NCBI RefSeq assembly: GCF_040892545.1
Contig: NZ_CP156079.1
Coordinates: forward strand, 1,771,501-1,835,500
Source: Paracidovorax avenae
GTDB taxonomy: Bacteria > Pseudomonadota > Gammaproteobacteria > Burkholderiales > Burkholderiaceae_C
DNA length: 64,000 nt
Reading direction: 5' to 3'
The position numbers and the translations under genes were made by a program. Of the stretch, positions 1-64,000 are shown one piece after another. The notes below the pieces were generated by a model. It did not search any database and was not told where the DNA came from. It saw only the letters and a program-made list of their open reading frames with translations. The stretch's first letter is position 1. Each line of letters begins with the position of its first letter.

Positions 1-138
1 CCGGACCTGGGCATCCGCCGCAGCCTGCGCCCTGCGCAGCTGCCGCGCGATGCGCTGGACTACCTGTCGCCGCGCAAGCGCATCTGCTACTTCTTCGAAA
101 GGGCACTGGTGGCTGGCGCGGACGAGGTGCCGGAATGA
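1..138 (+). CDS. C-terminal end of an unidentified protein (partial)
   Basis: An open frame enters from the left edge and ends with TGA at 136-138, giving the last 45 residues of a protein, including DYLSPRKRICYFFERALVAG. Its stop overlaps the start of the following GGDEF/EAL gene by four bases (ATGA), so the two are probably translationally coupled and cotranscribed. I do not recognise the family from this fragment. The coupling makes a signalling partner of the c-di-GMP protein plausible, but that is inference. Confidence 0.7.
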   Translation, partial: PDLGIRRSLRPAQLPRDALDYLSPRKRICYFFERALVAGADEVPE

Positions 139-2204
139 ACGGCCCGGCCATCGATATCGCGTGGCGGTCGCTGTTCGCGGGCCTGCGCGAGGCGCTCTGG
201 CTGGTCGATGCGCAGTCGCTGAACGTGGTGCTGTGCAACCGGGCCGCGGCCGAACTGGCCGGCCGGCCGCAGGAAGCCATGGAAGGGCGGCCGGTGCACC
301 TGCTGGCCAACACGCCCGAGGATCTCGCGTTCTGGTCGCAGGACCTGGCCGGGCTGCGGGCGGGCATCCATTCGCACTCGGGCATGCTGCGCCCCGACGG
401 CTCCCTCGTGCCGGTGGACCGCCGCGTCGCCGCCGTCGAGTCGCCGGAGGGCATGCCACTGCTGGTGCTGGGCATGCTGGACCGCAGTGAGCAGGCATCC
501 ATCCAGGGCGAGCTGGAACGCCTGCTCTCGGAACTGCGCGCCACGCTCGACTCCGCCGCCGACGGCATGATGGTCTGCGACATGGGCGGTCGCGTGCGGG
601 CCTTCAACCAGCGCCTGGCCTGGCTGTGGAACATGCCGGCAGACCTGCTCGTGCAGCGCGACGACGCGGCCGTGGAAGCGCACATGGCCGGCCAGGTGGC
701 CGACGCCGATGCCTACCGTGCGCGGCTGCTGGGCATCGCGCAGTTCCCGGAAGAGGAAACCCTCGACATCCTGCACCTGCGCACGGGCACCGTGATAGAG
801 CGCCGTTCGGTACCCCAGATGAGCCAGGGCCGGCCCATGGGGCGCGTGTATTCCTTCCGCGACCTCACCCTGCAGCATACCGCGCAAAAGCGCATCGAGC
901 AGCTGGCGTACAGCGATGTGCTCACCGGCCTGCCCAATCGCCTGCTGCTGTCGCGCTGCGTCGCCTCGGCGCTGGAGACCGCGCGCGTGCAGGGCGGCGG
1001 GTTCGCCATCCTGTTCATCGACCTCGACCGCTTCAAGATCATCAACGATTCGCTGGGGCATCTCTTCGGCGACCGGGTGCTGCAGCTCGTGGCGCAGCGC
1101 CTGCAGGGCTGCCTGCGGCAGAACGACATGCTGTGCCGCCTGGGAGGGGACGAGTTCGTCCTCCACCTGGATGCGGGCGACGCACCCATGGCCGAATCCG
1201 TGGCGCGCCGCATCCTGGAGGACATGCGCCAGCCCTTCATGCTCGACGGCATGGGGTTTTCCATCCAGTGCAGCATCGGCATCGCGCTGCACCCCCGGGA
1301 CGGCGAGACGCTGGACGACCTGATCAAGCAGGCGGACACCGCCATGTACCGGGTCAAGGAGCGCGGCCGGGGCAGCTACGGGTTCTACCAGCCGCAGATG
1401 AATGCCGACATGCTCTCGCGCATGCAGCTGGAGCATGCGATGCGCCAGGCGCTGGACCGCGGCGATTTCGCCGTCCACTACCAGCCGCAGGTGGCGATGG
1501 CCTCGGGCCGGGTGGTGGGCGCCGAGGCCCTGCTGCGCTGGAATGATCCCGGGCTGGGCGCGGTGTCGCCGGGCGTCTTCATCCCGCTGGCGGAGGAGTC
1601 GGGCTACATCGTGACCCTGGGCGCCTGGGTGCTGGAGCAGGCGATCCGCGAGGCGGCCCGCTGGATGCAGGCCGGCACGCCCCTGGTGGTGGCGGTGAAC
1701 GTGTCCGCGCTGGAATTCCGGCAGTCCGGCTTCGTGGAGCGCCTCGTGGCGCTGCTGCGCAGCCACGGGCTGCCGGCCTCGCTGCTGGAGCTGGAACTGA
1801 CCGAGACCATCCTGCTGCAGGACGCCCAGGAAATGGCGCAGCGCCTCGCGGCCCTGGCCGAGCTGGGCGTGGGCCTGTCGATCGACGATTTCGGCACGGG
1901 CTATTCGAGCCTCGCCTATCTCAAGAAGCTCCACATCCACAAGCTGAAGATCGACCAGTCGTTCGTGCGGGGCCTGCCGGACGACGAAAGCGACCGGGCG
2001 ATCATCGAGGCGATCGTGCACATCGGCCGGGCGCTGCGCATCCAGGTGGTGGCCGAGGGGGTCGAGACGCCGCAGCAGCGCGAAGCGCTGCAGGCCATGC
2101 AGTGCCACTACTTCCAGGGATTCCTGGTGGCGCCGGGATTGCCCGCGGAGGACTTCCGCGCCCTGGTCGCGCGGGATGCGCAGGGCGACCGCGCACCGGC
2201 ATGA
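135..2204 (+). CDS. PAS-GGDEF-EAL cyclic-di-GMP signalling protein
   Basis: 689 residues. Two PAS-like sensory segments fill about the first 260 residues and no transmembrane helix is evident, so the protein is probably cytoplasmic. The diguanylate cyclase domain has an intact GGDEF motif at residues 337-341. An RxxD inhibitory site (RQND) lies five residues before it, so product feedback is expected. The phosphodiesterase domain has EALLRW at 464-469 and a full DDFGTGYSS loop, so both activities look possible on paper. Which one dominates cannot be read from the sequence. The ATG overlaps the stop of the upstream gene, and the next gene lies on the other strand. Confidence 0.93.
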   Translation: MNGPAIDIAWRSLFAGLREALWLVDAQSLNVVLCNRAAAELAGRPQEAMEGRPVHLLANTPEDLAFWSQDLAGLRAGIHSHSGMLRPDGSLVPVDRRVAAVESPEGMPLLVLGMLDRSEQASIQGELERLLSELRATLDSAADGMMVCDMGGRVRAFNQRLAWLWNMPADLLVQRDDAAVEAHMAGQVADADAYRARLLGIAQFPEEETLDILHLRTGTVIERRSVPQMSQGRPMGRVYSFRDLTLQHTAQKRIEQLAYSDVLTGLPNRLLLSRCVASALETARVQGGGFAILFIDLDRFKIINDSLGHLFGDRVLQLVAQRLQGCLRQNDMLCRLGGDEFVLHLDAGDAPMAESVARRILEDMRQPFMLDGMGFSIQCSIGIALHPRDGETLDDLIKQADTAMYRVKERGRGSYGFYQPQMNADMLSRMQLEHAMRQALDRGDFAVHYQPQVAMASGRVVGAEALLRWNDPGLGAVSPGVFIPLAEESGYIVTLGAWVLEQAIREAARWMQAGTPLVVAVNVSALEFRQSGFVERLVALLRSHGLPASLLELELTETILLQDAQEMAQRLAALAELGVGLSIDDFGTGYSSLAYLKKLHIHKLKIDQSFVRGLPDDESDRAIIEAIVHIGRALRIQVVAEGVETPQQREALQAMQCHYFQGFLVAPGLPAEDFRALVARDAQGDRAPA

Positions 2205-2244
2205 GCCCGATACGGCGGGCGTGCCTGCAGGGAGGCCCGCAACG

Positions 2245-2273
2245 CAAAAGCGCCGCGGGGATGCCGCGGCGCT
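2245..2273 (-). terminator. Rho-independent terminator of 6S RNA
   Basis: Read on the minus strand, a nine-base-pair stem GCGCCGCGG/CCGCGGCGC (arms 2264-2272 and 2250-2258, five-base loop) is followed at once by TTTTG. It lies just beyond the 3' side of the 6S RNA closing stem, so it most likely ends that transcript. Confidence 0.8.
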
Positions 2274-2283
2274 CGGGGAAGAA

Positions 2284-2460
2284 GGTGTCTGCAGTAGCCA
2301 CCGGACCGTCATCCTGAACCGGGGGTTCAGGGGGGCGAGGGCAGCCAGGCGTTGGGTTCATCTGACGCGAGATGATCACGCTCACCGGGCAATGTACCAA
2401 GCCCTTGCTCATGGAGCATTGGTTCAAGGAAATATAAAGCCCGGCGGCACTGCAGACGCC
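2284..2460 (-). ncRNA. ssrS: 6S RNA
   Basis: About 177 nt on the minus strand, just downstream of zapA, the usual place for ssrS. The ends form a long closing stem: GGCGTCTGCAGT near 2460 pairs with ACTGCAGACACC near 2284. Inside, the 3' half carries the TGAACC...GGTTCA element that resembles the E. coli 6S 3' arm. The central part can form the open bulge that mimics a melted promoter. Known role: binds sigma-70 RNA polymerase and lowers housekeeping transcription in stationary phase. The ends are estimated from the stem, not mapped. Confidence 0.85.
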
Positions 2461-2500
2461 CCCATTGTAGGCGCGCGAATCGCCCTTTGGAAGTGCGGGG

Positions 2501-2941
2501 TCAGGCCGGCCGGCCGGCCTCGCCCAGCGCATGGTCCAGGCGCCGCAGCAGCGCCTGCAGCGCGTCGCCGTCCGGCGCTTCGCCGTCGGCCAGCAGGCTG
2601 CGCTGGGCAGGCCCGTCGGCAGACGGCGCGGCGGCAGGCGGTGCGGCCTGCGCCTCCGCGGCTGCGTACGTCTCTGCCGAAGGGGGAAGGCCCGGGGGCT
2701 CCTGCGCGGCCGGCTCCTCGGCGGGCGCGGCTGCCGCACGGGCCTGGTCGGCCAGTTCGAAGGCCAGATTCAGGGCCGCCAGCACGGCGATGCGCTCGCG
2801 CGCGCGCACCTTGCCGGCGTCGCGGATGCGGACCATGGCCGCATCCACGCGCTCGACCGCCTGCAGCAGCCGTTCCTGCTGGCCTTCCGGACAGGCGAGG
2901 CGGTAGCTCTGCTGCATGATCTGCACTTCGATCTGGTTCAT
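2501..2941 (-). CDS. zapA: Cell division protein ZapA
   Basis: 146 residues. ZapA binds FtsZ at midcell and promotes filament bundling in the Z ring. The N-terminal half has the family pattern: MNQIEVQIMQQSYRLACPEG, then an AAMVRIRDAGKVRARERIAVLAAL-type dimerisation helix. The C-terminal third is an Ala/Pro-rich linker longer than in the roughly 110-residue E. coli protein, ending in a short helix. The ATG overlaps the stop of the ZapB-like gene by four bases (ATGA), so the two are coupled. 6S RNA follows 40 bases downstream. Confidence 0.92.
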   Translation of the reverse strand: MNQIEVQIMQQSYRLACPEGQQERLLQAVERVDAAMVRIRDAGKVRARERIAVLAALNLAFELADQARAAAAPAEEPAAQEPPGLPPSAETYAAAEAQAAPPAAAPSADGPAQRSLLADGEAPDGDALQALLRRLDHALGEAGRPA

Positions 2942-3186
2942 TCGGCCTCCTTGGGCAGGTCGGTCGGGGTGGCCGGGGCATCGGCCGGCGGGGGCGGCAT
3001 TTTTTCCAGCAGCGCGTCGATGCGCGTGCGGGCCGTGTTCAGGCGCGACCGGAGCGAGTCGCGCTCCTGCGTGAGCGAGACCACCTGGGCGGTGAGCAGG
3101 GCGTTGGCGCGCCGCAGCTCGGCATGGCGCGCGAGCAGCCGCTCCACGCGCTCGGTGATCTGGTCGAGGGGGGAGGGTGAATCCAT
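2938..3186 (-). CDS. Small coiled-coil protein, ZapB-like
   Basis: 82 residues. Residues about 8-62 are a continuous heptad-rich coiled coil (DQITERVERLLARHAELRRA and onward), followed by a Pro/Ala-rich tail. Size, coiled coil and coupling to zapA match the small protein that commonly precedes zapA in betaproteobacteria and is often described as ZapB-like. In E. coli, ZapB joins ZapA to the MatP-chromosome terminus complex. That role here is inference, because coiled coils have little family-specific sequence. The divergent riboswitch transcript starts to the right. Confidence 0.75.
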   Translation of the reverse strand: MDSPSPLDQITERVERLLARHAELRRANALLTAQVVSLTQERDSLRSRLNTARTRIDALLEKMPPPPADAPATPTDLPKEAE

Positions 3187-3250
3187 GCACGGATTGTAGG
3201 GTTGGGGCCGGACGGGGGAATATGTATCGAAACGTCCTAGAATCCGCTGC

Positions 3251-3482
3251 GTTGGTGCCAGCGGCCTGGTTCACAGGCCGCGGTTCAACGGGAAGCAGGG
3301 AGGCGCCGTCCGCCACGGACGCGCCGTGCCTGCGCTGCCCCCGCAACGGTCCGTGGAAGAAAGCTGCCCGCCCCTTCCGGCGCAGCGGCTTTCGCCGCCT
3401 CCTGCACAAAGCCACTGGGTGCCTTGAACAAGCGCCTGGGAAGGCGCAGGAGCGTGTCGTCCACCAGCCCGGATACCGGCCA
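3251..3482 (+). promoter_or_regulatory. Cobalamin (adenosylcobalamin) riboswitch
   Basis: The RNA shows the conserved blocks of the cobalamin family in order: GGTGCC near 3254, CAACGGGAAGC near 3286, the strongly conserved GCTGCCCCCGCAACGGT at 3334-3350, the B12 box region AGCCACTGGG around 3410-3419 with CTGGGAAGGCGC at 3436-3447, and the closing CCCGGATACCGGCC near 3468-3481. It precedes btuB, the classic target. Binding of the coenzyme is expected to lower expression of btuB and probably of the whole downstream B12 operon. Confidence 0.95.
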
Positions 3483-3490
3483 ACACGGAG

Positions 3491-3524
3491 GCCGCGCCTC
3501 CCGGTGAACTGCCGGGAGCGCGGC
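3491..3524 (+). promoter_or_regulatory. Hairpin of the riboswitch expression platform
   Basis: Immediately after the aptamer, arms GCCGCGCCTCCCGG (3491-3504) and CCGGGAGCGCGGC (3512-3524) form a 13-pair stem with one bulged base and a seven-base loop. No U-run follows, so a standard intrinsic terminator is unlikely. Control of translation or Rho access is more plausible, but that is inference. The btuB start lies about 60 bases downstream. Confidence 0.6.
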
Positions 3525-3582
3525 CGTGTCGCCCAATGCCGGCGGGGAGGCCGGCGCGGGCTCGTTTTCTGCGATCGCTTCC

Positions 3583-5454
3583 ATGCATTCTTCGACTCCC
3601 CGGTTCCCCGGCGCCGCCGGCGCGCGTGCGGCCCTTCTCCCCCTCCGTGCGCCCGCCGCACTGGTCCTGCTCGCCACGGCGGGCCTGTCGCTGGCCCCGG
3701 CGGCGCATGCCGCCGCCCCCATGGGCGAGGTCGTTGTGACCGCCAACCGCACGCCCCAGCCCCTGGCCGATCTGGTGGCCGACGTTTCCATCGTGGACCG
3801 CGACACCATCGAAGCCAGCGGCGCCACGGGTCTGGCCGACGTGCTGGCCCGCGTGCCGGGCATCGAGATTTCGCGCAACGGCGGGCCGGGCACGACGACC
3901 AGCGTGTACCTGCGCGGCGCGGAGCAGCGATTCACCGCCGTCTATATCGATGGCGTGCGCGTGGATTCGCAGACCACGGGCGGCGCGCCCTGGGAGGCGA
4001 TCCCGCTGGGCCTCATCGACCGCATCGAGGTGCTGCGCGGCCCCGCCGCCGCGGTGTACGGATCGGACGCCGTGGGCGGCGTGATCCAGATCTTCACGCG
4101 CAAGGGCGAGGGCCCGGCGCAGCCCTACGTGGGCATCGGCGCCGGCAGCCACGGCACCTACAAGGCCGAGGCCGGCGTGAGCGGCTCGGCGGGCGAGGGC
4201 CGCGCGGTGGACTATGCGCTGGCCTTCGAGCGCGAGATCAGCGACGGCTTCAACGCCCGGCCCGTCGCGGGCCAGAACCCCGACAAGGACGGTCTGCGCC
4301 GCTCCGCCGTGAACGCGCGCGTGGGCCTGCAGATCGATCCGCGCCAGCGCTTCGAAGGCACGCTGCTGGGGGCCGACACCAACGCGGGCTACGACACCAC
4401 GCCCCTGGGCAACGACGACCGCGCCCTGCACCGCATGCATGCGCTGGGCCTGAACTGGCGCGCGCAATGGAGCGACCGCTACACCACCCGCGTATCGGTC
4501 ACGGATTCGCGCGAGCGCTACGAGACGCGTCCCTCGCCCTACACCGCCGACACGCGCCTGCGGGGCTACCTGTTCCAGAACGAGTGGCGCGAGGGGGCAC
4601 ACCTCTTCACCGCCGCGCTGGAGCGCCGCGAGGACGAGCTGCGCAACGGGAGCCTCGACGGCGACCGCTCGCAGGATGCGCTGGCGCTGGGCTACGGCTT
4701 CACCGCCGGACCGCACGCGCTGCAGATCAACGCACGCCACGATTCGGACAGCGAGTTCGGCGGCCACAACACCGGCAGCATCGCCTACGGCTATGCGATC
4801 ACGCCGCAGTGGCGGGCCACGGCGTCGGCCGGCACCTCCTTCCGCGCCCCCACGCTCTACCAGCGCTTCAGCCCCTACGGCGTCGCGTCGCTGAAGCCGG
4901 AAGAGGGCCGCAACGTGGAGCTGGGCCTGCGCTGGGCGCAGGGCGCGAGCAGCGCTTCCGTGGTGGCCTACCGCAACCGCGTGAAGAACCTCATCGTCTT
5001 CGGCGATGCCGGGCCGTGCCAGGATGAGTTCGGCTGCTATGCCAACGCGGGCCGGGCGAAGTACGAGGGCGTGACGCTCTCGGCGCAGCACACCCTGGGC
5101 GGCGTGCAACTGCGCGCATCGGTCGATCTGCAGAACCACCGCGACGAAACCACCGGCCGCCTGCTGCCCCGCCGCGCCAAGCGCCACGCGACGCTGGGCG
5201 CCGACACGCGCATCGCCGGCTGGACGGTCGGCTCCGAGGTGCAGGCCGAGGGCCGGCGCTTCGACAACGCCGCCAACACCACGGTGCTGGGCGGCTACAC
5301 GCTCGTCAACCTGTACGCCAGCACCCGGGTGGCGCAGGACACGACGCTGCTCGCGCGCGTGGACAACCTCGCCGACAGGAACTACCAGACCGCGCGCACC
5401 TATGCACAGGCGGGCCGCACGTTCTATGTGGGCCTGAAGTGGGCGCCGCGTTGA
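3583..5454 (+). CDS. btuB: TonB-dependent vitamin B12 outer-membrane receptor BtuB
   Basis: 623 residues from the ATG chosen here. A start further upstream (GTG at 3526) would put 19 residues before the signal peptide. The signal peptide is the hydrophobic stretch ending in PAAHAAA. A TonB-box/plug start (MGEVVVTANRTPQPLADLVA) follows, then the plug motifs VYLRGAEQRFTAVYIDGVRV and IEVLRGPAAAVYGSDAVGGV, then a 22-strand barrel ending in an aromatic residue near YVGLKWAPR. Cobalamin specificity is supported by the riboswitch upstream and the cob/btu operon downstream. It acts in the outer membrane with TonB-ExbBD, which is not in this window. Confidence 0.92.
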   Translation: MHSSTPRFPGAAGARAALLPLRAPAALVLLATAGLSLAPAAHAAAPMGEVVVTANRTPQPLADLVADVSIVDRDTIEASGATGLADVLARVPGIEISRNGGPGTTTSVYLRGAEQRFTAVYIDGVRVDSQTTGGAPWEAIPLGLIDRIEVLRGPAAAVYGSDAVGGVIQIFTRKGEGPAQPYVGIGAGSHGTYKAEAGVSGSAGEGRAVDYALAFEREISDGFNARPVAGQNPDKDGLRRSAVNARVGLQIDPRQRFEGTLLGADTNAGYDTTPLGNDDRALHRMHALGLNWRAQWSDRYTTRVSVTDSRERYETRPSPYTADTRLRGYLFQNEWREGAHLFTAALERREDELRNGSLDGDRSQDALALGYGFTAGPHALQINARHDSDSEFGGHNTGSIAYGYAITPQWRATASAGTSFRAPTLYQRFSPYGVASLKPEEGRNVELGLRWAQGASSASVVAYRNRVKNLIVFGDAGPCQDEFGCYANAGRAKYEGVTLSAQHTLGGVQLRASVDLQNHRDETTGRLLPRRAKRHATLGADTRIAGWTVGSEVQAEGRRFDNAANTTVLGGYTLVNLYASTRVAQDTTLLARVDNLADRNYQTARTYAQAGRTFYVGLKWAPR

Positions 5455-5462
5455 GCAGGGCC

Positions 5463-6902
5463 ATGGGCACGGCGGGCGGCATCCGCTGTCCGGCGATCGC
5501 GATCGCCGCGCCCTCGTCGGGCCAGGGCAAGACCACCGTGACCGCCGCGCTGGCACGCCTGCACGCGCGGCAGGGGCGGCGCGTGCGCGTATTCAAGTGC
5601 GGGCCGGACTTTCTCGACCCCTGCTGGCTGGAGCAGGCCAGCGGCGCGCCGGTGCATGCCATCGATCTCTGGATGACCGGCGAGCAGGATGCGGCCGAAC
5701 GGCTGCACGCCGCCGCGCAGGACGCCGACCTGATCCTGGTCGAGGGCGTGATGGGCCTGTTCGACGGCACGCCCAGCCTCGCGGACCTCGCCCGGCGCTT
5801 CGGCCTGCCGGTGCTGGCCGTGGTGGATGCCTCTGCCATGGCGGGCACCTTCGGCGCGCTGGCCTGGGGCCTGCGGCACTACCGCCCGGGCCTGCCCTGG
5901 GCGGGCGTGCTGGCCAACCGCGTGGGCAGCGCGCGCCATGCCGGCATGCTGCAGGAGAGCCTGGCGGACGCGGGCGACTGGATGGGCGCCCTGGCGCGCG
6001 TCGCCCCGCCCGCGGCGGATGTGCCTGCGGGCGGCGCGCCACCGGGCCGCCAGCGCGCGGGGCTGCTGCCCGAGCGGCACCTGGGCCTGGTGGCCGCGCA
6101 TGAGCTGGCCGACGGCCTGGCGCGCATCGACCTTGCGGCCGATGCGCTGGCGCAGACGCCCCTGGGCCGCCTGTCGCCGCAGGAATGGCAGGAGCGGTTC
6201 TCCGTGGAGTTCGCAGCGCCCGCGCCCCGCGCCGCGGTGCCGCCGCTGCTGGCCGGCCGCACCGTGGCGGTGGCCGGCGATGCCGCGTTCTGCTTCGTGT
6301 ACCGGGCCAACTTGCAGACGCTGGAAGCCCTGGGCGCACGCGTGCGGCGCTTCTCGCCGCTGCAGGACGCGGAACTGCCGGCCTGCGACGCCGTGTGGCT
6401 GCCCGGCGGATATCCGGAGCTGCACGCCGACCGCCTGGCCGCCAACACCGGCATGCAGCGCAGCCTGCGGGCCCATGTGGAGGCCGGCCGGCCCGTATGG
6501 GCAGAATGCGGCGGCATGATGGCGCTCTTCGAATCGATCACCCTCGCGGACGGCGAGCGCAAGCCGCTCTGGGGGCTGCTGCCGGGCCACGTGGCCATGC
6601 AGCGGCGGCTGGCGGCGCTGGGGCCGCAGCAGCTGGACCTGGATGGCCACGTGCTGCGCGGCCACACCTTCCATTACTCGACCTGCGAGAGCAGCGCCCC
6701 CGTGCGCGCGCGCACCCGCCGCCCGGATCCGGGCGAGGGCGGCGCAGGCGAGGCGCTCTACCGGCAGGGCAGCATCCACGCGAGCTATTTCCATGCCTGG
6801 TTCCCCTCCAGCCCCCGGGCCGTGGCAGCGCTGTTCGGCGCCGAATGCGCTCTGGCGGAGCCGGCGCCAGGGCAGGCGGCGGCGCCGGAGACCGCGGCAT
6901 GA
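5463..6902 (+). CDS. cobB: Cobyrinate a,c-diamide synthase CobB/CbiA
   Basis: 479 residues. ATP- and glutamine-dependent amidation of the a and c side chains of cobyrinate. The N-terminal dethiobiotin-synthetase-like domain has the P-loop APSSGQGKTTV followed by RVFKCGPDFLDP. The C-terminal class I glutaminase-like domain has the nucleophile Cys in WAECGGMM and ends in GSIHASYFHAWF. The ATG at 5463 follows the btuB stop by eight bases; a GTG at 5439 inside btuB is possible. It overlaps cobU by four bases. No ring-forming corrin genes lie in the window, so its substrate source is unclear. Confidence 0.92.
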   Translation: MGTAGGIRCPAIAIAAPSSGQGKTTVTAALARLHARQGRRVRVFKCGPDFLDPCWLEQASGAPVHAIDLWMTGEQDAAERLHAAAQDADLILVEGVMGLFDGTPSLADLARRFGLPVLAVVDASAMAGTFGALAWGLRHYRPGLPWAGVLANRVGSARHAGMLQESLADAGDWMGALARVAPPAADVPAGGAPPGRQRAGLLPERHLGLVAAHELADGLARIDLAADALAQTPLGRLSPQEWQERFSVEFAAPAPRAAVPPLLAGRTVAVAGDAAFCFVYRANLQTLEALGARVRRFSPLQDAELPACDAVWLPGGYPELHADRLAANTGMQRSLRAHVEAGRPVWAECGGMMALFESITLADGERKPLWGLLPGHVAMQRRLAALGPQQLDLDGHVLRGHTFHYSTCESSAPVRARTRRPDPGEGGAGEALYRQGSIHASYFHAWFPSSPRAVAALFGAECALAEPAPGQAAAPETAA

Positions 6903-7534
6903 CGGCCCTGGCGGGCAACTCCGTGGGCGATGGCGTCGGCGGTGGCATGCCGGGAGCCCCGCTGTCGGTCGCGTGCAGCGAGTTCATCCTGGGCGGGCAG
7001 AAGAGCGGCAAGTCGCGCCGTGCCGAGATGCTGGCGCGCAGCTGGATGGAGGCCTCCGGCGCGCACCGCGCGGCGCTCATCGCCACCGGCAGGGCCTGGG
7101 ACGACGAGATGCGCGAGCGCATCGCCCGCCACCAGCGCGAGCGCGCGCTGCGCGTGCCGGGCATGGAGACGGTGGAGGAGCCGCTGGACGTGGCCGGCGC
7201 GCTGGCGCGCTGCTCGCGCGCCGGGACGCTGGTGGTGGTCGATTGCCTCACGCTGTGGCTCACGCAGTGGCTGATGCCGCTGCCGGAGGCGCCGCCGCCG
7301 GGCGACTTCGAGCCCCAGTGCCGGGCCTTCCTGGAGGCCGTCCGTCAGGCGCCGGGGCCGGTGGTAGTGGTCGGCAACGAGATCGGGCTGGGCGTCATCC
7401 CGCTGGGCCGCGAGGTGCGAGCCTTCGTGGATGCGCTGGGCCGCCTCAACCAGCGCACGGCCGAGGCCTGTGCGCGCGTCACCCTCATGGCTGCCGGCCT
7501 GCCGCTCGCACTGAAGGAGTCGCCCCAGCCATGA
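6899..7534 (+). CDS. cobU: Adenosylcobinamide kinase / guanylyltransferase CobU (CobP)
   Basis: 211 residues, slightly longer than the roughly 180-residue family norm because of an N-terminal Gly-rich extension. It phosphorylates adenosylcobinamide and then transfers GMP to it, giving AdoCbi-GDP for the nucleotide loop. Visible motifs are the P-loop GGQKSGKSRRAE, the second motif LVVVDCLTLWLTQWL and the conserved VGNEIGLGVIPLGREVRAF. The ATG overlaps the cobB stop and its own stop overlaps the btuF ATG, so translation is coupled through the operon. Confidence 0.93.
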   Translation: MTALAGNSVGDGVGGGMPGAPLSVACSEFILGGQKSGKSRRAEMLARSWMEASGAHRAALIATGRAWDDEMRERIARHQRERALRVPGMETVEEPLDVAGALARCSRAGTLVVVDCLTLWLTQWLMPLPEAPPPGDFEPQCRAFLEAVRQAPGPVVVVGNEIGLGVIPLGREVRAFVDALGRLNQRTAEACARVTLMAAGLPLALKESPQP

Positions 7535-8502
7535 ACCGGTGGTGCCGCGTGACTCCTTTCCTGCAGCGCCTGGGGGCGGCGGTCCTGCTGGCATGGTCTG
7601 CCGGCGCGCCGGGACCGGTGCTGGCGCAGGTGCCACCGAAGCCCGCCACCGCGGTTTCTGCGGCCGCCGCGGTGCCCGATGCGCCCGCGGGCGGCGTGGC
7701 GATCACCGACGGCCGCGGCCGCCGCATCGCCTTCGCACGGCCGCCGCAGCGCATCGTGAGCCTGCTGCCCTCGCTCACCGAATCGGTCTGCGCGCTGCAG
7801 CAGTGCGCGCGGCTGGTGGGCGTGGACCGCTATTCCAACTGGCCCGAGTCCGTGCGCGCGCTGCCGCAGATGGGCGGCGGCATCGACCCGAACATCGAGG
7901 CCATCGCCGCCCAGCGGCCGGACGTGGTGCTGCTGGCGACCAGCTCGCGCGCGAGCGACCGGCTGGAGGCGCTGGGCATCCCCGTGGTGGCGCTGGAGCC
8001 CAAGACACATGCGGACGTGCGCGAGGTGCTGCGCACCCTGGGCACGCTGCTGGCCGTGCCGCCGCAGCAGGGTGCCGACCGCGTGTGGCGCGAGATCGAC
8101 GCGGGCGTGCAGGCGGCCGCGCAGTCGCTGCCGGAGCGCGCGCGCGGCGCGCGGGTGTATTTCGAGGTGAGCCGGGGGCCCTATGCGGCCGGCACGTCGT
8201 CCTTCATCGGCGAGACGCTGGCCCGCCTGGGCGCGCGCAACGTGGTGCCGCCCGAGCTGGGGCCGTTCCCGCGGCTGAACCCCGAATTCGTGGTGCGGGC
8301 GCAGCCGGACATCATCATGGTGGGCAACAGCAGCATGCAGGCCCTGGTGCCGTACCCGGGCTGGGACAGCCTGCGCGCGGTGCAGGGGCAGCGCGTCTGC
8401 GTGTTCTCCCCGCGCGAGGCCGACGTGGCGGTGCGCCCCGGCCCGCGCATGGCGGATGCCGCGCGCATCATGGCGCGCTGCCTCGCGGACAAGGCGCCAT
8501 GA
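7531..8502 (+). CDS. btuF: Periplasmic cobalamin-binding protein BtuF
   Basis: 323 residues. An N-terminal signal peptide (cleavage probably near GPVLAQ) and a Pro/Ala linker precede a class III periplasmic binding fold. The diagnostic start is RIVSLLPSLTESVCAL, with VGVDRYSNWPE and later RGPYAAGTSSFIGETLARLG. It would deliver corrinoids from BtuB to BtuCD. It overlaps cobU and btuC by four bases each. Placement between CobU and BtuC supports cobalamin over iron-siderophore, which shares the same fold. Confidence 0.9.
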   Translation: MNRWCRVTPFLQRLGAAVLLAWSAGAPGPVLAQVPPKPATAVSAAAAVPDAPAGGVAITDGRGRRIAFARPPQRIVSLLPSLTESVCALQQCARLVGVDRYSNWPESVRALPQMGGGIDPNIEAIAAQRPDVVLLATSSRASDRLEALGIPVVALEPKTHADVREVLRTLGTLLAVPPQQGADRVWREIDAGVQAAAQSLPERARGARVYFEVSRGPYAAGTSSFIGETLARLGARNVVPPELGPFPRLNPEFVVRAQPDIIMVGNSSMQALVPYPGWDSLRAVQGQRVCVFSPREADVAVRPGPRMADAARIMARCLADKAP

Positions 8503-9533
8503 GGCCGGCGGACGACGGGGCCGGTGATGCCGGCGGTGCCCGCCGGGCGGCATGGCTGGCCGCGGGGCTGCTGCTGGCCGGCGCGGCCCTGGCGATGCTG
8601 GGCGCGAGCGTGGGCAGCACCGGCATCGGGCTGGCCTGGGGCCCGGATGCCGACCCCGTGGCCCGGCAGATCCTCTGGGACATCCGCCTGCCGCGCACGC
8701 TGGGCGCCTGGCTCGCCGGGGCGTTGCTCGGCCTGTCCGGCGCGGTGGCGCAGGGGCTGTTCCGCAATCCGCTGGCCGACCCGTACCTTCTCGGCAGCGC
8801 CTCGGGCGCGGCGCTCGGGGGCGCGCTGGCCATGGCGCTGTTCGGGCTGTCGCCCAGCGCATCGCAGTGGCTCGCGCGGCTGGGCGTGACGGGCATGGCC
8901 TTCCTAGGGGCCGTGGCGGCCGTGATGCTCACGCTGGTGCTGGCGCGCGGCGTGCAGCACACGCTGCGGCTGCTGCTGGCGGGCGTGATCGTGGGCGTGG
9001 TGCTCGGCGCCGCGCGCGACCTGGTGGAGCTGGCCTCGCCCGAGATCCTGCAGGCCATGCAGGCCTTCACCCTGGGCAGCACCAGCTTCGTGGGATGGAT
9101 CGCCTGCGGGCTGATGGGCGGGGCCTGGGCGCTCAGCGCCGGCACCGCCTGGGTGCTGGCGCGCGCGCTGGATGGGCTGGTGCTGGGCGAGGCCACGGCG
9201 GCCAGCCTGGGCCTGCCGCTCGCGCCCATGCGCGCGGGGCTGGTGGCGGCGATGGCGCTGGCCACCGGCACCGCGGTGGCGCAGACGGGCCTGATCGCCT
9301 TCGTGGGACTGGCCGCCCCGCACCTCGTGCGCTCCATCGCGCCGTCCACCCACCAGCGCCACGTGGTGCTTTCCAGCCTCATGGGCGCGGTGCTGCTGCT
9401 GGCCGCGGACATCCTCGCGCGCTGGATCGTCGCGCCGCAGGAACTGCCCGTGGGCGTGCTCACGGCGGCCCTGGGCGGCAGCTACCTGCTGTGGCTCATG
9501 CACCGGCGCACCCGGCTGGGCCGCGGAGGCTGA
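8499..9533 (+). CDS. btuC: Vitamin B12 ABC transporter permease BtuC
   Basis: 344 residues with about ten hydrophobic helices, the FecCD/BtuC family pattern. Diagnostic segments are RLPRTLGAWLAGALLGLSGA, the NPLADPYLLGSASGA loop, LLLAGVIVGVV, FVGLAAPHLVRS (coupling helix that contacts the ATPase) and the terminal LPVGVLTAALGGSYLLWL. Start ATG overlaps the btuF stop. It forms the inner-membrane channel with BtuD and receives cargo from BtuF. Confidence 0.92.
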   Translation: MRPADDGAGDAGGARRAAWLAAGLLLAGAALAMLGASVGSTGIGLAWGPDADPVARQILWDIRLPRTLGAWLAGALLGLSGAVAQGLFRNPLADPYLLGSASGAALGGALAMALFGLSPSASQWLARLGVTGMAFLGAVAAVMLTLVLARGVQHTLRLLLAGVIVGVVLGAARDLVELASPEILQAMQAFTLGSTSFVGWIACGLMGGAWALSAGTAWVLARALDGLVLGEATAASLGLPLAPMRAGLVAAMALATGTAVAQTGLIAFVGLAAPHLVRSIAPSTHQRHVVLSSLMGAVLLLAADILARWIVAPQELPVGVLTAALGGSYLLWLMHRRTRLGRGG

Positions 9534-9537
9534 ACGC

Positions 9538-10338
9538 ATGGACCGCACCATCGCCCTGCAGGCGTCCGGCCTTTGCGCATCGTTCGGCGGCACGCCCGTG
9601 CTGCGTGACGTGGACCTGCGCATTCCCGCCGGCTGCTGGACCAGCGTGGTCGGGCCGAACGGCGCCGGCAAATCGACCCTGCTCAAGGCCCTGGCGGGCC
9701 TGCTGCCGGGTGGCGCCGTGCGTGGCCGCATCGATTTGATGGGCCGACCGCTGCCACGCTGGGGGGCGCGGGAGCGCGCGCGCCAGCTCGCGTGGCTGGG
9801 GCAGGGCGAGGCCGGCTCCGACGGCCTGCCTGCCTACGACATCGCCATGCTGGGCCGCCTGCCGCACCAGCCCTGGCTCGCGCCGCCCAGCCCGGCGGAC
9901 CATGCGGCCGTGCGCGCCGCGCTGGAGGCCACGCAGGCCTGGGCATGGCGCCACCGCCCGCTGGCCGAACTCTCCGGCGGCGAGCGCCAGCGCGTGCTGC
10001 TGGCCCGTGCGCTGGCCGTGCAGGCCCCCGTGCTGCTCATGGACGAGCCGCTCGCCCACCTCGATCCGCCCCACCAGGCCGACTGGCTGCAGACCGTGCG
10101 CGGCCTGGCGCGGCAGGGCTGTGCGGTGGTGAGCGTGCTGCACGAGGTGTCTTTCGCGCTGCAGGCCGATGCGCTGGTCATCCTGGCCGAAGGCCGGGTG
10201 TTCCACCATGGCCCGGGCGATGATCCCGCCACCCATGCGGCGCTGGAGGCCGTGTTCGACCACCGCATCCGCGTGCGCGAGGTGGATGGCCTGCGCGTGG
10301 CGGTGCCGTGCGTGGAGCACGCCGCTCCCGGCGGCTGA
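9538..10338 (+). CDS. btuD: Vitamin B12 ABC transporter ATP-binding protein BtuD
   Basis: 266 residues. All ABC ATPase signatures are intact: Walker [15 protein letters not shown]-loop LGQGEAG, signature [15 protein letters not shown], Walker [13 protein letters not shown] and the switch His in VLHEVSFA. The gene starts four bases after btuC. It energises corrinoid import through BtuC. A pyrimidine-rich gap of 52 bases separates it from cobO. Confidence 0.93.
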
Positions 10339-10390
10339 GGCCGTGGTGCCGGGCCGGATCTTTTTCTTCTCCCATTCATCTTTCTTCCGC

Positions 10391-10960
10391 ATGCAGATCG
10401 AATCACCCCCCACCGAGCGCCGCTCGGACAAGCCGGACGGCGAGCGCCGCGGCCTCGTGCTGGTGCATACCGGCGACGGCAAGGGCAAGAGCACGGCGGC
10501 CTTCGGCCTCGCGCTGCGCGCGCACGGCCGCGGCAAGCCGGTGAAGATCTTCCAGTTCATGAAGGTGCCCAGCGCGCGCTTCGGCGAGCACCGTGTGTTC
10601 GAGCAGCTCGGCATCCCCATCGAGGGGCTCGGCGACGGCTTCAGCTGGAAGAGCCGCGACCTGGAGCATTCGGCCGCGCTCGCCCGCGCCGGCTGGGAAC
10701 GGGCCCGGGAGGCCATCCTGGGCGGCGGGCATTTCCTGGTGGTGCTCGACGAGATCACCTATCCGCTCATCTACGGCTGGGTGCCGCTGCAGGAGGTGCT
10801 GCAGGCGCTGCGCGATCGGCCGCGCGACGTGCATGTGGTGCTCACGGGGCGCCGCTGCCCGCAGGAGTTGATCGACCTGGCGGACACGGTCACCGAGATG
10901 GGCCTGGTCAAGCATGCGTTCCAGGCCGGGGTGCCGGCGCAGCGCGGCATCGAGGACTGA
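10391..10960 (+). CDS. cobO: Corrinoid adenosyltransferase CobO/BtuR
   Basis: 189 residues. Transfers the 5'-deoxyadenosyl group of ATP to cob(I)yrinic acid diamide or other corrinoids. P-loop variant [20 protein letters not shown], then [16 protein letters not shown], the Walker-B-like [12 protein letters not shown] and the family end [19 protein letters not shown]. The chosen ATG has no purine-rich ribosome site: a T/C-rich tract precedes it. In-frame GTG codons at 10343 and 10346 are alternatives, but family members usually begin MQIE, which favours 10391. Confidence 0.93.
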
Positions 10961-10984
10961 CGCTTGCATACGGAGGGCACAGGC

Positions 10985-11746
10985 ATGGCACCCGGCGAAT
11001 CCGGTGCGGCAGCGGGCGAGGCCTACAGCGCCGCGGAGCGCGAGGCCATCTACCGCGCCATCCGCGAGCGGCGCGACATGCGCCACTTCGCGGGCGGGCA
11101 CGTCGAACCCGCGGTGCTCGAGCGCCTGCTGCGCGCCGCGCACGAGGGGCCCAGCGTGGGCTTCATGCAGCCCTGGCGCTTCATCCGCGTGTCCGATGCC
11201 GCGCTGCGGCGCCAGCTGCACGCCTGCGTCGATGCCGAACGCCTGCGCACGGCGGAGGTGCTGGGCGCCAGCGCCGCGCCGGATGCGGCCGGGCCGGCGG
11301 TGCAGGGCGCGGGGCGGCAGGCAGAGTTCCTGCGTCTCAAGCTGGAAGGCATCCTGGATGCGGCGGAGCTGATCGCGGTGGTGCTGGCCGATGGGCGGGA
11401 TGCGCACGTGTTCGGCCGCCGCACCATGCCCCACATGGACGTGGCCTCGGTGGGCTGTGCCATCGAGAACCTCTGGCTGGCCGCGCGCGCCGAAGGGCTG
11501 GGGATGGGCTGGGTGTCGATCTTCGACCCCTTTGACGTCGCGCGCCTGCTGGGCCTGCCGCCCGGTGCCGAGCCGGTCGCGCTGCTCTGCCTGGGGCCGG
11601 TGCATGGCTTCTATCCATCGCCCATGCTGGAGCGCGAGCGCTGGGCGCGCCGCGCGCCGCTGGCGTCGGTGGTGTTCGACGGGGGCTGGGGGCGCCCGGC
11701 GCGCTGGCTGTCCCGTGCGGAAGACGGCGGGGCCGACGGTGGCTGA
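10985..11746 (+). CDS. bluB: 5,6-dimethylbenzimidazole synthase BluB
   Basis: 253 residues. A flavin-destroying nitroreductase-fold enzyme that cleaves reduced FMN with oxygen to make the lower ligand of B12. Recognisable parts are RRDMRHFAGG, the BluB-typical AAHEGPSVGFMQPWRFIRV, then GRRTMPHMDVASVGCAIENL and GLGMGWVSIFDP. The ATG at 10985 has a good ribosome site (CGGAGGG). Aerobic DMB synthesis matches the aerobic-type CobB/CobO/CobQ set. Its 3' end overlaps the cbiB start by eight bases. Confidence 0.92.
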   Translation: MAPGESGAAAGEAYSAAEREAIYRAIRERRDMRHFAGGHVEPAVLERLLRAAHEGPSVGFMQPWRFIRVSDAALRRQLHACVDAERLRTAEVLGASAAPDAAGPAVQGAGRQAEFLRLKLEGILDAAELIAVVLADGRDAHVFGRRTMPHMDVASVGCAIENLWLAARAEGLGMGWVSIFDPFDVARLLGLPPGAEPVALLCLGPVHGFYPSPMLERERWARRAPLASVVFDGGWGRPARWLSRAEDGGADGG

Positions 11747-12767
11747 CGGCGGCTCCGCGCTGCTGCAGGCCCTGCTGGCCGCGCTGCCCTGGGCGGCCGC
11801 CCTCGCGGCCGCGCTGGCGATCGACCGGTGCTGGGGCGAACCGCCGGTGGCCGTGCATCCGGTGGTCTGGATGGGGCGGGCGCTGCACTGGTGCGGCGAA
11901 CGCACCGCGCCCGCGCAACCGGTGGCCGCGGATGCCCGGGCATTCGTGCTGGGCGCGGCGGCCTGGCTGCTGATGGCCTCGCTGGTGGCCGGCGCCGCGT
12001 GGGCGCTGCAGCACGCGGCACGGCAGTTGCCCGCATGGTGGGCCGTGCCCGTGCTGGCCCTGCTGCTCAAGCCCCTGCTGGCCTGGCGCATGCTGCGCGA
12101 CGAGGTCGTGGCCGTGGAGGATGCCCTGGCGCAATCGCTGGAGGCCGGCCGCGAGCGGCTGTCGCGCCTGGTGAGCCGCGATGTCCACGCGCTGCAGGCC
12201 GTGCAGGTGCGCGAATCCGCCATCGAGTCGCTGGCGGAGAACCTGAACGATTCCGTGGTGGCGCCGCTTTTCTGGTTCGCGCTGCTGGGGCTGCCCGGCG
12301 CGGCGCTCTACCGCTTCGCCAACACCGCGGATGCCATGTGGGGCTATCCCGGCATGCGCGGTGGACGCTACTGGCAGTGGGCCGGCAAGTGGGCGGCGCG
12401 CGCGGACGACGTGCTCTCGTGGATGCCCGCGCGCATCACGGCGGTGCTGCTGGCGCTGTGCGCGCGGCGCGTGCGCTGGGCCGCGGTGGCCCGGCAGGCG
12501 CGCAGGACGCCTTCGCCCAACAGCGGCTGGCCGATGGCCGCGATGGCGCTCGCGCTGGATGTACGGCTGTGCAAGCCCGGCGTGTACACCCTGCACCGCC
12601 GCGGCAGGGCCGCCGCCCCGGCGGACACCCACCGGGCCGCCGTGCTGGCCGCGCGGGCCGTGGCATGGTGCCTGCCGCTCGCCCTGGCCGCGCTCTGGGC
12701 GCTGGAGTGGCTGCGTGGTGCCCTGCATGTTGTCCTGCATGTCGCCCTGGGAGTCGTGTTGCCATGA
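11739..12767 (+). CDS. cbiB: Adenosylcobinamide-phosphate synthase CbiB/CobD
   Basis: 342 residues, a multispanning membrane protein. Joins adenosylcobyrate to aminopropanol phosphate. Family blocks are IDRCWGEPPVAVHPVVWMG near the N-terminus, VSRDVHAL, the strongly conserved ESLAENLNDSVVAPLFWFAL, RFANTADAMWGY and ADDVLSWMPARI, then PSPNSGWPMAAMALAL. No ATG suits the start; GTG at 11739 inside the bluB end places the protein at the usual family length. Its stop overlaps the next ATG by four bases. Confidence 0.9.
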   Translation: MADGGSALLQALLAALPWAAALAAALAIDRCWGEPPVAVHPVVWMGRALHWCGERTAPAQPVAADARAFVLGAAAWLLMASLVAGAAWALQHAARQLPAWWAVPVLALLLKPLLAWRMLRDEVVAVEDALAQSLEAGRERLSRLVSRDVHALQAVQVRESAIESLAENLNDSVVAPLFWFALLGLPGAALYRFANTADAMWGYPGMRGGRYWQWAGKWAARADDVLSWMPARITAVLLALCARRVRWAAVARQARRTPSPNSGWPMAAMALALDVRLCKPGVYTLHRRGRAAAPADTHRAAVLAARAVAWCLPLALAALWALEWLRGALHVVLHVALGVVLP

Positions 12768-13846
12768 CGCCGGAGGCGCTCGACGGCGGCGCGGCCGCGC
12801 AGGGGTTGCCGGTGCACGGCGGCCCGGATGCGCTGGGCGTTCCGCTGCACGATTTTTCCACCAACGCGAACGCCTGCGGGCCCTGTCCGGCCGCCCTGGC
12901 AGCCGTGCGCGGGGCCGACGCCGCACGCTATCCCGACCCGGCCTACACCGCGCTGCGCGAGGCCCTGGGTGCCTGGCACGGCGTGGCGCCCGGGCGCATC
13001 CTGCCGGCCGCGAGCGCCAGCGAATTCATCCACCGCTTCACCGCGTGGGCCGCGCGGCAGGGCGTCGCCGGGGTGGTAGTGCCTGCACACGCCTATGGCG
13101 ACTATGCGCGCGCGGCGCGGGCCTGGGGCCTGCCGCTGCTGCCATGGCCGGGAGCGGAGGAGGGCCCGGAGAAGGATTCCGTAAAGGCCGTGCTGCACTG
13201 GGCCTGTGAACCCGGCAGTCCCCTCGGCACACCCGATCCCGCACTGGAGGCATGGCGCGCGCTGGCATGCCATGGCGTCGCCGCACCGGATGCCGGCCTG
13301 CGCATCGTCGATTGCGCCTATGCGCCGCTGCGGCTGGAGGCCGCTGGCGGCCCGCTGCCCGCGAATGCCTGGCAGCTCTGGACGCCCAACAAGGCCCTCG
13401 GCCTCACGGGCGTGCGCGCTGCCTATGCCATCGCCCCGGCCTGCGTGCCGCGGCACGACCTGGATGCACTGCAGGCCATCGCGCCCTCCTGGCCGATCGG
13501 CGCGCACGGCGTGGCGATGCTGTCGGCCTGGGTGGCGCTGGAGGTGCAGGACTGGCTCGCCGCGTCGCTCGGAACGCTGCGCGCATGGAAGGCGGCCCAG
13601 CGGGCGTTGTGCGAGGACATGGGCTGGGCCGTGCAGGCTGGAAGCCGTGCCAACTATTTCGTGGCGCGTCCTCCCGTGGAGGATCTGCCGCCGTGGCTGC
13701 ATGCCATGCGGCTGCAGGGCGTGAAACTGCGCGACTGCGGCAGCTTCGGGCTGCCCGGCTGCGTGCGGCTCGGCGTGCTGCCGCCGGCATCGCAGCAGGC
13801 GTTGCGGGCCGCATGGCGGGGGGCGGGGCCGGCTGCCGCCGCATGA
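12764..13846 (+). CDS. cobC: Threonine-phosphate decarboxylase-type aminotransferase CobC (CobD-like)
   Basis: 360 residues, PLP-dependent class I/II fold. It should make (R)-1-amino-2-propanol phosphate from L-threonine phosphate for CbiB. Visible are HDFSTNANACGP at the N-terminus, ARYPDPAYTALREAL, and the PLP-lysine segment WTPNKALGLTGVRAAY. The C-terminus ends LRDCGSFGLPGCVRLGVLP. ATG overlaps cbiB by four bases. The next gene starts 88 bases later, so the main B12 operon may end here. Confidence 0.88.
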   Translation: MTPEALDGGAAAQGLPVHGGPDALGVPLHDFSTNANACGPCPAALAAVRGADAARYPDPAYTALREALGAWHGVAPGRILPAASASEFIHRFTAWAARQGVAGVVVPAHAYGDYARAARAWGLPLLPWPGAEEGPEKDSVKAVLHWACEPGSPLGTPDPALEAWRALACHGVAAPDAGLRIVDCAYAPLRLEAAGGPLPANAWQLWTPNKALGLTGVRAAYAIAPACVPRHDLDALQAIAPSWPIGAHGVAMLSAWVALEVQDWLAASLGTLRAWKAAQRALCEDMGWAVQAGSRANYFVARPPVEDLPPWLHAMRLQGVKLRDCGSFGLPGCVRLGVLPPASQQALRAAWRGAGPAAAA

Positions 13847-13934
13847 GGCCTGTGGCCGTCGGTGGCGCCTCGCTACCATTGCCGCTTTTGCCGCCATCCA
13901 TGCCATCCTTCCACCCCGGTCCCGGAGCTTCGCC

Positions 13935-14732
13935 GTGCGTACCATCACCGTAAGCCGTTATGTCACGCCGCTGCGCGAGGGCGGCTCCATGCCGGCCGTC
14001 GTCGAGGGCGACGACCTGGGCGTCTATGTCCTCAAGTTCCGTGGCGCCGGGCAGGGCGTGCGCGCGCTCATGGCAGAGATCATCGCCGGCGGCATCGCCC
14101 GTGCGCTGGAACTGCCCGTGCCCGAGATCGTGCTGGCCCAGCTCGATCCGGCCCTCGCGCAGACCGAGCCCGATCCCGAGATCCAGGACCTGATCCGCGC
14201 GAGCGCGGGGCTGAACGTGGCGCTCGACTATCTGTCCGGTGCGGTCAACTTCGATCCGGCGGTGGACCGCGTCACGCCCGACTTCGCCTCGCGCCTTGTC
14301 TGGTTCGACGCGCTGGTGGGCAACGTGGACCGCACTGCGCGCAACACCAACCTGCTGGTGTGGCACCGCAACCCGTGGCTGATCGACCATGGCGCATCGC
14401 TCACCTTCCACCACGCCTGGAACGGCACGGTGGCGCAGCCCTCCAAACCGTTCGCGCCGATCGCCGACCACGTGCTGCTGCCCCTGGCCACGGAACTGGC
14501 GGCGGTGGATGCCGGGCTGGCGGCGCGCCTGACCCCGCAATGCCTGCAGGCAGTGCTGGCCGAGGTGCCCGACCTGTTCCTGGCGCAGGCGGCAGAGGGC
14601 CATGGAGACGGGCCGGGCTATGGCCCGCTCGCCGATCCGGCAGCGCACCGGCAGGCCTACGTCGATTATTTCCTGGCGCGGCTCGCGGGCCGGCAGGCCT
14701 GGCTGCAGGGGGCGATCGATGCACGCGGCTGA
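13935..14732 (+). CDS. HipA-like kinase-fold protein
   Basis: 265 residues, shorter than HipA toxin (about 440) and matching the stand-alone HipA-like kinase group. Kinase features: Lys34 in YVLKF as likely ATP ligand, catalytic-loop GNVDRTARNTNLL (Asp132, Asn137) and a metal-binding Asp151 in LIDHGAS. The residues needed for phosphotransfer therefore look intact. GTG start with GGAGC upstream. It overlaps the DUF3037 gene by 14 bases, a recurrent pairing of unknown function. There is no HipB-like DNA-binding antitoxin beside it, so a classical toxin-antitoxin role is not supported. Confidence 0.8.
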   Translation: MRTITVSRYVTPLREGGSMPAVVEGDDLGVYVLKFRGAGQGVRALMAEIIAGGIARALELPVPEIVLAQLDPALAQTEPDPEIQDLIRASAGLNVALDYLSGAVNFDPAVDRVTPDFASRLVWFDALVGNVDRTARNTNLLVWHRNPWLIDHGASLTFHHAWNGTVAQPSKPFAPIADHVLLPLATELAAVDAGLAARLTPQCLQAVLAEVPDLFLAQAAEGHGDGPGYGPLADPAAHRQAYVDYFLARLAGRQAWLQGAIDARG

Positions 14733-15105
14733 TGTCTATGACTACGCCATCGTGCGCGTGGTGCCGCGCGTGGAGCGCGAGGAATTCATCAATGCCGGCG
14801 TGATCCTCTCGTGCCAGCGTTCCGGCTTCCTGCAGGCCGCGACCGCGCTCGACGAGGCGCGCCTGCTCGCGCTCGACCCGCAGGCCGACCTGGACACGGT
14901 GCGGCGCCACCTGGGCGCCATCGTGGCCATCTGCGCGGGCGATCCGGGCTGCGGTCCGATCGCGGCGCTGCCCTACCGGGCGCGCTTCCACTGGCTCACC
15001 GCCCGGCGCAGCGCCATCATCCAGACCTCGCCGGTGCACACCGGGCGCTGCACGGACGCAGCGGCGGCGCTGGAGCACATCATGGACCGCATGGTCCGGC
15101 GCTGA
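14719..15105 (+). CDS. DUF3037 family protein
   Basis: 128 residues. The start YDYAIVRVVPRVEREEFINA and the following GVILSC are the family hallmark; the C-terminal half contains RARFHWLTARRSAIIQTSPV. No catalytic motif is obvious and no membrane segment is present. The ATG lies inside the end of the HipA-like kinase gene, so the two are made together and may interact, with this protein perhaps the kinase's substrate or regulator. That is inference. Function is unknown. Confidence 0.82.
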   Translation: MHAADVYDYAIVRVVPRVEREEFINAGVILSCQRSGFLQAATALDEARLLALDPQADLDTVRRHLGAIVAICAGDPGCGPIAALPYRARFHWLTARRSAIIQTSPVHTGRCTDAAAALEHIMDRMVRR

Positions 15106-15274
15106 AGAGCCCGGCGCGCGTTCGCTGCGCGGGCCCGCTGCCGGGCCCGTTGCCGGACTGCCGGCGGGATGCCCTCCGACAGGCATACGGCGCCGAAGGC
15201 GCACGGACGCGGGGGCGGGCCGCGCGAAGAATGGACGTTTGCTTTCCACGCAGACCCCACGAAAGGAACGTCCC

Positions 15275-16078
15275 ATGGCATCCCCCTCTTCGCAGTCCAA
15301 CTCCTCCACTCCGTCCCGGCGCTTCGCCGGCAAGGTCGTCATCGTCACCGGGGCGGGCTCCGGCATCGGCGCCGCCACCGCGCGCCGCTTCTCGCAGGAG
15401 GGCGCGATGGTCGCCATCGCCGACCTGAGCGACGACAAGCTCGCCGCCACGCGCGCCGACCTGCCGGCCGACCGCACGCTCGCGCACCCGGCCGATGTCT
15501 CGAAGTTCGAAGACGTCCAGGCGCTGGTGGACGCCACGGTCCAGCGCTTCGGCCACCTCGACGTCATGGTGAATAACGCCGGCATCGCCGTGCAGGGCAA
15601 GGTGACCGAGGCCAGTCTGGACGACTGGCAGCGCGTCCTCGCCACCAACGTCTCCGGCGTGTTCCACGGCGCGCGCGCCGCCATGCCGCACCTGCTGAAG
15701 ACCCGGGGCTGCATCGTCAACACCTCGTCGGTCTCGGGCCTGGGCGGCGACTGGGACATGAGCTTCTACAACACCTCCAAGGGCGCCGTCTCCAACTTCA
15801 CGCGCGCCCTCGCCCTGGACCACGGCAAGGACGGCGTGCGCGTGAATGCCGTGGCGCCCAGCCTCACCTTCACGGGCATGACGGAGGACATCAAGAGCGA
15901 TCCCGAATTGCTGGCCAAGTTCGCCGAACGCATTCCCCTGGGCCGCGGTGCCGAGCCCGAGGAGATCGCCTCCGTGATCGCGTTCCTCGCGAGCCCGGAC
16001 GCCGGCTTCGTCACCGGCGTGGTGCTGCCGGTGGACGGCGGCGTGTCGGCGTCGAACGGCCAGCCGCCGCAGGGCTGA
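15275..16078 (+). CDS. Short-chain dehydrogenase/reductase
   Basis: 267 residues. Classical SDR with cofactor motif VTGAGSGIG, the NAG motif in VMVNNAGIAV, catalytic Ser in NTSSVSG and YxxxK as YNTSK. Asp near IADLSDD after the second strand suggests NAD(H) preference. The start is the ATG preceded by GAAAGGAA; upstream in-frame sequence is less likely coding. The substrate cannot be told from the sequence. It sits between the two parts of the B12 cluster with its own upstream gap of about 170 bases, so it is probably transcribed separately. Confidence 0.9.
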   Translation: MASPSSQSNSSTPSRRFAGKVVIVTGAGSGIGAATARRFSQEGAMVAIADLSDDKLAATRADLPADRTLAHPADVSKFEDVQALVDATVQRFGHLDVMVNNAGIAVQGKVTEASLDDWQRVLATNVSGVFHGARAAMPHLLKTRGCIVNTSSVSGLGGDWDMSFYNTSKGAVSNFTRALALDHGKDGVRVNAVAPSLTFTGMTEDIKSDPELLAKFAERIPLGRGAEPEEIASVIAFLASPDAGFVTGVVLPVDGGVSASNGQPPQG

Positions 16079-16312
16079 GCCGCGGCCGGGCCGCGAACCC
16101 GCGTCCGGGCCCCGCTGCGCAGGGGACAATAGGCGCATTGCGCGATCCGGGCGGCCGCCCGTCCGGACGGGCGCCCACCTTCCCTGCCGCCGTGCCGTGA
16201 CCCCGACCCCCGACCATCCCCGTACTGCACCCGAACCGCTCCGCCGGGCCGCGAACGCTGCGCCCCGTCCATCCTCCGGCGAAGGGGCCGGCTGCACGGC
16301 GTCGGAGGCGGC

Positions 16313-17791
16313 ATGACTGCCCGCTGCATCATGGTCCTTGGCACCTCCAGCGGCGCCGGCAAGAGCTGGCTCGCCACCGCGCTGTGCCGCTGGTTCAGCG
16401 ACCAGGGCCTGCGCGTCGCGCCGTTCAAGGCGCAGAACATGAGCAACAACGCGCGCGTGGTGGTGGCGCCGGGCGGCGGGCAGGGCGAGATCGGCAGCGC
16501 GCAGTATTTCCAGGCGCTGGCCGCGCGCGCCGAGCCCGAGGTGCGCATGAACCCGGTGCTGCTCAAGCCCGAGGCGGACACGCGCAGCCAGGTGGTCCTG
16601 ATGGGGCAGGTGAGCGAAGAACTCACGCGCATGCCCTGGCGCGGGCGCAGCGTGCACGTCTGGCCGCACGTGGCCGCGGCGCTCGATGCGCTGCGGGCCG
16701 AGAACGACGTGGTGGTCATCGAAGGCGCGGGCTCGCCGGCCGAGATCAACCTGCACGCGAACGACATCGTCAACATGCGCGTGGCGCGGCATGCGGACGC
16801 GCACGCGTTGCTGGTGACCGACATCGACCGTGGCGGCGCCTTCGCCCACCTCTACGGCACCTGGGCGCTGTTGCCCGAAGACGAGCGCGCGCTGATCCAG
16901 GGCTTCGTGCTCAACAAGTTCCGCGGCGACGCCGCGCTGCTCGCGCCCGCGCCCGACATGCTGCGCGAGCGCACAGGCGTGCCCACGGTGGCCACCATTC
17001 CCATGCAGTGGCGCCACGGCCTGCCGGAAGAGGACGGCGTGTTCGACGACGCCGGCCACGTGCGCGCGGGTGCCGGTGGCACGGTGCACACCACGGTGGC
17101 GGTGGTGGCGTACCCGCGCATCAGCAACCTCGACGAGTTCCAGCCGCTCAAGGGCGTGCCGGGCCTGCGGCTCGTGTGGGCACGCAGTCCGGCCGAGGTG
17201 GCCGGAGCCGACTGGATCGTGCTGCCCGGCTCCAAGGCGACCGCGGCCGACCTGGCCTGGCTGCGCGCCCAGGGCCTGGATGCCGCCATCGCCGCCCACG
17301 CCGCGCGCGGCGGGCGTGTGCTGGGCATCTGCGGCGGCCTGCAGATGCTGGGCGAGGCGCTGATCGACACCCACGGCGTGGACGGCAATGCGCCCGGACT
17401 GGGCCTGCTGCCCCTGGTCACCGCCTTCGAGCCGGCCAAGACGGTGCGCCGCACGCGCACCGCCTTCGGCGCGCTGCAAGGCGCCTGGAGCGCGCTCTCG
17501 GGCGTGGCGGTGCAGGGCTACGAGATCCACCACGGCCGCACCGCACAGCACCCGGCCATGGCCGCGGCCGGCGACGTGGCGCATGAACCTATCCCCGGGC
17601 TGGCGTGGCAGAACGCGCGTGGCAACGTGCTGGGCCTGTACCTGCACGGCCTGTTCGAGGATGCGGACGCCCTGCGCGCGCTCTTCGGCGCGGATGTGCC
17701 GACGCTGGACGCGGTGTTCGACCGGCTGGCGCGTGGCGTGGACGAATGGTTCGACCCCGCCTGGCGTGCGGCGCGCCGCGCCTGCCGATGA
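16313..17791 (+). CDS. cobQ: Cobyric acid synthase CobQ
   Basis: 492 residues. ATP/glutamine-dependent amidation of the b, d, e and g carboxyls of adenosylcobyrinate diamide. N-terminal P-loop-like GTSSGAGKSW followed by the family signature FKAQNMSNNARVV; middle segments EGAGSPAEINL and TDIDRGGAFAHLYGTW; glutaminase Cys in GICGGLQMLG and later GYEIHHGRT. A ribosome site GGAGG lies eight bases before the ATG. A 234-base gap with no recognisable riboswitch separates it from the SDR gene; cobT follows after 55 bases. Confidence 0.94.
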   Translation: MTARCIMVLGTSSGAGKSWLATALCRWFSDQGLRVAPFKAQNMSNNARVVVAPGGGQGEIGSAQYFQALAARAEPEVRMNPVLLKPEADTRSQVVLMGQVSEELTRMPWRGRSVHVWPHVAAALDALRAENDVVVIEGAGSPAEINLHANDIVNMRVARHADAHALLVTDIDRGGAFAHLYGTWALLPEDERALIQGFVLNKFRGDAALLAPAPDMLRERTGVPTVATIPMQWRHGLPEEDGVFDDAGHVRAGAGGTVHTTVAVVAYPRISNLDEFQPLKGVPGLRLVWARSPAEVAGADWIVLPGSKATAADLAWLRAQGLDAAIAAHAARGGRVLGICGGLQMLGEALIDTHGVDGNAPGLGLLPLVTAFEPAKTVRRTRTAFGALQGAWSALSGVAVQGYEIHHGRTAQHPAMAAAGDVAHEPIPGLAWQNARGNVLGLYLHGLFEDADALRALFGADVPTLDAVFDRLARGVDEWFDPAWRAARRACR

Positions 17792-17846
17792 TGTTTGCGG
17801 CACCGTGCCCTGCCGCGGTGCGTTTCCTGGAATCCGAAAGCCCCCC

Positions 17847-18920
17847 ATGACCACGAAGTTCCCCACCCCGGCCCGCGCCACGGAGCGCCCCCAGGATGCA
17901 GCCCTGGCCGCGCGCCTGCGCCACCGCATGGACCACAAGACCAAGCCGCTGGGCGCGCTCGGCCGCCTCGAGGCGCTGGCCGTGCGCATCGGCTGCATCC
18001 TCGGCACCGAATCGCCGGAACTGCACGCGCCGCAGATGCTGGTCTGCGCGGCGGACCATGGCATCGCCGCGCGTGGCGTCTCGGCCTATCCCAGCGAAGT
18101 CACCGCCCAGATGGTGGAGAACTTCCTGGCAGGCGGCGCGGCGGTGAGCGTGCTCGCGCGCCAGCACGGCCTGGCCCTCACGGTGGCCGACTGCGGCGTG
18201 GCGGCACCCGTCCCGCCGCGTGACGGCGCCCCGGGCATGCCGCGCCTGCTGAGCCACTGCCGGGTGGCGGCCGGCACCGCCGATGCGTCGGCAGGCCCCG
18301 CCATGACGGCGCAGCAGTGCGCGCAAGCCGTGGAGAACGGCCGCTCCATCGTCCGCGCCCTGCCGGGCAACGCGCTGCTGCTGGGCGAAATGGGCATCGG
18401 CAACACCTCGGTGGCCAGCCTGCTGCTCGCGCGCCTGTGCGGTATCGCGCTGGAGGACTGCACCGGCGCGGGCACGGGCCTGGACACCAATGGCATCGCG
18501 CGCAAGCGGGCCGTGCTGCGGCAGGCGCTGGAGGCCAACGCCGCCGCCACCGCGCCGCTCGACGCACTGGCCGCCCTGGGCGGGCTGGAGGTGGCGACCC
18601 TGGCGGGCGCCGTGCTGCAGGCCGCGGCGGAGCGCCGCGTGGTGGTGGTGGATGGCTTCATCACCAGCGCCGCGGTGCTGGTGGCCAGCCGCATCGAGTC
18701 GGCCGTGCTGGAATCCTGCGTGTTTTCGCACCGCTCCGGCGAGCCCGGGCATGCGCACCTGCTCGCCGCGCTGGGCGCCGAGCCGCTGCTGGACCTGGGC
18801 CTGCGCCTGGGAGAAGGCTCGGGCGCGGCGCTGGCATGGCCGCTGCTCGTGTCCGCCTGCGCGATCCTGCGCGAGATGGCGAGCTTCGAGCAGGCCGGCG
18901 TCTCGCGCCAGCGCGACTGA
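17847..18920 (+). CDS. cobT: Nicotinate-nucleotide:dimethylbenzimidazole phosphoribosyltransferase CobT
   Basis: 357 residues. Activates the lower ligand DMB to alpha-ribazole phosphate. Clear family blocks: HKTKPLGALGRLEALA, CAADHGIAARGVSAYPSEVT, NFLAGGAAVSVLARQ, GEMGIGNTSVASLL and the catalytic Glu segment LRLGEGSGAALAWPL near the C-terminus. It works with BluB (ligand supply). The usual partners cobS and the alpha-ribazole phosphatase gene do not follow. Instead a minus-strand gene ends at the very next base. Confidence 0.95.
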   Translation: MTTKFPTPARATERPQDAALAARLRHRMDHKTKPLGALGRLEALAVRIGCILGTESPELHAPQMLVCAADHGIAARGVSAYPSEVTAQMVENFLAGGAAVSVLARQHGLALTVADCGVAAPVPPRDGAPGMPRLLSHCRVAAGTADASAGPAMTAQQCAQAVENGRSIVRALPGNALLLGEMGIGNTSVASLLLARLCGIALEDCTGAGTGLDTNGIARKRAVLRQALEANAAATAPLDALAALGGLEVATLAGAVLQAAAERRVVVVDGFITSAAVLVASRIESAVLESCVFSHRSGEPGHAHLLAALGAEPLLDLGLRLGEGSGAALAWPLLVSACAILREMASFEQAGVSRQRD

Positions 18921-19301
18921 TCAGGCCGTGGCGCCGGCCTCGCGGCCGGCCATCTCCTGCAGCAGCGCCACCAGCGGATCGTCCGGCAGGGGCTGGTGCG
19001 TTTCGGGCCGGCGCGGGTCCCAGCCGGGGTTGTGGCGGTTGAGCCAGGCCCCGGCGACCAGCTGGCGCGCGAATTCCCGGCGGGCTTCCTCGCCGGCTGC
19101 CTCTGCCGAAGCATGGGCTCCAGCGTCCTGCGCGGCCAGCAGCGCCTGCTCCACCTCCGCCACGGCCTGGTCGAAGTCGCGCAGCACGTAGCGCGCGAGC
19201 AGCGCCCGCGCGTCGAAGGGTTCGCCAGGGCTGTCCGGCGGCATCACGAAAGCGGGGAGGGCGGTGCGGGCCGGGGCATCCGGCGCGGTGGTGGCGTCCA
19301 T
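18921..19301 (-). CDS. Hypothetical protein
   Basis: 126 residues, Ala-rich and acidic. No signal peptide, membrane helix or known motif. A likely helical middle (RDFDQAVAEVEQALLAAQDA) and a conserved-looking aromatic end NRHNPGWDPRRPETHQPLP are the only notable parts. Its stop codon abuts the cobT stop, so the two genes converge with no spacer. It lies 16 bases downstream of the histidine-rich gene on the same strand and is probably cotranscribed with it. Function unknown. Confidence 0.65.
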   Translation of the reverse strand: MDATTAPDAPARTALPAFVMPPDSPGEPFDARALLARYVLRDFDQAVAEVEQALLAAQDAGAHASAEAAGEEARREFARQLVAGAWLNRHNPGWDPRRPETHQPLPDDPLVALLQEMAGREAGATA

Positions 19302-19317
19302 GGGGCGGGGCCTTTCC

Positions 19318-19965
19318 TCAGAAGAAGTGGGGGAAGCTCACGAAAGTGCTGAATGCGGAGAACGGGTTGAGCCGGTGCGAGAAGTAATCCAGCGCCGCCA
19401 TGGGCGACATCAGCGTGGACTGCAGCATCGACGCGCCGTAGATGAAGGAGTTGAGCGACCGTCCGCCCGAGGCCCCCACGCCGTGCGCTGGCGCCTGGTA
19501 GTGGAAGGCGCTGCTCTGCTGCGCCAGGCGACCCGCATTGAAGTGCTGGAACGCGGGGAGCGCATGGCCTGCCGCGGGGTAGGCCGCGTGGCCCCCGTGG
19601 CCCGCCCCGTAGTGCGGCGCGGCGTAGGCGGGCGGCTGGAAGGCCTGGAAGTGCATCGGGGGCGGCATGTGCGCAGGCGGCTGCAGGTGGGGGGCATGCC
19701 CGAAGCCATGTGTCGGCCCGTGCAGGGCCGCTCCGGGGTGGAAGCCCCGGCTGGCATGCCCGTGCGGCGCCATGCCGGGCAGTGCGGAGCGGGGCTGCAT
19801 GCCGGCGCCGCCGTGCGCGGCCTGCATGCCGCCGCGCCCGAACAGGCCGGTGCTGCTGGACAGCACGGAACGCGGGCGCTCGGGCGCGGATTCGGGGGCG
19901 AAGGTGGGGTGGCGTGCCGCGGCAGGCGCCACGCCGGCGGAATGTCTGAACCGGACATCGTTCAT
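19318..19965 (-). CDS. Histidine/proline/glycine-rich hypothetical protein
   Basis: 215 residues with about 21 histidines (close to 10%), spaced in HG, HA and GH pairs, for example HGFGHAPH and GAGHGGHAAY, between roughly residues 50 and 170. The N-terminus (MNDVRFRHSAG) shows no signal peptide. The last about 40 residues turn hydrophobic and aromatic (FSAFSTFVSFPHFF). An ATG preceded by GGAG supports the start. Such composition can bind Ni, Zn, Cu or Co, but nothing else proves this. Low-complexity content means the reading frame itself is not fully certain. Confidence 0.6.
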   Translation of the reverse strand: MNDVRFRHSAGVAPAAARHPTFAPESAPERPRSVLSSSTGLFGRGGMQAAHGGAGMQPRSALPGMAPHGHASRGFHPGAALHGPTHGFGHAPHLQPPAHMPPPMHFQAFQPPAYAAPHYGAGHGGHAAYPAAGHALPAFQHFNAGRLAQQSSAFHYQAPAHGVGASGGRSLNSFIYGASMLQSTLMSPMAALDYFSHRLNPFSAFSTFVSFPHFF

Positions 19966-20174
19966 GGGAAGCTCCAATCGGGTCTGCAGGAGCGGTATGC
20001 CGCCCCGCTGTACTGTTGGGCGCGATGATCGTTGCGCGGCCCCGCCCGCCGGGCGCCCGATCCGAAGCCGCGTGCCGCCCCGCGAAGCGGCGGGCCCTGG
20101 CCTGGGGCCGTACCCGCCCGTTCCCGGTGCGTGTCCCGCCACCCTGGTGCGTCGCATGCAGTTTGAGCCCCTGA

Positions 20175-20186
20175 TTTGTATACAAA
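20175..20186. promoter_or_regulatory. Candidate GntR-family operator TTTGTATACAAA
   Basis: A perfect 12-base palindrome, striking in this GC-rich sequence, 54 bases before the ABC ATPase start. FadR-subfamily GntR regulators commonly bind TTGTATACAA-like sites, and such a regulator (24686-25504) is encoded in the same operon, so autoregulation of the importer is plausible. Confidence 0.6.
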
Positions 20187-20192
20187 ACGGTG

Positions 20193-20227
20193 CGCAAACC
20201 GTACGCGGTGCTGGCATGCGGTTTGCG
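20193..20227. repeat. Inverted repeat before the ABC importer start
   Basis: Arms CGCAAACCG (20193-20201) and CGGTTTGCG (20219-20227) are exact reverse complements around a 17-base centre and end 12 bases before the ATG. It could be a leader hairpin hiding the start or a second operator; no ribosome site is visible between it and the start. Confidence 0.5.
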
Positions 20228-20239
20228 TACTGCCAGCGC

Positions 20240-21319
20240 ATGGACGCCTCCACCCTTGCTCCGGCACCCGCCGCCATCGAGATCGTCGCGCTGACCAAGC
20301 GCTATGCCTCCGGCCAGCCCGCGGTCGATGGCATCGACCTGCGCATCGCGAGTGGCAGCTACTGCTGCCTGCTGGGCCCCTCGGGCTGCGGCAAGAGCAC
20401 CACGCTGCGCATGATCGCCGGGCACGAATCGGTCACCAGCGGCGACGTGCTGCTGGACAACCGCAACATCACCGACCTGCCCGCCGCCGCGCGCGGCACG
20501 GCCATGATGTTCCAGAGCTTCGCGCTGTTCCCGCACCTCACGGCGCTGGACAACGTGGCCTTCAGCCTCAAGATGAAGGGCGTCGGCCGTGCGGAACGCC
20601 ATCGCCGCGCGCAGGACCTGCTGGAGCGCGTGGCCATGGGCCACCTGGCCCAGCGCAAGCCGGGCGAGCTTTCCGGCGGGCAGCAGCAGCGCGTGGCGCT
20701 GGCGCGCGCGCTCATCACCGAGCCGCGCGTGCTGCTGCTCGACGAGCCCCTGTCCGCGCTCGACCCCTTCCTGCGCGTGCAGATGCGCGCGGAACTGCGG
20801 CGCTGGCAGAAGGAGCTGGGCCTGACCTTCATCCACGTCACGCATTCGCAGGAAGAGGCCATGGCCCTGGCCGACACCATGGTGGTGATGAACCAGGGCC
20901 GCATCGAGCAGGCCGGCTCGCCGCACGACATCTACAACCGCCCGGCCAGCGAATTCGTCGCGCGCTTCATGGGCGGCCACAACGTGCTGGCCACCCCCGC
21001 GGGCACCGTGGGCGTGCGCACCGACCGCATCCGCATCGATCCGCCCGGCACGCCGCTGCCCGAAGGCGGAATGCACCTGGCGGCCCGCGTGACGGATGTC
21101 GAATACCAGGGCACGCATGTGCTCATCGGCCTGCGGGACGAGGTTCCGCCCGCGCTGCCGGGCACCGCCGCGCAGGCCGGCCCCGCGACCGCGACCGCCG
21201 CCTATTCGGCCATGGTGTCCGAGCAGGCCTTCGCCGCGCGCCCCTGGCAGGTGGGCGACGCAGCCCTGCTGCACTGGACCGCCGACATCGCCCACCCGCT
21301 GGCCTCCGAACCGCACTGA
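20240..21319 (+). CDS. Spermidine/putrescine-type ABC transporter ATP-binding protein
   Basis: 359 residues. ATPase domain with Walker A GPSGCGKSTTLRMIAGHE, Q-loop FQSFALFPHLTALDNVAFSL, signature LSGGQQQRVALARALI, Walker B VLLLDEPLSALDP and switch His VTHSQEEAMALAD. A C-terminal TOBE-like domain follows from about residue 245. This is the PotA/FbpC-like layout. The start is the ATG at 20240; ATG 20216 is also in frame, and neither has a clear ribosome site. It leads an operon with the binding protein, two permeases, a GntR regulator and a racemase-like enzyme. Confidence 0.9.
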   Translation: MDASTLAPAPAAIEIVALTKRYASGQPAVDGIDLRIASGSYCCLLGPSGCGKSTTLRMIAGHESVTSGDVLLDNRNITDLPAAARGTAMMFQSFALFPHLTALDNVAFSLKMKGVGRAERHRRAQDLLERVAMGHLAQRKPGELSGGQQQRVALARALITEPRVLLLDEPLSALDPFLRVQMRAELRRWQKELGLTFIHVTHSQEEAMALADTMVVMNQGRIEQAGSPHDIYNRPASEFVARFMGGHNVLATPAGTVGVRTDRIRIDPPGTPLPEGGMHLAARVTDVEYQGTHVLIGLRDEVPPALPGTAAQAGPATATAAYSAMVSEQAFAARPWQVGDAALLHWTADIAHPLASEPH

Positions 21320-21385
21320 CCGGCCGGCCCGACCGCTTTCCTCTCGCGCATTTCCTGTCCCCGTCCCCAACCAAGGAGCTGATCC

Positions 21386-22672
21386 ATGTCCGACGTGATT
21401 TCCGATTCCCCGTCCTCCGCCGATGGCCCGGCGCTGCGCCGCCGCACGCTGCTGCAGGGCACGGCGGGCATCCTCGCCGCGGGCGTGTTCCCGGCCATCC
21501 ATGCGCAGGAAAAGATCGTGCTGCGCTACCTCGGCACGGCGGTGAACCAGGACAAGGCCATCGCCGAGAAATTCAAGGCCGACACCGGCATCGAGATCCA
21601 GTACGTGGCCGTCACCACCGACGACGTCACCAAGCGCGCGGTGACCGCGCCCAACAGCTTCGACCTGATCGATACCGAATACTTCTCGCTCAAGAAGATC
21701 GTGCCCACGGGCAACCTCAAGGGCATCGACACCAAGCGCATCAAGAACGCCGACAAGATCACCACGCTGTTCACGCAGGGCACGGTCGCCGGCAAGGCCG
21801 TGGGCGACCAGGGCACGGCCCCCAAGAAGGTGATGTTCCTCGAAGGCGAGAAGAGCAAGGTCTTCGCGAAATCGCCCACGCAGTTCATGTCGCTGATCCC
21901 CACCGTGTACAACGCCGACACGCTGGGCATCCGGCCCGACCTCATCAAGCGCCCCATTTCCTCCTGGGCCGAGCTGCTGAACCCCGAGTTCAAGGGCAAG
22001 GCCGCCATCCTCAACATCCCCTCGATCGGCATCATGGATGCGGCCATGGTGGTGGAGGCCATGGGCCTCTACAAGTACCCCGACAAGGGCAACATGACGA
22101 AGAAGGAGATCGACCTCACGATCAAGACGCTGATCGAAGCCAAGAAGGCCGGCCAGTTCCGTGCGCTGTGGAAGGACTTCAACGAGAGCGTCAACCTCAT
22201 GGCCTCCGGCGAGGTGGTGATCCAGTCCATGTGGAGCCCCGCCGTCACCGCCGTGCGCACCAAGGGCATCGCCTGCAACTTCCAGCCGCTCAAGGAAGGC
22301 TATCGCGCCTGGGCAGCCGGCTTCGGCGTACCCGCCACGCTCTCGGGCCGCAAGCTCGATGGCGCCTACGAGTTCATCAACTGGTTCCTCGACGGCTGGG
22401 CCGGCGCCTACCTGAACCGCCAGGGCTACTACAGCGCCGTGCTGGAAACCGCCAAGGCCAAGATGGAGCCCTACGAGTGGGCCTACTGGATGGAAGGCAA
22501 GCCCGCCGAGAAGGACATCCTGAGCCCGCAGGGCCAGGTGCTCGCCAAGGCCGGCACCGTGCGCGACGGCGGCAGCTACGAGGCCCGCATGGGTGCCATC
22601 GCCTGCTGGAACGCGGTGATGGACGAGAACAACTACATGGTCCAGAAGTGGAACGAGTTCGTCGCTGCATGA
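21386..22672 (+). CDS. ABC transporter substrate-binding protein (PotD-like)
   Basis: 428 residues. A twin-arginine signal (LRRRTLLQGTAGILAAG, cut near AIHAQ) implies folded export to the periplasm. The mature part begins KIVLRYLGTAVNQDKAIAEK and has the extracellular solute-binding fold of the polyamine group, including SWAELLNPEFKGKAAILN and NLMASGEVVIQSMWSPA. A strong ribosome site (AAGGAG) precedes the ATG. The ligand is not certain: the neighbouring racemase-like gene suggests a hydantoin, ureido or amino acid derivative as much as a polyamine. Confidence 0.88.
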   Translation: MSDVISDSPSSADGPALRRRTLLQGTAGILAAGVFPAIHAQEKIVLRYLGTAVNQDKAIAEKFKADTGIEIQYVAVTTDDVTKRAVTAPNSFDLIDTEYFSLKKIVPTGNLKGIDTKRIKNADKITTLFTQGTVAGKAVGDQGTAPKKVMFLEGEKSKVFAKSPTQFMSLIPTVYNADTLGIRPDLIKRPISSWAELLNPEFKGKAAILNIPSIGIMDAAMVVEAMGLYKYPDKGNMTKKEIDLTIKTLIEAKKAGQFRALWKDFNESVNLMASGEVVIQSMWSPAVTAVRTKGIACNFQPLKEGYRAWAAGFGVPATLSGRKLDGAYEFINWFLDGWAGAYLNRQGYYSAVLETAKAKMEPYEWAYWMEGKPAEKDILSPQGQVLAKAGTVRDGGSYEARMGAIACWNAVMDENNYMVQKWNEFVAA

Positions 22673-22675
22673 GGG

Positions 22676-22805
22676 CTACCCCCTGAGCGGCTGACGCCGC
22701 TTCCCCCTTCTCTCGCGCTGGCGCGCGGGAAGGGGGACGACGCCGGTGGCCGGGCGGAGCCCGTTCCACGGCGTCTGCTGGTGTGGCCTGCTCCGCGGCC
22801 TTCTG
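22676..22805. repeat. Comamonadaceae-type intergenic palindromic repeat
   Basis: Noncoding segment between binding-protein and permease genes, starting CTACCCCCTGAGCGGCTGA. Its core is a stem CCCCCTT (22703-22709) / AAGGGGG (22730-22736) around a GC-rich inner stem, followed by GACGACGCCGGTGGCCGG. I recognise this layout from many intergenic gaps in related genomes; that it is dispersed in this genome cannot be checked here. It could attenuate or stabilise the operon mRNA between the two genes. Confidence 0.6.
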
Positions 22806-22890
22806 AGGGGTGAGGCTCGGCCTGTCCGGAGGGCACGCCCTGATGCCTTCGCCTGTCGATGTTCTCATTCCTTTCCAGTTCAGGGTTCTT

Positions 22891-23802
22891 ATGAGCACTG
22901 CCGTTTCTCCTCCTCCTGCGGCCCGCATGCCGGCGAAGCAGAGCGTTGCCGCCTGGTGGCAGGCGGCGCCGCTCACGCTGGTGTTCGTGCTGTTCTTCCT
23001 GGTGCCGCTGGGGCTGGTGCTGATGGTGAGCTTCTGGGATTTCAGCGAGTACGAGCTGCTGCCCGGGTTCACCTTCAAGAACTACGTGTCCATCTTCGAG
23101 GGGTGCGGCAACCTGGGGCAGCTGTGCGTCACGCTCGGCACCTACCTGTCCACGCTCAAGTTCAGCCTGCTGGTGTGGGGCATCACGCTGGTGCTGGGGT
23201 TCGCGGTGGCGTATTTCCTGGCGTTCCACGTGCGGTCGGCGGGGCTGCAGACGCTGCTGTTCGTGCTCTGCACCATCCCGTTCTGGACGTCGAACGTGAT
23301 CCGCATGATCTCCTGGGTGCCGCTGCTCGGGCGCAACGGGCTGGTGAACCAGACGCTGATGCAGATGCGCCTGATCGATTCGCCCATCGAGTGGCTGCTG
23401 TTCTCGGATTTCTCGGTGGTGCTCGCGTTCGTGCACCTCTACACCATGTTCATGATCGTGCCCATCTTCAACAGCATGATGCGCATCGACCGCAGCCTGA
23501 TCGAGGCCGCGGGCGACGCGGGCGCGAGCGGCTGGCAGACGCTGTGGAACGTGGTCATTCCGCTGTCGCGCACCGGCATCGTCATCGGTTCCATCTTCGT
23601 CATCACCATCGTCATGGGCGACTTCGTCACCATCGGCGTGATGGGTGGGCAGCAGATCGCCTCGGTGGGCAAGATCATCCAGGTGCAGACCTCGTACCTG
23701 CAGTTCCCGCTCGCGGCCGCCAACGCGGTCATCCTGCTGGCGATCGTGCTGATGATCATCTGGGGCCTCACCCGCCTCGTGGACCTGCGCAAGGAACTGT
23801 GA
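22891..23802 (+). CDS. ABC transporter permease (PotB-like)
   Basis: 303 residues with six predicted transmembrane helices. The cytoplasmic EAA loop reads IEAAGDAGASGWQTLWNVVI and PLSRTGIVIGSIF, which docks the ATPase. An extracytoplasmic loop lies after the first helix. The start ATG at 22891 follows a long T/C-rich stretch; an in-frame GTG or ATG upstream would run into the intergenic repeat. Its stop overlaps the ATG of the second permease. Confidence 0.9.
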   Translation: MSTAVSPPPAARMPAKQSVAAWWQAAPLTLVFVLFFLVPLGLVLMVSFWDFSEYELLPGFTFKNYVSIFEGCGNLGQLCVTLGTYLSTLKFSLLVWGITLVLGFAVAYFLAFHVRSAGLQTLLFVLCTIPFWTSNVIRMISWVPLLGRNGLVNQTLMQMRLIDSPIEWLLFSDFSVVLAFVHLYTMFMIVPIFNSMMRIDRSLIEAAGDAGASGWQTLWNVVIPLSRTGIVIGSIFVITIVMGDFVTIGVMGGQQIASVGKIIQVQTSYLQFPLAAANAVILLAIVLMIIWGLTRLVDLRKEL

Positions 23803-24689
23803 TGGCCCGTCCCCGCGAACCCCGCCCGGCCAGCTTCTGGCCGCTCGCCTGCGTCTTCGCCCTGTTCGTGCTGTTCATGTACGGGCCGATGCTGGTGATC
23901 TTCATCCTGAGCTTCCAGGGCCCCGAGGGCGGCCTCACCTTCCCGCTGCGCGGGCTGTCGCTGCACTGGTTCCGCCAGCTCGCCGAAGGCCTCGGCGTGG
24001 TGGACATCGGCGCCGCGCTGCGCCGCTCGCTGGCCCTGGGCCTGGCCGTGATGGCCTGCACCGTGGCGTTCTCGGTGCTCGCGGGCCTGGCTTTCCGCAA
24101 GCGCCTCGCGGGCGGCAACCTGCTGTTCCTCATGGTCGTGGCCAGCCTCATCATGCCGTCCATCATCGTGTCGCTCGGCATCGGGCTGGAGTTCCGCCTG
24201 ATCGACACCGGCGCCAAGGCGGTGCTGGAACGGCTGGGCTGGCAGGAGGCGCTGGAGGGCTACGGCACTTCGCTGGGCCTCTTCACCTCCGCCCTCGGGG
24301 CGCACCTCACCTGGACGCTGCCCTTCGGCCTGCTCATCATGTTCGCGGTGTTCAACCGCTTCAATCCCGCCTACGAAGAGGCCGCGCGCGACCTGGGCGC
24401 CACGCCCTGGCAGACCTTCCGGCACGTGGTGCTGCCGCTCATCGCGCCCTCGGTGGTGGGCATCGGCATGTTCGGGTTCACGCTGAGCTGGGACGAGATC
24501 GCGCGCACCTCCCAGGCCATCGGCGACGTGAACACGCTGCCGCTCGAACTGCAGGGCCTCACCACCACCGTCACCACCCCCGCCATCTACGCGCTGGGCA
24601 CGGTGACCACCGTGGTCTCGTTCGCGGTCATGGGCGCGGCGCTCGCGCTGGCCTGGATGCTGCGGCGGCGCGGAGGGCGCGCCCGATGA
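23802..24689 (+). CDS. ABC transporter permease (PotC-like)
   Basis: 295 residues, six transmembrane helices. First helix FWPLACVFALFVLFMYGPML, EAA loop YEEAARDLGATPWQTFRHVVLP. It forms the heterodimeric channel with the preceding permease, whose TGA overlaps this ATG by one base. Its own end overlaps the GntR regulator start by four bases, so the operon continues without a gap. Confidence 0.9.
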   Translation: MARPREPRPASFWPLACVFALFVLFMYGPMLVIFILSFQGPEGGLTFPLRGLSLHWFRQLAEGLGVVDIGAALRRSLALGLAVMACTVAFSVLAGLAFRKRLAGGNLLFLMVVASLIMPSIIVSLGIGLEFRLIDTGAKAVLERLGWQEALEGYGTSLGLFTSALGAHLTWTLPFGLLIMFAVFNRFNPAYEEAARDLGATPWQTFRHVVLPLIAPSVVGIGMFGFTLSWDEIARTSQAIGDVNTLPLELQGLTTTVTTPAIYALGTVTTVVSFAVMGAALALAWMLRRRGGRAR

Positions 24690-25504
24690 GCACCGGCCTG
24701 CCGCCGCGGCGGCGCAGCTCGGGCGGCGCGGCCCGCGCCAGGACCGCGCCCCGGCCGGCCAGGCCCTGGCCGGCCAGCGAAGAGCCCGGTACGGAGCCCG
24801 GCAGCGGTGCCGAGGGGCTGAGCGACCAGCAGATGTACGAGCGCATGGTCTCCGCCATCCTGGACCACCGCCTGCCGCCCGGCACCAAGCTCGTGGAAGA
24901 CAAGCTGGCCCTGGCCTTCGGCGTCTCGCGCACCCGCGTGCGGCCGGTGCTCGTGCGCCTGGCCGGCGAGCAGGTGGTCACGCTCACGCCGCGGCGCGGC
25001 GCCTCCATCGCCCGCCCCACGGTGGACGAGGCCCGCGAGGTGTTCGAGGCCCGCCGCCTCATCGAGCCGCGCCTCGTCGCGCTCTTCGTGCAGCGCGCCA
25101 CGCCCGCCGACGTGGCGCGACTCGTGGACACCGTGGCGCAGGAAGAGGCGGCCCGCCAGGGCGGCGACATGCGCCGCGCCATCCGCCTCTCGGGCGACTT
25201 CCACCTGCACATCGCGCAGGCCGCCGGGCACGCCACCCTGGGCCGCATCCTCAGCGAACTCGTGTCCCGCACCTCGCTCATCCTCATGGCCTACAGCCCC
25301 AGCCATGCCCAGGCGCGCGAGGAGGCCACCGCCTGCGGCTGCCGCGAGCACCGCGCGCTCATCGACGCCATCCGCCTGCGCGACGCGGCGGAGGCTGGCC
25401 GGCGCATGCTGGACCACCTCGCTCGCATCGAATCGCAACTGGCGTTCGAGCCGCCGGAGGGCGGAGTCCCGGACCTCGTGGAACTGCTCGGGGGCGGCGC
25501 ATGA
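24686..25504 (+). CDS. GntR-family (FCD/FadR subfamily) transcriptional regulator
   Basis: 272 residues. A disordered Arg/Pro-rich N-terminus of about 45 residues precedes the winged helix (MYERMVSAILDHRLPPGTKL, then FGVSRTRVRPVLVRL). The C-terminal FCD helical domain shows the metal/ligand His pattern DFHLHIAQAAGH and EHRALIDAI. It most likely senses the imported compound or its product and controls this operon, perhaps through the TTTGTATACAAA palindrome at 20175. It overlaps both neighbours by four bases. Confidence 0.9.
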   Translation: MSTGLPPRRRSSGGAARARTAPRPARPWPASEEPGTEPGSGAEGLSDQQMYERMVSAILDHRLPPGTKLVEDKLALAFGVSRTRVRPVLVRLAGEQVVTLTPRRGASIARPTVDEAREVFEARRLIEPRLVALFVQRATPADVARLVDTVAQEEAARQGGDMRRAIRLSGDFHLHIAQAAGHATLGRILSELVSRTSLILMAYSPSHAQAREEATACGCREHRALIDAIRLRDAAEAGRRMLDHLARIESQLAFEPPEGGVPDLVELLGGGA

Positions 25505-26280
25505 GCGGTGCATCCCCTGCGCCGCAGGCCCGCGCACGCACGCTGCTGGTCATCAATCCCAACACCTCCACCGCCGTCAGCGGGCTGCTGCAGCGCCACG
25601 TGCAGGCCGCTGCCGTCCCCCATGCGGCCGTGCGCACGGTGACTGCGCGCTTCGGCGCACCCTACATCGCCTGCGAGGCCAGCTACGCCGTGGCCGGCCA
25701 TGCCGTGCTGGACGCCTGGGCCGAAGCGCTCGCGGCGCCGCCGCCCGCGCCCGACGCCGTGCTGATCGGCTGCTTCGGCGATCCGGGCCTGTTCGCGCTC
25801 CGGGAATGCAGCCCCGTGCCGGTCACCGGGCTGGCCGAGGCGTCGTTCCTGGCGGCCGCGCGCCATGGCCGCTTCGGCATCGTCACGGGCGGTGAACGTT
25901 GGGAAGCCATGCTGCTGCGGCTCGCGCAGGCGCTGGGCCATGCGGACCGGCTGGCCGGTGTGCGCACCGTGGCACCCTCGGGCGCGGAGCTTGCGGCCGA
26001 TCCCGCCGGAGCGCAGGCCTTGCTCGCCCGGGCGTGCCAGGCCATGGCGCGCGAGCCCGGCGTGCAGGCCGTGGTGCTGGGCGGGGCAGGGCTCGCAGGC
26101 ATGGCGAAGGCCGTGCAGCCCCAGGTGGACGTGCCCGTCATCGACAGCGTGGAGGCCGGCGCGTGGTGGGCCCTGCAGGCGCCGTTGCCCGCAGGGCGGG
26201 GGGCACCCGGCTGCGATGTGGCGTGGCAGGCGGTATCCCCTGCGCTGGCCCGTCTTGGGATCGTGGAGGGCGCACGGTGA
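25501..26280 (+). CDS. Aspartate/glutamate/hydantoin racemase-family enzyme
   Basis: 259 residues. Starts TLLVINPNTSTAVSGLLQRH, the typical hydantoin-racemase opening, and has the first catalytic Cys in IGCFGDPGLFALRE. The second cysteine, normally in an LGCAGM-like motif, is replaced: the sequence reads VVLGGAGLAGM. Family racemases use two cysteines as acid and base, so this protein may not racemise, or may do one-sided chemistry such as decarboxylation or isomerisation. It is the last gene of the importer operon. Confidence 0.85.
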   Translation: MSGASPAPQARARTLLVINPNTSTAVSGLLQRHVQAAAVPHAAVRTVTARFGAPYIACEASYAVAGHAVLDAWAEALAAPPPAPDAVLIGCFGDPGLFALRECSPVPVTGLAEASFLAAARHGRFGIVTGGERWEAMLLRLAQALGHADRLAGVRTVAPSGAELAADPAGAQALLARACQAMAREPGVQAVVLGGAGLAGMAKAVQPQVDVPVIDSVEAGAWWALQAPLPAGRGAPGCDVAWQAVSPALARLGIVEGAR

Positions 26281-26322
26281 TAGCGCCCTTTCCGTCCCTG
26301 CGGATCTCCGGGAATCCGCGCG

Positions 26323-27891
26323 TCAGTTGCCTTCCAGCGGCGTGATCGTGATGCCGCCGTAGCGGATCTCGGAGCGGGTGGGCGCTCCACCGTCCGGGCC
26401 GACCGGGACGATCGTCACCGAGACGGCCGGCGCGTCCGCGAGTACGGATGCCAGGTCTTCGTCGATCAGGAAGGAATAGCGTGCGCCTCCGTGGTGCGCG
26501 TGCCCGGAGGCCGTGCCCCGTGCCTTGGCCACGCGCGAGATGAAGCCCACGAACTGCGGTGTCTCGGTGCTGGTCTCGGCCGTGGCGTTGGGCATGTTGA
26601 CGAACACCTTGGCGCTGACGCTGAGATGCGCAGGGGACGAAACGCCGTCGATGTTCAGCAGGTACAGCCGTGGCGAACTGTTCGCCGCGAGCGCCTGCAG
26701 GGGGCGCCGCAGCGTGGGCGGGATGCGCACCGAGAACGTGGCCGGAGCGGAGCGCAGCACGCGTTCCTGCGGCCCGGCGAGCACCAGCGGTGCGGGGGCG
26801 GGCGCCGATCTGGCGGGTGAGGGCGGCGTGGCCGCTGCCGCCGCCATCGGCCGGCGGCGACCCAGGCGGCCCAGCGGGGGCGCCTTGGCAAGCGAGTCAT
26901 AGGCATAGCCCAGCGCCTCGGAGCGGAGCACGTCCTGCACCTTGATCGAGGTCCAGACGCCGTTCTCGTCGTAGAAGTTCCAGGCATGGTTGAGCCAGGC
27001 GGCGTCGGTGGGATTGGCGTTGCCGGGCGACGTGGCAAGCCAGCTCGGCCACATCCGGTCCACGTTGGCGTGGTGGCAGAAGAAGACCGGATCCCGCGCG
27101 GCTGTGGCCAGCACCCCCATGTCGGAGCCGTAATTGGGCGCCATGCCCTGCGCGGTGCCTGTCCAGACGTGAATCTTGTTATGAGGGATGCGCTCGAGCT
27201 GGCCGGGTCCCGCGTTCGGCTGGCTCGGATCGGTTCCCCCGAACAGCGAGAACGTCGGCGCGCCCAGCACCAGGTACATCGCGCGCGGGCCCACGTATTC
27301 CAGGGGAATCCGCGCACCCGGCTTCACGTGCTCGGGATCGCGCAGCGGGTTGTAGAGTGCGCTCGACGGGTTTGCGTAGATCTGCGGGAAGGTCTGGGTG
27401 TCGGGGCTCTGCGTACTCCAGTCCCAGTAGGGCAGGCGAAGGTCGGGATCGCCCGAGGCCTTGACCAGGGCACGCTCCAGGAAAAACAGGTAGGAGCGGT
27501 GCCACGGCAGGAACCACCAGCTGTCGTGGATCTCCTCCCCCTGCATGCCGTCGGTGCCGCCTCCGCAGGCCCAGCAATGCACGTAGCTCTGCCGCAGCCA
27601 GCCGATGGGGCTGGCAGGGTCCTTCTCCGTCAGGGCCTTCAGGTTCTGCCAGCCCCGGGTAAGGCTGGCGATCTCCGTGTCGGTCAGCGCGAAGGCGCTC
27701 TTGCGCGGCCTGACGGGAATTTGGCCGCCGGCAAACGGCTTCGCCGGGCCCGTGGGCTTGGGCGGTGCGCAATCCTGTGGGTTGTCCGCGGGGATGTCGT
27801 CGGCCCGTGCCGGGCCCGCCGCGAAGAAGCTGGCCGTGAGGCCCGCGAGTTGAAGAAGCGCGTCCCTGCGGGACGTGTCTGGTCGATGCAT
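26323..27891 (-). CDS. Tyrosinase / polyphenol oxidase, Tat-exported
   Basis: 522 residues. Type 3 copper enzyme oxidising phenols to quinones. N-terminal twin-arginine signal (SRRDALLQLAGLTASFF, cut near ARADD). CuA ligands in YVHCWACGG, EIHDSWW and PWHRSYLFFLERAL, with the Cys beside the first His suited to the Cys-His thioether bridge of plant-type enzymes. CuB ligands in NKIHVW and FFCHHANVDRMW. The C-terminal part (from about 350) is the beta-rich domain of plant-like polyphenol oxidases, following a Pro/Ala linker. A GGAGG site precedes the ATG. Probably cotranscribed or separately started 147 bases after kgtP. Confidence 0.9.
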   Translation of the reverse strand: MHRPDTSRRDALLQLAGLTASFFAAGPARADDIPADNPQDCAPPKPTGPAKPFAGGQIPVRPRKSAFALTDTEIASLTRGWQNLKALTEKDPASPIGWLRQSYVHCWACGGGTDGMQGEEIHDSWWFLPWHRSYLFFLERALVKASGDPDLRLPYWDWSTQSPDTQTFPQIYANPSSALYNPLRDPEHVKPGARIPLEYVGPRAMYLVLGAPTFSLFGGTDPSQPNAGPGQLERIPHNKIHVWTGTAQGMAPNYGSDMGVLATAARDPVFFCHHANVDRMWPSWLATSPGNANPTDAAWLNHAWNFYDENGVWTSIKVQDVLRSEALGYAYDSLAKAPPLGRLGRRRPMAAAAATPPSPARSAPAPAPLVLAGPQERVLRSAPATFSVRIPPTLRRPLQALAANSSPRLYLLNIDGVSSPAHLSVSAKVFVNMPNATAETSTETPQFVGFISRVAKARGTASGHAHHGGARYSFLIDEDLASVLADAPAVSVTIVPVGPDGGAPTRSEIRYGGITITPLEGN

Positions 27892-28038
27892 GGTGGATTC
27901 CCTCCGGTGATTGTTGTCGATGGCTCATGGGCCTGCACGGGATCGCGAGGCGTCCCGTGCAGGCCAATGTATCCCGGAGGCCGGAATCCGGCAATGGGGC
28001 GGATGCTCGGGCCTCGCATCCTGCCCGCCACGCACGCG

Positions 28039-29367
28039 TCAATGATCGTGGTGCAGATAGCTCGCCTGCCGCGGCAGCCGCAGGCTCACCAGGAAAGCCA
28101 CGACCATCATCACCGTCACATACCAGAAGAACGCCGACTCGTGCCCCAGCGACTTCAGGCCCAGCGCGACGTACTCCGCCGAACCGCCGAAGATCGCGTT
28201 GGCCACCGCGTAGGCCAGGCCCACGCCCAGCGCGCGCACCTCGGGCGGGAACATCTCCGCCTTCACGATGCCGCTGATCGAGGTGTAGAAGCTCACGATG
28301 GCCAGCGCCACCACGATCAGCGCGAACGCCGCCACCGGGCTGGTCACGTGCTGCAGCGTGGTGAGGAGCGGCACCGTGCCGAGCGCGCCCAGCGCGCCGA
28401 ACAGCAGCATGTTGTTGCGCCGCCCGATGCGGTCCGACAGCGCGCCGAAGAGGGGCTGCATGCACATGTAGAGGAACAGCGCGCCGGTCATCACGTAGCT
28501 GGTCGTCTTGATCGGCAGGCCCACCGTGTTCACGAGGTACTTCTGCATGTAGGTCGTGAAGGTGTAGAAGATCAGCGAGCCGCCGGCCGTGTAGCCCAGC
28601 ACCGTGAAGAAGGCGGCCTTGTGGTGGCGGAAGAGGCCGCCGATGCTGCCGGCGTCGTCCTTCTTCCTGTTCTCGTCGCTCTGCGTCTCGTGCAGCGTGC
28701 GGCGCAGCATCAGCGCGACCACCGCCGAGATGGCGCCGATCACGAACGGGATGCGCCAGCCCCAGGCCTTGAGCTCGGCCTCGGACAGCAGCGTCTCCAG
28801 GATCACGATCACCAGCACCGCCAGCAGCTGCCCGCCGATCAGCGTCACGTATTGGAACGACGAGAAGAAGCCGCGCTGGCCGCGCAGCGCCACCTCGCTC
28901 ATGTAGGTGGCCGTGGTGCCGTACTCGCCGCCCACCGACAGGCCCTGGAACAGCCGGCATACCAGCAGCAGGAAGGGCGCCCAGGCCCCGATGGCCGCGT
29001 AGGTGGGCAGGCAGGCGATCACCAGCGAGCCCGCGCACATCATGGTGACCGAGATCAGCATCGATGTCTTGCGGCCGTAGCGGTCCGCGATGCGGCCGAA
29101 CAGCCAGCCGCCGATGGGCCGCATGAGAAAGCCCGCGGCGAACACGCCCGCCGTGTTCAGCAGCTGGGCCGTGGGGTCCGACTTCGGGAAGAACGCCGGC
29201 GCGAAATACAGCGCCGCGAACGCATACACGTAGAAATCGAACCATTCCACGAGGTTGCCCGACGAGGCCGCCATGATCGAGAAGACCCGGTGGCGCTTCT
29301 CTTCGGCCGTGTAGGCGCGGGGTTCGGGGTGCGGCGCGCCGGCCGCGGAAGGGGTGTGCGTGCTCAT
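28039..29367 (-). CDS. kgtP: 2-oxoglutarate/H+ symporter KgtP-like (MFS)
   Basis: 442 residues, twelve transmembrane helices of the metabolite:H+ symporter family. Long stretches match what I recall of E. coli Kgt[75 protein letters not shown] and the end [18 protein letters not shown]. It should import alpha-ketoglutarate or a close dicarboxylate. The start is the ATG before HTPSAAG; no strong ribosome site is visible. Divergent from the TerB-like gene across about 350 bases. Confidence 0.9.
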
Positions 29368-29720
29368 GGAGAAATTGCCTTTCTGGCCGTGCGCGCCGCA
29401 GGGCCGGCACGCAGAGTGTGTGATGTTGTTTCTGGCCGGCAGGTATTGTGCGGGCGCTGCGGAGGGCTTGATGTCAGTCAACCGCCCATGCGTTGCGGCC
29501 CGGCCGCTGCGCACTGTGTTGCTATCGTCCGAGGAGCATGAATCCGCGTGGATGCAAGGGGTTCCGGCCTACGCCGATTCGGCATGGGCTGCCGGCGGAG
29601 GGAACCAACGGCACCGGCTACGCTCTGTCGGGCAGGCAGCCGGTGCTCCGCCACCGCGTGGCGCGGCGGCCTCTGCGCCCACCCACCCCCATCCACCGTC
29701 ACCGACAAGGATCCCTTCGC
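29368..29720. other. Divergent intergenic region, no gene supported
   Basis: About 350 bases between kgtP (leftward) and the TerB-like gene (rightward). It must hold both promoters. A TGTTGCTATCGTCC stretch near 29516 resembles a -10 region for the rightward gene. I see no RNA gene and no convincing small reading frame; short open frames here have no ribosome site. Confidence 0.5.
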
Positions 29721-30746
29721 ATGCAGCCTGAACAGACCCGCGCCGTCATGACCCTGGCCCTGATGGCCGCCTTCGCCGACGACCACAAGGACGAGCGCGA
29801 GCGGGAGCACATCCGCGAGCTGGCCCAATCCCTGGGCGCCGCCAGCGGGGCCGACCTGATGAAGACCTACCAGGACGTGCTGCTCGGCCGGGCGCGCCTG
29901 GAAGACGCCGTCGCCGCACTCGAAACGCCCGCGCAGCGCCTGCTGGCCTTCGAGATGGCGGTGGGCGTGTGCGATGCCGACGGCGTCTGCAATGCCCAGG
30001 AAAAAGCGTTCCTGGAGCGGCTGCGCGCGGCCCTGGCCATCGCCCCGTCCGATGCCGGCGCCGTCACCGAGCAGGCCGACGCCCTGGCCGGCGCTCCCGT
30101 GCGGGCCGCGCCCGTGGAGGGAGAGGACGTGCCCCCGGCCGCATTGGCCGTCGCCGCGGCGCCCGTGGCCGCCAGCGCGGCGGTATCCGCGCAAGATGGT
30201 ACGGGCACTCCCGGCCTGCGTGCGGCCTCGGTGAGCGATGCGGAGATCGACTCCATGGTGCTCAACGCCGCCATCCTGAACGGCGCGCTGGAACTGCTGC
30301 CGCAATCCCTCGCCTCCATGGCCATCATCCCGCTGCAGACGCGGCTGGTCTATCGCATCGGCAAGGTCCATGGCTACGAGCTCGACAAGGGCCACATCAC
30401 CGATTTCCTGGCCACCGTGGGCGTGGGCCTCACCTCGCAGTACGTCGAGCAGTTCGGCCGCAAGCTGGTGGGCGGCCTGCTGGGCAAGGTGATGGGCGGC
30501 CTGGGCCGCGCCGTGGGCAGCGCCGCCACCGGGTCCGCGTTCTCCTTCGCCACCACCTACGCCCTCGGCAAGGTCGCGCAGCGCTACTACGCCGGTGGCC
30601 GCACCCTGGGCGCCGACGCGCTCAAGTCCGCCTTCGCCCGCACGGCCGAAGAGGCCAGGGGCCTGCAGCAGCGCTATGCGCCCCAGATCCAGGAGCGCGC
30701 TCGCGGCCTGGACGTGGGCAAGCTGCTGAAGGAACTGCGGGCCTGA
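29721..30746 (+). CDS. TerB-like / DUF697 domain protein
   Basis: 341 residues. Residues 1-115 form an acidic helical TerB-like domain (MTLALMAAFADDHKDERERE, VGVCDADGVCNAQEKAFLER). A variable Ala/Pro linker follows to about 170. The C-terminal half is a DUF697-like segment (IIPLQTRLVYRIGKVHGYEL, GKVMGGLGRAVGSAATGSAF) with glycine-zipper helices that could insert in a membrane. The ATG at 29721 begins the conserved part. A role in membrane stress or tellurite-type responses is only suggested by the domain names. Confidence 0.8.
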   Translation: MQPEQTRAVMTLALMAAFADDHKDEREREHIRELAQSLGAASGADLMKTYQDVLLGRARLEDAVAALETPAQRLLAFEMAVGVCDADGVCNAQEKAFLERLRAALAIAPSDAGAVTEQADALAGAPVRAAPVEGEDVPPAALAVAAAPVAASAAVSAQDGTGTPGLRAASVSDAEIDSMVLNAAILNGALELLPQSLASMAIIPLQTRLVYRIGKVHGYELDKGHITDFLATVGVGLTSQYVEQFGRKLVGGLLGKVMGGLGRAVGSAATGSAFSFATTYALGKVAQRYYAGGRTLGADALKSAFARTAEEARGLQQRYAPQIQERARGLDVGKLLKELRA

Positions 30747-30768
30747 GGGCGGTAGCCAGCCGGGCGCT

Positions 30769-33741
30769 TCAGTGTGTCCGGCGGCGCCGTGGCACTGCTC
30801 CGAACGCGAAGGCCGCGACCAGCCCGCTCAGCGCCAGCAGGCCCCATTCGGACAACGTGGGAATGGGGGCCGCGTCCGCCGACAGCACGGCAGGGCCGCC
30901 CGGATCGACGATGACGCTGTTCGGGCTCAGATCGTCGTCGCCCACGGCTCCGTCGGCGATCGTCAGCGTGATGCTCTTGCGGTCCTGCGAAAACGCCACC
31001 TGGCTGGAAGGCAACTGGTACCAGTGGTCGGCGGCGCAGGCGGCTCCGGAGCAGTTGTAGCCCTCCGGGCTCTTTCCGTATTTCATGTACACCGCGCCGG
31101 CCGGGATGGCCGAGGTGTAGTTGATGGTCACGCTCGCGGACGAGCCGGGGGTGCCGCTGGTCAGCGTGAAGTTGGCCAGGCCGTAAGGCAGGCTGGTCCG
31201 GGCGGGTGGAGGTGCCGACGGGCTGGAGAAGCCCGCGCTGGCGAGAACCCAGTTGTTGTTGTCACCAGGGGCCGGCGTGGACAAGGCCCCTTGGCTTTGC
31301 CCGGTGGCGGTATTGCTCCAGGGAGCCGTGCAGGAGGCATTGTTTCCACCCTGGGTGCCGGCGCATGTCCAGGCATACTGGTTCGCCCCGGTGGTCACGG
31401 TGGAAGCATTGCCCGCCGTGCACAGGTTGGCGGCTGGCCGGAGGCTGGCGGGGGCGTTGGCTGCGGATCCACAGGCGCCATCGACGGGAGCGGGAACCAC
31501 GAGGCTGGACGGGCTCGAACACACCTCGGCCCCCGTGCCGGTACCGGTCAGGGCCACCGGCACCACGCAGAAGTACAGGTACTTTCCTTCGTCGCTGCTG
31601 CCAAGGGTGTAGTTTTGCGTGCTGGCGGCATTGGTGCCGCCGGTGATGCCGGTGTTCACGCTGTTGCGTACCCAGCGGTAGGTGGATGTGCCCTGCGCGT
31701 CCTGGTCCGCGTCGGTATAGGTGTAGGTGCCGGATAGCTGACGGCCCACTTGCGCCGTGCCTGTGAACGACACGTTGCTGGCGACCGGCGCGGCATTCGC
31801 CAGGACGGTGATCGTGAAAGCCTTGTAGCCGATGTTGCCTGCCACATCCGTCGCAGACAGGTAGACATGGTACGAGCCGGCCGAGAGGGCCGCCGCCCCC
31901 ACCTTCAATGTGCTGCCGCTGATCGTGAACCGGCTATTGTCGGCATCGTTCGTTCCGTTTCCCACAGCCAGTGCAAAACTCACGCTGTAAGAGTCGGAGG
32001 CGCTCAACGTACCGATCGTCGCACTCTGCGTGGCGGCACTGACGAAGATGGTCGTGGGCGACAGCCCCACGCCGGAGGGAGCGGTGGTGTCCACGGTATA
32101 GGAGACGGGCGTCGAGGCCACCGATACATTCCCGGCGGCATCCCGCTGCCTGGCCCTCAGGGTGTGGGTGCCATCGGCCAGCGTGCTGCTGGTGATGCTC
32201 CAGCTGCCGGTGGTCGCGTTGGCAACCGCCGTGCCGAGCAGGGTGATGCCATCGGTGTCGTACAGCGACACCGTGGCACCCGGTTCGGCGCTGCCCGTGA
32301 TGACCGGCGTGGCGACATTGCTGATCCCGTCGCTGGCGGAGGCGCCGCTGTCGCTGCCCGAAGTGACACCCAGCGACGTGGGAGCCGCGGGTGCCGTCGT
32401 GTCGATCTTGACCGTCAGCCCGCTGCTCAGGGGAGATGTCGCGTTCGATCCATCGGTTTGCGTGACTTTGAGCGTATGCGAACCATCCGCCAGCACGCTG
32501 CTCGTGATGCTCCAGTTGCCGCTGGAATTGGCGATCGCCGTGCCCAGCAGCGTGGTTCCATCGGTGTCGTACAGCTTGACCGTGGCATTGGCCTGGGCCG
32601 TTCCGGAGATGGTCGGCGTATTGACGGAGGTGATGCCGTCGCCTGCCTGTCCCGTATCGCTCGCGCTGTCCAACGTCGGGGCGGCAGGTGCGGAGGGCCC
32701 GGGGCGCGTGATGGAAACGATGATCGAGTGGCTCATGCTTGACGCATCGGTTCCATCCGTCCCTTGCAGCGCGTTGGTATCGTTGCCCGCCGTCGGATCG
32801 GTGTAGACGAAATCGATGATGTCTCCCGGAAGCAGGGAGGCGTTAATCGAAATCTTCACGGAATCCGCGCTGTCGCCTGCGGCGACGCCCGTCACGGAGA
32901 CATCGGTTCCATTCACCTGGACATTGAATGCACTGGCAAGCGGCAAATGCGTGGTATCCAGCGCCACGCTCATGACCACGGTGAAGAATTGCTCGCCGAT
33001 GTAGCCCGTGGCGCTCGAATACGAGGGTTGCGGCAGCGTGTGGGAATACCGGGCCAGCTTGTCCAGGTCGAAGGCCGGGGCCGTGGAGAGCGCCGCCGTG
33101 GAAACTTCCAGCGTCCAGTCACCGCCCAGTGCCGCGCTGCCCGTGGTGTTCGTGGAGGCAGCCACGACTGCACCGGTGGCGCGTGCCAGGGCCTCCAGGT
33201 AATCGTGTCCGATCGCGCCTTCGCCGACACTGCAGCCGTACAGCAGGATCCCACCCCCCGGCGCGAGGGCATCGCCGATCTGCGCAAGCTCTTTCCGGTA
33301 TGCGTGCAGATGGCCGGCGTCCAGCTTCGAGCTTCCGAACGAAACCACGCCGCGGTCGCCATGCGAGACGATGGAAATGGACGAAAGCCCGTGGAGCCCG
33401 CGTGCGACCGCCGCCATCTGTGCGACGGCATCTTCGCCGGGCCTGAGCGTGACCACGATGGCGTCGTCGGCAGCGGCATCGGCAATCTGCTGGAAATCCG
33501 GCAAACCGCCATCGATGAAAACCAGCCGGCTGGCCTTCCCATGCGCGCCGGCCGGTTGCCCCTGCGGCAGGCCTACGCCTTGCACCCGTGCCACCGGCCC
33601 TGCCGCGTTTTCTGGAAGATTCGCCATGCCACCGGCGTACGCGCTCACGTGCATTCCCATCGATAACGCGAAGACTGTCGCCAGTGCGCGTGGCCTCTGG
33701 AGGCTGGCATTGCGCGAGGGAAGTGTCAGACTGCTTGGCAT
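30769..33741 (-). CDS. DUF4347 / Ig-like repeat / IPTL-CTERM surface protein
   Basis: 990 residues. A signal-like N-terminus precedes a DUF4347 domain (about 70-220) with His127 in IVSHGD and Cys170 in LLYGCSVG, a pair resembling the dyad of caspase-like folds. Two closely similar Ig-like repeats follow (each with LYDTDG and SITSS..LADG.HTL), then further beta domains. The C-terminus carries PIPTLSEWGLLALSGL, a hydrophobic helix and RRRRTH: the IPTL-CTERM sorting tag handled by an exosortase. Likely an outer-surface or biofilm-matrix protein. No exosortase gene is in the window. Confidence 0.88.
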   Translation of the reverse strand: MPSSLTLPSRNASLQRPRALATVFALSMGMHVSAYAGGMANLPENAAGPVARVQGVGLPQGQPAGAHGKASRLVFIDGGLPDFQQIADAAADDAIVVTLRPGEDAVAQMAAVARGLHGLSSISIVSHGDRGVVSFGSSKLDAGHLHAYRKELAQIGDALAPGGGILLYGCSVGEGAIGHDYLEALARATGAVVAASTNTTGSAALGGDWTLEVSTAALSTAPAFDLDKLARYSHTLPQPSYSSATGYIGEQFFTVVMSVALDTTHLPLASAFNVQVNGTDVSVTGVAAGDSADSVKISINASLLPGDIIDFVYTDPTAGNDTNALQGTDGTDASSMSHSIIVSITRPGPSAPAAPTLDSASDTGQAGDGITSVNTPTISGTAQANATVKLYDTDGTTLLGTAIANSSGNWSITSSVLADGSHTLKVTQTDGSNATSPLSSGLTVKIDTTAPAAPTSLGVTSGSDSGASASDGISNVATPVITGSAEPGATVSLYDTDGITLLGTAVANATTGSWSITSSTLADGTHTLRARQRDAAGNVSVASTPVSYTVDTTAPSGVGLSPTTIFVSAATQSATIGTLSASDSYSVSFALAVGNGTNDADNSRFTISGSTLKVGAAALSAGSYHVYLSATDVAGNIGYKAFTITVLANAAPVASNVSFTGTAQVGRQLSGTYTYTDADQDAQGTSTYRWVRNSVNTGITGGTNAASTQNYTLGSSDEGKYLYFCVVPVALTGTGTGAEVCSSPSSLVVPAPVDGACGSAANAPASLRPAANLCTAGNASTVTTGANQYAWTCAGTQGGNNASCTAPWSNTATGQSQGALSTPAPGDNNNWVLASAGFSSPSAPPPARTSLPYGLANFTLTSGTPGSSASVTINYTSAIPAGAVYMKYGKSPEGYNCSGAACAADHWYQLPSSQVAFSQDRKSITLTIADGAVGDDDLSPNSVIVDPGGPAVLSADAAPIPTLSEWGLLALSGLVAAFAFGAVPRRRRTH

Positions 33742-33912
33742 GGGGATTCCCAGAAGAAAAAAGCTATCGATATTTATGTAATCTTTGTATCCAGTTTGAC
33801 TCGGCCGGGATGGTGTTTGTATTCCATTGAGTGGAAAGAAAATAAAAACTTGATGTTCTCAATTGGGAGCCGTCCGAGGGCATGGCATCAGCCCAATTCT
33901 GGCGAAGCGCGT
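33742..33912. promoter_or_regulatory. AT-rich gap between the surface-protein gene and the CRISPR array
   Basis: 171 bases, much richer in A+T than its surroundings (for example TATCGATATTTATGTAATC and AAAGAAAATAAAAACTTGA). It should contain the leftward promoter of the surface-protein gene, and it is also the trailer side of the array. AT-rich islands of this kind are typical targets of H-NS/MvaT-type silencers. No gene seen. Confidence 0.5.
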
Positions 33913-34887
33913 GTTTCAACCCACGCGCCCACGCGGGGCGCGACGTGCTCATCGGCGCGACGGGCCAGTGGCTGTTCCGGTTTCAACCCACGCACCCGCG
34001 CAGGGCGCGACCCGCAGCCGCCTCAGGTTTTGCAGTGTGGTGCTCATGTTTCAACCCACGCGCCCGCGCAGGGCGCGACCATCCCGGTGATGCAGCCGTG
34101 CTCCGTGGACGGTGTTTCAACCCACGCGCCCGCGCAGGGCGCGACGGTGTCATTGCCGGCAAAACTTGGAGTTACGTTCCCGGTTTCAATCCACGCGCCC
34201 GCGCAGGGCGCGACGCGCCCTAGACTCCCTAATCCACATAGCACGCACATGTTTCAATCCACGCGCCCGCGCAGGGCGCGACTGGTATCGACCGGCCGCG
34301 CTGCTGGAGGTGTTGCGGTTTCAATCCACGCGCCCGCGCAGGGCGCGACCCGCGGCGGCATCGCCGGGCACCTCCGACCATGGGGCGTTTCAATCCACGC
34401 GCCCGCGCAGGGCGCGACTGTTGGTCGTGTCGCTGACGTGGCTGGCGTAGGTGCCGTTTCAATCCACGCGCCCGCGCAGGGCGCGACACCTTCCGGTACT
34501 ATGACCCGGACCTCGGGGCTTGTTTCAATCCACGCGCCCGCGCAGGGCGCGACGCAACCGTGATTGGTCGCGCATGGGCTTTGCCGCGTTTCAATCCACG
34601 CGCCCGCGCAGGGCGCGACGTGGCGAGCGCCTGCCAGGAACCGAGCTGCAGGTGTTTCAATCCACGCGCCCGCGCAGGGCGCGACCCAATGCTTTCCAAT
34701 AGGACCAATCTCCGGCCGGCGTTTCAATCCACGCGCCCGCGCAGGGCGCGACGATAGCAAGCCCGACGATGGCCCAGACGTACGCCATGTTTCAATCCAC
34801 GCGCCCGCGCAGGGCGCGACTTGCGCATCGGGGACAACGCGGGCCGCCCCGGCGCGTTTCAATCCACGCGCCCGCGCAGGGCGCGAC
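33913..34887 (-). CRISPR. CRISPR array, type I-C style repeat, 15 repeats / 14 spacers
   Basis: Fifteen 32-base repeats start at 33913, 33980, 34048, 34114, 34183, 34251, 34318, 34387, 34456, 34522, 34588, 34654, 34721, 34789 and 34856. Spacers are 34-37 bases. On the plus strand the repeat begins GTTTCAATCC and ends GGGCGCGAC; on the minus strand it folds as a CGCGCCC/GGGCGCG stem followed by TGGATTGAAAC, the type I-C pattern. Repeats 5-15 are identical. Repeats 1-4 carry C for T at base 8, and repeats 1 and 2 have further changes, so the left end is the old trailer and transcription runs leftward. No cas gene is in the window. Confidence 0.97.
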
Positions 34888-35109
34888 GGCACCTTTATAA
34901 ACCCGCGCCACCCCATCCATTTTCCCCGCACATCCGCGAACCTGCCCCCATCGACCCGCAACATGCGCGCTCCGTCCGGCACTGAGGAAAAACGCCCTTT
35001 CCCCTCAATCACTTGCACCTGCGCGAACCCCGGGAGTACAAGCCGGTCACTCGCGGTTCGCAACGCCCGGCAAAAAGAAGGAAGGACAGAGAGGAAGCAG
35101 GGCCCGGCC
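34888..35109 (-). promoter_or_regulatory. Putative CRISPR leader
   Basis: 222 noncoding bases between the conserved end of the array and the end of nth. Read on the minus strand it holds TTTATAAA (34894-34901) six bases from the first repeat, and A/T-richer patches further up. Position at the uniform end of the array is the main evidence. Cas genes, expected near many leaders, are absent; nth follows instead. Confidence 0.6.
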
Positions 35110-35748
35110 TCAGGGCGCCGGCGTCTTCGGCTGGTAATCGCACCACGGCGCCACCACGCATTCCCAGCAGCGTGGCTTTCGCGCCTGGCAGACGTAGCGG
35201 CCCAGCAGGATGAGCCAGTGGTGCGAATCGACGGCATATTCGGCGGGCACGCGTTGCAGCAACTGCATTTCCACGGCCAGCGGGTTCTTGCCGGGGGCGA
35301 GGCCCGTGCGGTTGCTCACGCGGAAGATGTGCGTGTCCACCGCCATGGTGGGCTGGCCGAAGGCCACGTTCAGCACCACGTTGGCGGTCTTGCGGCCCAC
35401 GCCGGGCAGTGCTTCCAGTTCCTCGCGCGTGCGCGGCACGGTGCCGCCGTGGCGCTCCACCAGGATGCGGCAGGTCTCCATCAGGTGGCGGGCCTTGCTG
35501 CGGTACAGGCCGATGGTCTTGATGTAGCCCTCCAGCCCTTCCAGCCCCAGGTCGAGGATGGCCTGCGGCGTGCCCGCCACCGGGAACAGCTTGCGCGTGG
35601 CCTTGTTCACGCCCACGTCGGTGGCCTGGGCCGACAGCAGCACGGCGGCCAGCAGTTCGAAGACGGTGGTGTACTCCAGCTCGGTGTTGGGCTGGGGGTT
35701 GGCGGCCTTCAGCGCGGCGAAGAAGGGTTCGATCTGCGCGGTTTTCAT
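35110..35748 (-). CDS. nth: Endonuclease III (base-excision DNA glycosylase/AP lyase)
   Basis: 212 residues, normal family length. Removes oxidised pyrimidines and nicks the abasic site. Helix-hairpin-helix LPGVGRKTANVVL with the catalytic Lys, catalytic Asp in AVDTHIFRVSNR, and the C-terminal [4Fe-4S] cysteines in CQARKPRCWECVVAPWC. It is on the same strand as the CRISPR array, whose leader starts right after it, so readthrough into the array is possible. Confidence 0.96.
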   Translation of the reverse strand: MKTAQIEPFFAALKAANPQPNTELEYTTVFELLAAVLLSAQATDVGVNKATRKLFPVAGTPQAILDLGLEGLEGYIKTIGLYRSKARHLMETCRILVERHGGTVPRTREELEALPGVGRKTANVVLNVAFGQPTMAVDTHIFRVSNRTGLAPGKNPLAVEMQLLQRVPAEYAVDSHHWLILLGRYVCQARKPRCWECVVAPWCDYQPKTPAP

Positions 35749-35874
35749 GGTGGTGTGGGGCGTCTTTGTCGATGCGGTTCGCCCGTGGATTGTCCCGCAG
35801 CGCACCGCACGCATGAAACATGCGCGGCCATTGGCGACAATGGGGGTCTTTCGCCAACACACCGTGAACACGCC

Positions 35875-37071
35875 ATGCAATTCGCAGACCGCCTGAACAA
35901 CGTCGAAACCTCTGCCATCCGGGAGCTGTTCAAGCTGCTGGGCAAGCCCGGCATCATCAGCTTCGCCGGCGGCTTTCCCGACAGCGCGATGTTCGATGTC
36001 GAGGGCATCCGCGAGGCGAGCGAGCGGGCACTGAGCGAAGAGCCCGGCACGGCACTGCAGTACGGTGCCACCGAGGGCTACAACCCGCTGCGCGAACAGC
36101 TCTCGGCCTTCATGGCCTCCAAGGGCGCGCAGGGCGTGCGGCCCGAGGACCTGATCGTCACCACCGGCAGCCAGCAGGCGCTGGACCTGCTGGGCAAGAC
36201 CCTCATCAGCCCCGGCGACAAGGTGATCGTGGAAGGGCCCACCTTCCTCGCCACCATCCAGTGCTTCCGCCTCTACGGCGCCGAACTGGTGAGCGCGCCC
36301 GTGGACGGCCACGGTGTGGATGCCGACGCGCTCGAGCGGCTCATCGTGGAGCACCGGCCCAAGTTCGTCTATCTCATCCCCACCTTCGGCAACCCCAGCG
36401 GTGCGCTGCTGTCGCTGGAGCGCCGCCGCAAGATCCTCGAGCTGGCCGTGCGCCACCAGGTGCTGGTGGTCGAGGACGATCCCTACGGCGACCTGTACTT
36501 CGGCGAGGCGCCGCCGCCCAGCCTGCTGGCGCTGTCGGCCACGGTGCCCGGCAGCCGCGAACTGCTGGCCCACTGCGGCAGCCTCAGCAAGGTGCTCAGC
36601 CCCGGCCTGCGCGTGGGCTGGCTGATCGCGCCCGCCGAGCTGCTGGCCAAGGCCACCATGTGCAAGCAGTTCAGCGACGCGCACACCAGCACCTTCGCGC
36701 AGGCCACGGCCGCGCAGTACCTGCGTTCAGGCCGCATGCCGGCCACGCTGGCGAAGGTCCGCGCGGTGTACGCCGAGCGCGCGCAGGCCATGGGCGAGGC
36801 ACTGCGGCGCGAACTCGGCGAGGCGATCGACTTCGTCCAGCCCCGGGGCGGCCTGTTCGTGTGGGCGCGGCTCACGGGGGCGGGCGGCGCGGTGGCCGAC
36901 GGCAACGTGCTGGCCAAGCTGGCCATCGACAAGGGCGTGGCCTTCGTGCCCGGCACGCCGTTCTTCTGCGCGAACCCCGACCATGCCACGCTGCGCCTGT
37001 CGTTCGCGACGGCCGACGTGGACAGGATCCGCGAAGGCGTGGCGCGCCTCGGCCAGGCGCTGCGAGGCTGA
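35875..37071 (+). CDS. PLP-dependent aminotransferase (2-aminoadipate/MocR-type class I)
   Basis: 398 residues. Fold-type I aminotransferase with ISFAGGFPDSAMFD at the start, YGATEGYNPLREQLSAFM, ITTGSQQ-like VTTGSQQALDLLGK, IPTFGNPSGALLSLERR, and the PLP lysine in GSLSKVLSPGLRVGW. No GntR DNA-binding domain is attached, so it is the stand-alone enzyme group acting on 2-oxo acids such as 2-oxoadipate or branched/aromatic ones. The exact substrate is not readable. SlyX-like gene follows after three bases; divergent from nth. Confidence 0.9.
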   Translation: MQFADRLNNVETSAIRELFKLLGKPGIISFAGGFPDSAMFDVEGIREASERALSEEPGTALQYGATEGYNPLREQLSAFMASKGAQGVRPEDLIVTTGSQQALDLLGKTLISPGDKVIVEGPTFLATIQCFRLYGAELVSAPVDGHGVDADALERLIVEHRPKFVYLIPTFGNPSGALLSLERRRKILELAVRHQVLVVEDDPYGDLYFGEAPPPSLLALSATVPGSRELLAHCGSLSKVLSPGLRVGWLIAPAELLAKATMCKQFSDAHTSTFAQATAAQYLRSGRMPATLAKVRAVYAERAQAMGEALRRELGEAIDFVQPRGGLFVWARLTGAGGAVADGNVLAKLAIDKGVAFVPGTPFFCANPDHATLRLSFATADVDRIREGVARLGQALRG

Positions 37072-37074
37072 GCC

Positions 37075-37299
37075 ATGCCGGGCCCCGACCGCACCCCCTC
37101 CGAGCGCCTCGACGAGCTGGAGATCAAGGCCAGCTACGCCGAAGACCTGCTGGACCAGCTCAACGTCACCGTCTATCGCCAGCAGCAGCAGATCGATGCG
37201 CTGCAGCGCGCCCTGGCGGCGCTGCGCCAGCAACTGCCCGAGCCGGGTGGCACGGCGCCCGGCGGCAGCCTGCGCGACGAGATCCCGCCGCACTACTGA
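37075..37299 (+). CDS. slyX: SlyX family protein
   Basis: 74 residues. Pattern of the family: ERLDELEIKASYAEDLLDQL followed by a Gln-rich coiled coil (YRQQQQIDALQRALAALRQQ) and the characteristic IPPHY end. A small coiled-coil protein of unknown biochemical role. It is likely cotranscribed with the aminotransferase upstream. Confidence 0.88.
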   Translation: MPGPDRTPSERLDELEIKASYAEDLLDQLNVTVYRQQQQIDALQRALAALRQQLPEPGGTAPGGSLRDEIPPHY

Positions 37300-37342
37300 C
37301 CCCGCACCCTGCGTGCGCCCCATTCCCTGAAAGGCCAGCCCC

Positions 37343-38341
37343 ATGCAATACCGCCGCCTCGGCCGCAGCAACCTGCAGGTTTCCGCCCTCTGCCTGGGCA
37401 CCATGATGTTCGGCGACCAGACCGGCAGCGAAGAGGCCGCGGCCATCGTGGCCGATGCGCGGGAGCGCGGCGTGAATTTCATCGACACGGCGGACGTCTA
37501 TACCAAAGGCGCATCCGAATCGATGCTGGGCGACCTGCTGGCGGGCCAGCGGCACGACTGGGTGCTGGCCACCAAGCTGGGCAACCGGATGTCCGACCGC
37601 GTGAACGAGAGCCAGTATTCCCGCACCTGGATGCTGCGCGAGGTGGAATCCAGCCTGGCACGCCTGCGCACCGACCATGTGGACATCCTCTACCTGCACC
37701 GCGATTTCCTGGGCATGGACCTCGAGGAGCCGCTCTTCGCCCTCGATGCGCTGCTGCGCGCGGGCAAGATCCGCTACTGGGGCGTCTCCAATTTCCGCGC
37801 CTGGCGCATCGCCGAGCTGGTGCACGGCGCCGCGCGCATCGGCATGCCCGGGCCCGTGGTCTGCCAGCCCTACTACAACCTGCTCAACCGCATGCCGGAG
37901 GTCGAGATCCTGCCGGCCTGCGCGCACCACGGCCTGGGCGTGGTGCCCTACAGCCCCATCGCGCGCGGCGTGCTCACCGGCAAGTACCTGCCGGGCGAGG
38001 CGCCCGCGGCGGGCACGCGCGCCGGGCGGGGCGACAGGCGCATCGCGGAAACCGAATTCCGCCACGAATCGCTGGTGCTGGCGCAGGAGCTGAAGCAGCA
38101 CGCCGAGGCCCGCGGCGTGACGCTGGCCCAGTTCGCCACGGCGTGGGTCCTGGCCCACCGGGCGGTCTCCGCCGTCATCGCGGGCCCGCGCACCCTGGCC
38201 CAGTGGCAGGACTACGCCCCTGCGCTCGAATACACCGTCACTCCGGAGGACGAAGCCCTGGTGGACGGCATGGTGGCGCCGGGCCATCCCTCCACGCCGG
38301 GCTACAGCGACCCGGCATACCCCTCGCCGCCGCGCGTCTAG
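37343..38341 (+). CDS. Aldo/keto reductase
   Basis: 332 residues. NADPH-dependent (beta/alpha)8 barrel. Opening MQYRRLGRSNLQVSALCLGT; catalytic tetrad visible as Asp in FIDTADVY, Tyr in DVYTKG, Lys in VLATKLGN and His in LYLHRDF. C-terminal cofactor segment VIAGPRTLAQW. Similar proteins act on small aldehydes or sugar-derived carbonyls; the substrate is unknown. The start ATG has GAAAGG upstream. Confidence 0.92.
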   Translation: MQYRRLGRSNLQVSALCLGTMMFGDQTGSEEAAAIVADARERGVNFIDTADVYTKGASESMLGDLLAGQRHDWVLATKLGNRMSDRVNESQYSRTWMLREVESSLARLRTDHVDILYLHRDFLGMDLEEPLFALDALLRAGKIRYWGVSNFRAWRIAELVHGAARIGMPGPVVCQPYYNLLNRMPEVEILPACAHHGLGVVPYSPIARGVLTGKYLPGEAPAAGTRAGRGDRRIAETEFRHESLVLAQELKQHAEARGVTLAQFATAWVLAHRAVSAVIAGPRTLAQWQDYAPALEYTVTPEDEALVDGMVAPGHPSTPGYSDPAYPSPPRV

Positions 38342-38386
38342 ACCCGAGCGAGGCTACCGCGGAGTCGGTCCGTTCGTCGCATGTTG

Positions 38387-38401
38387 CTATTGAAATCATA
38401 G
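38387..38401. repeat. Short AT-rich inverted repeat
   Basis: CTAT (38387-38390) and ATAG (38398-38401) flank TGAAATC, inside an A/T-rich island in the 91-base gap before the DUF6172 gene. It may be part of the promoter of that gene. Short palindromes of this look occur in intergenic gaps of related genomes, which I recall but cannot verify here. Confidence 0.3.
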
Positions 38402-38432
38402 TGCGCCGGCGCGGGCAGGTTACGATGGGCAC

Positions 38433-38819
38433 ATGCGAAAGACCTATGTGCTCCATATCGAAGGCAAGAACCGCGACCGGCTGCTGGACGCGGCCCGCCA
38501 CGACATCCACCGCTACCTGCGCCGCGAGCGCCGCCGCGCGCTGCCCGAGGGTGCGCGCTTCTGGGACTTCGACTGCCGCTTCGGCCGCACGCAGGAGGAT
38601 GCCCGCAGCGTGCAGGTGGAGGAGATCACCCGCCTGATCGACGGCGTGGCGCAGTCCGGCGACGCGCAGTTCTACGTGGAGATCGTCGCCAAGCCCGGCG
38701 AAGGCATGCCCCGCAAGCCGGCCGCGCGCCCGGCGGACTCCGGCGGCGACGGCTCGCATGCCGAGGATGGCGACGGCGCCGACGGCGGCGCGGATGGTGG
38801 AGGCGACGGCGGGGACTGA
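38433..38819 (+). CDS. DUF6172 family protein
   Basis: 128 residues. Conserved core MRKTYVLHIEGKNRDRLLDA, then IHRYLRRERRRALPEGARFW and DFDCRFG, matching a small family of unknown function. The C-terminal 40 residues are a Gly/Asp-rich acidic tail (DGDGADGGADGGGDGGD), probably disordered. Basic core and acidic tail could suggest nucleic-acid contact with autoinhibition; this is speculation. It converges with rhlE. Confidence 0.8.
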   Translation: MRKTYVLHIEGKNRDRLLDAARHDIHRYLRRERRRALPEGARFWDFDCRFGRTQEDARSVQVEEITRLIDGVAQSGDAQFYVEIVAKPGEGMPRKPAARPADSGGDGSHAEDGDGADGGADGGGDGGD

Positions 38820-38842
38820 CGCCACCTGCCGCGCGGCCCGCC

Positions 38843-40183
38843 TCAATCCGCCGTGGGTTCTCCGGTGCCGCCGGCCTGCGCGGCGGCCGCCGCGGCAGCG
38901 GCCCGCAGCTTGTCCTTCTTGCTCGGGCGCCGGCCCTTGATGCCGCCCGTGCCCGGCGGCAGCTTGCCCGGGCGCGCAGGCGCATCTTCCGCGGCGCCGG
39001 CTTCCTGCGCAGCGGGCGCGAGCGCCACCTCGAATCCCGCGACCTGCTCCACCGGCAGCGCCTGCAGTCCGTGCCGCCGGGCGAGCAGCCGCCAGTGGGG
39101 TGCGGCCTCGGGCGTGACGAAGCTCACCGCCACGCCGCTGGCGCCGGCACGCCCCGTGCGGCCGATGCGGTGCACGTAGTCGGCCGCGGCCCGGGGCAGA
39201 TCGTAGTTGACGACGGCCGGCAGCCCGGCGATGTCGATGCCGCGCGCGGCCAGGTCGGTGGTCACCAGCACCTGCCAGCGTTCGTCGCGGAATTCCTGCA
39301 GCACCTGTCGGCGCGTGCCCTGGCTCAGGCCGCCATGGAAGGGCGATGCGTAGATGCCGGACTGGTAGAGCTTCTCCGCCACATGCTCGGCCGCGTACTG
39401 GGTGGCCACGAACACCAGCACCCGCGTCCAGCCGGGCTCCTGCGTGAGCAGCTGCTTCAGCAGCTGGGTGCGGCGCGGTGCCTCCACCGCGATGGCGCGC
39501 TGGGCGATGTCGGGCGCCGTGCCGGGCGCCTCGGCGATCTCGATGCGCAGCGGATCGCGCAGCAGGCCCTCGGCCAGCCGGGCCACGCCCGGCTCGAAGG
39601 TGGCGGAAAACAGCAGGTTCTGGCGCCGTGCCGGCAGCAATGCCAGCACGCGCTGCAGCTCTTCGGCGAATCCCAGGTCCAGCAGCCGGTCGGCCTCGTC
39701 CAGCACCAGCGCCTGCACCTGCGAGAGCGACAGGGCGTTGTGCTCCACGAGGTCCAGCAGCCGGCCCGGCGTGGCCACTACCGCGTCCGCGCCGCCGCGC
39801 AGTGCCATCAGCTGCGGGTTGATGGACACCCCGCCGAACGCGATCGCGATCTTGAGCCGCGGCCCGGGCAGATGGCCCGCCAGGTCGCGCAGCACCTCGC
39901 CCACCTGCGCCGCCAGCTCGCGCGTGGGCACCAGCACCAGGGCGCACGGGCGCCGCGGCCCGGGGCGGGCGCCGGCCTGCTGCGCCTGCGGCAGGAGCCG
40001 CTGCAGCAGCGGCAGGCCGAAGGCGGCCGTCTTGCCCGAGCCCGTTTGCGCGCGGCCCAGCACGTCGCGCCCGTCCAGCACGGCGGGAATGGCCTGCGCC
40101 TGGATGGGCGTGGGCGTGTCGAAGCCCAGGGCCCCGGCGGCGTGGACGAGGGCGGGCGAGAGGCCGAGGGCGGCAAAGGGCAT
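38843..40183 (-). CDS. rhlE: DEAD-box ATP-dependent RNA helicase RhlE-like
   Basis: 446 residues. Motifs in order: Q motif GFDTPTPIQAQAIPAVL, Walker A AQTGSGKTAAFGLP, PTRELAAQV, Walker B VLDEADRLLDLGF, SAT in LLFSATFEPG, and C-terminal VTTDLAARGIDIAGLP and YVHRIGRTGRAGA. The tail is Ala-rich with a basic GRRPSKKDKLR patch for RNA contact. The start at the ATG before PFAALGLSP gives the usual family N-terminus; longer in-frame sequence upstream is noncoding. Roles in this family include rRNA maturation and mRNA decay. Confidence 0.93.
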   Translation of the reverse strand: MPFAALGLSPALVHAAGALGFDTPTPIQAQAIPAVLDGRDVLGRAQTGSGKTAAFGLPLLQRLLPQAQQAGARPGPRRPCALVLVPTRELAAQVGEVLRDLAGHLPGPRLKIAIAFGGVSINPQLMALRGGADAVVATPGRLLDLVEHNALSLSQVQALVLDEADRLLDLGFAEELQRVLALLPARRQNLLFSATFEPGVARLAEGLLRDPLRIEIAEAPGTAPDIAQRAIAVEAPRRTQLLKQLLTQEPGWTRVLVFVATQYAAEHVAEKLYQSGIYASPFHGGLSQGTRRQVLQEFRDERWQVLVTTDLAARGIDIAGLPAVVNYDLPRAAADYVHRIGRTGRAGASGVAVSFVTPEAAPHWRLLARRHGLQALPVEQVAGFEVALAPAAQEAGAAEDAPARPGKLPPGTGGIKGRRPSKKDKLRAAAAAAAAQAGGTGEPTAD

Positions 40184-40376
40184 GGCGGGCAAGGGGCAGG
40201 CGACCGCGGCACGAAGGGGGCCGCAGCGGGAACAAAGGGCGAGAGAACCGGAGCGGGCGCAAAAGCGCCCACGCAGATTGTGCGGCACCGCCGCCTGCCC
40301 GGGATAATCGCGCCATGCCCATTCATGCCGCCACCTCCGCTTCCACCCCCGCCGCCGGCCGGCACCGGAGCCTTCC

Positions 40377-40742
40377 ATGCGCCTGAGCGACCTGGGCGGC
40401 CTCGTCTATTCCACCGAATCCGGCCGCATGTGCCCTGCGTGCCGCCAGCCGGTCGCGCAATGCGCCTGTGCCGCCGCGCGCGCGGCCGCGGTGCCGGCGG
40501 GTGACGGCATCGTGCGCGTCTCGCGCGAGACCAAGGGCCGGGGCGGCAAGGCGGTGACCGTGGTGAAGGGCGTGGCGCTGCCGGCGGCCGAACTGGCCCA
40601 GCTGGGCAAGCAGCTCAAGGCCGCCTGCGGCACGGGCGGCACCGCCAAGGACGGCGTGATCGAAGTGCAGGGCGACCATGTGGAGCGCGTGATGCAGGCG
40701 CTCCAGGCGCTCGGCCACAAGGTCCGGCGCGCGGGCGGGTGA
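40377..40742 (+). CDS. yciH: SUI1/eIF1-like translation factor YciH
   Basis: 121 residues. N-terminal Cys pairs (CPACRQPVAQCAC) could bind zinc. The SUI1 core follows: RETKGRGGKAVTVVKGVAL, LKAACGTGGTAKDGVIEVQG and the end VMQALQALGHKVRRAG. Bacterial YciH resembles eukaryotic eIF1 and is thought to influence start-site fidelity under stress. ATG preceded by CGGAG. Divergent from rhlE across about 190 bases. Confidence 0.92.
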   Translation: MRLSDLGGLVYSTESGRMCPACRQPVAQCACAAARAAAVPAGDGIVRVSRETKGRGGKAVTVVKGVALPAAELAQLGKQLKAACGTGGTAKDGVIEVQGDHVERVMQALQALGHKVRRAGG

Positions 40743-40755
40743 GGGGAGGGCGGCC

Positions 40756-40980
40756 ATGGACCCGGCACAGCTCGAGCGGCTCGTCACGGTGGTCATGCCC
40801 TTTGGCAAGCACAAGGGCACGGCGATCGCCGACCTGCCCGGCAACTACCTGAACTGGTTCGCCCGCGAGGGCTTCCCGCCCGGCGACATCGGCCGGCTGC
40901 TGGCGCTGATGCACGAGATCGACCACAACGGCCTGTCGGACCTGCTGGCACCGCTGCGTGCTGCCGCCCGCAAGGGCTGA
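40756..40980 (+). CDS. DUF3820 family protein
   Basis: 74 residues. Shows the family core MPFGKHKGTAIADLPGNYLN and the helix LLALMHEIDHNGLSDLLAPL. It is 13 bases after yciH and probably cotranscribed. Members were once described as quorum-regulated virulence factors, but no biochemical function is established. Confidence 0.85.
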   Translation: MDPAQLERLVTVVMPFGKHKGTAIADLPGNYLNWFAREGFPPGDIGRLLALMHEIDHNGLSDLLAPLRAAARKG

Positions 40981-41008
40981 CCTGGGGGCGCGCCGGCCAG
41001 GGCCGGCC

Positions 41009-41464
41009 TCAGTGCCCGTGGCCGGCGGTTTCCGCGAAATCCGGCAGCCGCCCCACCAGAGCGCGGAACAGGTTGCGCGCCACGCCGTGCGCCGCCTGCT
41101 GCAGGTCGTGGGCGACGTCCGGCGCGAAGCGGCGCTCCGTGTGCTGCTTCCACAGCCCCACCCACGCCGCGAAATGCGCGGGTGTCACGCCCTGCAGGGC
41201 CCGATGGCGCTGCTGCACGTTGCCTCGGTAGCTCCGCGCGCCGAGCGCCACCGTGGCCCAGAAATCGACCATGCGCGCGAGGTGCGGCTCCCACCGGTCC
41301 GCCAGCGCCTCCTCGAAGACCGGGCCGAGCAGCGGATGGGCGCGCACGTCCGCATAGAACCCGTGGACCAGCGCGGCGATGGCGCCGTAGTCCGGCGGGG
41401 CTGGCGCGACCTGCGTGGCCGGGGAGGGGAAGGAGGAGGGTGGAAGCTGGTGCGGATCGGGCAT
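41009..41464 (-). CDS. Group III truncated haemoglobin
   Basis: 151 residues with a Pro-rich N-terminal extension. Globin core from about residue 25: ALVHGFYADVRAHPLLGPVF, then ARMVDFWATVALGARSYRGN, and the His-containing HFAAWVGLWKQHTERRF. Heme-binding two-on-two globins of this group bind oxygen or nitric oxide; a role in NO or low-oxygen handling is inferred. It converges with the DUF3820 gene and is divergent from the SMP-30 gene across about 250 bases. Confidence 0.88.
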   Translation of the reverse strand: MPDPHQLPPSSFPSPATQVAPAPPDYGAIAALVHGFYADVRAHPLLGPVFEEALADRWEPHLARMVDFWATVALGARSYRGNVQQRHRALQGVTPAHFAAWVGLWKQHTERRFAPDVAHDLQQAAHGVARNLFRALVGRLPDFAETAGHGH

Positions 41465-41715
41465 GGCAGGAAATCCGTCGTCCTGCGCGGCGTGGCGCGG
41501 CGTGGAGCGTTGCACGGATTGTGGCAGGCCGGCGCCAGCGCTGCGCACCGGCATCCGCATCCATGTGCGCGTTCGCTCACGCCGCAGGATCGCGCCGACG
41601 CCTGCACGCGGCAGGTGCCTGCGCCCCCCCGCGTCCGCGGCTTCCCGGCGGATCGCCGTGCATTGCGTATCCTGGGTTGGGCCGGCCTGCGGACAGTCCG
41701 GCGGAAGGAACCGAC

Positions 41716-42705
41716 ATGGACCCAGTGAACCAGAACCTGCTGCCCGGCCGCCTGCTGCGCCGTCCGGGCCGGCCGATGGCGGATCCGGATTTCCCGGGCG
41801 TCCGCACCGGGGCCGCGTGCCTCGCGGAGGTGCTGGCGCGCGACGCACCGCTCTGGGTGCTGCACGAGGGCGCCATACATGCCGAAGGCCCGGCGTGGCA
41901 GGCATCGCATCGGCGCCTGCTGTTCTCCGACGTGCCCAACCGGCGCATCAATGCCTGGTATGAGGAGGACGGCCGGGTGGAATCGCTGATCGACCCGGCC
42001 TGGTTCCCGAACGGCAATGCGGTGGCGGCGGATGGCAGCGTCTATCACTGCGAGCACGGGCGCCGCTGCATCAGCCGCTCCGCCCCCGGCCTGCAGGGCG
42101 AGCCGGAGCCGGTGGTGACGCATTACGAGGGCCGGCGGCTCAATGCGCCCAACGACGTGGCGATCGCGCCCGATGGGGCGGTATGGTTCACCGACCCGGT
42201 CTTCGGCATCGTGATGCCCGCCCAGGGCGCGCTGGCCGAACCCGAACTGACGCACCGCAGCCTCTACCGCTTCGATCCCGCCAGCGGCGTGCTCGCGCGG
42301 ATGGCCGATTTCGAACAGCCGAACGGCGTGGCGCTCGCGCCCGATGGCCGCACGCTGTACGTGACCGACACATCGAGGGCGCTGGGCGAGGCCCCTGGCG
42401 GTTCCCCGGGAAGCAGGCACGAAGTCGAGGCCTTCACCCTCGGCGCTGGCGGAACACTCTCCGGCCGGCGCTTCTTCTGCTCGCCCGCGCAGGGCAATCC
42501 CGACGGCCTGGCGGTGGACAGCCGCGGCTGGGTCTGGTGCAGCGCGGCGGACGGCGTGCACATCTGGTCGGCGGACCAGGAGTACCTTGGGGCGGTCCCC
42601 ATCGCGGAGACGGTGTGCAATGTCTGTTTCGGCGGCAGCAGCGGGCGGCGGCTCTTTATCGCGGCATCCACGCGGCTGCTCGCGATCGACCTGCGCGAAG
42701 CTTGA
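41716..42705 (+). CDS. SMP-30/gluconolactonase family protein
   Basis: 329 residues, six-bladed propeller lactonase. Metal-binding positions are recognisable: Glu in IHAEGPAWQASHRRLLFSDV, Asn in RRLNAPNDVAIAPDGAVWFT and Asp in GNPDGLAVDSRGWVWC. These are the three calcium/zinc ligands of SMP-30. It should hydrolyse a sugar lactone. The ATG has AAGGAA at good spacing. Its neighbour across the convergent gap is the GMC-oxidoreductase operon; a sugar-oxidation link (oxidase, then lactonase) is attractive but unproven. Confidence 0.9.
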   Translation: MDPVNQNLLPGRLLRRPGRPMADPDFPGVRTGAACLAEVLARDAPLWVLHEGAIHAEGPAWQASHRRLLFSDVPNRRINAWYEEDGRVESLIDPAWFPNGNAVAADGSVYHCEHGRRCISRSAPGLQGEPEPVVTHYEGRRLNAPNDVAIAPDGAVWFTDPVFGIVMPAQGALAEPELTHRSLYRFDPASGVLARMADFEQPNGVALAPDGRTLYVTDTSRALGEAPGGSPGSRHEVEAFTLGAGGTLSGRRFFCSPAQGNPDGLAVDSRGWVWCSAADGVHIWSADQEYLGAVPIAETVCNVCFGGSSGRRLFIAASTRLLAIDLREA

Positions 42706-42746
42706 AAACCGGGGCATCGCGCCCGCCGGCCTTGGGGGGCGATGGG

Positions 42747-43643
42747 CTATGCGCCGGCTTGCGCCGCGCCAGCGATCTGGTGGATATGCCCGTCCGGGTC
42801 GCGCAGCAGCGTGGGGGCGGAGCCCTGCCAGACGATGCGGGTCGCGGCCACATCGTGGATCGCCCAGGGCTCCACCGGCGGCGTGCCCTGCGGATGCCGA
42901 TAGTGCAGCAATTCGACATGCGGCCCCGGCCCCGCGGGATGCATCGGCACCACGTCCACGCGCACACCGTCCAGGCCGTCGAGCGCGACCTGCGCCGGGC
43001 CGCGGTTCAGCGTGGCGTCGCCGCAGGCCAGGCCGTGGGCACGGTAGAAAGCGCGGGACCGCTCCACATCCGCGACCGCGATCGCGCTGTGGTCGATGCC
43101 GAGGATGCCCTGGCCCCGCCAACCCCTGCGGCCAACGTCCGGAAAGTGGATCAGCTCCAGCGGGTGGCCCTCCGGGTCGCGGAACTTGACCGCGATGACT
43201 CCGCCCGTGGAAGCGGGCAGCGTGACCGGGCCGGTGCGGCTGATCGGTGTGGCGCCGGCCGCCTGTGTGTGCTTCCAGGCGGCCTCGATGTCGTCGGTGG
43301 CCAGCGCGAAATGCTGGAAGCAACTCGACGCGGCATCCGCAGCTTCGGGGTAGGGCCGGCCGGGCCGGTCGTACTGGTCGATCCACAACCGTGCCGTGCC
43401 CAGGCGCATCGCGCGCCGCGTGCCGCCGCCCGCCAGGCCGAGGATCGCCGACTCGGCGGCGGCGATCGGCCAGGCTGCTCCTTCCTGCACGAAGCCCAGC
43501 GCGGCGTAGAAACGCGCCAGGGCCGCTCCGTCGTGGGCGACCAGACAGAAGGCGACGATGCGGTCCAGCGCCGCGCCCTGCCGCATGGCGTCGCGTGGCG
43601 CATCGCCGTCGCGGGACGGCGGGAGGGTCACACCAGCTCGCAC
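42747..43643 (-). CDS. VOC (glyoxalase/bleomycin-resistance) family protein, two domains
   Basis: 298 residues from GTG at 43643, or 279 from the ATG at 43586. Two VOC modules: the first around FCLVAHDGAALARFYAALGF and KFRDPEGHPLELIHFP, the second around GIDHSAIAVADVERSRAFY and LLRDPDGHIHQIAG. The His/Glu metal ligands seem kept in part. The GTG start overlaps the cupin gene end by 16 bases, so it is the last gene of the GMC operon. Such proteins can be isomerases, dioxygenases or lyases; the reaction is unknown. Confidence 0.85.
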   Translation of the reverse strand: MRAGVTLPPSRDGDAPRDAMRQGAALDRIVAFCLVAHDGAALARFYAALGFVQEGAAWPIAAAESAILGLAGGGTRRAMRLGTARLWIDQYDRPGRPYPEAADAASSCFQHFALATDDIEAAWKHTQAAGATPISRTGPVTLPASTGGVIAVKFRDPEGHPLELIHFPDVGRRGWRGQGILGIDHSAIAVADVERSRAFYRAHGLACGDATLNRGPAQVALDGLDGVRVDVVPMHPAGPGPHVELLHYRHPQGTPPVEPWAIHDVAATRIVWQGSAPTLLRDPDGHIHQIAGAAQAGA

Positions 43644-44074
43644 GGCCGCCGCACTGGCGCGCGGTGCAGCTGCACCGTCATCAGGCAGCAGGGTTCGTCG
43701 CCCACGGTGCCGGAGCGGTGGCCCTTCCTGCCATCGACCTCGGCGCAGCCCTGGTCACCCCCGAACGAGAACTCGCCCGGGCCCTGCTCGATGCGGGTGC
43801 CGTCCATCGCCTCGATCCACCAGCGGCCCGAGAGCACGACGATCCATTGCGGGGCCGGGTTTTCGTGCCACTCGCCCACCCAGCCGACCGGCTGCACGGT
43901 GAAGACGACGGTCGAATCACCGCGCTCCATGGAGTTGTTCCACTGCGGATCGGCGGCGCCGACGCGGTGCAGTTCATAGTCGGTGAGCGCACAGGACTGG
44001 AAGCGGCTGACGCCGTCGGCATCGGTGTAGAGGTGCTGGTAGGGCACGGAAGGGCGGGGGCCGGGATCGGACAT
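43628..44074 (-). CDS. Cupin-domain protein
   Basis: 148 residues. Small double-stranded beta-helix protein: VGWVGEWHENPAPQWIVVLS is cupin motif 1 (His and Glu ligands in a GEWHENP variant), and GPGEFSFGGDQGCAEVDGRK is motif 2, in which no clear histidine is seen until KGHRSG. It begins one base before the DoxX-like gene ends, so translation is coupled. Possible roles are a sugar isomerase, an oxygenase or a ligand-binding protein. Confidence 0.85.
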   Translation of the reverse strand: MSDPGPRPSVPYQHLYTDADGVSRFQSCALTDYELHRVGAADPQWNNSMERGDSTVVFTVQPVGWVGEWHENPAPQWIVVLSGRWWIEAMDGTRIEQGPGEFSFGGDQGCAEVDGRKGHRSGTVGDEPCCLMTVQLHRAPVRRPCELV

Positions 44075-44536
44075 TCAGGGGCTCCGGTAGGGTTGGCTCG
44101 ACGCGAAAGGCGCATCGAGGAAGGGCTGCAGGCCGGACCCGTCGGTGCCGACCACCAGCAGCAGGAAGCCGGCGCCCAGCGCCAGGTTCTTGAGGAAATC
44201 CCAGAACAGGCCGCGCGCCCTGCCGTCGGGGTTCGACCAGAAGTCGCCGGGCTTCCAGAACGGCTTGAACAGCACCGCGGTCGCAAAACAGTAGCCCGCG
44301 ATCACGAAGGCCGCGGCCCGATCGGACACGCCGCTGACCACGCCCAGGCTGCACACCACTTCGATCGCCAGGCCGGCCAGGATCACGGCGCGCGCCAGCC
44401 AGCGCGGCTTGAACACTTCCTGCGCCTGCCCTACCGCGTGGCCGAAGCCCAGCACCTTGTCGAGCGCGCTGAAGGGCAGGAACAGCAGCACCATCACGCA
44501 GCGCACGAGGAAGGTCACGGCGATGGCGGCCGTCAC
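44075..44536 (-). CDS. DoxX-like membrane protein
   Basis: 153 residues, four transmembrane helices: TAAIAVTFLVRCVMVLLFLP, AVILAGLAIEVVCSLG, AAFVIAGYCFATAVLFKPFW and LALGAGFLLLVVG. The layout matches the DoxX/DoxD-like family, which often accompanies oxidoreductases and may pass electrons to quinones. The GTG start overlaps the GMC oxidoreductase stop by four bases, a strong hint that it serves that enzyme, perhaps as its electron acceptor or membrane anchor. This is inference. Confidence 0.78.
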   Translation of the reverse strand: MTAAIAVTFLVRCVMVLLFLPFSALDKVLGFGHAVGQAQEVFKPRWLARAVILAGLAIEVVCSLGVVSGVSDRAAAFVIAGYCFATAVLFKPFWKPGDFWSNPDGRARGLFWDFLKNLALGAGFLLLVVGTDGSGLQPFLDAPFASSQPYRSP

Positions 44537-46092
44537 AGGCGCCCCTTCAGGATGTCGGCGACGCGCAATGCGTTCGCGATGATGGTGAGCGTGGGGTTCA
44601 CCGCGCCGATCGAAGGGAAGAAGCTCGCGTCGGTCACATAGAGGTTGTCCACCTCGTGGGCGCGGCAGTCGAGATCCAGCACCGAGGTCGCCGGGTCGGT
44701 GCCGAAGCGGCAGGTGCCCGCCTGGTGCGCGGTGCCGGAGAGCGGGATGTCCTTGCCGAGGTAGAGCGAGCGCTCCACCAGCACCGCGGGCCAGCCGATC
44801 GCGTCGAGCACCTGCTTGAGCTTGGCCTGCAGGCGCCTGAGCGCCTCCGCATTGGTCTCGCGCACGTCGAGGTGCACCTTGCCGTCCCGGTAGTACACGC
44901 GGTTCTCGGGGACCGGCAGGTCCTCGGCCTGCAGCCAGAAGTCCATCGAATGCCGGGCCATTTCCTCGAAGGGCATCTCGGGCAGGTGCTTCATCAGGCC
45001 GGGCAACGGTGCCTCCCCCTTGATCTGGTCCGCATGGCTGGTCGCGCACATCTGGATCAGCCCCAGCGGATGTTCCCAGTCGTCGCTGCCGAAGTAGAAG
45101 TCGCCGAGCGCGAGCGTCTTCTGGAAGACCGTTTCGTTGACCTCCTTCATCACCGCCATCACGATCGACATCTCGTGGCGCATGTAGTTGCGGCCGACCT
45201 GGTCCGAGCCATTGGCGAGGCCGTTCGGGTGGCGGTCGTTCGCCGACCGCAGCAGCAGCAGGGCGGACGACAGCGCGCCGCAGGCCACCACCACCGTGCC
45301 GGCGGTATAGCGCTCTTCCCGGCCGCCGCGCTCGACCACCACCCCCTCCACCCGCCGGCCACTGGCATCCGTCTCCAGGCGCGAGGCATAGGCACCCGTC
45401 AGCAGCGTGACATTCGGGTGGTCGCGCAGCATCGGGTCGATGCACATCACCTGCGCGTCGGCCTTGCCATTGAGCAGGCAGGGAAAGCCGTCGAAGTACG
45501 AACAGCGCATGCAGGTGCTCGTCGGCGTGGCGAAGCCGTCGTCCTTCTGGTCGAGCAGGATGCCCAGCGGCAGGTGGAAGGGATGCAGGCCGATGCCGCG
45601 CAGCTTGTCGTTCAATTGCGCGATCTTGGGCTCGTGCCGCACCGGCGGGAAAGGGTAGGGCGTGGTGCCCGGATCGAGCGGATCGTCCCCGCGCAGGCCG
45701 TGCACGTGGAACAGCGCCTCGGCCTCGTCGTACCAGGGCGCGAAGTCGGCATAGGCCAGCGGCCAGGCCGGAGAGATGCCGCCGTGGTGGCGTACTTCCC
45801 CGAAATCGCGCTCGCGCAGCCGCAGCAGCGCGGCACCGTACACTTTCGAGTTGCCGCCCACGCAATAGTGCAGTTGCGGCGCGAACCGGTGCCCGTCCCG
45901 GTCGATCCAGGATTCACGCGCCTGGTAGCGGCCTTCCACGAACACCGCCTGCGCGCTCCAGTTGGCTTCCTCGCGCCGCAGGTAGTCGCCGCGTTCCAGG
46001 ATCAGGATGCGCTTGCCGGTCGGCGCCAGCCGGTGCGCGAGGCTCGCGCCGCCGGGGCCGCTGCCGATGACGATCAGGTCGTAGTGGGACAT
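44533..46092 (-). CDS. GMC-family FAD oxidoreductase
   Basis: 519 residues. FAD-binding motif MSHYDLIVIGSGPGGASLAH and a second ILILERGDYLRREE; substrate-domain Cys-rich stretch STCMRCSYFDGFPC; C-terminal catalytic pair in SGTAHQAGTCRFG (His) and GAVNPTLTIIANALR (Asn). No signal peptide. Such enzymes oxidise alcohols, sugars or related hydroxyls. It starts the DoxX-cupin-VOC operon. ATG at 46092 chosen over 46164 because the flavin motif begins there; no good ribosome site in either case. Confidence 0.9.
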   Translation of the reverse strand: MSHYDLIVIGSGPGGASLAHRLAPTGKRILILERGDYLRREEANWSAQAVFVEGRYQARESWIDRDGHRFAPQLHYCVGGNSKVYGAALLRLRERDFGEVRHHGGISPAWPLAYADFAPWYDEAEALFHVHGLRGDDPLDPGTTPYPFPPVRHEPKIAQLNDKLRGIGLHPFHLPLGILLDQKDDGFATPTSTCMRCSYFDGFPCLLNGKADAQVMCIDPMLRDHPNVTLLTGAYASRLETDASGRRVEGVVVERGGREERYTAGTVVVACGALSSALLLLRSANDRHPNGLANGSDQVGRNYMRHEMSIVMAVMKEVNETVFQKTLALGDFYFGSDDWEHPLGLIQMCATSHADQIKGEAPLPGLMKHLPEMPFEEMARHSMDFWLQAEDLPVPENRVYYRDGKVHLDVRETNAEALRRLQAKLKQVLDAIGWPAVLVERSLYLGKDIPLSGTAHQAGTCRFGTDPATSVLDLDCRAHEVDNLYVTDASFFPSIGAVNPTLTIIANALRVADILKGRL

Positions 46093-46272
46093 CAGGCGGG
46101 TTCTTTCATCGCACCGGAAGGGGCTGTGCCTCGTGCGCGGGCACATCGAAGGGGCCGCATTCATGGTAGCCCGGCAGTGGGGCTGGAAATGTGCGCCGTG
46201 GCCCCGTTCCTGCCATGCGGTGCGCTTTTGCGGCGGGGTCCTACAGGCCGCTCCCGGCAGTGGTGGCGCCCG

Positions 46273-47229
46273 CTACTTCTTCCCCGGCCTGCGCGAAGCG
46301 CCCGCGCGCCGGGGGCCGCGGCCGGCGCCCAGCCAGTCGTGCGCGGCGGCCATGACGCACTGTGTGAGCCGCTCCAGCCCTGCCTGGGCCGAACGCGGGT
46401 GGGCCCAGTAGAGCGCCACGTCCATGCCGGTACCCGGCAGCATCTCCACTAGCGTGCCGTCCGCGAGCTGCCGCTCGATCAGCACCGTGGGGTGCATGCC
46501 CCAGCCGATGCCCATCTCGCAGCTGCGCAGGAAGCCCTGGTTGGACGGCAGGAAGTGGCGGGGCGGATGGCGGCGCGAGCCCAGCCCCTGGCGCTGCAGC
46601 CACTGGTCCTGCAGGCGGTCGTTGCGGCTGTACACCATCATCGGCGCCTGCGCGATGGTGTCCTGGGTCACCCCGCCCGTGTCCGGCCCGAAATGGCGGC
46701 GCACGAAGGCCGGGCTGGCCGCCGCCACGTAGTGCATGGAGCCCAGCGGCCAGGTGTTGCAGCCCGCGATGGCACCTGCGGTGGCCGTCACCGCGGCGAT
46801 CACCTCGCCCTCGCGCAGCCGCTGCGCGGTGTGTTCCTGGTCGTCGATGCGAACGTCCAGCAGTTCGTTGCCGCCCTCGGCGAAAGCCGCCATCGCATCC
46901 ATGAACCAGGTGGACAGCGAATCGTCGTTCACCGCCAGCTTGACCGTGGGTGCGGGGGCGTGGGCATCGGGCACCAGCGCGGGATGGGCCCGGCGCAGCT
47001 CGTTCTCCAGCAGGGCCACCTGTTCCAGGTGCAGGCACAGCCGGCGTCCGGCCTCGGTGCCCGTGCAGGGCGTGCCGCGCTGCACCAGCACCTGTCCCGC
47101 ACGCTCTTCCAGCTGCTTGACGCGCTGCGAGACGGCCGAGGGCGTGACGTGCAGGCGCCGCGCCGCACGTTCGAAACTGCCCTCGCGCACCACGGCCGCA
47201 AGGGCCTCGAGTCCGGCGTAGTCCAGCAT
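46273..47229 (-). CDS. argP: LysR-type regulator ArgP/LysG
   Basis: 318 residues. N-terminal helix-turn-helix LEALAAVVREGSFERAARRL and HVTPSAVSQRVKQLEERAGQ are the ArgP signature, followed by a substrate-binding-like effector domain (KLAVNDDSLSTWFM). Its gene is divergent from the exporter argO across 70 bases, the standard arrangement. ArgP senses basic amino acids (Lys/Arg) and activates argO. Confidence 0.93.
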   Translation of the reverse strand: MLDYAGLEALAAVVREGSFERAARRLHVTPSAVSQRVKQLEERAGQVLVQRGTPCTGTEAGRRLCLHLEQVALLENELRRAHPALVPDAHAPAPTVKLAVNDDSLSTWFMDAMAAFAEGGNELLDVRIDDQEHTAQRLREGEVIAAVTATAGAIAGCNTWPLGSMHYVAAASPAFVRRHFGPDTGGVTQDTIAQAPMMVYSRNDRLQDQWLQRQGLGSRRHPPRHFLPSNQGFLRSCEMGIGWGMHPTVLIERQLADGTLVEMLPGTGMDVALYWAHPRSAQAGLERLTQCVMAAAHDWLGAGRGPRRAGASRRPGKK

Positions 47230-47299
47230 GAAGTAATGCTTAATGATGGTTAGGATTTTTAAGTTTACATAATTTTTACACCCGCCCAGAATCGACCGC
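47230..47299. promoter_or_regulatory. Divergent argP/argO promoter and operator region
   Basis: 70 bases, strongly A/T-rich (AAGTAATGCTTAATGATG, TTTTTAAGTTTACATAATTT) between two genes of an otherwise GC-rich region. It must contain both promoters and the ArgP binding site (LysR-type T-N11-A arrangements are available), but no exact operator can be fixed by eye. Confidence 0.7.
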
Positions 47300-47962
47300 A
47301 TGTGGGCACTTCTTCCTTCCTCTTCGCTGTTCTCCGGCGGGGCCGCGTCCGCCGCCTGGCTGGCCGGCTTCACGGTCTGCATGTCCCTGATCGTCTCCAT
47401 CGGCGCGCAGAACGCGTACGTGCTGCGCCAGGCGGTCGCCGGGCGGCACGTGCGGGCCTGCGTGGCCCTGTGCGTGCTGGCCGACGCGGTGCTGATCGGC
47501 GCCGGCGTGGCCGGCATGGCGAAGCTGCTGGAGAGCGCCCCGGGCCTGGCGCGCGTGCTGACCCTGGGCGGCGCCGTGTTCCTGCTGGCCTACGGGCTGT
47601 TCGCATGGCACCGCGCCCTGTTCGGCGCGGGCGCCGGCCTGCGCACCGACGGCGAGCGCACCCGCCAGGGGCTGCTGGGCGTGCTGGGCACCCTGGCCGC
47701 GATCACGCTGCTCAACCCGCATGTGTACCTGGACACCGTGGTGCTCGTGGGCTCCATCGGCGCCCGTCAGGAGGGCGGCCTCAAGTGGGTCTTCGTGGCC
47801 GGCGCGGCGTCGGCCAGCCTGCTGTGGTTCCTGATGCTGGCCTTCGCCGGGCGGCAACTGCAGGGCGTGTTCGCGAGGCCGGTGGCCTGGCGCCTCCTGG
47901 ATGGGCTCACGGGCGCGATCATGCTGTCCCTGTCGTTCTGGCTCTGGCAGGGGTTGGAATGA
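47300..47962 (+). CDS. argO: Basic amino acid exporter ArgO (LysE family)
   Basis: 220 residues with six transmembrane helices. Family start FTVCMSLIVSIGAQNAYVLR, motif AAITLLNPHVYLDTVVLVGS and final helix AIMLSLSFWLWQGL. It exports arginine and/or lysine and is regulated by the divergent ArgP. ATG lies 70 bases from the argP start. A short perfect stem (47981-47998) lies just after the stop. Confidence 0.93.
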   Translation: MWALLPSSSLFSGGAASAAWLAGFTVCMSLIVSIGAQNAYVLRQAVAGRHVRACVALCVLADAVLIGAGVAGMAKLLESAPGLARVLTLGGAVFLLAYGLFAWHRALFGAGAGLRTDGERTRQGLLGVLGTLAAITLLNPHVYLDTVVLVGSIGARQEGGLKWVFVAGAASASLLWFLMLAFAGRQLQGVFARPVAWRLLDGLTGAIMLSLSFWLWQGLE

Positions 47963-47980
47963 AGAATAAGCCTTTCATGA

Positions 47981-47998
47981 GGGCACTATGGAGTGCCC
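47981..47998. terminator. Possible weak terminator after argO
   Basis: A perfect seven-pair hairpin GGGCACT/AGTGCCC (arms 47981-47987 and 47992-47998, loop ATGG) between convergent argO and the MFS gene. No T-run follows on the plus strand and only scattered T residues follow on the minus strand, so its strength is doubtful. Confidence 0.4.
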
Positions 47999-48053
47999 GG
48001 GGCAAGCCGCAAAGGCGCGCAGCGGCGCCGCATGCTGACGTATGGCTTCGTCC

Positions 48054-49280
48054 TCATGCAGTTGAAGATTGCGCTGGCGAACTTGGCATCGGCCACAGTG
48101 CGACCCCTGCCAGCAGCAGCGCAACGAGCAGGTACGGAACACCAGCGCCGAACTCGTAGAGCAGCGTCCCGACCAGCGGCCCCAGCACGATGCCCAGGCC
48201 CTGCGCCGCGCCGACCGAGCCGGCGGCGGCACCTTGCTCGTGCCCCCCGACCGCATTGGCCGCCAGTGCCGCGAAGGCGGGAAAGACGGCGCCCATGCCG
48301 GCGGCTGCCACGAAATAGCACACGGCCAGCCAGGCCGGCGTTCCGGCCATCGCCGTCGCCCCGAAACCCACGGCCGCAATCACTGCACCCGTGCGGATCA
48401 ACCGCAGCGGCGGCCAGTCCAGCTTGCGCACCACCAACTGCGAGGCGATCAGGCCGATGCCCACCGCCGTGAGCGCGATGCCGGCCGCGCGCGCCGCCGC
48501 GCCCGGCGCCAGATGCAGGCGGTCGATGGCGAAGAAGCCCACCGTGATCTGCGCGATGGCCACGCAGAACATCGCGATGAAGGCCACCGCCATCGGTCGG
48601 CGCAGCCGGGCATCCGACAGGCGTAGCGTGGATGGCACCGCCGCTGCCGGGTTCTCCTGCCGAGGCAATGCCTTCCAGAGCACCAGCCAGGCGATCGCCG
48701 GCAGCAGCGCCGTCACTTGGAGCGGCAGGCTCAGGCTGTACTGTGCCAGGGCCGCAGCCAGGGCGGGCCCCGCCACCATCCCCACGGCGTTGGCCGCTCC
48801 CAGCGAGGCCATGGCGCTCGCCCGCCGGCCCGCAGGGATGAAGTCGGCGACCAGTGCCTGCCCCGTCGAGGGAATGGCTGCGTAGAACGCGCCGATGGCC
48901 CCGCGCGTGAGCAGCAGGCCGGCGAACACGAGGAGCGCCGACGGCAGGAAATGCAGCGATGCCATCAGCACCGCGCACATGGTCCAGTAGGAGAGCGCAA
49001 AGCCTCCGACCCCGGCCAGCAGGACCGCACGGCGCCCGCGGCGGTCGCTCGCCACGCCCCAGGGGCGCGAGAGCAGCATCCACAGCACACCACCGACAGT
49101 GACCGCCGCGCCCGCCTGCCAGGCTGGCAGCCGCAGCTGCCGCGCCAGGGGGCCGACGATGGCCACGAACGCCATCATGGCCATCGTGCAGGCCATGTTG
49201 GCGGCCAGCAGAGGCTTGAGGCTGAAGACCTCCTTTGCGGAACTGCATGACGGTGAATGGAAGGCGGGATCTTGGTTCAT
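48054..49280 (-). CDS. MFS transporter, probable siderophore-locus exporter
   Basis: 408 residues, twelve transmembrane helices. MFS signature between helices 2 and 3 as RPWGVASDRRGRRAVLLAG. N-terminus ALKPLL-type cytoplasmic head (VFSLKPLLAANMACTMAMMA). It is divergent from the AraC regulator, with a Fur-box-like site between them, so iron control is expected. Efflux of a siderophore or a drug are both possible; the direction of transport is not readable from the sequence. Confidence 0.82.
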   Translation of the reverse strand: MNQDPAFHSPSCSSAKEVFSLKPLLAANMACTMAMMAFVAIVGPLARQLRLPAWQAGAAVTVGGVLWMLLSRPWGVASDRRGRRAVLLAGVGGFALSYWTMCAVLMASLHFLPSALLVFAGLLLTRGAIGAFYAAIPSTGQALVADFIPAGRRASAMASLGAANAVGMVAGPALAAALAQYSLSLPLQVTALLPAIAWLVLWKALPRQENPAAAVPSTLRLSDARLRRPMAVAFIAMFCVAIAQITVGFFAIDRLHLAPGAAARAAGIALTAVGIGLIASQLVVRKLDWPPLRLIRTGAVIAAVGFGATAMAGTPAWLAVCYFVAAAGMGAVFPAFAALAANAVGGHEQGAAAGSVGAAQGLGIVLGPLVGTLLYEFGAGVPYLLVALLLAGVALWPMPSSPAQSSTA

Positions 49281-49290
49281 GCAAGCATAT

Positions 49291-49312
49291 TAAATGAGAA
49301 TTGTTCGCAATT
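49291..49312. promoter_or_regulatory. Candidate Fur box between MFS and AraC genes
   Basis: The A/T-rich TTAAATGAGAATTG...CAATT contains AATTG/CAATT arms four bases apart (49299-49312) next to ATGAGAATT, which resembles half of a Fur site. It lies just above the leftward MFS gene. Support comes from the stronger Fur-like palindrome at 50395 in the same locus. Confidence 0.5.
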
Positions 49313-49442
49313 GTCGTACAATCAAGTCCGTGAATGAACTTTCGAGCGCGGCGCCTTGCGGTGCGACGGCGCAGGAGCGGGGACTTCGAGATGGTGTACA
49401 GCGTGGTGATGGCGTTCGGGAGACCGGTTGCACGTGGACGTC

Positions 49443-50327
49443 ATGACTGATGGCGCCATGGCCGCCAAGGAACTCCGCGTCGATGCGGGCTGGACGCTGC
49501 CCAACTTGTCGCCCAGCGTCTCGCTGGCCGGCGGCGTGCTGCACTTCGAGAAACCGACCGATACGACCGAGGTCGTGGAGCCGGGGTTCAAACTGGTGCT
49601 GATTCTGGAGGGCCGGCTCCGCTACAGCGTGGGCGAGCGTCAGACGACCTCTGTGCATGGGCCGGCGTTTCATATGAGCATGAGCGACGAGCCGTTCTCC
49701 CTGAGCCTCCGCTTCGACCCCGCCGCACCCGTGCGCTACGTGGCGGTGCGCATTCCTCGAGGCTCATTGGCCGAAGACTTCGGGGTCGATGCGGGATGGC
49801 TCGCACGCCGCGCTGCGGGTAGCGGGCGGTTGTTGATGGACCAGCAGGCCGATCGCGCGTTGCAGGGCTTGGGGCGGCAATTGTTGGCATGCCCGATGCA
49901 GGGAAGCGCACGCCGCATGTACCTCGCCGGCAAGGCGATGGAACTGGCTGCCACGGTGATGACGGGCATCGAGCGGGATGCCGTGGGCGTGCAAGGAGCC
50001 GCCGCACCGCTTTCGGTACGCGACGTCGAGCGGCTGCATGCCGCTCGCGACATCCTGAACCGTCGCCTGCAGCAGCCGCCCACATTGCCGGAACTGGCGC
50101 GTCTTGCCGGTACCAACGTCAACAAGCTGACCACGGGGTTTCGCCAATTGTTCGGCTGCAGCGTCTACGACTTCGTGCGCGGCCAACGCCTCGAACTGGC
50201 CTACCGCCTGATTGCCACCGGCGGGTCGAGCGCGGCCGAAGCCGCGCAGGCATGTGGCTACACGGCTTCGCACTTCACGAAGGCCTTTCAAAAGCGCTTC
50301 GGCGTGAAGCCCGGTTCCTTGCACTGA
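49443..50327 (+). CDS. AraC-family regulator, PchR-like
   Basis: 294 residues. Ligand/cofactor domain in the first 190 residues, with LLACPMQGSARRMYLAGKAM typical of PchR-like siderophore-sensing activators. The C-terminal double helix-turn-helix includes PTLPELARLAGTNVNKLTTG, FRQLFGCSVYDFVRGQRLEL and CGYTASHFTKAFQKRFGVKP. It probably activates the adjacent TonB receptor when the ferric siderophore is present. ATG at 49443 chosen; TTG 49428 and ATG 49458 are alternatives. Confidence 0.9.
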   Translation: MTDGAMAAKELRVDAGWTLPNLSPSVSLAGGVLHFEKPTDTTEVVEPGFKLVLILEGRLRYSVGERQTTSVHGPAFHMSMSDEPFSLSLRFDPAAPVRYVAVRIPRGSLAEDFGVDAGWLARRAAGSGRLLMDQQADRALQGLGRQLLACPMQGSARRMYLAGKAMELAATVMTGIERDAVGVQGAAAPLSVRDVERLHAARDILNRRLQQPPTLPELARLAGTNVNKLTTGFRQLFGCSVYDFVRGQRLELAYRLIATGGSSAAEAAQACGYTASHFTKAFQKRFGVKPGSLH

Positions 50328-50394
50328 AAAACTTCCGCATTCGCCAGCAAGACTTCCGCAATCACGGGTGAGCCGGCTCCCGCACTCCTAGACT

Positions 50395-50415
50395 AATTGA
50401 GATCCATTCTCAATT
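50395..50415. promoter_or_regulatory. Fur box before the TonB siderophore receptor
   Basis: A perfect inverted repeat of eight-base arms, AATTGAGA and TCTCAATT, separated by TCCAT, 17 bases before the receptor ATG. This agrees with the AATGAGAAT...ATTCTCATT form seen in betaproteobacterial Fur sites. Fur with iron would repress the receptor and perhaps the genes downstream. Confidence 0.85.
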
Positions 50416-50432
50416 GAAAAGGGTGCGGAAAG

Positions 50433-52616
50433 ATGATGTGTTGCAGGAGCCTGGCGCTACATGACCGCCAGCGAAAAACGGAAGCATCCGCCGGATTCGG
50501 TCGGCCGACGTGGAAGCCGGGCGTACTGGTCGCAGCTTTGGCGGCGGTGGGCATGCACCCGGCCCTGGCGCAGCGTGTCGATCGGACACCGGATGCGGCC
50601 GGGCCGCTCGAAACCACCCTTCCCGACATCAGCGTGACGGCCGCACCCGACGTGGGTACGTCGCTCAATCGCCTCACGCCTACTTTGCGCGAGACGCCGC
50701 AGTCGATCACCGTGATCGACGCTGAACGCATGCAGGAGCAGAACCTGCACACGCTCGACGACGTGATGAAGCAGTCACCCGGCGTCACTGTGCAGCCCTA
50801 CCAGCAACTGACGACGGGCTACTACGCGCGCGGCTTCAAGATCGACTCCTTCCAGCAGGATGGGGTGCCCATCCTGATGGGCAGCACGGCCAGCGCGCCG
50901 GAAGACATGGCCATGTACGAACGCGTGGAGATCTTGCGCGGTGCCGCCGGCCTGCTGTCGGGCACCGGCAACCCGTCGGCGACCGTCAACCTGGTACCCA
51001 AGCGGCCGACGCGCCGCTTCGGTGGCAACGCCTCGCTGGCGGCCGGCAGCTGGAACCGGCTGCGTGCCGAGGCCGACGTAGGCGGCCCGCTCAACGCTGC
51101 CGGCACGCTGCGCGCGCGCCTGGTGACCAGCGACGGGAACCGCCATTTCTTCTATGACGTGGCCAAGCAGCGCTCGGCCAACCTGTACGGCATCGCTGAA
51201 CTCGACCTGGCGCCGTTGACCACGCTGAACCTGGGCATGCAGCGGCAGCGCATCCGCTCCGTGCCTCACATGTCCGGCGTGCCGTTCTATGCCGACGGGC
51301 GCGATATCGGGCTGCCGCGCTCGACCTACCTCGACGTGGACTGGGGGCGCTTCGACTGGGACAACACCCGCGTCTTCGCCGGGCTCGACCACCGCTGGGC
51401 CAACGGGTGGATGCTCAAAGTCAGCGCGAACCATCTCTCGGGCGACGCGTTCATGAAGTACGCGGCTGCCAATGGCGCGGTCGATCCCGTCACATTGAGC
51501 GGGCCGAGGCTCATGGGTGCCGCCTACGATTTCGACAATTCGCAAAGCAGCCTTGATGCCTATGCGACCGGACCGGTCACGCTGTGGGGGCGCCGGCATG
51601 AACTCATGGTCGGCGCCAACTATCAGAAGACCCGCACCGAGCAGTTCAGCGCGAACCTGGTGCCAGCGGTCAACACACCCGTCAACGTATTCCATTGGAA
51701 CCCGCACCGCGTGGCTGAAACGGGCATCGGGCCTTTCACGTCACGCGGGCCGACGCGGACCGAGCAGTCGGGTGCCTACGGCATGGGGCGGTTCAGCCTG
51801 GCGGATCCCCTCAAGCTGATCGCAGGCGGCCGCATCAGCAACTGGCAGCAGGCCGCGCCGGGCGCGTCCTCGCGCATCCACGGGCAGTTCACGCCCTACG
51901 GCGGGCTGGTGCTCGAGTTCGACCCACTATGGTCGGCCTATGCGAGCTATGCGCGGATATTCCAGCCGCAGTCCGGGCGCAGTTGGAGCGGGGACTTGAT
52001 CGACCCTGTCGAGGGCACGAACTACGAAGCTGGGGTCAAGGGAGAACTGGCCGATGGCCGGTTGAATGTGGCGCTGTCCGTGTTCCGGATCCGCCAAAAG
52101 AACCGCGCGCAGCAGGATCCGGACCATCCGTGCGTCGGGGCGCTGTGCTACTACATCGCCAGCGGCGAGGTTGTCAGCCGGGGCGTGGATGCGGAGATCG
52201 CCGGTCGCATCACGCGCGATCTGAGCCTCAGCGGCGGATACACCTACAACGCGACTGAATACGTGGTCGACGCCACGTCGGCCGGCCAGCCTTTCGCGCG
52301 CTTTGTACCGCGCCATATCCTGCGGCTGTGGGGCAACTACGCGTTACCCGTGGACGGCCGGCGCTGGACGCTGGGCGCGGGCGTACAGCTACAGAGCGAC
52401 TTTTCGGTGGTGGCCGGCGGTACCACCCTGCGGCAGGGTGGCTATGGCTTGGTGAACCTGCGTCTGGGCTACCGCATGAGTCCGAAGACCACGGTCGCGC
52501 TCAACATCGACAACCTGTTCGACCGGCGCTACTACCAGAGCCTGTCGAGCGTGGCCTGGAACAACCGCTACGGTGAACCACGCAGTGCCATGGTCACGCT
52601 GCGCACCACGTTCTGA
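50433..52616 (+). CDS. TonB-dependent siderophore receptor
   Basis: 727 residues. Signal peptide ending near HPALAQ; no long N-terminal signalling domain, so it is not an FpvA/FecA-type sigma regulator. Plug motifs: LRETPQSITVIDAERMQEQN, GVTVQPYQQLTTGYYARGFK and ERVEILRGAAGLLSGTGNPS, typical of ferric-siderophore receptors. The barrel ends with the conserved aromatic in VTLRTTF. Fur box immediately upstream. Which siderophore it takes is unknown. Confidence 0.93.
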   Translation: MMCCRSLALHDRQRKTEASAGFGRPTWKPGVLVAALAAVGMHPALAQRVDRTPDAAGPLETTLPDISVTAAPDVGTSLNRLTPTLRETPQSITVIDAERMQEQNLHTLDDVMKQSPGVTVQPYQQLTTGYYARGFKIDSFQQDGVPILMGSTASAPEDMAMYERVEILRGAAGLLSGTGNPSATVNLVPKRPTRRFGGNASLAAGSWNRLRAEADVGGPLNAAGTLRARLVTSDGNRHFFYDVAKQRSANLYGIAELDLAPLTTLNLGMQRQRIRSVPHMSGVPFYADGRDIGLPRSTYLDVDWGRFDWDNTRVFAGLDHRWANGWMLKVSANHLSGDAFMKYAAANGAVDPVTLSGPRLMGAAYDFDNSQSSLDAYATGPVTLWGRRHELMVGANYQKTRTEQFSANLVPAVNTPVNVFHWNPHRVAETGIGPFTSRGPTRTEQSGAYGMGRFSLADPLKLIAGGRISNWQQAAPGASSRIHGQFTPYGGLVLEFDPLWSAYASYARIFQPQSGRSWSGDLIDPVEGTNYEAGVKGELADGRLNVALSVFRIRQKNRAQQDPDHPCVGALCYYIASGEVVSRGVDAEIAGRITRDLSLSGGYTYNATEYVVDATSAGQPFARFVPRHILRLWGNYALPVDGRRWTLGAGVQLQSDFSVVAGGTTLRQGGYGLVNLRLGYRMSPKTTVALNIDNLFDRRYYQSLSSVAWNNRYGEPRSAMVTLRTTF

Positions 52617-52830
52617 AATGCGGGCCGTCGGTGTGGGGCGCGGCAGTGCCGCCGCGGGACCGGCCATACCCATCGCCTGCCTGACTGGCGTGGCGCGGCG
52701 TGGCCCAGCCCTGTCGGGAGCCGCGCCGGTTCTGCGGGTGGATGCCTTGCCCTTTTTCCATGGGCGCTGTGCTGCTGGCACCGGGCCTGCGTTTCCATTC
52801 CCATGCGCACGATCAATCCAAGGAGCTGAC

Positions 52831-53055
52831 ATGACGTCCATTGCCGAACCTCTGATTCCCAGGTGGCCTTCCGAGCCGCAATCGCCGGACTCGCAGCTGA
52901 TGCCGTTGTCTGCCGGCCAGATGTTCGTCGTGCTGCGCGGTACATGGCATCGGCTGCAGGTGGTGCAGCCAGGCCGCCTGATGTCCGTGACGCCCGGCCG
53001 GGGGAGCGAGCACCGCCGCGTCGGAGCCCCGGACGCCATCGGAGCCACACCATGA
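52831..53055 (+). CDS. Small cupin-like fragment protein
   Basis: 74 residues. A strong ribosome site (AAGGAG, seven bases before the ATG) and the four-base overlap with the next ATG support translation. The segment LSAGQMFVVLRGTWHRLQVV resembles the second cupin motif (G-D-x-F-V-V-P-x-G-x-x-H) and is followed by MSVTPG, but the first motif is missing. It could be a relic of a larger cupin or a genuine mini-protein. It lies between the TonB receptor and the inner-membrane transporter. The upstream 210 bases show no gene. Confidence 0.7.
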   Translation: MTSIAEPLIPRWPSEPQSPDSQLMPLSAGQMFVVLRGTWHRLQVVQPGRLMSVTPGRGSEHRRVGAPDAIGATP

Positions 53056-54296
53056 GCGCGGCCATGCACGACGGTGGCCGGACCGCCATCGGGGTGCATC
53101 GCTGGATGCTGGTGGCCGGTCTCTACGTGACACAGGGTATTCCCCTCGGGCTGGCGATGGAAGCCCTGCCCGCGCTGCTGCGCCGCCAGGGCGCGGCGCT
53201 GGACAGCCTGGCCTTCCTGCCGATGGTCGGAGTGCCCTGGGTGCTGAAGTTCCTGTGGGCTTCGCAGGTCGACAACCGCTGGTCGGCCCGCCTGGGGCGC
53301 CGCCGCAGCTGGATCCTGCCGATGCAGGCGCTGGTGCTGTTGTGCCTGATCGGTGCGGCATGGACCGGCGTGTCGGACGCAACCGCGCTGGGGGTCGTCG
53401 CATTGGCCGCAGCGGGCTCGTTCGCCAGTGCCACGCAGGACATCGCCACCGATGGCCTGACGGCCGAGAACTTCAAGGGCGCGGCGCTGGCGCGTGCCAA
53501 TGCCCTGCAGGTCGGCGGAACCATGGTCGGCTTCTTCTTCGGCGGGTCCGGGTGCCTGATGCTGACCGGTGCGCTGGGCGTCCAAGGTGCACTGGCGGTG
53601 CTGGCACTGCCCGTGGCGCTGAGCTGGCTGCTGGCGCTCGCATGGGAGGAACGTGGCCCTGAAGCCATGGAGCCCGCCGCGGCGCGCCGGGTGCAGCCCG
53701 CGCGCCTGCGGCACTTCATCGCGCGGCCCGGCGCCTGGCCAATGATGGCGGCGGCTGCCTTGTCGGCCATGACCGCCGTCGCGGGCTACGGCCTGTCAAA
53801 GTTGATGCTGGTCGATGCCGGATGGGCGCTGGAAGACGTTGGGCGCCTGGGCATGGCCGGTGGCGGGATCACGGTGCTGCTGGGCTGCGGCGGTGGCGCC
53901 TGGCTAGCGGGGCGTATTGGTGCGCGCAAGCTGTTCGTGATCGGCCTCGGTGCGTCGGCATGCGCTTGCGGCCTTTGGCTCGATCTTTCGCTACGGTCTC
54001 CGGGCTTGCCGCCGCCGGGGGTATGGCTGGCGACGGCGCTGGGCTGTTTCGGTGCCGGGGCGGCATCGGTGGCGGTGATGACGCTCGCCATGGCGTTTGC
54101 TGCGCGGGGTGTGCAGGCCGGCACAGACATGACCGCGATGCAGAGCGCGCGGGACGTGGGGGAGATCGTCACCTCGTCGTCGCTGACGGGTTTGGCGGCA
54201 GTGGCTGGCTATGCAGGGAGCTTTGCGGCCGGGTTGCTGGTGGCGTTGGCAGGGCTGGTGCTGGCCTGGCGACTGCGGCGGCAGGACGATGCCTGA
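53052..54296 (+). CDS. RhtX/FptX-family siderophore transporter (MFS)
   Basis: 414 residues, about twelve transmembrane helices. N-terminal GLYVTQGIPLGLAMEALPAL and LPMVGVPWVLKFLWASQVDN are typical of the RhtX/FptX/AmpG-like group that imports a whole siderophore across the inner membrane. With the PchR-like regulator and the TonB receptor it makes a complete uptake route. ATG overlaps the preceding stop by four bases (ATGA). Confidence 0.88.
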   Translation: MSAAMHDGGRTAIGVHRWMLVAGLYVTQGIPLGLAMEALPALLRRQGAALDSLAFLPMVGVPWVLKFLWASQVDNRWSARLGRRRSWILPMQALVLLCLIGAAWTGVSDATALGVVALAAAGSFASATQDIATDGLTAENFKGAALARANALQVGGTMVGFFFGGSGCLMLTGALGVQGALAVLALPVALSWLLALAWEERGPEAMEPAAARRVQPARLRHFIARPGAWPMMAAAALSAMTAVAGYGLSKLMLVDAGWALEDVGRLGMAGGGITVLLGCGGGAWLAGRIGARKLFVIGLGASACACGLWLDLSLRSPGLPPPGVWLATALGCFGAGAASVAVMTLAMAFAARGVQAGTDMTAMQSARDVGEIVTSSSLTGLAAVAGYAGSFAAGLLVALAGLVLAWRLRRQDDA

Positions 54297-54412
54297 GTTT
54301 TCGCGAGCGGTCCTGCCGACCCGTCGCTCCCGAGACAGCCGGTACGGGCAATGCCCCGAAGGCGGTGCCCGATGGGCAGGACGGCGTCTGGAACGGCGGA
54401 CGGCGCAGGCGG

Positions 54413-55201
54413 TCAGAACGCCGGCACGATCGCGCCCTGGTACTTGTCCTGGATGAACTTCTTCACCTCGGGCGTGTGCAGCGCCTTCACCAGCTTGGCG
54501 ATCGCGGGATCGCTGGCGCGGTCGGAGCGGGCGGCGATCAGGTTGGCGTAGGGCGAATCGCTGCCTTCGATGAACAGCGCGTCCTTCGTCGGGTTCAGCT
54601 TGGCCTCGATCGCGTAGTTGGTGTTGATCAGGGCCAGGTCCACGTCCTGCAGCGCGCGGGGCAGCAGGGCGGCTTCCAGTTCGCGGAACTTGAGCTTCTT
54701 CGGGTTCCGGGCGATGTCGATCGGCGTGGCCGTGATGTTCTTCGGGTCCTTGAGCGTGATGAGGCCCTGCTTCTGCAGCAGGATCAGCGCGCGGCCCGCG
54801 TTCGACGGGTCATTGGGGATGGCGATGGTGGCGCCGTCCTTGAGCTCGCTCACGGACTTGATCTTCTTCGAATAGGCGCCGAAGGGCTCCACGTGGACCT
54901 TGCCGTCCGGCACTGCCACGATGCTGCTCTTGCGGTCCTTGTTGTAGCTGTCCAGGTAGGGCTGGTGCTGGAAGAAGTTGGCGTCGAGCTGCCTGTCTTC
55001 CACCGCGGCATTGGGCTGGATGTAATCGCTGAATTCCCGCACCTGCAGGTCCACGCCCTGGGCCTTGAGCTGCGGCTTCACGAAATTCAGGATCTCGGCG
55101 TGCGGCACGGCGGAGGCCGCCACCTTGAGGACGGTATCGGCCGCATGCGCGGAAACGGCGAGGGCGGCCAGGGCGAGGGCGGAGAGGGCTTTCTTCAGCA
55201 T
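54413..55201 (-). CDS. metQ: Methionine-type ABC transporter binding lipoprotein-family protein (MetQ/NlpA)
   Basis: 262 residues from the ATG before LKKALSALAL. The signal peptide ends AVSAHAA, with no lipobox Cys, so it is probably periplasmic rather than a lipoprotein. NlpA-fold markers: ASAVPHAEILNFVKPQLKAQ, QLDANFFQHQPYLDSYNKD, AIPNDPSNAGRALILL and the end HTPEVKKFIQDKYQGAIVP. The metN/metI genes are not next to it. Ligand is D/L-methionine by family. Confidence 0.88.
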   Translation of the reverse strand: MLKKALSALALAALAVSAHAADTVLKVAASAVPHAEILNFVKPQLKAQGVDLQVREFSDYIQPNAAVEDRQLDANFFQHQPYLDSYNKDRKSSIVAVPDGKVHVEPFGAYSKKIKSVSELKDGATIAIPNDPSNAGRALILLQKQGLITLKDPKNITATPIDIARNPKKLKFRELEAALLPRALQDVDLALINTNYAIEAKLNPTKDALFIEGSDSPYANLIAARSDRASDPAIAKLVKALHTPEVKKFIQDKYQGAIVPAF

Positions 55202-55354
55202 CGGAGCAAGGGCTTTCTTCGGTTGGTGGGGCGCCCCGGCCGCGCCGGGGCTGTCACCCATGGGCCCGGAGTCTAGGTAGTTTCCCGCAGGCCCACCACG
55301 TTTTTATTGTCATACCCATATAACGCGGCCGTTGCTTATGCGAGACTGGCGGTT

Positions 55355-56068
55355 TCAGCGCAGGACTTCCAGCAGCCGGTCGAGGCCGCCCTCGTTGATC
55401 GCCACCCTGGCCTGCGCGCGCACGGCGGGCTTCGCATGGAAGGCCACGGACAGGCCCGCCACGCCCATCATGGGCAGGTCGTTGGCGCCGTCGCCCACCG
55501 CGATCGCCTGCGACGGGTCGATGCCCATCAGCGAGGCCACTTCCAGCAGCGTGCGGCGCTTCTCGGCGCCGTCGCAGATGTCGCCCCAGGGCTGGTCCAC
55601 CATGCGGCCCGTGAGCCGGCCATCCTCGATCTCCAGCACGTTGGCGCGGGAGAGGTCGATGCCCAGGCCCGCGCGCACCCGGTCCGAGAAGAACGTGAAG
55701 CCGCCCGACACCAGCAGCGTGGCGAGGCCGGCCGCCTTGGCGGTGTCTATGAGTTCCTTCGCGCCGGGATTGAAGCGCAGGCGCTCGCGGAAGACCTGCT
55801 CCATGTGCTCCACGCCCACGCCACGCAGCAGCGCCACGCGCTGGCGCAGGCTTTCCTTGTAGTCGGTGATCAGGCCCTGCATGGCGGCCTCGGTGATCGC
55901 GGCCACCTCGGCCTTGCGGCCCGCCGCATCGGCGATCTCGTCCACACACTCGATGTTGATGAGCGTGGAATCCATGTCGAAGGCGATCAGCTTGTAGTTC
56001 GACAGGGACAGCGGAGGCTCGATGCCCTGCAGGACGAGGCCGGGGGCGAATTCGGTGGCGTGGGACAT
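55355..56068 (-). CDS. serB: Phosphoserine phosphatase
   Basis: 237 residues. Last step of serine synthesis. HAD motif I IAFDMDSTLINIECVDEIAD (nucleophile and acid aspartates), motif II VSGGFTFF, Lys motif and motif III VGDGANDLPMMGVAGLSVAF. The short form lacks the extra N-terminal regulatory domain of E. coli SerB. ATG at 56068 chosen; a second ATG at 56074 is only two codons upstream. Downstream metQ is on the same strand after about 150 bases. Confidence 0.94.
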   Translation of the reverse strand: MSHATEFAPGLVLQGIEPPLSLSNYKLIAFDMDSTLINIECVDEIADAAGRKAEVAAITEAAMQGLITDYKESLRQRVALLRGVGVEHMEQVFRERLRFNPGAKELIDTAKAAGLATLLVSGGFTFFSDRVRAGLGIDLSRANVLEIEDGRLTGRMVDQPWGDICDGAEKRRTLLEVASLMGIDPSQAIAVGDGANDLPMMGVAGLSVAFHAKPAVRAQARVAINEGGLDRLLEVLR

Positions 56069-56137
56069 GTGCATGCGAAGCGGTGATGGACAGACGGGGA
56101 AGGGCGAAAGTGGGGGATGTTATCGCCGACCCGCGTC

Positions 56138-57118
56138 CTAACGCCGCCGCAAGAGTGTCTCGCGGGGAAGCTCTCCGTAGGCGGCCCGGTACCGAAGCGC
56201 GAATAGCCCCATGTGCGAGAAGCCCCATTTCATCGCGATGACGGAGATGCTCGGCGGTTGTGCGGGATCCAGCAGATCCTGGCGTGCACCCGCCAGCCGC
56301 ATCTGGCGCAGGTACTGCATAGGGCTGATCTGGCTGAAGCGCTGGAATGACCACTGCAGTGCGCGCGTGCTGACGCCTGCGACGGAAGCGATTTCTTCGA
56401 TGGTGAGAGGTTGTCGGGCGTACGTCTGCATGTATTCCATCGCGCGCCGCACCTGCCGCGGTCGCACGGCGATGGAGCGCTGCTGCCCGATCCGATCGCT
56501 GTAGTTGTGCCGGGTACCTTGCAGGAGCAGGTGGATCATCGACTCCTTCAGGCTCGTGAACGCCGCTTGCGCCGAAGCCAGTGGCGCATCCCCCATGAGG
56601 CCTGCCTGCAGGGCCCGGGCCATGAGAATCAGGCTGCGGAACGTGGCGGTGTCGCGCTCGGCCCTGGGGGCGAACTGGATACGCGCCGCGACCGGCGCTT
56701 GCATCAGATCGGACAACGCAGCATGCAGGATGTCCGCAGTCACGGAAACGCCTTCTAGCCGCGAGCGTGGCTCCAAGACGCTACGCGTCACCGCCGACGA
56801 GTCCCATAGGTGCAGCGCGCCATCTGCCGGAATTTCGAGCACATGCGTGCCTCCGAAGAGCAACATCCGACCCCGGTACGCGGAGCAGATGTGATAGGCA
56901 TCGCAAGTCTCGGCGGTATGCAGTTCCATACCCGATTCGGTGCGCATGCTCGATGCGGTGATGCCGCCCATGGACGCTCCCGAACTGCTCACATCCAGCT
57001 CGGTGCTCGGCGCGGCCACCATCTTGATCGGCACATAGACCGCAGACAGCTTCTGCTTCGCCTCGTCCATGTCGGTGGTCTTCAAATGAAATGTCCACGA
57101 CTGGCCGTTCGACGACAT
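56138..57118 (-). CDS. AraC-family transcriptional regulator
   Basis: 326 residues. N-terminal AraC-binding-like domain of about 200 residues (HICSAYRGRMLLFGGTHVLE, VSVTADILHAALSDLM). C-terminal DNA-binding part: VRRAMEYMQTYARQPLTIEE, VSTRALQWSFQRFSQISPMQ and KWGFSHMGLFALRYRAAYGE. G+C is somewhat lower than in neighbours. No target operon adjoins: mcp-like gene upstream and serB downstream have separate roles. Confidence 0.88.
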   Translation of the reverse strand: MSSNGQSWTFHLKTTDMDEAKQKLSAVYVPIKMVAAPSTELDVSSSGASMGGITASSMRTESGMELHTAETCDAYHICSAYRGRMLLFGGTHVLEIPADGALHLWDSSAVTRSVLEPRSRLEGVSVTADILHAALSDLMQAPVAARIQFAPRAERDTATFRSLILMARALQAGLMGDAPLASAQAAFTSLKESMIHLLLQGTRHNYSDRIGQQRSIAVRPRQVRRAMEYMQTYARQPLTIEEIASVAGVSTRALQWSFQRFSQISPMQYLRQMRLAGARQDLLDPAQPPSISVIAMKWGFSHMGLFALRYRAAYGELPRETLLRRR

Positions 57119-57195
57119 ACCCTTCGCATCCCCAAGTCATCCATCTGCGGTGCCTGCCCTCGACTGCGCAGGGCCCGTTCCCCGGCAATACTGCG

Positions 57196-58743
57196 TCACC
57201 CCTTGAAGACGCTCACCGATTCCGCCAGCCGCTGCGCCTGTGCTGCCAGCGACCCCGCGGTCACTGCGGACTCCTCCACGAGCGCGGCATTCTGCTGGGT
57301 CATGTGATCGAGTTGTGATATCGCGACGTTGACTTCATCGATACCCCTGGATTGCTCCACGGTCGAATGGTTGATCTGGCCGATCAGGTCGTTCACGCGG
57401 GCGGCCTGCGTCAATATGTCGGCCATTGCGCGGCCTGCTGCATCCACTTTCAGCGCACCGCTTCCCACCTTGTCCAGACTCGCTCCGACCAGGCTCTTGA
57501 TCTCCTTGGCGGACGAGGCGCAACGCTGCGCGAGATTGCGGACTTCGCTCGCGACCACTCCGAAGCCTTTGCCCAGCTCTCCCGCGCGCGCTGCCTCCAC
57601 CGCGGCATTCAGGGCCAGGATATTGGTCTGGAAGGCAATGCCGTCTATCACGCCGAGGATGCTGGAGATCTGCTGGCTGGCTGCCGAGATCTCCTGCATG
57701 ACCTCCACGACTTCCCGCACGATGGCGCCTCCGCTGCTGGCGGCCTGGTTCGCTCCTTCCGCAAGTTCCGCGGCCTTGCATGCGATGGCCGCATTGTTCT
57801 TGACGGTGGAGTTCATTTCCTCCATCGCCGCCGCCGTTTCCTCCAGGTTCGACGCTGCATCTTCGGTGCGCGAGTTCAGGTCGTGGTTGCCATCGGCGAT
57901 TTCGGAACTGGTGGTGAGCACACCGCCGACCTGTTCGCTGACGTCGTCGACCAGCGACCGCAGATTGAGGCCTGCCTGGTTGACGGCGCGCAGGATCATG
58001 CCGATCTCGTCGACACGGTTCAGATGCTTGTTCTCGATCGGCTGACCCGCTGCCACGCTGAGTGCCTGCCGTTGTACCAAATCCAGCGGGCGTGCGATCT
58101 GCGACTCGAGCCACAGTGACAGGGCGAGCGCGGCAGTGGCTGTCCCTGCCGCATAGGTGCCCAGGGCGTCTCCGGAGAGGCCGCAACCGGCGGCCGCTGC
58201 GCAACCCAGTGCGGCGCAGGCACAAAAGCCTGATCTGATTCTCCAGCGCACAGGCATCTTCTGGAACACCGACATCCATCCCAGCCACCCCGTGCGGATG
58301 ATCAGCCCCTGGTGGAAGGCCAGTGAGCCCGCCTCTCCCCGCCTGAATTTGCGGTACAGCGATTCCGCAGCCTCGATCTCGAAGCGCGAGGGCTTGGTCC
58401 GCACCGACATGTACCCCGTCACCTGCCCTCTGCGGATCACGGGCGTGGCGTTGGCGCGCACCCAGTAGTAGTCGCCGTTCCTGCGCCGGTTCTTCACCAG
58501 GGCCGTCCACGATTTTCCGAGCTTCAAAGTGGCCCACATGTCCGCGAACGCCTGTTTCGGCATGTCGGGATGGCGGACCAGATTGTGGGGCTTCCCCATG
58601 ATCTCCTCACGGTCGAAGCCGCTGACGGCGATGAAGGCCGCGTTGGCGTATGTGACGTGGCTCTGCGTGTCCGTCGTAGACATCAGGGTCGCATCGGCAG
58701 GAAAGTCAAATTCTTGCTGCGTGGTGAAGACGTCTTGTCGCAT
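57196..58743 (-). CDS. PAS-containing methyl-accepting chemotaxis protein (Aer-like)
   Basis: 515 residues from the ATG with ribosome site GGAGGAG. N-terminal PAS domain ([59 protein letters not shown]) of the Aer energy-taxis type, then two close hydrophobic helices at about 170-215, no large periplasmic domain, a HAMP-like segment and the signalling hairpin tip [20 protein letters not shown]. The layout points to redox or oxygen sensing rather than a periplasmic ligand. Confidence 0.9.
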
Positions 58744-58997
58744 AGCTCTTGCTCCTCCGGGCCTTCCGCCGCACAAAGGCATCGGCGTGTTGTCGTGCGT
58801 CACGTAATCGGTAACGGCTTGGAACAACTATGACGGAAGATCTGATCGCGCTACGGGCGTCTTCATCAATTGAGCGCAATCACCATCCAGTCGGCGCAAG
58901 ACATTTCACCGAAAGCCGGTTTGAATCAACTTCATACTCTTTTCCTTGACCGACGGGGTGGCTTTTAAAAGTGAAAACTTCGGAGAAACAGTGAAAG

Positions 58998-59672
58998 TCA
59001 AGGCTGCAGGTACAGCCGGTCCGACCAGGTTGCCAGCCACTCGGGCCGGAAGGCCACGAACACCGCGCACAGCATGCCCGTGACCACCGCGTCGCCCCAG
59101 GCCATGAGCCAGCGGGCGACCATGGCCAGGCCCGGGTCCACGCCCGGCAGGCCATGGCCGCTCCAGAGCGCAAGGCCGCTGGCCGCGAACATGCACAGGG
59201 CCGTGCCGAGGAAGGCGCGGCCCAGCACATAGACGAAGAGGTGCGTGCCGGCCAGCCGGCGCAGCAGCGCGCCCAGCAGCAGCGCCAGGGTGGCGGGCAC
59301 CACGCCCTGCCAGGCCGCCAGGCCCAGCGCCTCGCTCCATGACAGGGCGGGCGAGAGCAGGGCCGCCATCGCCGCCACCGTGGCCAGCACCGGCACGGCC
59401 AGCGGCCAGCCCACCATCAGCACGACGAGGCAGGCGCCCGACATCTGCAGCTGCAGCGGCATGGCATGCAGCGTGGGCAGCGCCCATATCCAGGGCAGGA
59501 ACACCAGCGTGGCGAGCAGCGGCGTGAGCAGGGGCGACGCCTTCCGGCCGCTGGATGCGTCCTCGGCCCCCTCCGGTGCGCGGAAGGCGGGCCGGGCCGC
59601 CAGCAGGCGCCACGGCCGCGTGGCAGCCGCGGCGGCGAGGGCGATCAGGACGATGGCGGCTTCGAGGGGCAT
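58998..59672 (-). CDS. CbiM-like energy-coupling factor membrane protein
   Basis: 224 residues with six to seven hydrophobic helices. The stretch MPLQLQMSGACLVVLMVGWP and LRRLAGTHLFVYVLGRAFLG matches the CbiM-related membrane family. It lacks the N-terminal MHI/MHV metal loop of cobalt/nickel CbiM/NikM, so metal transport is doubtful. No cbiN, cbiQ or cbiO gene is adjacent. Ends just before an A/T-rich gap of about 250 bases that contains the chemoreceptor promoter. Confidence 0.7.
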   Translation of the reverse strand: MPLEAAIVLIALAAAAATRPWRLLAARPAFRAPEGAEDASSGRKASPLLTPLLATLVFLPWIWALPTLHAMPLQLQMSGACLVVLMVGWPLAVPVLATVAAMAALLSPALSWSEALGLAAWQGVVPATLALLLGALLRRLAGTHLFVYVLGRAFLGTALCMFAASGLALWSGHGLPGVDPGLAMVARWLMAWGDAVVTGMLCAVFVAFRPEWLATWSDRLYLQP

Positions 59673-59752
59673 GGGGCATCCGTGGGCGGCTCCGGCAACG
59701 GCGCTTCCGGCGCCCCTGCGGTCCGCGGCGGACATGCCCCGCGCAGGTGGCG

Positions 59753-62700
59753 TCAGGCCGGAGCGCCCTGCGCGGCACCCAGCGGCTGGCCCAGGCTGCG
59801 CAGCACGTCGCGCACCATCTGCGCCCGGTCCTTCGCGTCCGGCAGTTCGCGCTCGATGCGCAGCTTTTCGTTGCCCGCGAGCTTGATGTGCCTATTCTTC
59901 TGGATCAGGTGGATGATCTGCATCGGGTCCACCGGCGGCTGGGGCCGGAACGTGATGTTCGTCACGCCCGGTGCCGCATCCACCTTGATGACCCCGTAGG
60001 GCTGGGACAGCACGCGCAGCCGGTGCACGTCGATCAGCGTCTGCGCCTGCGGCGGCAGCTTGCCGAAGCGGTCCACGATCTCTTCGAGCAGGGCGTCGAT
60101 CTGGTCCGCCGTCTTCGCGGTGGCGAGCTTCTTGTAGAACGACAGCCGCAGGTGCACGTCGCCGCAGTAGTCGTCGGGCAGCAGGGCCGGCGCATGCAGG
60201 TTGATGTCCGTGGTGACCGACAGGGGGCTCAGCAGGTCGGGCTCCTTGCCGGCCTTGAGCGACTTCACGGCCTCGCTCAGCATCTCGTTGTAGAGTTGGA
60301 AACCCACCTCCAGCATGTTGCCGCTCTGGTTCTCGCCCAGCACCTCGCCCGCGCCGCGGATCTCCAGGTCGTGCATGGCGAGGTAGAAGCCCGAGCCCAG
60401 CTCCTCCATCTGCTGGATCGCGTCCAGCCGCTGGGCCGCCTGCTTGGTCAGGCCGTCCACGTCCGGCACCATCAGGTAGGCGTAGGCCTGGTGGTGGCTG
60501 CGGCCCACGCGGCCGCGCAACTGGTGCAATTGCGCCAGGCCGAACTTGTCGGCGCGGCTCATGATGATGGTGTTGGCCGTGGGCACGTCGATGCCGGTCT
60601 CGATGATGGTCGAGCACAGCAGGATGTTGTAGCGCTGCGCCACGAAGTCGCGCATCACCTTCTCCAGCTCGCGCTCGGGCATCTGGCCGTGCGCCACGGC
60701 GATGCGGGCCTCGGGCAATATCTCCTCGAGCTTCTGGCGCCGGTTCTCGATCGTCTCGACCTCGTTGTGCAGGAAGTAGCACTGGCCGCCGCGCTTCAGT
60801 TCGCGCAGCACCGCCTCGCGGATCACGCCCGTGCCCTCGTTGCGCACGAAGGTCTTGATCGCCAGGCGCCGCTGCGGCGCGGTGGCGATCACCGACAGGT
60901 CGCGCAGGCCTTCCAGCGCCATGCCCAGCGTGCGCGGGATGGGCGTGGCGGTGAGCGTGAGCACGTCCACCTCGGCACGCAGCTGCTTCATCTGCTCCTT
61001 GTGGCGCACCCCGAAACGGTGCTCCTCGTCGATGATGAGCAGGCCCAGGTTGTGGAACTTCGTCGATTCGGACAGCAGCTTGTGCGTGCCCACCACGATG
61101 TCCACCGTGCCGTCGCCGATGCCCTTGATGGCCGCGGTGATCTCCTTGCCCGAGCGGAAGCGCGAGACTTCCGCGATCTTCACGGGCCACTTGGAGAAAC
61201 GGTCCACCAGCGTCTGGTAGTGCTGCTCGGCCAGCAGCGTGGTCGGCGCGAGGAACGCCACCTGCTTGCCGCCCGTGACCGCCACGAAGGCGGCGCGCAG
61301 GGCGACCTCGGTCTTGCCGAAGCCCACGTCGCCGCAGACCAGCCGGTCCATGGGGCGGGGCGAGATCATGTCCTGGATCACCGCGTGGATGGCGGCGTTC
61401 TGGTCGGCCGTTTCCTCGAACCCGAAATCGTTGGCGAACTGCTCGTAGTCCTGCGGGCTGTAGCGGAACGCATGGCCCTCGCGCGCCGCGCGGCGGGCGT
61501 AGATGTTGAGCAGCTCGGCGGCGGAATCGCGCACCTGCTCGGCGGCCTTGCGCTTGGCCTTCTCCCACTGGCCGCTGCCCAGCTTGTGCAGCGGCGCCTC
61601 GTCGGCGGACACGCCCGTGTAGCGGCTGATGAGCTGGAGCTGGCTCACCGGCACGTACAGCACGGCCTTGTCGGCGTATTCGAGGTGCAGGAACTCCTGC
61701 ATCGCGGGCGTGCCATCGGGGTTCTTCTGGCCCACGTCCATGTGGATCAGCCCGCGGTAGCGGCCGATGCCGTGCGCGCTGTGCACCACCGGGTCGCCCA
61801 GCGTGAGTTCCGAGAGGTCCTTGATCAGCGCCTCGACGTCGCTCACCTGCTCCTGCTTCTTGCGCCGGCGCGTGGTGGCGCCGGCCGCGAACAGCTCGGT
61901 CTCGGTGACGAAGTCGATGCCTTCCAGGGTCCAGGCGAAGCCCGTGGCCAGCGCGGCGGTGGCGATGCCGACCTTCTCGTCGGCCTGGCCCTGGAACTCG
62001 GCCAGCGAATCGAAGGCGGGCGGGTTCAGCTGCGAGGCGCGCAGGAAGTCCAGCAGGCTCTCGCGCCGGCCGTCGCTCTCGGCCAGCAGCAGCACCCGGT
62101 GCTGCGTGTTGCGGATGTGCGCATGCAGGCGCGCCAGCGGATCCTCGGCGCCGCGCACCACGGCCAGGTCGCCCAGCTTCTGGAAGTTCGGGTTGTCGGC
62201 CACGTCCTCCACGCCCGGCCGCAGCGCGAGCTGCGCATGCGCGTTGGCGCGGGTGTAGAACTGCTCGATGCCCAGGAACAGCGATTCGGGCGGCAGTGCG
62301 GGCCGGTCGGGGTCGCCCTGCACCAGGCGGAAGCGCTCCTTCGTGTCCTGCCAGAAACGCTGGAAGGCCGGCTCCAGGTCGCCGTGCAATACCACCGTGG
62401 CGTCCTCTCCAAGATAGTCGAACACGGTGGCCGTCTCGTCGAAGAAGAGCGGCAGGTAGTACTCGATGCCGGCGGTGGCCACGCCGTTGCCCATGTCCTT
62501 GTAGATGCGGCTTTTCGTGGGGTCGCCCTCCAGCAGCTCGCGCCAGCGGCTGCGGAACTTGGCCCGGGCCGCGTCGTCCATGGGGAACTCGCGGCCGGGC
62601 AGCAGGCGCACTTCCGGCACCGGGTAGAGGCTGCGCTGCGTGTCCGGATCGAAGGTGCGGATGGAGTCGATCTCGTCGTCGAACAGGTCCACCCGGTAGG

Positions 62701-63244
62701 GCACGGGCGAGCCCATGGGGAAAAGGTCGATCAGGCCGCCGCGCACCGCGTATTCGCCGGGGCTCACCACCTGCGAGACGTGGCTGTAGCCGGCCAGCGT
62801 GAGCTGGGCGCGGAACTTCGCCTCGTCCAGCTTCTGCTTCACCTTGAAGTGGAAGGTGTAGGCCGCCAGGAACGAGGGCGGCGCGACCCGGTAGAGCGCC
62901 GTGGTGGCGGGCACCAGCACCACGTCGGCGCCGGTGTCCTTGTCCTTCTGGCTGATGCGCCAGAGCGTGGCCAGGCGTTCGCTGATGAGGTCCTGGTGGG
63001 GCGAGAAGGTGTCGTAGGGCAGCGTTTCCCAGTCGGGGAACAGCGCGCAGCGCAGTTCCGGCGCGAAGAACGCCATCTCGTCGATCAGGCGCTGCGCGTC
63101 GGTGGCGTCGGCCGTGACGATGGCGATGGTGCGCCGGGCGGCCTTCTCGCGCTCCGCGACGCGCGCGAGCAGCAGGGCGTCCGCGCTGCCCACGGGGCGC
63201 GGCATGGTGAAACGTTTGCCGGGGATGAGTTTGGGGAGGTCCAT
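59753..63244 (-). CDS. mfd: Transcription-repair coupling factor Mfd
   Basis: 1163 residues, normal length. The N-terminal UvrB-like part includes RRTIAIVTADATDAQRLIDE; an RNA-polymerase-interacting domain has TLGDPVVHSAHGIGRYRGLI; the translocase has Walker A GDVGFGKTEVALRAAFVAV, Walker B IIDEEHRFG, and motif VI RVGRSHHQAYAYL. C-terminal TRCF domain follows. It removes stalled RNA polymerase at lesions and recruits UvrA. ATG preceded by no strong ribosome site but the N-terminus matches the family. Confidence 0.96.
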   Translation of the reverse strand: MDLPKLIPGKRFTMPRPVGSADALLLARVAEREKAARRTIAIVTADATDAQRLIDEMAFFAPELRCALFPDWETLPYDTFSPHQDLISERLATLWRISQKDKDTGADVVLVPATTALYRVAPPSFLAAYTFHFKVKQKLDEAKFRAQLTLAGYSHVSQVVSPGEYAVRGGLIDLFPMGSPVPYRVDLFDDEIDSIRTFDPDTQRSLYPVPEVRLLPGREFPMDDAARAKFRSRWRELLEGDPTKSRIYKDMGNGVATAGIEYYLPLFFDETATVFDYLGEDATVVLHGDLEPAFQRFWQDTKERFRLVQGDPDRPALPPESLFLGIEQFYTRANAHAQLALRPGVEDVADNPNFQKLGDLAVVRGAEDPLARLHAHIRNTQHRVLLLAESDGRRESLLDFLRASQLNPPAFDSLAEFQGQADEKVGIATAALATGFAWTLEGIDFVTETELFAAGATTRRRKKQEQVSDVEALIKDLSELTLGDPVVHSAHGIGRYRGLIHMDVGQKNPDGTPAMQEFLHLEYADKAVLYVPVSQLQLISRYTGVSADEAPLHKLGSGQWEKAKRKAAEQVRDSAAELLNIYARRAAREGHAFRYSPQDYEQFANDFGFEETADQNAAIHAVIQDMISPRPMDRLVCGDVGFGKTEVALRAAFVAVTGGKQVAFLAPTTLLAEQHYQTLVDRFSKWPVKIAEVSRFRSGKEITAAIKGIGDGTVDIVVGTHKLLSESTKFHNLGLLIIDEEHRFGVRHKEQMKQLRAEVDVLTLTATPIPRTLGMALEGLRDLSVIATAPQRRLAIKTFVRNEGTGVIREAVLRELKRGGQCYFLHNEVETIENRRQKLEEILPEARIAVAHGQMPERELEKVMRDFVAQRYNILLCSTIIETGIDVPTANTIIMSRADKFGLAQLHQLRGRVGRSHHQAYAYLMVPDVDGLTKQAAQRLDAIQQMEELGSGFYLAMHDLEIRGAGEVLGENQSGNMLEVGFQLYNEMLSEAVKSLKAGKEPDLLSPLSVTTDINLHAPALLPDDYCGDVHLRLSFYKKLATAKTADQIDALLEEIVDRFGKLPPQAQTLIDVHRLRVLSQPYGVIKVDAAPGVTNITFRPQPPVDPMQIIHLIQKNRHIKLAGNEKLRIERELPDAKDRAQMVRDVLRSLGQPLGAAQGAPA

Positions 63245-63399
63245 GGGGAAGCGGGGACTGGCTGGGCGCACCGGAGCGCCGCGGGCCGTGCGCGGTGCGG
63301 CGCGGCCATGCAGGCATTCTAGGGCGGCGGCCATTCCGGCGGGGCGCCCGGGGCATGCCGGCCGGCCAGGGTGCGCCGCGCTCCTACAATGGCCGCCCC

Positions 63400-64000
63400 A
63401 TGAGCGATCTGCTGCCGCCCCGACCGACCCTTTCGCCTCCGGCCACGCCGGGCCGTTTCTGGGCCCTGCTGCCCTGTGCTGGCACGGGTGCCCGCGCCGT
63501 GGCGCCGGGCGCCGCGGCCGGCGTGCCCAAGCAGTACCAGGCCGTGGCCGGGCTGCCGCTGGTGCTGCACACCCTGGCGGCATTCGCGGGCGTGCAGCGC
63601 CTGCTGGGCACGCTGGTGGCCGTGGCGCCCGGCGACGCATTCTTCGACGCCCATCCTTCGGACCTGCATTTCGCCGTCGCCTGCGGCGGCGCCACGCGCG
63701 CCGACACCGTGCTCGGAGGCCTGCGCGCGCTGCGCGAGCGCGGCGCGGAGGAGGGCGACTGGGTACTGGTGCACGACGCGGCGCGCTGCCTGGTGACCAC
63801 GGCGCAGATCGACGCGCTCATCGATGCCTGCGAGCACGACAGCGTGGGCGGCCTGCTGGCCCACAAGCTGGCCGACACGCTCAAGACGGCCAGCGAGGGC
63901 CCGGGCGGCGTGCGCGTCGCCTCCACGGTGGACCGCAGCGACAAATGGCTCGCCCAGACCCCGCAGATGTTCCGCCTGGGCACCCTCGAATCCGCGCTCG
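63400..64000 (+). CDS. ispD: 2-C-methyl-D-erythritol 4-phosphate cytidylyltransferase IspD (partial)
   Basis: The first about 200 residues are in the window; the gene runs off the right edge. Nucleotidyltransferase opening WALLPCAGTGARAVAPGA and GVPKQYQAVAGLPLVLHTL, then VAVAPGD, HDAARCLVT and LAQTPQMFRLGTL. It makes CDP-ME in the MEP isoprenoid pathway. ispF is the usual next gene but lies outside. The ATG is followed by a short Pro-rich extension before the family core. Confidence 0.93.
   Translation, partial: MSDLLPPRPTLSPPATPGRFWALLPCAGTGARAVAPGAAAGVPKQYQAVAGLPLVLHTLAAFAGVQRLLGTLVAVAPGDAFFDAHPSDLHFAVACGGATRADTVLGGLRALRERGAEEGDWVLVHDAARCLVTTAQIDALIDACEHDSVGGLLAHKLADTLKTASEGPGGVRVASTVDRSDKWLAQTPQMFRLGTLESAL

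Follow-up and report, generated by a model that had tools for sequence, protein, structure and literature searches.

The closest relatives of the CRISPR array considered here are the type I-C arrays of Acidovorax and Paracidovorax, with 32-nt repeats, spacers of 34-37 nt, a Cas8c/Csd1 operon that includes Cas4, a TTC/TTN protospacer-adjacent motif (PAM) and spacers that match prophages; a table in PMC8482600 gives TTN as the PAM of Acidovorax type I-C. The array in our window (the whole stretch of 64,000 nucleotides of Paracidovorax avenae DNA that was analysed) belongs to a system that is alike in these respects. Unlike those arrays, it is separated from the cas genes and sits at an nth-like locus, and one of its spacers, W6, matches a chromosomal rhs gene without a PAM. 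Spacers that match the chromosome of their own host are known: the review PMC6990116 mentions spacers with no apparent PAM, a type I-F case in Pectobacterium atrosepticum with a mutated PAM and, by citation, the survey of self-matching spacers by Stern et al. 2010. As described there, such non-effective spacers resemble W6 in that they are natural, have a match on the chromosome of the host and are tolerated without a working PAM; unlike them, W6 matches its own genome imperfectly (30/34), and three of the four differences are synonymous, so that its donor would have been a different allele, probably of kin or of an ancestor. The matched gene resembles VgrG-linked PAAR-Rhs effectors, which are polymorphic toxins, and has PAAR, DUF6531, RHS repeats and an RHS core; it stands outside the CRISPR system and is a relative of the presumed source of W6. 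In archaeal inter-species mating, spacers are reportedly taken from the chromosomes of related species; W6 would be alike as a CRISPR memory of kin chromosomal DNA, and differs in being single and bacterial.

The array occupies positions 33913..34887 on the minus strand; in it, 15 repeats, each 32 nt long, alternate with 14 spacers of 34-37 nt. W6 (34488..34521, minus strand, 34 nt, crRNA sense AAGCCCCGAGGTCCGGGTCATAGTACCGGAAGGT) lies between the ninth and tenth repeats from the left (34456..34487 and 34522..34553, minus strand), both of which have the consensus sequence. On the plus strand, frame 1, the spacer reads TFRYYDPDLGA; the preliminary description had both the place and the translation (TFRYYDPDLG) right. 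The leader (34888..35100, minus strand, outer border approximate) lies to the right of the last repeat, which makes the minus strand the one from which the array is read, and W6 the sixth spacer from the leader. It follows that the crRNA would be complementary to the coding strand of rhs, as had been proposed. In the RNA sense the repeat is GTCGCGCCCTGCGCGGGCGCGTGGATTGAAAC; it forms a 7-bp hairpin of -14.6 kcal/mol, an energy that is unexceptional against shuffled sequences (z only -1.30). With its length of 32 nt, the hairpin, the GAAAC end and a leader upstream, the repeat is of type I-C. The leader-distal repeat (33913..33944, minus strand) differs from the other 14 and has exactly the repeat sequence of the main array, which lies next to the cas operon; the newer repeats have a different common sequence, which is likely a record of repeat drift in the satellite array.

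To the right of the leader is an nth-like gene of the endonuclease III family (35110..35750, minus strand; Pfam HhH-GPD and EndIII_4Fe-2S), which marks a conserved chromosomal site of the array. A type I-C-like array locus beside this gene (33913-35750 in the window) is kept in five congeners (L038, L040, L042, L045, L047). The nth-like DNA of these loci is 89-97% identical, and the leader is 84-90% identical in three congeners and 70% identical, over part of its length, in a fourth. The size of the array at this site varies greatly, from 3 repeats in G001 to 96 in G009. Left of the array, on the minus strand (30769-33741), the window encodes a 990-aa protein with DUF4347, bacterial Ig-like domains and an IPTL-CTERM sorting motif, which is likely a surface or secreted protein; a cobalamin riboswitch (Rfam RF00174, 49.2 bits) lies on the plus strand at 3236-3498.

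No Cas family was found in the 10 reading frames that neighbour the window array (2 compared with Pfam and 8 with NCBIfam; some of these frames are mechanical and unproven as genes). Genome-wide there are only two Cas1 matches, at 4.62 and 5.55 Mb. The first belongs to a type I-C operon at 4.61-4.62 Mb, 2.8 Mb from the window array, which is followed by the main array of 52 repeats. By family match its gene content is that of type I-C: Cas5c, Cas8c/Csd1, Cas7/Csd2, Cas4, Cas1c and Cas2 score over the NCBIfam cut-off, and Cas3 is recognised by its Pfam HD, DEAD and Cas3 C-terminal domains. The leaders of the two arrays align: they have CAAGTGATTGA in common, and the end of the window leader, GGCGCG...TTATAAAG..GCC, also ends the leader of the main array. 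Spacer W11 of the window (34146-34182) and M1, the spacer nearest the leader in the main array (G000:C1:4620183-4620217), have the same first 31 nt and then diverge. Judged by this agreement, they are evidently one protospacer, or two variants of the same protospacer, captured in both arrays, which fits one adaptation machinery for both. We consider the window array to be an ordinary type I-C satellite array that has its own leader and depends on a cas operon at another place on the chromosome.

The genome also has a type I-F system, with a Cas1-like protein and a fused Cas2-Cas3 (G000:C1:5547238-5551739; L020:9239-13740). In the main array one 36-nt spacer is present twice, ten units apart (M28 and M38). 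On the minus strand, a frame at G000:C1:4610002-4611420 (L019:3-1421) resembles, by eye, the N-terminal part of the rhs gene at 4606687-4606920, with a PAAR-like start; it points away from the type I-C operon and starts about 0.3 kb from the cas3 frame.

What does W6 match? The preliminary description held that the spacer encodes the Rhs core motif and that rhs genes are usually chromosomal and multi-copy, and both points are borne out here. Rhs core domains (TIGR03696) occur 12 times in the genome. When the 3.2-kb loci around them were compared with W6, the best match, in frame in one core, was identical at 30 of 34 bases; two other cores had 7 mismatches and the remaining nine had 11-15. This match, the best for W6 in its own genome outside the array, is thus homologous but non-identical. 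The gene in question encodes 1595 aa and stands behind frames with VgrG and DcrB domains. The DNA that matches W6 ends about 145 codons before the end of the gene, near the border of the core and the variable tip. In congeners the matches are of the same order: 31/34 in P. anthurii, whose rhs gene is 82% identical to the own gene over 1523 aligned positions, 30/34 in two copies of G002 and one copy of G009, and 29/34 in P. oryzae. As a side observation, G002 has, at G002:C1:2117270-2120120 (L080, L090), one rhs frame of full length and, after it, a 400-aa frame in which the core is repeated and the W6 site is unchanged; the latter looks like an orphan rhs tip.

Short motifs like YDPDLGA do occur in unrelated proteins, and one could argue that W6 resembles rhs by coincidence, or that it derives from an unrelated gene with a similar peptide. 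The pattern of differences refutes this, and we give the idea practically no credence. The similarity is at the DNA level (30-31/34), in frame and with a strong third-position bias: among 11 hand-picked G-A-F-type sites (leaving aside a second copy in G002, which has an identical site, as well as the EVGAF sites of G012), third codon positions take 55 of the 63 mismatches to W6. Counted by position, 10 of the 14 variable positions are third codon positions, of which 11 are available among the 34 (P about 7e-5, a rough value since the sites are related). Variation of this codon-like kind indicates that the donor was coding rhs and speaks strongly against a chance peptide. The chance expectation of a match with no more than 4 mismatches on both strands of the genome is 1.5e-7 at equal base frequencies, a figure that the G+C-rich composition raises somewhat, and the reversed pattern gave 0 matches in 17 genus genomes and 0 in 399 family genomes. 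These comparisons show that W6 is homologous to rhs, and its origin from rhs is well supported; the donor would have been a coding rhs allele of what may be called the "LGAF" lineage.

The donor itself was sought at several levels. An exact (34/34) match is absent from 17 genus genomes, which represent each species by one genome. It is likewise absent from 399 family genomes, a draw with 6 genus genomes, the own one included, in which the array itself is the only match. At no more than 3 mismatches, the own genome contains only the array, the 17 genus genomes contain one rhs gene besides it, that of P. anthurii, and no other array of these genomes contains W6. A degenerate scan of genome contigs recovered P. 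anthurii and P. oryzae; its pattern took only G or C as the third base of Ala, and it is a weaker scan in that alleles with GCT, as in W6, are missed. The check that had been proposed for the preliminary description, a match to rhs at 30 or more bases in this or related genomes, with an rhs gene and not an unrelated phage gene as the best match, has come out positive.

The same description allowed for a mobile element that carries rhs as the target. Relatives of the LGAF core do occur in plasmid and viral sequences: at 73-77% DNA identity in 14 plasmid records, at 73.6% in one unannotated 7-kb phage record, and on two viral contigs. Those on the viral contigs differ from W6 by 10 bases. W6 has no match in the plasmid collection, and its phage matches are weak (17-23 bases, E of 1 or worse). 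Viral contigs gave 0 matches for the degenerate pattern FRYYD-[PAST]-D-[LF]-GAF, for a 23-mer of W6 and for a degenerate minus-strand pattern. A scan of the viral contigs for a TTN flank together with YDPDLGA returned only two copies of an unrelated protein, with 22 of 34 bases mismatched to W6. Overall, the option of a mobile element has little support.

Whether W6 can act on any rhs gene depends on the PAM of the system. Seven genus genomes, with 14 array loci between them, gave 407 spacers (404 distinct); the set is without the arrays of G013, G014 and G016 and without the one or two repeats that G004, G005, G010 and G011 each have. These spacers were compared, with arrays masked, to a set of loci, mainly 24 stretches around twelve terminase matches and hence biased towards prophages (two of the twelve are below the family cut-off, and overlapping loci may count twice). 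At no more than 8 mismatches there were 147 matches versus 3 for reversed spacers, the latter all at 7-8 mismatches, which is one more point against coincidence as the explanation of W6. With W6 and its 9 matches excluded throughout, the spacers whose best match has no more than 2 mismatches show TTC in 17/25 and TTN in 21/25 cases; at no more than 4 mismatches (40 spacers) the counts are 24/40 and 29/40, and at no more than 8 they are 36/70 and 45/70. It is clear that the genus type I-C system as a whole uses a TTC/TTN PAM. A non-TTN flank is not rare by itself, as 11 of the 40 matches of other spacers to prophages have one; a TGA or TAA flank is present in 0/138 matches of the genus spacers other than W6 at no more than 8 mismatches. 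From the window array only W6 (flank TGA) and W13 (5 mismatches, flank CGC) gave matches at this level, and no TTN-flanked protospacer was found for any window spacer in the loci compared for the PAM.

At the rhs sites the situation is uniform. Among 28 distinct sites with no more than 10 mismatches to W6, two of them on viral contigs, the three bases in the place of the PAM are TGA in 23 and TAA in 5, with TTC and TTN in none; the P. oryzae site, which is too near a contig end to be counted, also has TGA. The more distant rhs cores of the own genome have CAT, CAA or TGT at this place. By eye, none of the best rhs sites has TTC within three bases outside the 5' end of W6. The flipped orientation was considered as a rescue of the PAM and rejected, as it gives AAC at 26/28 and AAT at 2/28 sites. 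The explanation lies in the protein sequence: the place of the PAM is the complement of the end of a Phe codon and the start of the next codon (GAF-T, GRF-I), which yields TGA or TAA. The best rhs sites also have 2 mismatches within the first eight bases of the crRNA, and none of the 28 sites combines an intact seed with a TTN PAM. The expectation of TTC on the correct side of an rhs gene, like the idea of a functional target for the array, is thus not supported by any site found.

It could be said in reply that W6 nevertheless provides effective immunity, having come from an unsampled element or strain in which an rhs-like gene is flanked by a proper TTC/TTN PAM, and that it protects against this element. 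The exact donor is indeed missing from the collections searched, so the flank of the true donor could carry TTC; the plasmid and phage relatives of the LGAF core mentioned above, and the TTC-flanked prophage sites that its machinery's other spacers match, also speak for this reading. On the contrary, the motif that follows the matched site, F-T-T or F-I-S, forbids TTN. A TTC flank would place an in-frame TGA stop right after ...LGA, for which the donor would need a broken or unusual rhs, and TTN in general would force Leu, Ser or a stop after LGA, all absent from the sites here. Taken with the poor matches to plasmids, phages and viral contigs, this makes effective immunity unlikely in our opinion, even if it is the most probable of the alternatives.

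We also considered effects on the host itself, whose own genes were one of the targets that had been suggested. The best own site differs from W6 at crRNA positions 5, 8, 11 and 16, two of them within positions 1-8, and lacks a PAM; its gene should therefore escape cutting, and the own genes as a working target are not supported. An active self-targeting spacer, tolerated through an anti-CRISPR or a dead cas operon, would agree with a 30/34 match in the own genome. However, the cas genes look present by family match, and a site with four mismatches and without a PAM needs no such protection; we regard this possibility as very remote.

A regulatory role would be another way for W6 to be of use at home: the crRNA has the antisense direction and, with 30/34 complementarity, might bind the own rhs gene or its mRNA without cutting and lower its expression. 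The missing PAM and the same four mismatches count against this, as does the fact that type I-C effectors act on DNA. Further, a useful regulatory spacer might be expected to recur, and W6 is the only one of the 407 spacers with an Rhs core motif (by a list of Rhs core/YD motifs in six frames, a search that other parts of rhs could escape), so that nothing points to selection; its absence at no more than 3 mismatches from the other genus arrays of the 17 genomes argues in the same direction. In sum, we find host regulation quite improbable.

Nor does this count suggest that spacers are regularly directed at rhs in the genus. When the 404 distinct spacers were compared by DNA with the rhs loci (those added later were compared with W6 alone), only M19 matched besides W6, in P. 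anthurii (6 mismatches, L022:6438); as a second match in the neighbourhood of rhs it had to be rejected, since it lies outside the rhs frame and has a CTC flank. As to other spacers, the protospacer of W11 and M1 was not found in viral contigs or phages, and in the 17 genus genomes the sequence occurs only in the two arrays. The spacer M28/M38 has no phage match and the main-array spacer M6 no viral match. Literature searches on CRISPR spacers with rhs or the rearrangement hotspot, and on CRISPR in the genus, judged mostly by titles and short entries, returned no account of an rhs-derived spacer; PMC10810201 has 0 occurrences of Rhs, and PMC12961662 has 0 of Rhs or spacer.

Based on all of this, we think it probable that W6 is a by-catch spacer, taken without a PAM from the rhs DNA of kin or of an ancestor, and kept as it is harmless. 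According to this explanation, the source of W6 was the core of a PAAR-Rhs gene in Paracidovorax, linked to VgrG and belonging to the lineage with the reading HYNTFRYYDPDLGAFTTPDP. The present own allele would not be the donor, for three of the four differences are synonymous and a spacer would not gather such changes by itself. The donor DNA may have come into the cell from a related strain, or it may have been an allele that the host itself once had and has since replaced. The adaptation machinery would have taken it at a non-canonical site, one that has no TTC PAM, and inserted it into the satellite array. The resulting crRNA would not direct Cascade-Cas3 to cut the rhs gene of the host or the related rhs genes seen here, and interference against the host or known kin rhs is not expected. 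W6 would then be retained for the simple reason that it does no harm.

A bolder story can be told, in which W6 is an immune memory of interbacterial competition: DNA taken up from a killed or mating Paracidovorax rival would have yielded a guide against the invariant Rhs core just upstream of the variable toxin tip, and such a guide would recognise every toxin variant of the lineage. In order to act, the guide would depend on an unsampled TTC-flanked allele or on a relaxed reading of the PAM, and we believe the proposal to be improbable. A PAM-less by-catch spacer from kin or ancestral rhs remains our preferred account, and W6 probably serves as a silent memory, not as an active weapon.

On present evidence W6 is a harmless curiosity, and a well-documented example of a spacer that has no PAM and derives from a competition gene on the chromosome. 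Where spacers match chromosomal genes, whether of the host or of its kin, they record the DNA, besides that of phages, which the adaptation machinery has seen, and W6 points to a competition gene of the chromosome as one such source. That the PAM is missing suggests a reason why a spacer of this kind can survive in a genome that still carries rhs. A donor with a flanking PAM, if one came to light, would suggest a CRISPR memory directed at the weapon gene of a rival.
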